A stretch of DNA of 27,326 nucleotides from a virus. Location of the stretch: positions 1-27,326 of the IMG/VR virus record IMGVR_UViG_3300032163_001348; one strand, written 5' to 3'. Positions 1-27,326 of the stretch are shown one piece after another. A model generated the notes under the pieces. That model did no database searches, was not told the DNA's origin, and worked only from the letters and a program-made list of their open reading frames with translations. Position 1 is the stretch's first letter, and every line of letters begins with the position of its first letter. The position numbers and the translations under genes are program-made.

Positions 1-422
1 GCCCGCCGGCCGATCTGCGCCAGGGCGAAAGCGGTCGTGCGCTGCATCTCCTCGGCGATTGCCGCCACCGCCTCCTGGTGAACCTGCGCGAAGAGGGCCC
101 GCTGGGGCTTGCCGGCCTTGAAACCGGCCAGCCTCACTCCTCTCGCGCCTTGGTCTCCGAAGGCCATACCACGCTGATAGGCGCCAGGGACATTGGCCGC
201 GATCCACGCTGCCGACTCATCTCCGAGCCGCACCAGGACTTCTTCGTACTGGCGGAGCAGAGCCATCGCCCGCTGGCGCGAGGCGAGGGTTGCTGCAGCC
301 TGGGAAAGGATGTCGAGCGCCTCGGCCGCCGCCCGCCGATAGATCGCGACCAGCGAATCTATCTCACCGCCGAAGGCCGCCCTGAACTGTGCAACCTGGC
401 GGCGCGTGACGTAACGGGGCAT
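1..422 (-). CDS. Minor head (capsid) protein, N-terminal part, cut by window edge
   Basis: An open frame starts with ATG at 422-420 (MPRYVTRRQVAQF) and runs without a stop to base 1, giving about 140 residues. It begins three bases after the portal stop codon, so it is coupled to the portal gene. The visible part is largely helical and Ala/Arg/Glu-rich, with the pattern of an N-terminal domain of phage minor capsid or SPP1 gp7/Mu F-type head morphogenesis proteins, for example IYRRAAAEALDILS and AAWIAANVPGAYQRGM. Such proteins enter the capsid with the portal and usually follow the portal gene directly, which fits this position. The family call rests mainly on gene order and the general helical pattern. 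The C-terminal, more diagnostic part lies outside the window. Confidence 0.6.
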   Translation of the reverse strand, partial: MPRYVTRRQVAQFRAAFGGEIDSLVAIYRRAAAEALDILSQAAATLASRQRAMALLRQYEEVLVRLGDESAAWIAANVPGAYQRGMAFGDQGARGVRLAGFKAGKPQRALFAQVHQEAVAAIAEEMQRTTAFALAQIGRR

Positions 423-425
423 GGG

Positions 426-1856
426 CTATGCCTGCTGGTTCGGGTTGGCGGCCGGCCGCTTCGGGTTGCCGCCCGTGAGTGCGACGGCCTGACCAGTCTC
501 CTCGGCGATCCGGTTCATCTCGCCTTCGACCGCGTCCGGACTATCCAGCCGCCGGATCGAGGATTCGACCGAGGTGTTGCCGGCCATCAGTCGTTCGCTC
601 TCCATCCGGACCATCTCCACCATGTCCTCAGGCAGGCCATCCGCCCAGGCGATGTTGACCGGGCAGGGTTCATAGCCAGCGCCACCGTGCTCCTTCTCGA
701 GCAGTTGCGCGGCGAATAGCGCGCTCTTCAGCGCCTGATCGAAATAGAGCCGCTTGCGGTTGATCTTCGCGATGGTGCGGATGAGCCGCAGCCGCAGCGC
801 CGTGCCAGACTGGGCGACCCCGAACTTGTCCAACCCGAAGATGCTCGGCCCGGTCTCGCTGAGGATGAAAAGCAGTTCGAGGAGGCGGTCAATCTGCGAA
901 TAGGCGGCTTGGAGCGACGCGTCCCATGTGACGTAGACCGGGATCTGCTCACCCGCTTCCAATGGGACCAGGTCGAGCTTGTACCGATCAATCTTATCGT
1001 CTTCCGTCATCATGCTTGGCGGGACTGCCAGCTTCGGAGAGACGTGTTTGTCCAGCACCATGTCAATGGCGCTGTGCCGGTTGTTGAGCGCTTCGATCAG
1101 CGACTCCAGCCCGACGAAGTCGCTGATGCCCCAGAACCGCGAGCCATAGCGGAAGTTCGGGATGTGGAAGAGCGGGATGAAGGGCAGGCCGGTCTCGACC
1201 TCGGGTGCCAGGTCCTTGTACTCCTCCAGCGTGTCGATCGCCACCTCTTCGACCTTGCCCGCCCCCGGGCCGGTGGCCGTGCGCCGAAAGAGCCGGTTGC
1301 GGATGATGCCTGGCTCGTGCTCCTCGACCCGGACATAGGAGATGGTGCGCTTCGTCGGATCCGGATCGGCCTTCAGCCAGGCGAGCGAGGCGCGCTTGAC
1401 CTGCCGCACGTTGTCCTCGCTCAGCTCCGGGAAGTAGATGGAGGCCGGCACCTCCTCGATGATCGCCTCCGGCTCGGCTTCGGCCTGCTCGGGGTTGCGC
1501 ACTCCCCACCGTGCCTTCAGTACCGCATCGCCCCGGAAGCTGGCCGCCAAGGCCGCCTCGTAGCCGAGGAGGTGCAGGCCGTTGCGCTCCACCAGGCCGC
1601 CCACCGCCTCCTGCGCCTCCGCGTTCCCCTCGTCGGTCACCAGGTAATCCGCCGGCTCGCCGAAAAGCATGTCCGCGCTCAGGGTCGAAAGGACGGCCGC
1701 GAAGTTGGCCGTGATGTAGCGTGTCAGCTGGTAGGGCCCGCCGGTCTTCACGTTGAACACGGTGCGGTGCTGAGCCAGGAACAGGTTCTCGAAGCGGCCA
1801 TAGTCCTTGATCCGGAGATCGTGCCCGGCCGGTGGGTACTGCGCCCAGTTGATCAT
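426..1856 (-). CDS. Phage portal protein (SPP1 gp6-like)
   Basis: This 476-residue protein has the size and appearance of SPP1-type portal proteins, which form the dodecameric ring at the capsid vertex through which DNA is packaged. Visible hallmarks are the N-terminal helical segment, the ADMLFGEPADYLV segment near residue 60-70, the long central region with RHSAIDMVLDKHVSPKLAVP (about residues 260-280), and the helical DRLLELLFILSETGPSIFGL stretch followed by SGTALRLR (about 325-355), typical of the stem/clip region in this family. ATG at 1856 is preceded by a strong AGAGGAG at suitable spacing. Upstream lies a long hairpin (1878-1915); downstream the minor head gene starts almost immediately. 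The terminase-portal-head order is classical. Confidence 0.9.
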   Translation of the reverse strand: MINWAQYPPAGHDLRIKDYGRFENLFLAQHRTVFNVKTGGPYQLTRYITANFAAVLSTLSADMLFGEPADYLVTDEGNAEAQEAVGGLVERNGLHLLGYEAALAASFRGDAVLKARWGVRNPEQAEAEPEAIIEEVPASIYFPELSEDNVRQVKRASLAWLKADPDPTKRTISYVRVEEHEPGIIRNRLFRRTATGPGAGKVEEVAIDTLEEYKDLAPEVETGLPFIPLFHIPNFRYGSRFWGISDFVGLESLIEALNNRHSAIDMVLDKHVSPKLAVPPSMMTEDDKIDRYKLDLVPLEAGEQIPVYVTWDASLQAAYSQIDRLLELLFILSETGPSIFGLDKFGVAQSGTALRLRLIRTIAKINRKRLYFDQALKSALFAAQLLEKEHGGAGYEPCPVNIAWADGLPEDMVEMVRMESERLMAGNTSVESSIRRLDSPDAVEGEMNRIAEETGQAVALTGGNPKRPAANPNQQA

Positions 1857-1877
1857 CTCGACTCCTCTCAGAGCGAA

Positions 1878-1915
1878 AGGCGAGCCGTCCGCACCTGGCG
1901 GATCGCGGCTCGCCT
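1878..1915 (-). terminator. Long imperfect hairpin before the portal gene
   Basis: AGGCGAGCCG (1878-1887) is an exact inverted repeat of CGGCTCGCCT (1906-1915). Inside them TCCGC (1888-1892) pairs with GCGGA (1898-1902), giving a 10+5 bp stem with a three-base bulge and a five-base loop. On the minus strand the stem is followed by TTTCGC, only a short T run, so it could be a weak intrinsic terminator, an attenuator or an RNA processing/stabilising structure between the packaging genes and the structural genes. It lies 22 bases upstream of the portal start, just before the portal Shine-Dalgarno. Confidence 0.5.
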
Positions 1916-1935
1916 CGTCATCTCACGCTGGCGAC

Positions 1936-2193
1936 CTATTCGGTTGGCTGAAGTCTAGCCAGTGGCCCAGCCCCTGTCAACGGCGGCTGGGTCTGGTCGA
2001 GCAGGTAGAATGCTTCGCGCTTGAGCACATGCACTGACTTCGGAGCGCCATCGCGGACTGCCACCTCAATGGTAAGCCGGCCGGACCCCCCGCCCATCGC
2101 GTCGATCTCCCGCGCGACGGCCTCACATAGGTTCCGCCAACAGGTCTCTCGCCCCGCCTCCGGCCTGCGCGGCATTCCCCCGTCCCTGGCCAC
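1936..2193 (-). CDS. Small hypothetical protein (85 aa)
   Basis: The frame starts with GTG at 2193, six bases after the stop of the zinc-ribbon gene, and ends 79 bases before the portal start. I do not recognise a family by name. The protein has a polar helical N-terminus (ETCWRNLCEAVAREIDAM) and a central beta-like stretch, RLTIEVAVRDGAPKSVHV, that looks like a real folded strand pair around a GAP turn; the C-terminus is Pro/Leu-rich. Position between terminase and portal is common for small phage accessory proteins. An ATG at 2197 lies in another frame and is not its start. Coding status is likely from spacing and composition; function is unknown. Confidence 0.55.
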   Translation of the reverse strand: MARDGGMPRRPEAGRETCWRNLCEAVAREIDAMGGGSGRLTIEVAVRDGAPKSVHVLKREAFYLLDQTQPPLTGAGPLARLQPTE

Positions 2194-2198
2194 TCATC

Positions 2199-2369
2199 TC
2201 ACCCGATCGAACTGGCACTCCGGTCCATGCACAGCACTTCCTTGCACTCGCACTCCGGGCACTTGGACTCGCGGACGCTGACGCCTTTCTTGAAGACGCC
2301 GTCGCCCTCGTATCCACAGTTGCCGCACCTGACCTTCACCGTATAGACGCTTCCTGCTGGGGCCGTCAT
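2199..2369 (-). CDS. Small zinc-ribbon protein (56 aa)
   Basis: ATG at 2369 follows a very good Shine-Dalgarno (AAAGGAG, six bases of spacing), and the frame ends with TGA at 2201-2199. The 56-residue product contains VRCGNCGYEG near residues 13-22 and SKCPECECKE near 35-44, so two CxxC pairs spaced as in a zinc ribbon, separated by a short loop GDGVFKKGVSV. This is a typical stand-alone zinc ribbon, probably binding one zinc ion through C15, C18, C37 and C40. Its partner or nucleic-acid target cannot be read from the sequence. It sits directly after the terminase nuclease gene and before another small gene, in the packaging region. Confidence 0.75.
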   Translation of the reverse strand: MTAPAGSVYTVKVRCGNCGYEGDGVFKKGVSVRESKCPECECKEVLCMDRSASSIG

Positions 2370-2385
2370 GAGATCTCCTTTCGAT

Positions 2386-3258
2386 CTACCATCCCGGCGG
2401 TTTGTTCGCCCGCGCCTCGAACTGCCCGCGCTTGCGAACCTGCCAGGCGATCCCCGCCGCCATCACCCGATCGTCCCGGGCGCCCGACTGCGCCTCCTGC
2501 GCCCCATTGTCCTTGGTCACGAAGCTGAAGCACTCATCCACCAGCCCGGTCGAGTTCAGGATGATGTGGCCATTGGCGATCGCCGCCGCCAGTTCATCCA
2601 CCAGAATCGGCTTCGTCTGCGCATCGGTCGGCCAGCCGAGGATCGGCGTCGCCGCCCTGGAGTGCGCATCATACCGCACATGTTGGTAAAGTCGGGGGTA
2701 ATGATAGGTGTGCCGGAGTGTGTTGAGGGTCGAGTGCCCGTGATTGTTCCGCTCGATCCCGACCAGGGCGGTGTTGTACCAACGGCCCAGGGCATCTACC
2801 AGATGAGCGAACCGCTCCGGCGTGACCCAACCATGCAACTCCGCTACTTGCTCGCAGGTCTTCCGCTCCATCACGAACGCGCAGCTCGCATCCCGCCCCT
2901 CGATTCCCTCTCCAATGTCGGCGCCGATCACATAGCGCTCGCCGGCCTCTGGGGGCCGCCAGACCAGCAACTGCGCCGGCGCCATGCTGACCGCCTCTTT
3001 GCGGCCGTTCGCTAAGCTCGGCCGGACCTCGGCTCGCCGCGCCGCCGCCCGGGCCTGCTGTGCCTTCAGCGCCTCGGTGTCGAAGCAGCACCGCCCGCTC
3101 GCCAGGAAGCAGGTCACGTCCGATTCTGGATATTGCTCATCGAACCGGCCCCGCAAGTCAGCTTTCTTCTGGCGGCGCCACTTGATCTGCCCCAGCCTCA
3201 GGCCATAGTCACGAATCAGGCCGATCTCATCCTGGGTCAGTGGGCTGACTTCACCCAT
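2386..3258 (-). CDS. Terminase large subunit, C-terminal nuclease half
   Basis: The 290-residue product matches the C-terminal half of a phage large terminase. It starts with the connector that normally follows the ATPase (LTQDEIGLIRDYGL, IKWRRQKKADL, YPESDVTCFLASG), followed by the RNase-H-like nuclease with three acidic sites: D114 in IGADIGEG, E169 in VGIERNN and D262/D263 in GARDDRVMAAG. This domain cuts concatemeric DNA during headful packaging. No ATPase motifs are present; they lie in the separate gene at 3709-4449. The ATG at 3258 overlaps the HNH stop codon and has AAAGGA about eleven bases upstream, so the half could be translated on its own as a nuclease subunit. The break is caused by the HNH gene between the halves. 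Confidence 0.9.
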   Translation of the reverse strand: MGEVSPLTQDEIGLIRDYGLRLGQIKWRRQKKADLRGRFDEQYPESDVTCFLASGRCCFDTEALKAQQARAAARRAEVRPSLANGRKEAVSMAPAQLLVWRPPEAGERYVIGADIGEGIEGRDASCAFVMERKTCEQVAELHGWVTPERFAHLVDALGRWYNTALVGIERNNHGHSTLNTLRHTYHYPRLYQHVRYDAHSRAATPILGWPTDAQTKPILVDELAAAIANGHIILNSTGLVDECFSFVTKDNGAQEAQSGARDDRVMAAGIAWQVRKRGQFEARANKPPGW

Positions 3259-3754
3259 ATGTGTGCGTTCCTTTGCAGTGAGCGTGTGCCGCCAGATGAT
3301 CGCGTTGGCTTGCCATCACCTCGAGGTTCTCAGGGCGGTTATCGTCTTTGCGCCCATTGCGGTGATGAACGACCTCCTCCGCGGTGAGGGGACGAGCCAG
3401 ATGGCGCTCCATAACGAGGCGGTGCTCAAGCATGTATCCCTTGTGATCCGCACGGGGGTGGCTGGGCATGTATATGAGTACATAACCGTCGCTTTGTCGA
3501 ATCCGTCCACCCTTGTAATTCGGACTGCGGCGACCCTTCAGCTTCCGCGAGATGCGTGCGCCCGTGAGCTTCACGGCTTCCTGTCTGGGCCTACATCGGA
3601 TTCCCATGCATTTCAGTTGATACCAGACCGCGCCGCCACTCATGCCAAGGGCATCCCCTATCTCGTGGCAGGATTGTCCGTCCCTGTACATCTCTGCGAA
3701 GACTGGTCTCAGGGCCGTGCCACGAGGCCCAACTGCCGCAACTGCTTTCCCCAT
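3251..3754 (-). CDS. HNH homing-type endonuclease inserted in the terminase gene
   Basis: Starting at ATG 3754 (GAGGAA upstream), the product has 167 residues. Residues 18-52 form a helix-turn-helix-like segment (EMYRDGQSCHEIGDALGMSG). The C-terminal part is an HNH_3-type nuclease: EHRLVMERHL (110-119), EVVHHRNGRKDDNRPENLEVM (128-147) with H130, H131, N133 and N143, and H153 in QRDHLAAH. Such proteins are mobile homing endonucleases of phages. The gene fills the space between the terminase ATPase and nuclease halves: its start overlaps the ATPase end by 46 bases and its stop overlaps the nuclease start by 8. The local DNA is visibly less GC-rich than its neighbours, consistent with acquisition. 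Little room remains for a group I intron core. Confidence 0.9.
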   Translation of the reverse strand: MGKAVAAVGPRGTALRPVFAEMYRDGQSCHEIGDALGMSGGAVWYQLKCMGIRCRPRQEAVKLTGARISRKLKGRRSPNYKGGRIRQSDGYVLIYMPSHPRADHKGYMLEHRLVMERHLARPLTAEEVVHHRNGRKDDNRPENLEVMASQRDHLAAHAHCKGTHTYG

Positions 3755-4449
3755 GCCTGTTCCTCTTCTGGCGTAACTCGGAGTGTGTATCCAGGATCCT
3801 CCCACCACAGGTAGAAATGCGTGGAGAATCGCGTCGCCCCTTCTTTTGCCTGTGTCCAGAGTTCGTGGAAAGCATTTCCCATCCCATTGGCGGTGGATTC
3901 CAGCACCACCCGGCCGCCGGCCGGCACCGCCTCGAGCAGACCGGCCAGGGATTCATCCGGATGGGTCCACCGACTGACCTCGGAGCAGTGCAGGTTGTTG
4001 ATCGTCAGGCCGTGGCCGAACCGGGTCGAACCGGCGGTCCCGACGTAGTAGGTCGAGCCGATCTTCGGCCAGAAGAGCTCGCCCTTGCGGTCATACTTGG
4101 GCTGGCCCACCTCTGCCCTCTCCCGTGCCGGCAGCCGCTCCCAGAAGAGACGCACGATGCGGAAGATCAACTCGCTGGAGTCGTAGTCATGCGCCACCAG
4201 TACGCTCGTCGTGTTGGGGCGCAGGATCGTGTCCGCGAAGAAGAGACCGCTGACGAGGGTGGTGAAGCCCAGCTGGCGGGGCTTCAGGATGATGTCCCAG
4301 GGCGTGCGATAGCCGTAATAGTCAGCCTGTGCCCAATTCAGCAGGAACGGAACGACCTGCCGCGCCTTGGTGCGAATCCAGAGGTTCGCCTCGATCCAGG
4401 GCCGCGGGTCACTGACGCGGGCCGTTCGGCTTTCGAGCCTTTCGCCCAT
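3709..4449 (-). CDS. Terminase large subunit, N-terminal ATPase half
   Basis: This is the ATP-driven motor part of the large terminase. From ATG 4449 it has 246 residues: the adenine-binding/Q region near WDIILKPRQLG, the deviant Walker A KPRQLGFTT (56-64), the Walker B-type strand NNLHCSEVSRW (151-161), motif III VVLESTANG (181-189) and the family segment THFYLWWEDPGY (210-221). It then stops after a short tail, where an intact terminase would continue into the nuclease. The frame is open upstream to 4575, but that would overlap the small subunit by 167 bases; the chosen start keeps 41 bases of overlap and has a weak GGAA. Residues beyond about 231 overlap the HNH gene. The nuclease half is a separate gene at 2386-3258. 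Confidence 0.85.
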   Translation of the reverse strand: MGERLESRTARVSDPRPWIEANLWIRTKARQVVPFLLNWAQADYYGYRTPWDIILKPRQLGFTTLVSGLFFADTILRPNTTSVLVAHDYDSSELIFRIVRLFWERLPARERAEVGQPKYDRKGELFWPKIGSTYYVGTAGSTRFGHGLTINNLHCSEVSRWTHPDESLAGLLEAVPAGGRVVLESTANGMGNAFHELWTQAKEGATRFSTHFYLWWEDPGYTLRVTPEEEQAWGKQLRQLGLVARP

Positions 4450-4981
4450 TCGTTCCAGCGGGCCGGTTTCGGCCGCCCGTAGCAGGGCCGCCGTTTCGGC
4501 TTCGGAGTTCGGCTTTGACCATCCCGAGGAGTTTGTCCGCCTCCTCATCGCTGAGGTCCCTGACGCTGCCGTCACTGAGAATCACCTCCTCCGCCGCCCG
4601 GTCCAGCAGGCCCAGGGATTGCCGGATCTCGATCTCCCTGGCGATCGCCTGCAAGAGCACCGACATCAGCCGGGCCCTGACCGTCGTTCCCCGCGGCTCA
4701 GATAGGAGATCGGACCAGGCCTGACGCTGGACCGCGCGGCACTGTTCGATCACCTCGATACTCGCGTCCAAGGCCGCATTCTGCTCGGCCGCGGCCTGCT
4801 TCATATGCTCGCGGCGATGGGTGCGCATCTCGGCGAGGTCCGATTCGATCGTGCTACGCGCAAAGCCAAGCTGACCTACGATCTCGGAGATGTCGAGCTG
4901 ATGGACGACGCGCAGGCGCCACGCCTTCCAGCGTCGCTCCTGGATCGCCTGTTTCTTCTCCTCGGACGTCTCGCGTGCCAT
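4409..4981 (-). CDS. Terminase small subunit (putative)
   Basis: The product (190 residues from ATG 4981, MARETSEEKKQ) has an N-terminal helix-turn-helix (RVVHQLDISEIVGQLGFARSTIESDLAEM), then long helices with a polar central region (HMKQAAAEQNAALDASIEVIEQC) and a basic, Gly/Asn-rich C-terminal tail. This is the architecture of small terminases, which recognise the packaging site through the N-terminal domain, oligomerise through the helices and contact the large subunit with the tail. The call also rests on position directly before the terminase ATPase. The frame extends upstream to 5026, which would overlap the methyltransferase end; the 4981 start lies 17 bases past that stop and avoids the overlap. 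Confidence 0.75.
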   Translation of the reverse strand: MARETSEEKKQAIQERRWKAWRLRVVHQLDISEIVGQLGFARSTIESDLAEMRTHRREHMKQAAAEQNAALDASIEVIEQCRAVQRQAWSDLLSEPRGTTVRARLMSVLLQAIAREIEIRQSLGLLDRAAEEVILSDGSVRDLSDEEADKLLGMVKAELRSRNGGPATGGRNRPAGTNGRKARKPNGPRQ

Positions 4982-4997
4982 GTCTCTGGATGTCCGG

Positions 4998-6305
4998 TTA
5001 TGTCCGACGCCGCGGCGGCCGCGCAAGACGGCCCGACTCCCCCTGCTGGCTCGCCGGAAGCCCTGCGAATGATTCCCACCGCTGAAGGATCACATCGCAG
5101 TAGCGCGCATCCAGGTCGAAGCCGTAACAGCGCCGGCCGGTCCGTTCCGCCGCCATGATGGTCGTGCCGGAGCCAAGGAATGCATCGACCACCAGTTGCC
5201 CCGGCTGGGTGGCATTCTGGATAGTACGCTCGATCAGCAGCAGGGGCTTCATGGTCGGGTGCAGATCGTTCACCGCCGGCTTGTCGTGCTCCCACACCGT
5301 GCGCTCATTGGTGGGCCCATGCCACCGTGGCGCCTTGCCCTGCTTGAAGGCATAGAAGCACGGTTCGTACCAGTGCTTGTACTGCGCGAAGAGCGCGCCC
5401 GCGCCATTGTTCTTCACCCACACGATCAGGTTTCGCTCTTCCCAGCCGGTGCCGGCCATGCACTCGAGGACGCTGCGGAGATGACTGCTCGCAAACCAGA
5501 GGTAGAGAGGGGCCTTGTCATCGGAGTGCTGGTGAGCAAGCTTGAGGCTGCTCGTGAGTAGAGTCCGGTACTGCTCCGGACTCAAGTCATCCCAGTAGGC
5601 ATCGCCGGCTTCGACGCGGGTTCCGCGGCGGCGCTTCCAGATCCGCTTCTGCTGGGCCGCGCGCCCGCCCACGTAGTTGATCCCATAGGGCGGGTCGGTG
5701 ATTACCGCCTGCGCCTTCTCCCCCGCCATCAACTTCTGCCAGGTCTCCGGGTCGGTCGCGTCACCACAAAGCAACCGGTGCTTGCCCAGCTCCCAGATCT
5801 CGCCAAGGTGGACACGGGTCGGGCCCCGCCGGCGTTCCGCCTCCGCCATAGCCTGCTCGGCATCGAAGGTCTCTTCCCGGTCACGCTTCCCTTCGGTCTC
5901 CAGTTTGGCCAGCAGTTGCCCGAGGTCATCATCGCTGAACGCCGAGGCCAACAAGCAGGCCTGGGCATCGAGCGCCTTGAGCTGCTCGGCCAGCAGCGCT
6001 TCATCCCGGACCGCGAACTCGTGCGTGCGGTTGTCGGCGATGGCAAAGGCCATCGCCTCGGCCTCCGCATCGTCCACCCAGATCACCGGGATCCGGGCCA
6101 ACCCGAGTTGCTTCGCCGCCCGCCAGCGCGTATTGCCCGCCTCGATGTATTTCGTCCGGCGGTTTACCACGATGGGCTGCCGGAAGCCGAAGCGGCGGAT
6201 CGAATCGGCCACCGGCCCGATCGCCGCCTCGTTCACTCTCGGGTTCTTCGGATTCAGATGCACCTGGTCTATGGCCACCATCTCGATCTTCGGCCCCGTT
6301 GCCAT
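4998..6305 (-). CDS. ParB-like domain fused to DNA methyltransferase
   Basis: This 435-residue fusion has an N-terminal ParB/sulfiredoxin-like domain (residues 1-110; LNPKNPRV at 17-24, YIEAGNTRWRAAKQLG at 53-68) and a C-terminal beta-class amino-methyltransferase. Catalytic motif IV TDPPYGINY (203-211) precedes the AdoMet motif I VDAFLGSGTT (373-382), and DLHPTMKP (347-354) is the usual segment before motif I. It should methylate adenine N6 or cytosine N4 in DNA. No restriction enzyme is adjacent, so a solitary phage enzyme for self-protection or regulation is likely. Such ParB-methylase fusions next to terminase genes are common in phages. Translation starts at ATG 6305 with AGGGGAG at 6314-6320, preceded by a structured leader. 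Confidence 0.92.
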   Translation of the reverse strand: MATGPKIEMVAIDQVHLNPKNPRVNEAAIGPVADSIRRFGFRQPIVVNRRTKYIEAGNTRWRAAKQLGLARIPVIWVDDAEAEAMAFAIADNRTHEFAVRDEALLAEQLKALDAQACLLASAFSDDDLGQLLAKLETEGKRDREETFDAEQAMAEAERRRGPTRVHLGEIWELGKHRLLCGDATDPETWQKLMAGEKAQAVITDPPYGINYVGGRAAQQKRIWKRRRGTRVEAGDAYWDDLSPEQYRTLLTSSLKLAHQHSDDKAPLYLWFASSHLRSVLECMAGTGWEERNLIVWVKNNGAGALFAQYKHWYEPCFYAFKQGKAPRWHGPTNERTVWEHDKPAVNDLHPTMKPLLLIERTIQNATQPGQLVVDAFLGSGTTIMAAERTGRRCYGFDLDARYCDVILQRWESFAGLPASQQGESGRLARPPRRRT

Positions 6306-6429
6306 CTCAGAGACTCCCCTGAAGTGCGGAAAGAGTTTCCTGCGGGCTATGCCCGCCGGTCACTCCCCTGCCAGTTTCAGGGGTGTGTCTGGGGAGGCCG
6401 TGCATCAACACGGCCTCCCGCTCCCTACC
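6306..6429 (-). promoter_or_regulatory. Structured leader with possible Shine-Dalgarno switch
   Basis: This is the longest gap between the genes of the main leftward run. Four inverted repeats lie in a row: GGAAA/TTTCC (6328-6332/6336-6340), GCGGGC/GCCCGC (6342-6347/6351-6356), CCCCTG/CAGGGG (6365-6370/6378-6383) and an 11-bp stem at 6392-6419. On the minus strand the Shine-Dalgarno region TTCAGGGG (6316-6323) is exactly complementary to CCCCTGAA (6376-6383), a segment that can instead pair within the third hairpin. Two mutually exclusive folds, one hiding and one freeing the ribosome site of the methyltransferase, are therefore possible. No known riboswitch class was recognised. Confidence 0.5.
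6392..6419 (-). terminator. 11-bp perfect hairpin after the radical SAM gene
   Basis: GGGAGGCCGTG (6392-6402) and CACGGCCTCCC (6409-6419) form a perfect stem with a six-base loop, ten bases past the radical SAM stop codon. There is no T run after it on the minus strand, so it is not a textbook intrinsic terminator; it may slow transcription, protect the upstream message end or be part of the methyltransferase leader. Confidence 0.55.
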
Positions 6430-7191
6430 TCATGCGACTGCGGCTCTGTGTTCCACCTCGACCGTCGGCCGCAGGTACGGCCTCAGCGATTCCTTGATCA
6501 GGTACTCACGCCCGCTGGTCTGGAGTACCCGCAGCATCTCCAGCGTCCAGTAGCCCCAGTCAATCTCATGGGCGAGCGGGTGGTGGTTCAGCTTGCCCAC
6601 CCGCCATTCGTCCACCCAAGGCGATAGGTCTACGATCAGCGCGATCGCCTGCTCTGGCACGATCACCGGCTCGACGCTCACCCAGGTCGGGATCCCCAGG
6701 GCGTGCGCCATCCTGATCGCCTCGATCCGATCAGCGACAGAGGCGGCTCCCGGCTCCCAGTGCAGGCGGTCCGCGTCGTCCGTCCAGCAGAGCGTGGTGC
6801 CGAAGGCGCAGCCGGGTCCTGTCAGCAACGGGAAGTCGCGGCTCGCCCTCATCCCGCCCTTGGTCAGCACGTGGACCGGGATGTCATGCTCGCGCAGGAT
6901 GGCGATCGCCTCCCGCGTCGTCTCGTGGTCGGCTTCACCCGGCTGATAGGGATCGCACGTGAAGCAGAGGAGTACCGGATCCCTGCTGCCGGCACGGCGC
7001 TTCGCATCGCGCTGCAGCGCCTCGAGGATCCCCGGCCGCGGCCGGCCACTGGCGTGGAAGTCCTCCGGCGTCAGGCGCAGACACCCGGGAGCATAGCAGT
7101 AGAGGCACCCGTGGGTGCAGCCGCGGTAGAGGTTCACAGCGAGTGGCGCGTACTCCCTGGCGGCCCCGGTAGGTTCGTAGACCGCCCTCAT
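6430..7191 (-). CDS. Radical SAM protein (SplB-like)
   Basis: From ATG 7191 the product has 253 residues. The radical SAM cluster motif is RGCTHGCLYCYAP, with C25, C29 and C32 (CxxxCxxC) expected to bind a 4Fe-4S cluster that cleaves S-adenosylmethionine. Other visible elements are LLCFTCDPYQPGE, HVLTKGG and WVSVEPVI, the strand ends of a partial TIM barrel as in SplB/COG1533 proteins (the spore photoproduct lyase relatives often annotated as DNA repair photolyase). Phages frequently carry such proteins, and their substrate is mostly unknown; a base in nucleic acid is a reasonable guess. The start overlaps the DUF4031 stop (ATGA). The frame extends upstream to 7251, but the overlap start is better placed. 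Confidence 0.85.
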   Translation of the reverse strand: MRAVYEPTGAAREYAPLAVNLYRGCTHGCLYCYAPGCLRLTPEDFHASGRPRPGILEALQRDAKRRAGSRDPVLLCFTCDPYQPGEADHETTREAIAILREHDIPVHVLTKGGMRASRDFPLLTGPGCAFGTTLCWTDDADRLHWEPGAASVADRIEAIRMAHALGIPTWVSVEPVIVPEQAIALIVDLSPWVDEWRVGKLNHHPLAHEIDWGYWTLEMLRVLQTSGREYLIKESLRPYLRPTVEVEHRAAVA

Positions 7192-7484
7192 GCCCCGATG
7201 ATCTCCCTGATCTCGACCATCCTGGATTCTCGGCGCGCCAACGCCATGCACTCGCGCAGGTTCCTCCAGTGGATCGCGATGGCTCCGTCTCTCAGGGCCG
7301 CCTCCGGCCTCGAGCCGAAGACATCGTAGTGCGGGTGGAATCGGTCCCGCTGGAACCAGAAGCGTTGCAGACCGATGCGACGGGCGAAGTCGTGGAGCTC
7401 CGGCGTATCCGCCGAGACGATCTGGCCACGCTCGTTCGCCCCGAGTTCGGCCATCAGATGGATTCCATCGTGGAGATAGATCAT
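7188..7484 (-). CDS. DUF4031 family protein
   Basis: This 98-residue protein carries the pattern I associate with DUF4031: a short N-terminal strand with a histidine-aspartate pair (IYLHDGIH), SADTPELHDFARRIGLQRFWFQ (residues 24-45), HPHYDVFGSRPEAALRDGAI (49-68) and a C-terminal AIHWRNLRECM helix. The conserved His, Asp and Tyr residues look functional, but the biochemical role of the family is not known to me. It is tightly coupled: its ATG overlaps the recombinase stop and its stop overlaps the radical SAM start, both as ATGA, and GGAGGGGG lies before the start. Co-translation with the radical SAM gene suggests, but does not prove, a shared process. Confidence 0.75.
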   Translation of the reverse strand: MIYLHDGIHLMAELGANERGQIVSADTPELHDFARRIGLQRFWFQRDRFHPHYDVFGSRPEAALRDGAIAIHWRNLRECMALARRESRMVEIREIIGA

Positions 7485-9244
7485 GCCACCCCCTCCGCCA
7501 CGCGCTTGCCCCTCACCGGGAGCGGCAGTTCGACCTCGGCCTCCCAGTGCCCCTGCCCCGGGACCATCAAGAACGATCGAATCGCGCCCCCGCTACCCGC
7601 GTTCTTGATGGCGGCGAGTTCAAGGATTCCCTCGAGCGCCCCTTTCAGCACCAGCGTCGCGGCCGGCCGGGCCTCCCCCTGGACCGGCCGCGGGCGCGCT
7701 TCGATCCGCTGCACCAGGCAGGTCATCGCCCCCTTCACCTCACGCACTCGCCCCTTCGCCAGTTGCGCCCGGAGGTCCGATACCACCTTCCGAATGAGCC
7801 GGGAGAACGCGGCCCGACCCGGCGCCGATCGCTGGTCATTGGCCCGCAGGATGGCACGGCGCAGCTCCTCCTGCCGGTCTTCGGCCTGCCTCATGCGAGA
7901 GACCAGCTCATCGCCCAGAGGGATGCCCTTTGCCACCGCGTCCACCAAGGCGCTGATCTCGCGCTCGGTCTCGGCGAATCGGAGCCGGAGCTGGTCGCCC
8001 TCCTGCCCCGATCTGGGCCGGCGTCTAGGTGCACGCGCCGCGACGTTCGCTTCGAGTCGCTTCACCATGGCGGGAGCGGCAGCCAGGTTCTCCAGTTCAT
8101 GCAGCACCGCGGCCTCCGCCCGTCGAGCGCTCACAGTCAGGCGGCTATCACACACCGAGTCGCCTCGCTGCTGGCGCGCCGCGCAGACGTAGGTGTCCTT
8201 GCCGCTCAGCACCATGTTCGCACCGCACTGGCCACACTTCAGGATACCACTAAGCAGCCGCCTATTGCGCTGACCGGACGCGGTGCATAGATCGTCCCGG
8301 CCCGTCCGCCGCTGCCGCGCCTTCACCCTCTGCCAGAGATCATCGGGCACAATGCGGAGATCGGGAGCCTCGAGTATTAGCCATTCGCGCTCCGGCATGT
8401 CTCGCCAAACCCGGCGTCCATCCCGCTCCGGATGCCTCAGCCAGGTCCGGCGGTTCCAGATGACGCGCCCGGAGTACTTCTCATTGTTGAGGATCCCCGT
8501 CCCATGCTTCCGATCGCCAGCGATGGCCGTCGCGCACCAGGTGCGCCGTACCCCTTCCCGGTTCCGCCACCTCTCTGCCGGCGCCGGGACGGCCTCCGCG
8601 TTCAGTTGCCCCGCGATCTGGCGAGGTGACGCCCCATTGACATAGAGCTCGAAGATCCGCCGCACCACGCCGGCCTCGAGTTCGTGGATCACATGCTCGT
8701 AGCCGACGATCCGGCCCGTGCCCTCCGGATCCCCCGGACGGTGCTCGTGGATGGGCCGACTGCGGTAGCCGTAGGCGGCGCCGCCGACGTGATGCAGCGC
8801 CTTCACATGCTCTCGCATCCGGCTTCGGGTCCGGTGGGAAAGACTCTTTGTCTCGGCGGCGGCGGTGAAGCCGTGCACCATCACCAGGGCGTCGGCCGCC
8901 TCCGGCGAGGCCAGGGTGTCTATCCCATCCTGGATCGCCCGGAGGTGGACGCCCCAGAGGGGCAGCCGTTCCATCAGGCCGGCCTGTTCACTGACCCGGC
9001 GGGTGAGGCGGGAAAGCTCGTCCACGAGGATGACATCGAACTCCCGCCGGCGCGCCCGGGCGAGCATGTCCTGGTAGCCGTGTCGGCGGAGCGTCACCGT
9101 CCCTGGGGTCTCCGCGTCCGAGAAGACCGCGGCCTCCTGCCAGCCGCGGCGCTCGATCTCGCGCCGGCAACTCGTGATCTGAGCGTCGAGGCTCAGGTCA
9201 GTCTGCCGATCGCTTGAGAACCGGGCGTAGATCGCCGCTCTCAT
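7481..9244 (-). CDS. int: Large serine recombinase (integrase)
   Basis: The product has 587 residues, the usual size of large serine integrases. The N-terminal resolvase domain contains the nucleophile region AIYARFSSDRQ (S10/S11), SLDAQITSCRREI and DVILVDELSRLTR (about 76-88), followed by the AETKSLSHRTRSRMREHVKALH helix. The recombinase DNA-binding domain follows (GAAYGYRSRP, ILNNEKYSGRVIWNR), then a zinc ribbon with CGQCG and VCAARQQRGDSVC (about 340-368), a coiled-coil part (RLRFAETEREISALVDAV) and a C-terminal tail. It would integrate and, with a directionality factor, excise the phage. ATG 9244 has a GAGAGG site. No non-coding DNA flanks the gene: it overlaps DUF4031 on one side and the 60-aa gene on the other. 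Confidence 0.92.
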   Translation of the reverse strand: MRAAIYARFSSDRQTDLSLDAQITSCRREIERRGWQEAAVFSDAETPGTVTLRRHGYQDMLARARRREFDVILVDELSRLTRRVSEQAGLMERLPLWGVHLRAIQDGIDTLASPEAADALVMVHGFTAAAETKSLSHRTRSRMREHVKALHHVGGAAYGYRSRPIHEHRPGDPEGTGRIVGYEHVIHELEAGVVRRIFELYVNGASPRQIAGQLNAEAVPAPAERWRNREGVRRTWCATAIAGDRKHGTGILNNEKYSGRVIWNRRTWLRHPERDGRRVWRDMPEREWLILEAPDLRIVPDDLWQRVKARQRRTGRDDLCTASGQRNRRLLSGILKCGQCGANMVLSGKDTYVCAARQQRGDSVCDSRLTVSARRAEAAVLHELENLAAAPAMVKRLEANVAARAPRRRPRSGQEGDQLRLRFAETEREISALVDAVAKGIPLGDELVSRMRQAEDRQEELRRAILRANDQRSAPGRAAFSRLIRKVVSDLRAQLAKGRVREVKGAMTCLVQRIEARPRPVQGEARPAATLVLKGALEGILELAAIKNAGSGGAIRSFLMVPGQGHWEAEVELPLPVRGKRVAEGVA

Positions 9245-9380
9245 GCCTCTCCCGTTGCGGTTGGTCGTCTTCCGAGTCTGCCGCCGCCAGCACCAGTTCC
9301 GCGAGCGCGTCCTCGAACCCTGCCACCACCTCCTCCGGCAGGGCGTTGAGGATGACCCTCGCTCGCGGCGTCCGTCTCAC
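9198..9380 (-). CDS. Small hypothetical protein (60 aa)
   Basis: The frame starts with GTG at 9380, overlapping the RuvC stop as GTGA, and ends 47 bases inside the serine recombinase gene. The product has a hydrophobic helix, EEVVAGFEDALAELVLAAAD (about residues 16-35), then a charged tail (DSEDDQPQRERHESGD). I recognise no family. Its position immediately before the recombinase, with overlapping translation, would suit a small regulator or accessory factor of integration, but nothing in the sequence shows this. The coupled start supports it being real; the long overlap with the recombinase weakens it. Confidence 0.45.
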   Translation of the reverse strand: MRRTPRARVILNALPEEVVAGFEDALAELVLAAADSEDDQPQRERHESGDLRPVLKRSAD

Positions 9381-9835
9381 CGCCGCCCCTCCCTACTCAG
9401 GGCCACCATGGCGATCGCCCCGGCATCGAGCACGTGGCCATCGTCCGTCGGGATCCGGAGCGCCCGCTTGACCGCCCGGCCGACCTGCTCCTTCGTCGCC
9501 CGCCCGTTCTGAGTCACGGCCAGCTTGATGCTCGCCGGCGCGTACTGCACCAGGATAACGCGCCGCTCCTGGCAGAGCTCCTTCACGATCGCCGCCTTCT
9601 CCCGCTGGCCCATCCCGATGCTCGGCCGCGGATCCCAGCGGCCGGTCCAGGGACGCTCGGTGGCCACCACGCCGACCTCGAACTCCTCCAGCGTGCGCTT
9701 CACAATCGCCCGCAGGCCCTTGAGGTCAAGGCCCTTCGCGAGCCGCCGCCAGTGGAGGACCGAGCCGAGATCGCCGTTGGGGGCGAGCACCACCAGGCCG
9801 CCCGGTCCGCCGAGGTCAATCCCACAGATTCTCAC
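9377..9835 (-). CDS. RuvC-like Holliday junction resolvase
   Basis: The product (152 residues from GTG 9835) has the RNase-H fold pattern of RuvC-type resolvases: a first strand with the catalytic aspartate in ICGIDLGGPGG (D7), a second strand with glutamate in VVATERPW (E60), and the C-terminal HVLDAGAIAM helix with H134 and D137. The segment YAPASIKLAVTQNGRATKEQV resembles the RuvC stretch P-x-x-V-K-x-x-x-T-G-x-G-x-A-x-K-x-Q-V, which contacts DNA. Phage resolvases trim branched DNA before packaging. The frame is open to GTG 9844, but the Shine-Dalgarno-like GAGGGTGG abuts that codon, so GTG 9835 is the better start. Confidence 0.88.
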   Translation of the reverse strand: MRICGIDLGGPGGLVVLAPNGDLGSVLHWRRLAKGLDLKGLRAIVKRTLEEFEVGVVATERPWTGRWDPRPSIGMGQREKAAIVKELCQERRVILVQYAPASIKLAVTQNGRATKEQVGRAVKRALRIPTDDGHVLDAGAIAMVALSREGRR

Positions 9836-9850
9836 GATGGCCACCCTCGA

Positions 9851-10639
9851 TCATATGAACAGGGCCGGTTGCCCATCATCCTCGCCCTCGTCCTCGGGAT
9901 ACGGCCTGTCCCGGCTGCACCACCACTCGAAGCAGGCCTCCGGGCTGGCGAACCGCCGCCGCGCCTCGCGGAAACCATGGAACCCATCCTCGCCGCACCG
10001 TGCCCACCCCCGGCAGAAGGCCCGTAGGACGTTTGCCCAGATGCGCGGCCAGCGCGCCTGGCTTCGCTCCACCTGGCGTTCAAATGGGCAGCAGGTGCAT
10101 CCGATCCGCTTCCACCCCTCGTCATAGAGCGAACAGTACGGCAGCAACTCAGCGTGAATGAACCCCCAGACCTCACCGGTAGTCCAGTCCCGGATAGGGT
10201 TCACGAAGACCTTATCGGGATGCCTCAAGCAGACTTCTACTTGGCCGCGCCGGGCCCGGTTTGCGCTCTCCTCGGCCCGTATCCCAGTCAAGACTACATG
10301 GCCGCGGCCCCCGCTCTCCTTGAACTCCTCACAGCACCACCTCCGCAGCCTCGTCGGAAACCCCCGTTGCTCGACCTGCCAGTAGAAGGTATGCTCAGGC
10401 CTCATCCAGCCCACCTGCGGGTACTCGCGCCGAATGAACTGCACCAGTTCGGGCGGGTCTATGGTCGTCAAGTTGTAGTGCGCGTCGAACTTCACGCCGG
10501 CCATCTCTGCCAAGCGATAGAGCACCACGCTATCCTTGCCGCCCGAGAAGGCCAACCAGTACCCCTCTGGCGGCTCATACTCGCGCAGGAGCGCGATACT
10601 CTGCTCCGCCATACTGAGGCCGGAGAGGTTTACCCTCAC
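9851..10639 (-). CDS. PP-loop phosphoadenosine phosphosulfate reductase-like protein
   Basis: The frame (262 residues from GTG 10639) shows the ATP-pyrophosphatase PP-loop SGGKDSVVLYRLAEM (S32-S37 core), YNLTTIDPPELVQFI, the paired cysteines RRWCCEEFKES, GIRAEESANRARRG and VNPIRDWTTGEVWGFI, then a cysteine cluster GCTCCPFERQ. This is the pattern of PAPS-reductase/DndC-like adenine nucleotide alpha hydrolases. In phages such proteins are common and probably activate a nucleic-acid or small substrate with ATP, sometimes with sulfur or amino transfer, rather than reduce sulfate. The four cysteines may bind a metal or Fe-S cluster. An upstream ATG (10681) would overlap the preceding gene; GTG 10639 follows GAGGGTG at good spacing. 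Confidence 0.85.
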   Translation of the reverse strand: MRVNLSGLSMAEQSIALLREYEPPEGYWLAFSGGKDSVVLYRLAEMAGVKFDAHYNLTTIDPPELVQFIRREYPQVGWMRPEHTFYWQVEQRGFPTRLRRWCCEEFKESGGRGHVVLTGIRAEESANRARRGQVEVCLRHPDKVFVNPIRDWTTGEVWGFIHAELLPYCSLYDEGWKRIGCTCCPFERQVERSQARWPRIWANVLRAFCRGWARCGEDGFHGFREARRRFASPEACFEWWCSRDRPYPEDEGEDDGQPALFI

Positions 10640-10649
10640 AGCGTCACCC

Positions 10650-11117
10650 TCAACATCCCGTCCGGCCCCGGGCCGGGCCACGCGTCTTCACGCAGATCAC
10701 CAGCAGATATTCGCGACCACACCTATCGCAGGTTCCCTCTTTCGCCCCGATCGTCAGCACCACTGATTTGCGGTCGCACTCGCACTGGACTAACACGCCA
10801 GCCACCGGGCCCAGTCCAGTGGCTCCTGGGACCATGCCCGTCTGCCAGCGGTGGCCGTAACTGCTCCAGTGTTCCGTCTGCCGGGGCGCAGGCCCAAGAA
10901 GCGGAGCATCGCTCAGGTGGATTAGGGCATATCCTCCGCGACCGCCCCGCCCCCTGATCCCGATCCGCCGCAACTTGTCCAGAATTATGAGCCGCTGCCG
11001 AGCGCGTTCGTAACTGATTCCCAGCTTCTCGGCCACCTCCCCGATGGTATAGCAACCGGCCTTGACCGCGGCGCGAGCCGCCTCCAGATCGGCGATCTTC
11101 TTCGCAAGGCGCGGCAT
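10650..11117 (-). CDS. Helix-turn-helix protein with C-terminal zinc ribbon
   Basis: From ATG 11117, overlapping the previous stop as TGATG, the product has 155 residues. Residues 10-50 form a helix-turn-helix (ADLEAARAAVKAGCYTIGEV, then AEKLGISYERARQRLIILDK), followed by a glycine-rich basic wing (GIRGRGGRGGYALI) typical of winged-helix DNA binders. The C-terminus has CECDRKSVVLTIGAKEGTCDRCGREYL, in which four cysteines (CxC and CxxC) make a zinc ribbon. A sequence-specific DNA-binding regulator is likely. It precedes the PP-loop gene and may regulate transcription of the downstream genes, although no target is visible. Confidence 0.7.
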   Translation of the reverse strand: MPRLAKKIADLEAARAAVKAGCYTIGEVAEKLGISYERARQRLIILDKLRRIGIRGRGGRGGYALIHLSDAPLLGPAPRQTEHWSSYGHRWQTGMVPGATGLGPVAGVLVQCECDRKSVVLTIGAKEGTCDRCGREYLLVICVKTRGPARGRTGC

Positions 11118-11851
11118 CACTTGGCCAGCTCCGCCTTCCGCTGGGCCAGTCTCTTGGCGGACCAACCGAATCGCTTCGCAGCCATCTCCAGGCCGCGCAA
11201 CTGCTGGGCCGCCCGCTTCTCTGGCGTGGAGCCCCGGCCAGATGCTGCGCCTGCCGGACCCGAACCCGCGCCGCGCCGCGGGATCTTCACCCCGAGCGCC
11301 TTCAGGTCAACCGTCCGGCCGGCCTCGGCCTCTTCGATCGCCACCTCCAGCGCCTCGACGCGGGACTCGGCCACCGCCTTCGCCGCCTTGAGGGCCGGCA
11401 GGACGCGTGCCTTCGCCTTCTCGGTCTTCTTCCTCTCCCGCGCCGCCGCCCGGGCCTTATGTGCGAGGGCGGTCAGTTGCGCCGCGGTCATGCTCGCGAA
11501 AGGGATCGGCTTCTCTTCCGGCTTCTGTTCCTCTGCTCTCATCGGTCCTCGCTCCTCTGCCGGCCTATCCGGGCGCGCGTTGATCAATCCGGCATCCAGC
11601 CGCTGCTTCACTCGTGCCGCGGTCGCCATCACCGCCTCGCGGGTCGGGCGGTCCAGGGATGTGAGGAAGGCCCTCTCCCCCTTCGCATAGAGCAACGCCA
11701 GCACCGGGATGCAATTGCGGGAATCCGCGTCCGCCTCCCGGGGCGCGGCGCAATCCCTCGGCATGGTGGTGCCGGTGATATCGCAGGAGGTCTGCCCGTC
11801 GTTCTGCGATCTCAGGTGCTTGCAGACCGCGACTGCTGGTGTTGCTGTCAT
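11117..11851 (-). CDS. Hypothetical protein with cysteine-rich N-terminus and basic helices
   Basis: ATG 11851 overlaps the previous stop (ATGA) and has GGGAG upstream; the product has 244 residues. The N-terminus contains several cysteines (VCKHLRS, SCDITG, DCAAP, NCIPV within residues 9-47), which could bind a metal. The centre is a highly charged Ala/Lys/Arg/Glu helical region (LTALAHKARAAARERKKTEK, then AVAESRVEALEVAIEEAEAG) likely to form a coiled coil, and the end is basic (FGWSAKRLAQRKAELAK). I do not recognise the family. The basic tail KRFGWSAKRLAQRKAELAK resembles a small DNA-binding helix. Function unknown. Confidence 0.65.
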   Translation of the reverse strand: MTATPAVAVCKHLRSQNDGQTSCDITGTTMPRDCAAPREADADSRNCIPVLALLYAKGERAFLTSLDRPTREAVMATAARVKQRLDAGLINARPDRPAEERGPMRAEEQKPEEKPIPFASMTAAQLTALAHKARAAARERKKTEKAKARVLPALKAAKAVAESRVEALEVAIEEAEAGRTVDLKALGVKIPRRGAGSGPAGAASGRGSTPEKRAAQQLRGLEMAAKRFGWSAKRLAQRKAELAK

Positions 11852-12111
11852 GTCTCCCTCGCCTCTGCTATGAGTGGTGCAATCCGTCCCGCCTTCAGCT
11901 CCGTCAGAAAGCCCGCGATCTCGCGCAGGCAACTGGTCGAGAATACCAGATCGCCGAAGGTGTCCGGCGAGAACACCCACTGCCGCCAGGCCGCATAGTG
12001 AGAGATGCTGCCGAGGAAGACGCCCTTGCTCCGGCTGAGTATCTGCCACTCCCGGCGGGCCTCCCGCCAGCGGGCGATCATGTACTTGCCGAGGTCGTGG
12101 TCGGCCATCAT
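11848..12111 (-). CDS. Hypothetical protein (87 aa)
   Basis: The product begins with two consecutive ATG codons (12111 and 12108); GGGAGG lies directly before them, so the second may be used. It is a soluble protein with a Trp/Arg-rich helix (MIARWREARREWQILSRS), an aromatic middle (SHYAAWRQWVFSPDTFGDLV) and a helical C-terminus (EIAGFLTELKAGRIAPLI). I do not recognise the family. ATGA overlaps on both sides (12108-12111 and 11848-11851) make it very likely a translated gene of the operon. Composition is ordinary for a folded cytosolic protein; no catalytic motif is visible. Confidence 0.65.
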   Translation of the reverse strand: MMADHDLGKYMIARWREARREWQILSRSKGVFLGSISHYAAWRQWVFSPDTFGDLVFSTSCLREIAGFLTELKAGRIAPLIAEARET

Positions 12112-12425
12112 CCCTCCCGCCGCGGGCCGCCCAGGATGCCCTGAGCATACTCTGATGCCCGCTCGATATCCGCGTCGCTCAGGCCGTGCCGCCGCAGGGT
12201 GGCCTCAACATCGGGGTGCGGGCTGAACTCGATCTTCTTCGCCTGGGCGAGCGCGCAGTCTATACAGATGCAGGCATCATGGTGCACGGTGGCGTCAACC
12301 CATACCTCGGCGCCACACGACTGGCACCGCTCGCGGTTGCACGGGCAGTATGGCACCGGCAGGCGAGCTACCGTCCTACAGACCATGAGGATTTCCGGCT
12401 TCTCATCCGGCTGCGGTTGCTCCAT
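12108..12425 (-). CDS. Cysteine-rich zinc-binding protein (105 aa)
   Basis: ATG 12425 follows an excellent AGGAGG with nine bases of spacing and overlaps the previous stop as TGATG. The 105-residue product contains YCPCNRERCQSCGAEVWVD (about residues 25-43) and HHDACICIDCALAQ (about 46-59), that is, at least seven cysteines with two histidines, consistent with one or two zinc sites. A helical C-terminal part follows (DVEATLRRHGLSDADIERAS), resembling a small helical bundle. The function is unknown; a nucleic-acid-binding or adaptor protein is plausible. The longer reading from 12545 would run deep into the upstream gene and is less likely. Confidence 0.7.
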   Translation of the reverse strand: MEQPQPDEKPEILMVCRTVARLPVPYCPCNRERCQSCGAEVWVDATVHHDACICIDCALAQAKKIEFSPHPDVEATLRRHGLSDADIERASEYAQGILGGPRREG

Positions 12426-12706
12426 CACACCGCCTCCTGAAACAGCGTCTCCTGGGGATGCTGCGCCGCGTCCAGGGCGCCCCAGAAGTTCGCGAAGATG
12501 GTACTCAGCGTCATCTGCGTGTGGGCGGTGGCATAGACGCTCCACTGGCGCGTCTCGGGATCGTAGCTCCGCTCACCCGCCGGGATCTCGGCCTTGACCG
12601 CCTCGAGCGCGGCCTGCCAATCGTCGCCCGACCAGGTGAAGCGGATCTCGAACTCGCCCCCGCCCAGGTCCTCGATCCCGAAGATTCGGATGCGGCAGCG
12701 GGTCAT
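12425..12706 (-). CDS. Small protein with HARP-like motif (93 aa)
   Basis: ATG 12706 overlaps the ParB stop (ATGA) with GGAAGG upstream. The 93-residue product has an N-terminal strand (RIRIFGIEDLGGGEFEIRF), a helix (WQAALEAVKAEI), then PAGERSYDPETRQWSVYA (about 45-62). The pattern helix, short loop, R-x-Y/W-D-P-x-T-R-x-W-x-V resembles the HARP repeat of SMARCAL1-type annealing helicases, which contacts branched DNA. This is a motif-level resemblance only and should be treated as a hint. The C-terminal helix (MTLSTIFANFWGALDAAQ) is amphipathic. It is co-translated with the ParB-like protein. Confidence 0.65.
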   Translation of the reverse strand: MTRCRIRIFGIEDLGGGEFEIRFTWSGDDWQAALEAVKAEIPAGERSYDPETRQWSVYATAHTQMTLSTIFANFWGALDAAQHPQETLFQEAV

Positions 12707-14265
12707 GCCGCCTTCCGCGTCTTCGTCTTGCCCGCGGCGCGCCCAGCGGTCTTGTCCTTCGCGACCTTCTTCGCGGCCTTTGCCAGCTTGGCTTTCTCTG
12801 CCGCCGCGGCCTCGGCCGCCACCTGCTTGGCGATCTTCTTCGGATCCTGGCCGAAGAGCGCCAGCGCCCGATCGCATTGCTCCAGGCCCTCGGCCCACCC
12901 GTAGCCGTAGAGGATCCGCAGCGCCATCCGCACAAGGAGCCGGGCGCGGTCGGCCTTGTCCAGCCCCTCTGCGTGCTTGGCGAGCGCCTCGCCATAGTCG
13001 CGGTATCCGCGCTGGTTCTTCTCGACCGCCAGGCTGAGGTCGCAGCAGATATCCTCGACGTGGTCGGATTCCATGCGCTTGAGGACCGCGTCGGTGATGA
13101 CACCGAGCTCACGGGGGCCCAACCCGATCACCTGGTCCACCGCTGCCGCCCGTGCCCGCCGGTAGGTCTCGCGCTTCTGGGCCTCCGCCTCGTTCCGTTT
13201 CTTCTCCGCCGCGATCTCGCTCGCAGAGCGCCGGTAGCCCGAGCCGCCGCGCCGGTGGACCTTGCAGGCGGAGGTGGTGCAGATCTGGACCTCGCGCCCG
13301 ATATCATTGCCGGCCACGATCACCGCCGGCCTGGCGTGGTCACAGATGCTCTTCTTTCCCTCGATCAGCGCGTACTCGTGGCTCCGCAAGGCCCCCTTGG
13401 GCATGTCCCGATCATAGGCCCAGCCCTTCACGATCCGTTCGGGCTTCTGGCCCCTTGCCTCGATGGCAGCCAGGCGGGCCGCGATCGTCGCGGCGACCTT
13501 CTCCCTCCAACAGGCGGGGTCGGTGCAGCAGTCGTGCTTCTTGACCTCGGGGAAGAGCTCGGGGGCGGCGCCGGTGCGTTTGGTACAGGTCATGCACGCG
13601 CCGGCCGGCGGGTGGAGGTCCGCGTCCGATGGCTTGAACGGGGCGCCCGAGAGGGCGAGCAGGATCGTGCGGTGAATCCAGTCGCCCAAGTCGCGGACCG
13701 AGGTCACATAGCCGCCGCCTCTTACACACGTCTGCAAAGCGGCCTGTTGATCTGCCGCCTGCAGCCGGGCGATCAGGATGGCGTGACCGGCGGTGATCCT
13801 CTCCTCCCAGAACGCCTTCTTCCCCTCCGGGATGAGGTCGGTCAACTTGAGCCGCTGGTAGACGTAGCTCGCCGACTTGTCCACCTTGGCGGCGATGCCG
13901 GCGACATCGTACCGGCCCGTCTCCATCAGCGCCCGATAGCCCTCCGCCTCGTCCAGCGGATGCACGTCCTCCCGCTGGAGGTTCTCGATCAGCTGCACCT
14001 CCAGCACCTGGTCGTCGGTGAGCTCCATCACGCGGACGGGGAGCCGTTTGAGGCCGGCTGTCTTCGCGGCCCGCGCCCGGCGGCTCCCGGCCACCACCTC
14101 GTAGCGGCCATCCTTCCCGACCTGACGCACCAACAGCGGGACGAGGACGCCCTGCTGCTTGATGCTCTCGACGAGTTCCGCCATGCCGCGCTCGTCGTAG
14201 TGGCGGCGCGGGTTCGTCTGCGACGCGATCAGCTTTCCGATCTCCACCGTCATGAACTCAGGCAC
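12703..14265 (-). CDS. Large ParB-like DNA-binding protein
   Basis: The 520-residue product starts with GTG 14265 (GAGGAG upstream; an internal ATG lies at 14253). The N-terminal ParB domain shows SQTNPRRHYDE (15-25), VVAGSRRARAAKTAG (57-71, in place of the usual GERRxRA) and ENLQREDVHPLDEAEGY (94-110), the nucleotide-binding elements of ParB CTPases. A helix-turn-helix follows (VAGIAAKVDKSASYVYQRLK, 121-140). The middle has cysteine pairs (GACMTCTKRTG, HDCCTDPACWREK, QICTTSACKVH) likely to bind zinc. The last 50 residues are an Ala/Lys tail resembling histone H1 tails. No ParA is adjacent; the neighbour is a HerA-like ATPase. Roles in DNA organisation, partition or regulation are possible. 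Confidence 0.85.
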   Translation of the reverse strand: MPEFMTVEIGKLIASQTNPRRHYDERGMAELVESIKQQGVLVPLLVRQVGKDGRYEVVAGSRRARAAKTAGLKRLPVRVMELTDDQVLEVQLIENLQREDVHPLDEAEGYRALMETGRYDVAGIAAKVDKSASYVYQRLKLTDLIPEGKKAFWEERITAGHAILIARLQAADQQAALQTCVRGGGYVTSVRDLGDWIHRTILLALSGAPFKPSDADLHPPAGACMTCTKRTGAAPELFPEVKKHDCCTDPACWREKVAATIAARLAAIEARGQKPERIVKGWAYDRDMPKGALRSHEYALIEGKKSICDHARPAVIVAGNDIGREVQICTTSACKVHRRGGSGYRRSASEIAAEKKRNEAEAQKRETYRRARAAAVDQVIGLGPRELGVITDAVLKRMESDHVEDICCDLSLAVEKNQRGYRDYGEALAKHAEGLDKADRARLLVRMALRILYGYGWAEGLEQCDRALALFGQDPKKIAKQVAAEAAAAEKAKLAKAAKKVAKDKTAGRAAGKTKTRKAA

Positions 14266-14266
14266 A

Positions 14267-16024
14267 CTATCTCCTCTCCCCCACGAACAGAATCTCCGCC
14301 GCCCGCAGTCTGCCGGAGGCAGACTCCTCGATCAACCCGTTTCTCCTCAAATCCCCGAGGTAAGTCCCGAAGGTCCCGCCGGTCACCGCGAAGTCCGTCC
14401 GCTCCGCCAGGTCCGCGCGGCTCATGCCCTCGGGGTGGATCGCCACCAACTCATCGAGCATCCGGCGGGCGCCCGCCCGCAGCGCGCCTCGCCACGTTTC
14501 CAGGATCTCGTCCGGCCGCATGGGACGCGGGGCGATGTGATCGCAGCCCGCCAGGCCCTCAGCGGTAATGCTGACCTCCCGGCTGCCGAGCTCGATGTAG
14601 CCGGCGCGTTTGAGATCGCCGAGGTAGGCGTTGTAAGTGCCGCCCCGCGGGGCGAAGCGGCTGAGAGTGGCGAGCTGGCTGCGGGTCATCACCATTGGAT
14701 GGTGCCGGGCGAGCGTCTCCAACATCCGGCGGGCGCCGGCGCGGAGGTGAGGACCATCATTGTCAACTTTTCGGTCAACTTTTGCAGACGAAATGACGGG
14801 GCGCGGAAAGGCCATGGGGGGAACCCGGGCCGCGTCGAGGGTCTCGTAGTCACGGCCAGCGAAGTGGTTGAGGATTGTCAGGACTGCATCGCCGGCTTTC
14901 GCGACTGCCTCCAGATCACCCATCCCATCGAAGGCTGCGCTGATCTGGTCAAGCGCCCCGGCCAGGTCCTGTCGCTCCCGCTTGAGGTCGCCGAACGTTC
15001 GCTCCCAGTCCGCCTCGCGCTTCCGGATCTCCGCGTCGGGAACGCCTCCCGCCTGTTTGATCGCCGCCGCCTCGAGCCGCTTGACCTCGCGGCGCAACTC
15101 GCCGATGGTCTGCACCAGCCGGACCCGTTCGTTCGCCTCCTCCTCCTGATCGCGGGAGATATGGTCGAGCTTATCCAGTACGGCCTTGATCCGAGCGGAG
15201 GGCGGCGGCGCCGGCGCGGCCAGCTGGCCTCGCCCGATCTGCGGATGTTTGGTCTGCACCGCTCCGACCCGGAAGAAGCTGAGGGCCTGCGGCTCGAAGG
15301 CCATGCCTATCGAGTAGAACGTGCCGGCCGGCAGGGTCATCAGCCCCCGATCAATCTCTCTCGCTCTATCGCGGGAAACCGCCAGCATGTCCAGCGCCCG
15401 GGCCCGGTCCACATCCTGCACCGTTCGGCCAACCATCACGTTGCCGCATTCGGCCGCCGCGTCCTTGTCGAGCTTGGCGATGCGCTGCGTGGCCAGCACG
15501 GCGGCGAAGCCGCGCTTGCGGCCCCGCGCCAGCAGGTCAATCACCGCCTCCGCCGACTCGGCCTCGCGCTTCTGGGGGCAAAAGGAATGTGCCTCATCAA
15601 TCACCACCAGGGCGGGATGCCACAGCGCTTTCGGCGCGTTCACCAGGGACTCGAGGAAGAGCCGCACGAACCGCTTGCGCTCGCCGACCGGGAGTTCGTA
15701 GAGATCGCAGATCACATTGCACTGCAGCTCCAACACAGAGCGGGCCAGGGCCCCGGCCTCCTGGGGTTTGGCCGCCCGGTCGCCGCCCTTCCCGATCAGC
15801 ACGTAATCGAAGTGCTCGCGCAGGGAGGCGAACTCGCCCTCGAGGTCGAGCACGATGTGCTGGACCTGCCCGTGCGTCTGCCCCAGGAGCAGGCGGAGCG
15901 TCCAGGATTTGCCGCCGCCCGCCATCGCCTGCACCAGCAGCCGCGTCGCAATCAATGCCGGCACGTCCAGCCGCAACGGCCCACCGCCCTCGACCAGCCT
16001 CCCGATCTCGACCGCGTGGGGCAT
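14267..16024 (-). CDS. HerA/DUF87-like ATPase with tandem winged helices
   Basis: The product (585 residues from ATG 16024; a GTG at 16027 is also possible) is a FtsK/HerA-type ATPase. Walker A is AMAGGGKSWT (33-42), the following strand gives VLDLEGEF as in HerA/DUF87 proteins, Walker B is LVVIDEAHSFCP (about 140-151) and the sensor-like strand is AAVLATQRIAKLD. The N-terminal barrel of cellular HerA is very short or missing. A coiled coil follows (EEEANERVRLVQTIGELRRE), then two related winged-helix repeats, each starting with LRAGARRML and containing GGTYNAYLGDLKRAGYIE or GGTFGTYLGDLRRNGLIE. It may translocate on DNA bound by its winged helices, perhaps with the ParB-like protein encoded next. 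Confidence 0.85.
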   Translation of the reverse strand: MPHAVEIGRLVEGGGPLRLDVPALIATRLLVQAMAGGGKSWTLRLLLGQTHGQVQHIVLDLEGEFASLREHFDYVLIGKGGDRAAKPQEAGALARSVLELQCNVICDLYELPVGERKRFVRLFLESLVNAPKALWHPALVVIDEAHSFCPQKREAESAEAVIDLLARGRKRGFAAVLATQRIAKLDKDAAAECGNVMVGRTVQDVDRARALDMLAVSRDRAREIDRGLMTLPAGTFYSIGMAFEPQALSFFRVGAVQTKHPQIGRGQLAAPAPPPSARIKAVLDKLDHISRDQEEEANERVRLVQTIGELRREVKRLEAAAIKQAGGVPDAEIRKREADWERTFGDLKRERQDLAGALDQISAAFDGMGDLEAVAKAGDAVLTILNHFAGRDYETLDAARVPPMAFPRPVISSAKVDRKVDNDGPHLRAGARRMLETLARHHPMVMTRSQLATLSRFAPRGGTYNAYLGDLKRAGYIELGSREVSITAEGLAGCDHIAPRPMRPDEILETWRGALRAGARRMLDELVAIHPEGMSRADLAERTDFAVTGGTFGTYLGDLRRNGLIEESASGRLRAAEILFVGERR

Positions 16025-16203
16025 CACCGGTTGGCCTCCCTCTCCTCTGCCGCGATCAGCTCCCGCGCTCGCTCGGCCACCGCGTCCCAGGCCGTTTGCA
16101 CCGCCACATCGTAGCGGCGGGAGGGGATCGGCAAAGCTCCGAAGCGCCGGAGGATGCTATGATACCGAGAGCGCAACAACGTTCCTATGCGACGGTCGGT
16201 CAT
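16024..16203 (-). CDS. Small hypothetical protein (59 aa)
   Basis: ATG 16203 overlaps the loader stop as ATGA, and its stop overlaps the ATPase start as TGATG. The 59-residue product is basic in the first half (MTDRRIGTLLRSRYHSILRR) and ends in an acidic/amphipathic helix (AWDAVAERARELIAAEERE). I do not recognise it. The coupling on both sides argues for a translated gene; it may act with the loader or ATPase. The longer frame to 16386 lies inside the loader gene and is a shadow. Confidence 0.6.
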   Translation of the reverse strand: MTDRRIGTLLRSRYHSILRRFGALPIPSRRYDVAVQTAWDAVAERARELIAAEEREANR

Positions 16204-17069
16204 GGAATTGGCCTCCGGCGGTAATCTCCCGCCCCGATCCGCACCACGAAGCAGGCCTCGTAGAGCCGGCTCACTACTCGGCCCCCGAGGCGATCCGTCA
16301 GCTCGTCGGCGCCGAGGTCCGTGGTCGCGACCAGCGGCCGGCCCGCCTCGATCCGCCGATTCAGCAGGCGGCACATCTCCTCGCAATCCCAGCCGCCCCG
16401 GCTCGCGGCCGCGGCGCCGATGTCGTCGAGCACCAGGAGATCAACCTCGCTCATCGCCCACCGCAGCCAGTCCGGGTCGGCCGCCTCCTCCTCCGCCGGC
16501 CGGGAGAAGGATCGTCGTAGCGCGCCGAGGTAGTCAGCGAACTCCACGAACAGGCCGGTGCGGGCCGCGTCCGATTCGATCACGCGGTGCAGGATCGCCA
16601 GCGCCAGGTGCGTCTTCCCGCAGCCGTTCTTCCCGCAGAGCAGGAGGCCCCGGGCCGGTTCGGTCGGCGCCTCGATCATGCGGCCGGCGAACCGGCCAGC
16701 AGCTGCCAGCGCGTCAGCCGTTCCCTCCACCAGAGCGAATGTGTAGAATGTCCTCGTCGCCCGGTGCGGCGAGGCCAGGCCGGCCTTCTGGATTCGCTCG
16801 CGGAGGTGGAGTTGCGCGCTCCGTGCCCTCGCCTCGGCCTCGTGCTGCAGCCCCTCGCCCTCCGCGCAGCCGGGGCAGAGCCGGTTGATGTGCCAGCGGG
16901 GCCGCTTTGAGATCGGCAGCCAGATCGGGCGGACCTGCGCTCCGCAGAACTCGCAGAGGCCGGCTTCCGGACGCGTGGCAGGATCCGGCTGGGGCAGGGA
17001 TTCTCCAACCCGCGTCAGCCTACCAGCCTGTCGGATTCGCCTTGCGTCTTCCCGTTGCGGATCGTCCAT
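16200..17069 (-). CDS. DnaC-like helicase loader with zinc finger
   Basis: This 289-residue AAA+ protein has an N-terminal zinc-binding segment (LCEFCGAQ with C39/C42 and LCPGCAEG with C65/C68) and a C-terminal ATPase domain: Walker A LLLCGKNGCGKTHL (142-155), Walker B VDLLVLDDIGAA (209-220), sensor I VATTDL (247-252) and arginine-finger segment DRLGGRVVSRLYE (259-271). It matches DnaC/DnaI/IstB-type loaders that place the replicative helicase at the origin. The start ATG 17069 has GGAGGG upstream and overlaps the initiator gene by 50 bases. The initiator-loader order is a classic phage replication module. No helicase gene is in the window, so the host DnaB would presumably be used. Confidence 0.88.
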   Translation of the reverse strand: MDDPQREDARRIRQAGRLTRVGESLPQPDPATRPEAGLCEFCGAQVRPIWLPISKRPRWHINRLCPGCAEGEGLQHEAEARARSAQLHLRERIQKAGLASPHRATRTFYTFALVEGTADALAAAGRFAGRMIEAPTEPARGLLLCGKNGCGKTHLALAILHRVIESDAARTGLFVEFADYLGALRRSFSRPAEEEAADPDWLRWAMSEVDLLVLDDIGAAAASRGGWDCEEMCRLLNRRIEAGRPLVATTDLGADELTDRLGGRVVSRLYEACFVVRIGAGDYRRRPIP

Positions 17070-17859
17070 GGGTATACCCTCCGTCGAGTGCGGCTCCGAG
17101 GCCGTTGATCATGCTCTCGGAGCAGAAGAGCTTCAGGCTGTGGCCCGACTTGGCGACGAATGGGTCCTCCGATGCGAGGTAGGCGGCGAAGAGCACGTGG
17201 CAGCGGTCCCGTCCGAGCGCCTTCTCCCGCCTGGCGATCAGCGCCCCGCAGGCCGCCGGATCTATCACCAGGCAGCGCTCCAGGACCCGCTTCGCCTCGT
17301 CGTGGTAGTGCTGGAGAGGGCCTTTCGTCGGGCGGGCGCAGAAGGGGCAGCCGGCAGCTTTCGCGCCGGCCCCTTCCTCCTCCACTTCCTCCTCATATTC
17401 CTCCTCCTCCTCTGTGGCACCAGATGGTATGTCAGATGGTGCGCCAGATCGGAGGCCAGTTCGTCCGCCAGAACGTACGTCAGTGGTGCCGGCAGGAGGG
17501 GCAGGAAGTTCGCTCGGGATGTAGCGGTCGGCGCGGGGTTTGGGCTGGTGCTTCCGCCACTTCCGCCAGGCACCATAGCGGGATCCGACCTCGCCCTCGT
17601 AGAGCACGATGAAGCCATATCGGTCCATGCCAGCGAGGAACCGAAGGGCCCGGGCGGCCGCCCGGGGATGGTGGGGGAAGCACTTGGCGCCGGCGACTTC
17701 GGCCAGGAAGCGGCCATCATCGTCGGAGTTGGTGATCAGCCGGTCGAAGAACATGCCGGCCCAGGGACCATATTCCTTCACGAAGGCGGCCACGGTCGGC
17801 GAATCACATAAGCGTCTCCTGAGAAACCGTCCGCCGAAGGCCTTCCTTGGTTCTGCCAC
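17020..17859 (-). CDS. Phage replication initiator (replisome-organiser-like)
   Basis: GTG 17859 (GAGG upstream) begins a 279-residue protein. The first 110 residues (CDSPTVAAFVKEYGPWAGMF, FDRLITNSDDDGRFLA, AARALRFLAGMDRYGFIVLY, YGAWRKWRKHQPKP) match the N-terminal winged-helix pattern of phage replisome organisers, in which the gene product binds the origin. A linker of (G/D)-x-(R/P)-(S/T) repeats (about 120-146) and a very acidic run (EEEEEYEEEVEEEG) follow. The C-terminal part contains CPFCARPTKGPLQHYHDEAK, a possible C2H2 zinc site, and helices that could contact the loader encoded next. The linker coding DNA is itself periodic and may be the origin. Function is inferred from pattern and gene order. 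Confidence 0.75.
   Translation of the reverse strand: MAEPRKAFGGRFLRRRLCDSPTVAAFVKEYGPWAGMFFDRLITNSDDDGRFLAEVAGAKCFPHHPRAAARALRFLAGMDRYGFIVLYEGEVGSRYGAWRKWRKHQPKPRADRYIPSELPAPPAGTTDVRSGGRTGLRSGAPSDIPSGATEEEEEYEEEVEEEGAGAKAAGCPFCARPTKGPLQHYHDEAKRVLERCLVIDPAACGALIARREKALGRDRCHVLFAAYLASEDPFVAKSGHSLKLFCSESMINGLGAALDGGYTHGRSATGRRKANPTGW
17368..17496. other. Candidate replication origin: 12-base iterons plus purine tract
   Basis: On the plus strand CAG recurs at 17421, 17433, 17445, 17457, 17469, 17481 and 17493, exactly every 12 bases. The best-conserved units are CAGATGGTATGT, CAGATGGTGCGC and CAGATCGGAGGC. Next to them, 17371-17413 is almost pure pyrimidine on this strand (purine on the other) with the only AT-rich patch nearby (CATATTC). 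Iterons followed by a purine-rich, more easily melted tract within the initiator gene is the layout of the lambda origin in gene O. The repeats also encode a tetrapeptide repeat, so protein-level selection is an alternative. Confidence 0.45.
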
Positions 17860-18013
17860 TGCCTCGCCCCGATCTCTGCTTTGCTGTGAACTCTGGACAG
17901 GTCAGCCCGTACTTCCCACGCTTACATTCCCACCGCGCGCACCGCCGCGTCGCCGGGTCGCGGTGGGCACAGTCGCCGCATGACTTGTCGGTTGGGCCGC
18001 GGATGGAGCTCAT
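17804..18013 (-). CDS. Small cysteine-rich protein (69 aa)
   Basis: ATG 18013 overlaps the previous stop (ATGA) with GAAGG upstream. The product contains DKSCGDCAHRDPATRRCARW and then WECKRGKYGLTCPEF: five cysteines within residues 10-41 (CxxC, C, C, C) suggesting a zinc or Fe-S site. The rest is a polar basic tail (RSGRGSGRTKEGLRRTVSQE). Short cysteine-rich proteins of this form, with a CxxC...C...C layout, are frequent in phages and have no assigned role. It overlaps the initiator start by 56 bases, so it may control translation of that gene by coupling. Confidence 0.6.
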   Translation of the reverse strand: MSSIRGPTDKSCGDCAHRDPATRRCARWECKRGKYGLTCPEFTAKQRSGRGSGRTKEGLRRTVSQETLM

Positions 18014-18399
18014 GCCGTCGCCTTCTCGTCGCATACGAACGGGTCGGAGGAAGCCGGGGTGCCGTTCGCGAATTGCTCCGCCTCTTCCCGCGTGCCGAAT
18101 CGGCCCCGGCTGATCCGCACGCCGTCGCCAGGGAAGATCCCGCCCGACCGCGACCGGACGCAGACGTGAAAGTGCAGGCCCCTCCGCCGCAATGTGGCCT
18201 CGGCCGCGCGCTCCTTCTTCCGCGCCGCGGCCTCCTCGCGCATCTGCTCTCGTCTCGTGGGCCGCGCTATGGTCTCGGAATCGGTCACGGGATCAGCCTC
18301 TCTCACGCCAGTCAAGGGAGCGGCCCGGCCTGCGGTCTCCTGTGCAGTACGTGCTCCGGCCTTACTCGTGCATTTCCACCCTCGCGTGGGATGGCGCAT
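18010..18399 (-). CDS. Hypothetical basic protein (129 aa)
   Basis: ATG 18399 (MRHPTRGWKC) follows a strong GGAGG with five bases of spacing. The 129-residue product has a disordered-looking N-terminus, a charged helix (TRREQMREEAAARKKERAAE) and a C-terminal beta-like segment (RRGLHFHVCVRSRSGGIFPG, then GVRISRGRFGTREEAEQFAN) that ends in a helix. The strand-loop-strand-helix ending with R-x-x-G-x-F-x-T-R-E-E-A is reminiscent of small AP2-like or integrase-arm-type DNA-binding beta sheets, but the match is weak. Upstream reading to 18522 is possible in frame, yet the good ribosome site supports 18399. Function unknown. Confidence 0.6.
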   Translation of the reverse strand: MRHPTRGWKCTSKAGARTAQETAGRAAPLTGVREADPVTDSETIARPTRREQMREEAAARKKERAAEATLRRRGLHFHVCVRSRSGGIFPGDGVRISRGRFGTREEAEQFANGTPASSDPFVCDEKATA

Positions 18400-18449
18400 G
18401 ATGCCTCCACTGTCAGCCACAGGGTGCCGGGCCGCCCCCATCTGGTTTG

Positions 18450-19550
18450 TTACGCCTCGCCCTGGTCGGATTCGGCCGGCGGCACGTCCTTCTTGCACTC
18501 GCCCGCTGGCTTCTCGCCGCACTCCTCCGTGGGCTTCACCTCTCCACTCGGGTCCTCGCAGGTCGGCTCGGCCTTCTTCTCCTCAGTCTCGCATGGTGCG
18601 CTCACCTCATCACCTCCTTCGGGTTGGCCTCCCGCAACCGGGAAGCCGGATAGATAGCGCCCCTCCTTGCAGAGGGTGCAATCGTCGCCCGCCCGCGCGG
18701 TCGCCACCTCCTGCGGCTGGCGACAGTTCGAGCAGGTAAGCGGGATCACGCCCTCGATCGCCAGCTCTCCGTCCAGGCAGAATCCGCAGATACTACCCGG
18801 CTCCGCGCCCTCGGTGCGCACGATCTTCCGGCAGGCGGGATTGCGGCAGGCGATCATGTCCACCGGCTCGGGCGCCGGCGCATCGCTCAGGGGCAGGGCC
18901 TGTTGATCGGCCGGGATCGCGGCTGGCGCTTCTTCAACCGGGAAGACCAGGCCGACATTGACGGTCCGGCCCTTGCGCGTAACGGACTCCTGGTGCAGGG
19001 CCCACGGATCGGCGACGTTCGGGCTCAGCGCGACGCTGAGTTCGCCGTCCGCGTTGAGCGATGCGCCCTTGAACTTCGCGGAGAAGCGGATCGTCGCCTC
19101 CTCCTCCGCCTTCTGCTGCCGCCGCAGGGTCTCGACCCGGCCCAGCACATCGGCCACGTGTGCATCAAGCGCGCAGCAGACCGAGCCGTCCGATGAGATG
19201 TGGGGGCAGACGAAGGCCGGCAGTCCCGCCTCGGGCCAGTGCGCGGCGGGGATCGTCTCGGCCACGATCAGCGCCATGTTCGCGAGATCAATGAGGCACT
19301 GGACGAACCGGGGCATATCGTCCGATAGGATGGCCTTGTCCATCTGATCTATCTGCTGGCGTAGCGACATCAGCACCCGGCCCCGATCCTCGATGGTGAA
19401 TCCCCAGCCCTTCTCCTCGTTCGCCTTCAGCTCTTGCTGCATCAGCCCCGCCCACCGCAGCAGCGCCGTCGCCCGGTCCGGGTGCGATACCACCACCGGC
19501 TCCGCCTCCGGATCCTTCTCGGCCGCCTTCTTCCCGCGCTTCCTTGGCAT
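18450..19550 (-). CDS. Hypothetical protein: degenerate MazG-like head, zinc ribbons, Cys/Glu tail
   Basis: ATG 19550 follows AGGAGG with six bases of spacing; the product has 366 residues. Residues 28-95 (MQQELKANEEKGWGFTIED, then LRQQIDQMDKAI and CLIDLANMALIVAETI) look like the all-alpha NTP pyrophosphatase (MazG/DUF550) fold, but the usual metal-binding glutamates appear replaced (RQQIDQ, CLIDLAN), so activity is doubtful. The centre (about 150-205: IRFSAKFKGASLNADGELSV) is beta-rich. Two cysteine groups follow (CRNPACRK...ICGFC and CSNCRQPQ...CTLC) as zinc ribbons. The last 60 residues repeat Glu/Pro/Lys with spaced cysteines. The assembly is unfamiliar to me; function is unknown. Confidence 0.7.
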   Translation of the reverse strand: MPRKRGKKAAEKDPEAEPVVVSHPDRATALLRWAGLMQQELKANEEKGWGFTIEDRGRVLMSLRQQIDQMDKAILSDDMPRFVQCLIDLANMALIVAETIPAAHWPEAGLPAFVCPHISSDGSVCCALDAHVADVLGRVETLRRQQKAEEEATIRFSAKFKGASLNADGELSVALSPNVADPWALHQESVTRKGRTVNVGLVFPVEEAPAAIPADQQALPLSDAPAPEPVDMIACRNPACRKIVRTEGAEPGSICGFCLDGELAIEGVIPLTCSNCRQPQEVATARAGDDCTLCKEGRYLSGFPVAGGQPEGGDEVSAPCETEEKKAEPTCEDPSGEVKPTEECGEKPAGECKKDVPPAESDQGEA

Positions 19551-19559
19551 CCTCGCCTC

Positions 19560-19976
19560 CTAGATCAGTCTCGGCTGCTGCGGAGCGGGCCGGCCTCCCG
19601 GCGGTGGGTCAGCCAACCCGCCCCGCAACTCCGCTCGTCTCCGCTCGACTTCCAAGCCAGTCCGCGCGAGGTGCGGCTGGAGCTCCGGTGCCAGCACGAC
19701 GCGGTACTCGTGCTGGTCCTGCCCGGGGATGGGCCGGCTCTCGATCACCATGCCCTTCGCCCGGAGCTGGGCCAGCGCCGAATCGTGCGACCAGCCGCGC
19801 TCGCCATAGGCCTCATGGAGTTCCTGGCCGGTCACCCAGCGGCCCGGCACGGCGAGGAGGCGGTTGGCGACGCGCCAGAGCTTGCTGCCCGGGCGCGCCC
19901 AGCGGGAGGGATCGGCCAGGGATGGCCGGGAGATCACCCTCATGTGCCCGCTTGCCGGAATGAACCCTCGCCGCAT
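19560..19976 (-). CDS. Winged-helix DNA-binding protein
   Basis: The 138-residue product carries a winged-helix core from about residue 32 to 95: SKLWRVANRLLAVPGRWVTG, then QELHEAYGERGWSHDSALAQ and LRAKGMVIESRPIPGQDQHE, followed by YRVVLAPEL. This is a helix, helix, recognition helix and two-stranded wing arrangement. The N-terminus is basic and the C-terminus Pro/Gly-rich and disordered. A phage transcriptional regulator or replication accessory is plausible; the target is unknown. ATG 19976 is preceded by GGCGAGGCG; an internal ATG at 19943 is a weaker alternative. The gene follows the 129-aa gene after a 12-base gap. Confidence 0.7.
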   Translation of the reverse strand: MRRGFIPASGHMRVISRPSLADPSRWARPGSKLWRVANRLLAVPGRWVTGQELHEAYGERGWSHDSALAQLRAKGMVIESRPIPGQDQHEYRVVLAPELQPHLARTGLEVERRRAELRGGLADPPPGGRPAPQQPRLI

Positions 19977-19988
19977 CGCCTCGCCTAT

Positions 19989-20378
19989 CTAGGGGATCGC
20001 GCCGATCACCCGAAGGGCCTTCAGGATCGCCTCCTCGGGGATCACGTCGTCGAGCGCCTTGGTGATGGCCGGGAAGCCCGCCTTCACCTTGCTGATTGCC
20101 AGTGCCGGAAGGGCCTCCGCCTGCTCCACGATCCGCGCCCTGATGTCGGCCGGCATGTCCGCGGGAAGCAGCGCGACCAGCGCGTCCGCGCCGACCTTCA
20201 GTTCGGCCTCGGCCTGTCGCAGGAAGTCCTGCACATCGCCGGATGCCTCTCCGATCGCCGCGGCCGCGTCGTAGTCGTTCGCCTCCAGCGCCTCCAGGAA
20301 AGGTACTGCCTGCGGGCACTCCCGGCGTAGGTAGTCCTTTACTCCTTCGATGTCCAATGCCCGGGAAATCCAGCTCAT
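19989..20378 (-). CDS. Hypothetical helical protein (129 aa)
   Basis: ATG 20378 overlaps the previous stop (ATGA). The protein is acidic and almost entirely helical: MSWISRALDIEGVKDYLRRE, VPFLEALEANDYDAAAAIGE, DVQDFLRQAEAELKVGADAL, and a hydrophobic Ala/Pro/Leu-rich C-terminal half (LPALAISKVKAGFPAITKAL, EEAILKALRVIGAIP). No transmembrane segment or catalytic motif is visible. I do not recognise the family. Conserved reading-frame coupling and clean composition support translation. Confidence 0.65.
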   Translation of the reverse strand: MSWISRALDIEGVKDYLRRECPQAVPFLEALEANDYDAAAAIGEASGDVQDFLRQAEAELKVGADALVALLPADMPADIRARIVEQAEALPALAISKVKAGFPAITKALDDVIPEEAILKALRVIGAIP

Positions 20379-20722
20379 GCTCTCTCACCTCCCTCCCGTG
20401 TTCCGACTTGTCTGCTCATATCTCGCCTTTTAGAATCGTCGGTCCCGTCCTCGCCCACCGCCACACACTTCGGCCGGCAGGTCACGACGACGCGGCCCGT
20501 GCCGTTGTCCGCGAGGGCCCGCACCACGCGGCGCCGACCAAGCCGCGGTTCGGGGCAAGCCATCAGGCAGCGTGCGCTCTGGCCGTCGGGCATGAGCGGC
20601 GTATCGGCGTGCTGATCCGGCAGGTTGACCCAGACGCAGAGCCGCTCTTCGCTCAGCGGCTCGTCGAGCAAACCCTCCCGCGGCAACCGCGCGCCGCAGG
20701 CGAAGCGGAGAAGGTAGGGCAT
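20375..20722 (-). CDS. Hypothetical protein (115 aa)
   Basis: ATG 20722 overlaps the previous stop as TGATG. The 115-residue product starts with a short hydrophobic strand (MPYLLRFACGARLP), has an acidic stretch (LLDEPLSEERLCVWVNLPDQ), a cysteine-containing middle (SARCLMACPEPRLGRRRVVR) and a strand (TGRVVVTCRPKCVAV), then a basic disordered tail. Five cysteines, two as CLMAC and two as CRPKC, could bind a metal. I do not recognise the family. Position between two coupled genes supports coding. Confidence 0.55.
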   Translation of the reverse strand: MPYLLRFACGARLPREGLLDEPLSEERLCVWVNLPDQHADTPLMPDGQSARCLMACPEPRLGRRRVVRALADNGTGRVVVTCRPKCVAVGEDGTDDSKRRDMSRQVGTREGGERA

Positions 20723-20973
20723 CAGCGCGCTTCCTTCTTCGCGAGGTCCGCGGGCTTCAGTGTGTGCGCGTACCGCTGGCAGGCCGCGACTAACCGATCC
20801 GCCGCTTCATGGTAGACCTTCCGCCGGAGCTTCGGCCCGGCGTATCGCACGCCGATCGCGATGCCGAAAAGCTGGCTCTCCGCGAGTCGGTAGGAGGTCA
20901 CATAGGCGAACGTGTCCCGACAAAGCCGGAAGCCCGCCGCCTTGAGATGCTTGCGCTCCTGTGCCTTCGTCAT
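20722..20973 (-). CDS. Hypothetical protein (83 aa)
   Basis: ATG 20973 overlaps the SbcC stop (ATGA). The 83-residue product (MTKAQERKHLKAAGFRLCRD, then TFAYVTSYRLAESQLFGIAI and KLRRKVYHEAADRLVAACQR) is basic, with an alpha/beta look and an amphipathic C-terminal helix. No known motif is visible. It follows SbcC and may be an accessory protein of recombination, but only gene order suggests this. The longer reading to 21177 lies inside SbcC and is a shadow. Confidence 0.65.
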   Translation of the reverse strand: MTKAQERKHLKAAGFRLCRDTFAYVTSYRLAESQLFGIAIGVRYAGPKLRRKVYHEAADRLVAACQRYAHTLKPADLAKKEAR

Positions 20974-23255
20974 GGCGATATCACCTCCACCCGACTCCCC
21001 TCCGGCCCTTTGCTTACCTCGATGCGCGTAGGAAACGCGTCCCTGAGTGCCTCCAGGTGAGAGATGCACAGCACCGTGCCAAACCGCTCGCTCACCTTGC
21101 CGAGCGCCTCCACGAACTGCTCCTGCCCGCGCTGATCGAGCGGCGCCGCCGTCTCGTCCAGTACCAGCATCTCGCACCGCGCCCCGGCCCGCCGCGCCAT
21201 CAGGGTCGAGAGGCCGATGCGCAGGGCCAGGTCGACGCGCATCGCCTCGCCGCCCGAAAACGTCTCGTACAGCCGCGGGCCGCGCTCGTCGAGCACCACC
21301 ACCTCGAGGGTTTCGCTGAGGCTCTTGCCCGAGGTCTCGCGCTGCGTCCGCAACTCCAGCGCCATCTGCCCATCGCTCAACGTCTCCAGCACCTCGTTCG
21401 CGGCCTCCTCCAGTTCCGGCACCGCCCGCTCGATCAGGAGGGCCGGGATACCGCCCTTGGAATAGGCCCCATCCCGCGAGTTCCCGAGGATCTTGAGGAG
21501 ATTCAGCCGCCGGTCCGCGTCGGCGATGTCCCCGGCCAGCCGCTTCGCCTCTTCCGCCGCGGCCTGGGCGCCGGCGAGCTGCTCGGTGAGTTGGCCCCGC
21601 CGCTGCTGCGCCGCCTCGATCTCGGTTCGCAGGCGGGCCAGTTCGGCCTTCGCGGCGGCCGCCTGCCTGTCCGCGGCGGCGAGTTCTGCGGCCCAGTCGC
21701 GCTCCGGGTCGAGGGTGGCGGTCAGTTCCCGCACCTTCTGGGCCAGTCGGTCCGCCTCGGCCTGCGCCGTCTGCAGGTCCGCCCGCGCCTGGGGCAGCAG
21801 GGCAGCCTGTGCGTCTATCCGCGCGAGGTCGGCCTGGAGCTTCTGGAATCCGGCGGCCCGAGTATTCGTCTCAGCATGTCCGGCCGGATCATAGGCGATG
21901 GCGTCGTGCTGCGTTCTCAGCGCATCGCGCTGGGCGATCAGGTCGGCGCCCGGGGTCTGCCGTCGCAGTTCGGCCAGCCGTTCCCCATCTTCGAGGCCAG
22001 GGGTCCGGCCCTCGAGCCAAGCGAGGTCGCGCCGGTGGGCAGGGAGCGCCTCCCGCGCTTCGCGCGCCTGGGCGATCAGCGGGCAGGCGTCCACCAATGG
22101 CGTATTGCCCGCCGCCGCGCAGGGGACGGAATCGAGGACCTCGGCCTGCTTGGCCAACTGGGCGATGGCCTGGCGGCGGGAGGCGATCCCGTCGGAGTGC
22201 TTGCTCTGCGCCGCTTCGATCCGCTGCTCGATCTCCTTGATTGCTGCCGCGTGCTCGCCCTTCGCCGCCTTGATCTGCTCCCCGAGCGTGCGTCCCTCCC
22301 CGGCCAGCCGTTCCCGCTCCTGCCGCGCTGCCTCCATCTCCGCGGCCTCGGACGCCGCGGCTTCCGCTGCTTTCAAGTCAAATAGCGTCTCGGAACGGAA
22401 GGCCACGATCTTCGTGATCGAGGACACGCGTTCCGCGATTACCGCCCGGGCTTTGGCCGCGGCACTCGATTGGCGGTCCGCCTCCATCAGTCCCGCCCGC
22501 GCCGCCCTATCGGCCGCCTCTTCGCTGATCAGCCGCTCGCGCTCGGCCTGCGCGGCGGCTAGGTCGCTCTCGCAATTGAGCAGGCTGCCCTGCAGGCAGT
22601 CGATGTGGCCGCCGAGAAGGCCCAGTTCGCTCTCCAGCGCGGTGGCAGTGAGGCCCTGAGTGTATAGCCGCGCTCGGACGCTCTCCTGGTCGTCTCGGCG
22701 AGCCTGGAGATCCCGCCCCATCTGCCGCGCCGCGTCGGCCCGCCGCTCCCACGCGCCCAGGTCCAAGATGTCGCCGAGGACCTGCTTGCGGTCGGCCGGT
22801 TTCGCGCGGCTGAAGGCGGCCGCGTTGCCCTGGATGCTGAAGGCCGTCATCCGCAGGAGGTCGGCGGTCATGTGGAGGGTCTGCTCAATGCGCTTCTGCG
22901 TCTCCACGATGGTCTTCCCGTCCAGCACTTCGGGCCCGGCAGCGGTCAGCCGTTGAAACGAGAGGACCGTGCTCCCATTCCCCTTTCTGCTGCGCTGGCG
23001 GGAGACGAGAAAGACCTCATCGCCGAGTGAGAACTCGAACTCTACACGCCCGACCAGCTCGCCGTCGGAGATGATGCTGTTCGCATCGCCCCGGGTCTCG
23101 CCGAAGAGGCAGTAGAGTGGAGCGTCTGACGCTAGTGTGCTCTTGCCGTTGCCATTGCCGCCGCTAAGCACCGCGCAGGCGATCTGGGAGAGATCCAGGG
23201 AGTGCAGGCCCCGGAAAGAGTGCACATTTTCGAGGAGGAGACGACGAGGTTTCAT
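20970..23255 (-). CDS. sbcC: SbcC/Rad50-like exonuclease ATPase subunit
   Basis: This 761-residue SMC-type protein has an N-terminal Walker A in LSGGNGNGKSTLASD (32-40 core), Q-loop region SFQRLTAAG and ITMTA-like FSIQGNAAAFSRAKPADR, long coiled-coil arms (about 180-610), and C-terminal signature YETFSGGEAMRVDLAL (about 663-678), Walker B EMLVLDETAAPLD (about 694-706) and H-loop CISHLEAL. With SbcD it forms an ATP-dependent nuclease that processes DNA ends and hairpins. The hook between the arms is C-x(12)-C (VPCAAAGNTPLVDACPL), not CxxC. ATG 23255 overlaps the HNH stop (ATGA). Together with ERF it forms a phage recombination module. Confidence 0.92.
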   Translation of the reverse strand: MKPRRLLLENVHSFRGLHSLDLSQIACAVLSGGNGNGKSTLASDAPLYCLFGETRGDANSIISDGELVGRVEFEFSLGDEVFLVSRQRSRKGNGSTVLSFQRLTAAGPEVLDGKTIVETQKRIEQTLHMTADLLRMTAFSIQGNAAAFSRAKPADRKQVLGDILDLGAWERRADAARQMGRDLQARRDDQESVRARLYTQGLTATALESELGLLGGHIDCLQGSLLNCESDLAAAQAERERLISEEAADRAARAGLMEADRQSSAAAKARAVIAERVSSITKIVAFRSETLFDLKAAEAAASEAAEMEAARQERERLAGEGRTLGEQIKAAKGEHAAAIKEIEQRIEAAQSKHSDGIASRRQAIAQLAKQAEVLDSVPCAAAGNTPLVDACPLIAQAREAREALPAHRRDLAWLEGRTPGLEDGERLAELRRQTPGADLIAQRDALRTQHDAIAYDPAGHAETNTRAAGFQKLQADLARIDAQAALLPQARADLQTAQAEADRLAQKVRELTATLDPERDWAAELAAADRQAAAAKAELARLRTEIEAAQQRRGQLTEQLAGAQAAAEEAKRLAGDIADADRRLNLLKILGNSRDGAYSKGGIPALLIERAVPELEEAANEVLETLSDGQMALELRTQRETSGKSLSETLEVVVLDERGPRLYETFSGGEAMRVDLALRIGLSTLMARRAGARCEMLVLDETAAPLDQRGQEQFVEALGKVSERFGTVLCISHLEALRDAFPTRIEVSKGPEGSRVEVISP

Positions 23256-23809
23256 CTATCCCTCCTGTGGCGATTCAGGTGGCAGCGGCGGCAGAGGGAG
23301 ATGAGATTCGCGAGATCGTTGTTGGCATCCGGCCCTAAGCGACCAGTCCGGTCTATATGGTGGACGGTGAGCCTTCGGGGACGCTTCTCGGAGGCAGACG
23401 TGCCGCAGTCCACGCATCTGTAGCCGTCGCGTTCTAGGGCCAACAAGTCGTTGCCCGAGTAGAGTCTCCTAGAAGCAGCCTGGGCATTGAGAGCATTCAT
23501 TCTGTCTCGATGCTGCTCGTGATACCTCTTCCCGCAGACCGCGTGTTGCTGTCTCCGTTCGGGGGCCTCATGATACCGTGTCCGTTCATAGCAGGCTTGG
23601 CACATCCCCCGGCATACCGCGGTGGCTCGCCTGCAGGCGGAACATGGCCCCCCGTTCACCGTGCGGTAAGCATTATGCTGGCACGGTTCGCTGCAGTACT
23701 TCTTCCCTCTGCGAGACTGAGAAGCCGTGATCCAGAAGGGTGCGCCGCATGTTGCACAATTGATCCGCGAACTTGTCGGTGCCCGTCGCCGCACTGCGCT
23801 AGTGGTCAC
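23252..23809 (-). CDS. HNH endonuclease with zinc knuckles, inside the sbcDC operon
   Basis: GTG 23809 overlaps the previous stop (GTGA), and its stop overlaps the SbcC start (ATGA). The 185-residue product has an N-terminal zinc finger (INCATCGAPFWITAS, KKYCSEPCQ; about 17-43), a second cysteine cluster (GPCSACRRATAVCRGMCQAC; about 54-73), and a C-terminal HNH domain: YRCVDCGTS (about 130-138), RLTVHHIDRTGRLGPDANND (148-167) and LISLCRRCHLNRH (170-182). HNH enzymes of this form are homing endonucleases or phage nicking enzymes. Local GC content is lower than that of its neighbours. It sits between SbcD and SbcC genes that are usually adjacent, so it is probably a mobile gene neatly fitted into the operon. 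Confidence 0.88.
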   Translation of the reverse strand: MTTSAVRRRAPTSSRINCATCGAPFWITASQSRRGKKYCSEPCQHNAYRTVNGGPCSACRRATAVCRGMCQACYERTRYHEAPERRQQHAVCGKRYHEQHRDRMNALNAQAASRRLYSGNDLLALERDGYRCVDCGTSASEKRPRRLTVHHIDRTGRLGPDANNDLANLISLCRRCHLNRHRRDR

Positions 23810-24102
23810 GCCTCGCCCCCTCCCTCGCCCTCCGGTCCCACCTTGCCGGCCAGCGCGTGGGCCTTGCGAAAGTCGCCCACCGTGAACGCGAACACGTCCT
23901 GCCGCGCCTTACCGGGCCACGGGCAGAGGACTTCAACATCGTCGGAGAGGCACAACAGGGGACCCTCGTGGCGGATCATGCGCCATTCGCCCCCGATCCG
24001 CACCACGCAGGGCGTCATAGGCCAGCTCGAGTGGGCCAGCAGTTGCAGGCGGAACAGGTCCGCCGTGTCGTGGCGGAGGCTCCGGGATTCCTGGTCGCTC
24101 AT
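23806..24102 (-). CDS. Hypothetical protein between SbcD and HNH genes (98 aa)
   Basis: ATG 24102 overlaps the SbcD stop (ATGA), with a GGAGG-rich site upstream. The 98-residue product has an alpha N-terminus (SLRHDTADLFRLQLLAHSSW), a beta core (TPCVVRIGGEWRMIRHEGPL and LCLSDDVEVLCPW) and ends FTVGDFRKAHALAGKVG. The R-I-G-G-E-W-R-M-I-R-H-E-G turn looks like a small beta-barrel or sheet fold. I recognise no family. It may be an accessory of SbcCD or part of the imported HNH cassette; nothing decides this. Confidence 0.6.
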   Translation of the reverse strand: MSDQESRSLRHDTADLFRLQLLAHSSWPMTPCVVRIGGEWRMIRHEGPLLCLSDDVEVLCPWPGKARQDVFAFTVGDFRKAHALAGKVGPEGEGGGEA

Positions 24103-25391
24103 GTCGTCCCCCCTCCTCCCAGTGCCCCCTCCACCCGGATCGCCTCGGTCACCAGCGCGTCTGCGATCGGGTGAAGATCGGGCTTCGTCTCCAGCCAGGC
24201 GCGCAGGGCCTCGGCCGCGCTCATCTCGGAGGATACTGCGCTCTCCCGCCGGCGCTGGGTCTCGGCGCGACCTTTGATCACCCGTGCCTCGAAGGCGCCG
24301 GCCGCCTCGATTGCCCGCCGCGCATCCTCGACCGTCAGCCAGGATGCGGCCGGGATTTCCAACCGGACGATGGCCCCCTCTGGAATCGGTTCGCACTCCA
24401 CATCGGTCGAACCGTCATCCCTGACTTGGAAATCCTCCGCGGTCAGCGTCACCAGCCGGCGGTAGGGCGTCTCGATGAACTGGCCCTCCCACCCGTTCGG
24501 CCCGCTCTGCCAGTCAATGTAGCCCTTGGCCTCGTCCTGTTCGCCGAATCCGGTAGCCTCGGGGGAGCCGCAGTAGCCTATCCAGGGCGACTCCTGGACA
24601 GTCTGGTGCCGGTGATAATGGCCCGCCAGCACCAGGTCGAAGCCGAGAGCCGCCACCTCGTGGAGGTTCAGGGTCCACTCCGCCGAGAGCATGGCCAGCG
24701 AGTTCTGCTTGCCGGCCTCTGCGGTGTCGAAGGCGGCGTGCACCAGCAGCAGGCAAGGCACGCCCTCGATTCGCTGGGCGGCGAGCCCCCGCAGGCAATC
24801 CATCATCTTCTCCCGCACCAACAGGTTCCGCTGGCCGGGGTCGAGCTTGCGGGCTTCCTCGTCGCGCAGCAGGAGGCCGGCGTTAGGGTAGGGGAGGAGG
24901 GCCAATTGCAGCAGGGGACCCGGATAGCTCTCGGCGGGCCGCGCCGCGTGAACGAACCAGCGCTCCGAGAGATCAGGGTCGCGTTCCCAGAACCGCTGAT
25001 ACGCCCACAGCATCTCAGGCCGATCAGTAACCGTCAGTCCTTCGATCCCATGCAGCAGATCCAGCGCGTGCTTCTCGGCCGGCGACCTCGCCGCGTCATG
25101 GTTCCCGAGGATGATCACGATCGGCACGCCGCGCCCGAGCGCTGGACCGAACGCCTGCCGGGCCAGCCAGACCTGCGTGGGAGTGGGCCGGCAGCCGAAG
25201 GCGGACTCACCGGCCCCCCGCCAGAGGTCGCCTGCGTGCAGGATGATCTGCGCACCACGCTCCAGCGCGTCCTCGATCACGAACCGTGCGCAACGGTAGC
25301 GATCCATCATCGCCGCGTTGAGGCCCGTCTCGCGGTCAAGCCGGTCGCCGCTGGGCCCGATCTCCCAGTCGGCGGTATGGCAGAGAATCAC
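24099..25391 (-). CDS. sbcD: SbcD/Mre11-like nuclease subunit
   Basis: From GTG 25391, overlapping the ERF stop as GTGA, the product has 430 residues. It shows the calcineurin-like metallophosphoesterase motifs of SbcD: motif I LCHTADWEIG (D8), motif II LHAGDLWRG (D55), motif III LGNHDAARS (N97, H98, D99), motif IV LLVHAAFD and motif V LAGHYHRHQTV, followed by GSPEATGFGE and a C-terminal capping domain. With SbcC it forms a nuclease acting on DNA ends and hairpins. Motif I has DxE where SbcD/Mre11 proteins normally have DxH. The frame continues upstream to 25526 inside ERF; GTG 25391 is chosen for its overlap and because the protein then starts at the first strand. Confidence 0.9.
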   Translation of the reverse strand: MILCHTADWEIGPSGDRLDRETGLNAAMMDRYRCARFVIEDALERGAQIILHAGDLWRGAGESAFGCRPTPTQVWLARQAFGPALGRGVPIVIILGNHDAARSPAEKHALDLLHGIEGLTVTDRPEMLWAYQRFWERDPDLSERWFVHAARPAESYPGPLLQLALLPYPNAGLLLRDEEARKLDPGQRNLLVREKMMDCLRGLAAQRIEGVPCLLLVHAAFDTAEAGKQNSLAMLSAEWTLNLHEVAALGFDLVLAGHYHRHQTVQESPWIGYCGSPEATGFGEQDEAKGYIDWQSGPNGWEGQFIETPYRRLVTLTAEDFQVRDDGSTDVECEPIPEGAIVRLEIPAASWLTVEDARRAIEAAGAFEARVIKGRAETQRRRESAVSSEMSAAEALRAWLETKPDLHPIADALVTEAIRVEGALGGGGTT

Positions 25392-26347
25392 GCCGCACCG
25401 CCTTCCTCGGCCACCCACAGCTCGCCGGGCATATGCTGGATCACGTCGCGCCGGATGCCATCGAGCATCGGGTCGCTCATGGCGGCCAACTGCTCCCGGG
25501 TCCCGGCCCCCCTGGCCGCGAGCCATGCGCGCCAGGCCTTGGTCGCGGTGCTCTCGCTCCCAGAGGGATTGGTGCGGGTGAAGAGCTGGCGGCTTTCGGC
25601 CAGGAGGCGCTGCGCCTTGTGGCTGAGGTCGGGCGCTGGGGAAGGGGCGGGGGCAGCATCAGCCGCGGATGCCGCCTCCTGCGACGGTTGCTCCGAGGCC
25701 GCCTGCGGACCGGCATAGCCCTTCGGCGGCCGCTGTTGGCAGTAGGAATCATCGGCGAGCTTGGTCGGGCAGGAGTAGAAATCATAGGTCTGGCCCGCCT
25801 TCGCGTGGCCTTCCTTGTAATTGCCGACCCGGTGTACCCAGGGAACGTTGTGCACGGGGCAGAGGTCGCCTGGTCCAGGCTGCACCTTTGGCTGACCAGT
25901 GCCGGCGGCGGCATTGCCGTCATCGTCATCGGCCGCGATCCCGAGAATCGCCTGCAGGCCATAGCGGCGCGCGTAACTCAGCGCCGAGCCGGCGGACTGC
26001 GGGCTCTTGATCTGGTACGGCAGGCTCAGCGTCTGGGCAATGAACTCTCCCGACTCATGTACCAGCATGGTCGTGAGATCTATCGCCCCGATCATCGTCT
26101 CCTCGACCGTGCCATCCTTCTCATGCCGCTCGGTGATAGTGCCGAGTTGCTTCGATTCGCCGGGCAACTGGAAAAGGGCGATTCCCTGCTCGACCAGGTG
26201 CGGCCGGCATTCCTCGATGATCGAGGTGAGGTCGGCGTATTTCGAGTGGAAGAAGGGATTCTCGGTTTCCTTCTTGACCGGCTTCAGCGCGGCCTGTACT
26301 TTCACCACCGCCGCCGCCAGTTTCCCGATCGTCTCACTGCGTTCCAT
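25388..26347 (-). CDS. erf: ERF-family ssDNA annealing protein
   Basis: The 319-residue product starts at ATG 26347 with GAGAGG upstream. The N-terminal 150 residues carry the ERF hallmarks KVQAALKPVKKETENPFF, HSKYADLTSIIEECRPHL, GIALFQLPG and PQSAGSALSYARRYGLQAIL followed by the acidic end GIAADDDDGN. ERF proteins anneal single strands in phage recombination, working with an end-resecting nuclease, here SbcCD encoded downstream. After about residue 150 a Cys/His group (DLCPVHNVPW, FYSCPTKLADDSYCQQ) looks like a zinc module, then a Pro/Ala-rich linker and a helical C-terminal domain (LLAESRQLFTRTN) seen in some ERF proteins. Confidence 0.92.
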   Translation of the reverse strand: MERSETIGKLAAAVVKVQAALKPVKKETENPFFHSKYADLTSIIEECRPHLVEQGIALFQLPGESKQLGTITERHEKDGTVEETMIGAIDLTTMLVHESGEFIAQTLSLPYQIKSPQSAGSALSYARRYGLQAILGIAADDDDGNAAAGTGQPKVQPGPGDLCPVHNVPWVHRVGNYKEGHAKAGQTYDFYSCPTKLADDSYCQQRPPKGYAGPQAASEQPSQEAASAADAAPAPSPAPDLSHKAQRLLAESRQLFTRTNPSGSESTATKAWRAWLAARGAGTREQLAAMSDPMLDGIRRDVIQHMPGELWVAEEGGAA

Positions 26348-26573
26348 CGGCGCCTCTCGACTTTCCCTGCCGCCCCTTGACGGCCGACCCCGGCCGTGCT
26401 AGTCTGGGGCCTACGGCAGAACGGTTAGATAGGGCCACGGCCGGCGTGCCCGCGCCGGCCGCGGCGCGTCTGTCCAGCTCTCTCGCGTGATCCTGGTCCG
26501 CGCCGAAGTAGCCTCTGGGGATCCGGGGCCCCAGCAATCCCAACTCGAGGCCGGCGATCCAGTCAGTGTCCAT
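26334..26573 (-). CDS. Small hypothetical protein (79 aa)
   Basis: ATG 26573 is preceded by a strong GGAGG in a good position. The 79-residue product is Gly/Arg/Ala-rich and looks partly disordered (MDTDWIAGLELGLLGPRIPR, YFGADQDHARELDRRAAAGA), with no recognisable motif. It overlaps the ERF start by 14 bases, so translation of ERF may be coupled to it. The ribosome site supports coding, but composition alone does not. Confidence 0.5.
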   Translation of the reverse strand: MDTDWIAGLELGLLGPRIPRGYFGADQDHARELDRRAAAGAGTPAVALSNRSAVGPRLARPGSAVKGRQGKSRGADGTQ

Positions 26574-26588
26574 GCCGCCACCTCCTGC

Positions 26589-26672
26589 TCACCACTTCGA
26601 GTCCGAACCCAGGGCGATCATCCCGACCCCGAGTCCGATCGCCGCCAGCGGCCCCCACCAGCGGCCGGTCAT
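26589..26672 (-). CDS. Tiny single-span membrane peptide (27 aa)
   Basis: A 27-residue frame starts at ATG 26672, overlapping the preceding stop as ATGA: TGRWWGPLAAIGLGVGMIAL forms one transmembrane segment, followed by GSDSKW. Too short for most gene callers; supported by the coupled start and the clean hydrophobic segment. Possible roles are a small membrane effector or an accessory to the 71-aa membrane protein encoded just before it. Confidence 0.45.
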   Translation of the reverse strand: MTGRWWGPLAAIGLGVGMIALGSDSKW

Positions 26673-26884
26673 CTCGGCAGCGCTCCCGCCCCGACCAGCC
26701 GCGAGTAGTCTCCATGCGTCGCCCGGTCCGCCAGCCAGCGGCCGCCCGCGTCTATCGAGATCAGCCACAGCAGGGCGAAGGCGATCAGGGCGAGCCCGAT
26801 CCCGATCTGCCGCCATCTCCGCCGCCGCCAGCCCGGATCGAACATCGCCCGGGCGTGTCTCTGCTCGTCAGTCCAGAGTGTCAT
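26669..26884 (-). CDS. Small membrane protein (71 aa)
   Basis: ATG 26884 follows an excellent GGGAGGAG. The 71-residue product has a basic, cytosolic-type N-terminus (DEQRHARAMFDPGWRRRRWR), one transmembrane helix (IGIGLALIAFALLWLISI, about residues 28-45) and a polar C-terminus (RWLADRATHGDYSRLV). By the positive-inside rule the N-terminus would be cytoplasmic. It is the first convincing gene of the leftward run. Phage proteins in this position sometimes act early on the host membrane or on superinfecting phages, but the sequence shows no specific function. Confidence 0.65.
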   Translation of the reverse strand: MTLWTDEQRHARAMFDPGWRRRRWRQIGIGLALIAFALLWLISIDAGGRWLADRATHGDYSRLVGAGALPR

Positions 26885-26976
26885 CGTCTCCTCCCTCGGT
26901 ATGATTGCTCCGGCCCGGCCGGGGAGGTTGCAAGGGGGAAAGGGGTAGCCCCAGCCGGGCCGGTGTTCGACGATCC

Positions 26977-26991
26977 ACCAAGTCTCTTGGT
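26977..26991. promoter_or_regulatory. 15-bp palindrome ACCAAG-TCT-CTTGGT
   Basis: A perfect inverted repeat with six-base arms and a three-base centre, about 93 bases upstream of the first leftward gene. It is the right size for a repressor operator or a small hairpin in the 5' leader. Only symmetry and position support it. Confidence 0.35.
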
Positions 26992-27093
26992 CAGCCTTCT
27001 TGTCACAGCCTCAGTATCTGACCGCGTGCCTCCTCGCCGCATGGAATGTGAACCCGGCAATGCCGGGATGCATCCAAGGATGATTGCAGGGCC

Positions 27094-27113
27094 GGGCCCG
27101 GCTTCGGCTGGGC
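27094..27113. repeat. Stem-loop with TTCG tetraloop
   Basis: GGCCCGGC is followed by TTCG and then GCTGGGCC: an eight-base stem (one G-T pair) closed by a stable tetraloop type. No T run follows on either strand, so termination is unlikely without Rho; a processing or leader structure is possible. The palindrome GCCGGGCCCGGC overlaps it at 27091-27102. Confidence 0.4.
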
Positions 27114-27241
27114 CAGAGGGGGTTTGCCCGGCTTCGAGGACCCGGCCCACTTCGAGATGAGTGCAGCCGGGGCCGCAGGAGAAGAGCCCCGGTGGGCCGG
27201 CCCCGGCATTCGAGCAACCAGACACGATAGGAGGATGAGGC

Positions 27242-27289
27242 ATGGCCCCGGCGACAGACTGGAAGCAGGACCTACACTCGGCACTGTAG
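27242..27289 (+). CDS. Possible rightward 15-aa peptide (uncertain)
   Basis: AGGAGG at 27229-27234 is followed seven bases later by ATG 27242, opening a 15-codon frame that ends at 27289. A second ATG at 27235 in another frame runs off the window end. This is the only place with a good plus-strand ribosome site and could mark the start of a rightward transcript or a leader peptide. It may equally be chance. Confidence 0.15.
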   Translation: MAPATDWKQDLHSAL

Positions 27290-27326
27290 CCGGCTTTGGA
27301 CCTGCATGGGCGAGGGTGCCGCCGGG

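Follow-up and report, generated by a model that had tools for sequence, protein, structure and literature searches.

A phage large terminase gene in two pieces with an HNH endonuclease gene in the break: a probable two-subunit packaging enzyme

In a 27.3-kb IMG/VR entry from an uncultured phage, the ATPase and nuclease domains of the large terminase (TerL) are encoded by separate genes with an HNH endonuclease gene between them. Is a terminase divided in this way a two-subunit enzyme, is the division undone by splicing or is the gene dead, and was it the endonuclease that broke it? An initial annotation of this stretch (27,326 nt, hereafter the window) had favoured a two-subunit enzyme and named the HNH endonuclease as the agent of the split. 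The first part is supported below by two unspliced-looking genes with both halves under selection; the second is not established.

Organization of the terminase locus

The three genes lie head-to-tail and overlapping on the minus strand: the ATPase half (4449-3709), a gene with helix-turn-helix (HTH) and HNH_3 domains (3754-3251) and the connector plus nuclease half (3258-2386). All motifs and the three gene boundaries reported earlier were located on this strand. Stop codons and 450 nt separate the halves, placing the TerL domains in separate polypeptides, and the HNH ORF, from ATG 3754 to TGA 3251, fills this space as had been described, sharing 46 nt with the ATPase half and 8 nt with the nuclease half. 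Flanking the trio on the same strand are a possible small-terminase gene immediately upstream (5026-4409), a guess from its customary position with only weak Pfam and PHROGs matches, and an SPP1-like portal protein gene downstream (1856-426; SPP1_portal 1e-9, PHROG 533 3.3e-43). Just 5' of the terminase genes, window positions 5001-6305 encode a ParB N-terminal domain fused with an N6/N4 DNA methyltransferase. A large serine recombinase (Resolvase, Recombinase and zinc ribbon) is encoded at 7484-9244, which suggests a temperate phage.

The ATPase half (246 aa) begins at ATG 4449 in a frame open up to GTG 4575 and stops at TGA 3711-3709, the end already given for it. It matched PHROG 2 (TerL, 1.5e-18), aligned by profile to residues 106-316 of T4 gp17 and scored 53-80 % against the ATPase portion of intact TerLs. 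All ATPase motifs are retained, namely ILKPRQLGFTT, NNLHCSEV and ESTANG, and thus a terminase Walker A/B pair with its coupling motif. The core K, RQ, G and T of the Walker A-type motif KPRQLGFTT (4258-4284, minus strand) are invariant in the family alignment, and ESTANG (coupling motif III; 3883-3900, minus strand) is the same in split and most intact relatives.

The second TerL gene (290 aa) encodes the connector and an RNase H-fold nuclease (Terminase_6C 5.5e-8; PHROG 2, TerL), aligning by profile to gp17 367-549 and by fold to the G20c, RB49 and T4 terminase nucleases, although an AlphaFold model of this half by itself was only moderate (pLDDT 65). That it restarts at ATG 3258 with an Asp/Glu/Asp centre was borne out: D114 (2917-2919), E169 (2752-2754) and the pair D262/D263 (2470-2475), all on the minus strand, occupy invariant columns in the alignment of relatives. 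The 'nuclease' half also holds the last part of the ATPase domain, the connector, and the break is therefore not at the nuclease boundary. T4 gp17 is a profile and fold homologue of both halves and, unlike them, a single polypeptide.

The HNH gene encodes 167 aa (HNH_3 2.9e-8; PHROG 20891 HNH 1.3e-28), with the HNH_3 catalytic domain VVHHRNGRKDDNRPENLE at 3305-3424 on the minus strand (Pfam PF13392) and its conserved His and Asn residues. A profile search of the protein against solved structures returned nothing but helix-turn-helix-like repeats. Its start codon sits in Ala-Trp codons of the ATPase tail, and a Shine-Dalgarno (SD)-like GAGGA lies in the Glu-Glu codons of the same tail (3761-3765, minus strand; anti-SD duplex -6.0 kcal/mol). 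The nuclease half had been credited with its own AAAGGA, which we located inside the HNH 3' end at 3274-3269 on the minus strand (anti-SD duplex -5.6 kcal/mol), 10 nt before the nuclease ATG.

Similar signals accompany the HNH genes found at the same location in two more divergent records, L103 and L115, whose HNH proteins match that of the window at 42 % and 55 %, respectively. The SD-like sites for HNH are stronger in both than in the window, and AAAGGA is replaced by AGGAG in L103 and AAGGGA in L115, so that in all three the overlapping nuclease ATG follows an SD-like site by about 7-10 nt. Every HNH carrier has SD-like sites and gene overlaps. From these overlaps and the ribosome-binding site in the HNH 3' end, the three genes are probably translated as a coupled chain.

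The break lies within a native long linker

Comparison with intact relatives had been proposed as the way to find the exact junction. A single-sequence scan with the ATPase half recovered nothing beyond the L002 locus and one short fragment, and profile scans of IMG/VR were used instead; these yielded the split loci L103, L115, L008 and L271. Two loci were left out: L177, which matched only from residue 90, and L015, whose nuclease part is interrupted by an in-frame stop. L019 is split as well; its contig runs out 182 nt short of the nuclease start, and the partial insert is probably another gene. L019:195-948 holds a nuclease half that lacks about 36 residues and changes frame after residue 180, through decay or assembly error. 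A genome scan for relatives brought no further clear split. Of the loci examined, 274 appear intact (some contigs counted twice), and L003, L005, L016, L116 and about 270 other relatives have an unbroken terL; the host gene is thus whole where the endonuclease is absent, as in other genes-in-pieces.

L002 is a separate record with the same three-gene order, differing from the window by 15 nt (one amino acid) over 187 ATPase codons, and the locus is therefore not an assembly artefact of one contig. The layout of L103 and L115, with HNH in the gap, is that of the window. In L008 the gap holds a 404-aa pentapeptide-repeat gene (Pfam Pentapeptide_3 6e-28) in place of HNH; this protein, encoded at L008:3731-4945, is apparently membrane-anchored. 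L271 has no insert, its ATPase TGA and nuclease GTG overlapping as GTGA with a good SD site. Its split could be a frameshift error, yet its stop occupies the conserved position. The ATPase stop falls exactly 14 codons past the same Trp in the window, L002, L008, L103, L115 and L271. This same-codon split in L103, L115 and L008, together with the separate record L002, speaks against the ATPase half being a sequencing artefact.

The C-terminal tail of the ATPase half, TPEEEQAWGKQLRQLGLVARP followed by the stop (3709-3774, minus strand), is the front half of a native long linker. Its form in split loci is T-x-E-E/Q...A/V-W-x-x-Q-L...G-x-x-x-R/K-x-stop, and tail and stop position are common to L008, L103, L115 and L271. 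In most intact relatives the linker is about 20 residues shorter. The intact L116, in contrast, has the linker PTAAEEAAWAAQLVSADAGQLGARDGVAGLSQDELRLI, in which the tail and the nuclease start are present unbroken, locating the break inside a long linker of native origin. We had considered that the tail was delivered by the HNH element; L116, intact yet with the same tail, argues against this. It also already holds GAGGA..ATG, out of frame. In an AlphaFold model of L116 (pLDDT 83) this region forms a helix (258-272), a loop and a second helix (287-296), and the break coincides with residues 278-281, the only internal stretch of the model under pLDDT 50.

Judged against the subdomains of gp17, the break presumably falls before the end of ATPase subdomain II. 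Being shared, this subdomain could by analogy keep both chains joined. The TerLs of L114, L119 and L125 match the window at 53-57 % in the ATPase part and at only about 33 % in the nuclease part, which looks like domain swapping near the position of the linker break.

No sign of a splicing element

An HNH gene in this position could belong to a self-splicing intron, with RNA splicing restoring a single TerL polypeptide. Spliced introns that carry HNH_3 genes are documented for a phage tape-measure gene (PMC10448857), as is splicing of phage terL (PMC12363816). Against such an intron, the whole gap is taken up by the HNH ORF, which extends into each half, bearing out the earlier remark that there is no room for a group I core. 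The Rfam intron search that had been suggested gave no covariance match in the window region at permissive thresholds; on L002, L008, L103, L115 and L271 it gave one irrelevant sub-threshold match far from the junction, and no conserved catalytic RNA core of group I or II was found in the six split loci. The ATPase tail is moreover native linker, ending at the same codon even in L271, which has no insert, and in L008, which has an unrelated gene. We regard an intron as extremely unlikely. Pfam searches of the window for an intein domain found none, and native linker accounts for no more than 21 and about 5 residues at the facing ends of the two halves, leaving no split-intein sequence. These searches thus gave neither intron nor intein, in keeping with genes-in-pieces.

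Both halves are under purifying selection

Insertion might instead have inactivated terL, another terminase or a helper phage then packaging the DNA. T4 gp17 split artificially at its linker keeps ATPase and nuclease activities whilst translocation is abolished (PMC3012670), a result that favours a dead gene, as does the fragmentary nature of the records. The substitution pattern speaks against it. dN/dS between the window and intact L003 was 0.11 for the ATPase and 0.10 for the nuclease, and between L115 and intact L016 0.11 and 0.21; the ATPase core of the window versus L002, both split, gave 0.02. Intact-intact pairs ranged over 0.04-0.32, so that split values are within or below this range, and relative-rate counts displayed no consistent excess along split branches. 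Substitutions therefore indicate that both halves are conserved under purifying selection, like intact relatives. All catalytic residues are present, the split form is retained across divergent lineages, and records of 54 kb, 38 kb and 27 kb each contain one ATPase place and one nuclease place with no second TerL, in a search that overlooked the L271 copy. As all split records are uncultured contigs and maybe incomplete, an intact TerL may exist elsewhere in these phages. Overall, a dead terL is unlikely.

Movement of the split and order of events

Trees of the ATPase core and the nuclease core each required four changes of split state, and a single split clade was rejected (AU p 4e-47 for ATPase, 2e-6 for nuclease). 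The window groups with intact L003 and L005, and L115 with intact L016. Within these pairings identity collapses at the junction, to 38 % versus 85 % elsewhere for window/L003 (Fisher p 7e-10) and to 37 % versus 76 % for L115/L016 (p 9e-7); the drop in intact control pairs was much smaller (p 0.01-0.19). At the junction, split genes resemble one another, the long linker being common to them. The similarity among HNH proteins, in which the window is closer to L115 than to L103, conflicts with that among TerLs, in which the window is nearer L103. The window and L002 diverge by about 10 % before the terminase and at its start, then hardly at all from HNH on for more than 3 kb, a step that we read from the alignment as a recombination boundary; a similar boundary has been described for phage nucleases (PMC10448857).

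The HNH family is itself scattered. The nearest relatives of the window protein adjoin unrelated genes (RusA/ParB, tail-fibre, methyltransferase), and most free-standing relatives align only from about residue 14 onward, where the ATPase frame stops. With the HNH motif, the mosaic junctions and the boundary between the window and L002, this pattern points to a mobile endonuclease with co-conversion of its flanks, a predicted homing activity with putative cleavage. The mosaicism could alternatively have arisen via repeated replacement by intact alleles.

Another role for the HNH protein is suggested by HK97 gp74, an HNH protein that functions within the packaging machinery. The window gene is encoded amid packaging genes and is probably translationally coupled to both TerL halves. 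Conservation beside the terminase was not found, the HNH gene being absent from the L271 and L008 splits and from intact linkers, and its nearest relatives stand beside the unrelated genes named above. A packaging function is thus very unlikely.

The title claim of the initial annotation, a terminase split by an HNH endonuclease, holds as to place, since HNH sits in the split. Causation is not established, because L271 (no insert) and L008 (pentapeptide gene) are split at the same codon without HNH. The endonuclease may have broken terL and then been lost in some lineages, or it may have entered a gene already split. The latter order, in which terL split first through a stop/start overlap as in L271 and HNH, like the L008 pentapeptide gene, invaded the boundary later, is compatible with a two-subunit TerL. 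It draws on the insert-free L271, on the other genes at the same boundary in L008 and probably L019, on HNH homologues whose alignment is mostly confined to the region past the ATPase stop, and on gene 43A/43B of phage 25 as a similar case, where it is likewise unclear which of split and invasion came first (PMC2988022). On the other hand, HNH is the most frequent occupant of the break, the L271 state is equally explained by HNH loss, and the junction mosaicism suggests that the split travelled together with the endonuclease. We consider a split that preceded the endonuclease a serious possibility, if somewhat short of probable.

A second, independent group of split terminases

In L168 (3980-5463), L426 (1428-2890) and L427, which represent a different phage group, TerL is also encoded as two genes, with a conserved ATGCTAA stop/start overlap after a GGAGAG site and no insert. 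The break follows the connector, at the connector/nuclease boundary, rather than using the linker broken in the window. Between L168 and L426 each half keeps 77-79 % identity whilst silent sites are saturated. This independent split makes a functional two-gene terminase more credible. L158, L170, L174 and L175 also belong with this group of two-gene TerLs. The ATPase start of L168 coincides with the end of an HNH-like gene. Other coding sequence is inserted between the halves in L155 (3950-4900) and L172 (3200-4600), that of L172 being, by eye, a methyltransferase-like reading frame.

Comparison with known systems

The closest precedent in kind, by analogy, is nrdA of Aeromonas phage Aeh1, split by the HNH endonuclease MobE and described as genes-in-pieces (Friedrich et al. 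2007, reviewed in PMC2988022). Both loci have a free-standing HNH gene within a conserved phage gene, two polypeptides with both halves retained, and no splicing element. The reassembled NrdA enzyme was shown to work, whereas an active assembly of the terminase halves is predicted; the host gene here is terL, and unlike the nrdA split, that of terL recurs in several lineages and persists without HNH. T4 gene 60/39 (mobA) and phage 25 gene 43A/43B (seg) likewise combine an essential enzyme in two pieces with a homing endonuclease, differing from the window in enzymes and endonucleases.

Among terminases, Aeromonas phage PX29 17A/17B shares with the window a large terminase in two genes with an endonuclease, but is annotated with a split intein and a GIY-YIG endonuclease, such that protein trans-splicing would rejoin it; the window has no intein sequence. 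The PX29 locus (GU396103.1 136984-139973, L411) is annotated 17A/17B, and its RefSeq copy labels 17B merely a homing endonuclease. The terL genes of ICP1 (PMC10448857) and the Jug phage (PMC12363816) are interrupted, with homing endonucleases in or near them as in the window, but unlike it are rejoined by intron splicing, and the interruption in Mic1 terL is rejoined by an intein (PMC7156551). The open-access literature searched yielded no terminase functioning as two unspliced polypeptides and no split terminase with HNH.

A two-subunit terminase and its implications

We judge it likely that the window encodes a two-subunit large terminase whose gene is broken in the linker, with HNH in the break, and that this form has spread by recombination; the most likely explanation is a true two-subunit TerL that arrived by horizontal transfer together with the HNH element. 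In the arrangement we propose, the break in terL would fall in a flexible linker that joins the main ATPase subdomain to the connector plus nuclease part, and the ATPase polypeptide would end in a short helix of native linker. An HTH-HNH gene of homing type, itself free-standing, would start from a ribosome-binding site and an ATG embedded out of frame in the codons of the ATPase linker, and its own 3' end would supply the site for the nuclease ATG that it overlaps, probably coupling all three genes in translation. The packaging motor would most likely be a complex of the two TerL polypeptides; as gp17 split at its linker lost translocation, the natural halves would need a stronger association. 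The split form and HNH would then pass between phages by recombination around the putative homing endonuclease, taking the flanking linker along.

More broadly, and more tentatively, a two-subunit motor may be a stable and repeatedly transferred form of the terminase, in which the nuclease is a separate subunit that can be made or engaged independently of the translocating ATPase, the gene boundary is a site where endonuclease genes and other cargo dock, and L168, L426, L427 and their kin split independently at the ATPase/nuclease hinge; we consider this wider picture possible, a little below an even chance. The loss of translocation on separating the gp17 domains suggests that the covalent ATPase-nuclease link is important to the motor. 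Conserved terminases with a natural split would demonstrate that this linkage is dispensable, or replaceable by a non-covalent interface, and would offer a ready-made system for studying how ATP hydrolysis couples to DNA movement and headful cutting. They also mean that an endonuclease-associated split spreads through a gene widely used in the classification of tailed phages.
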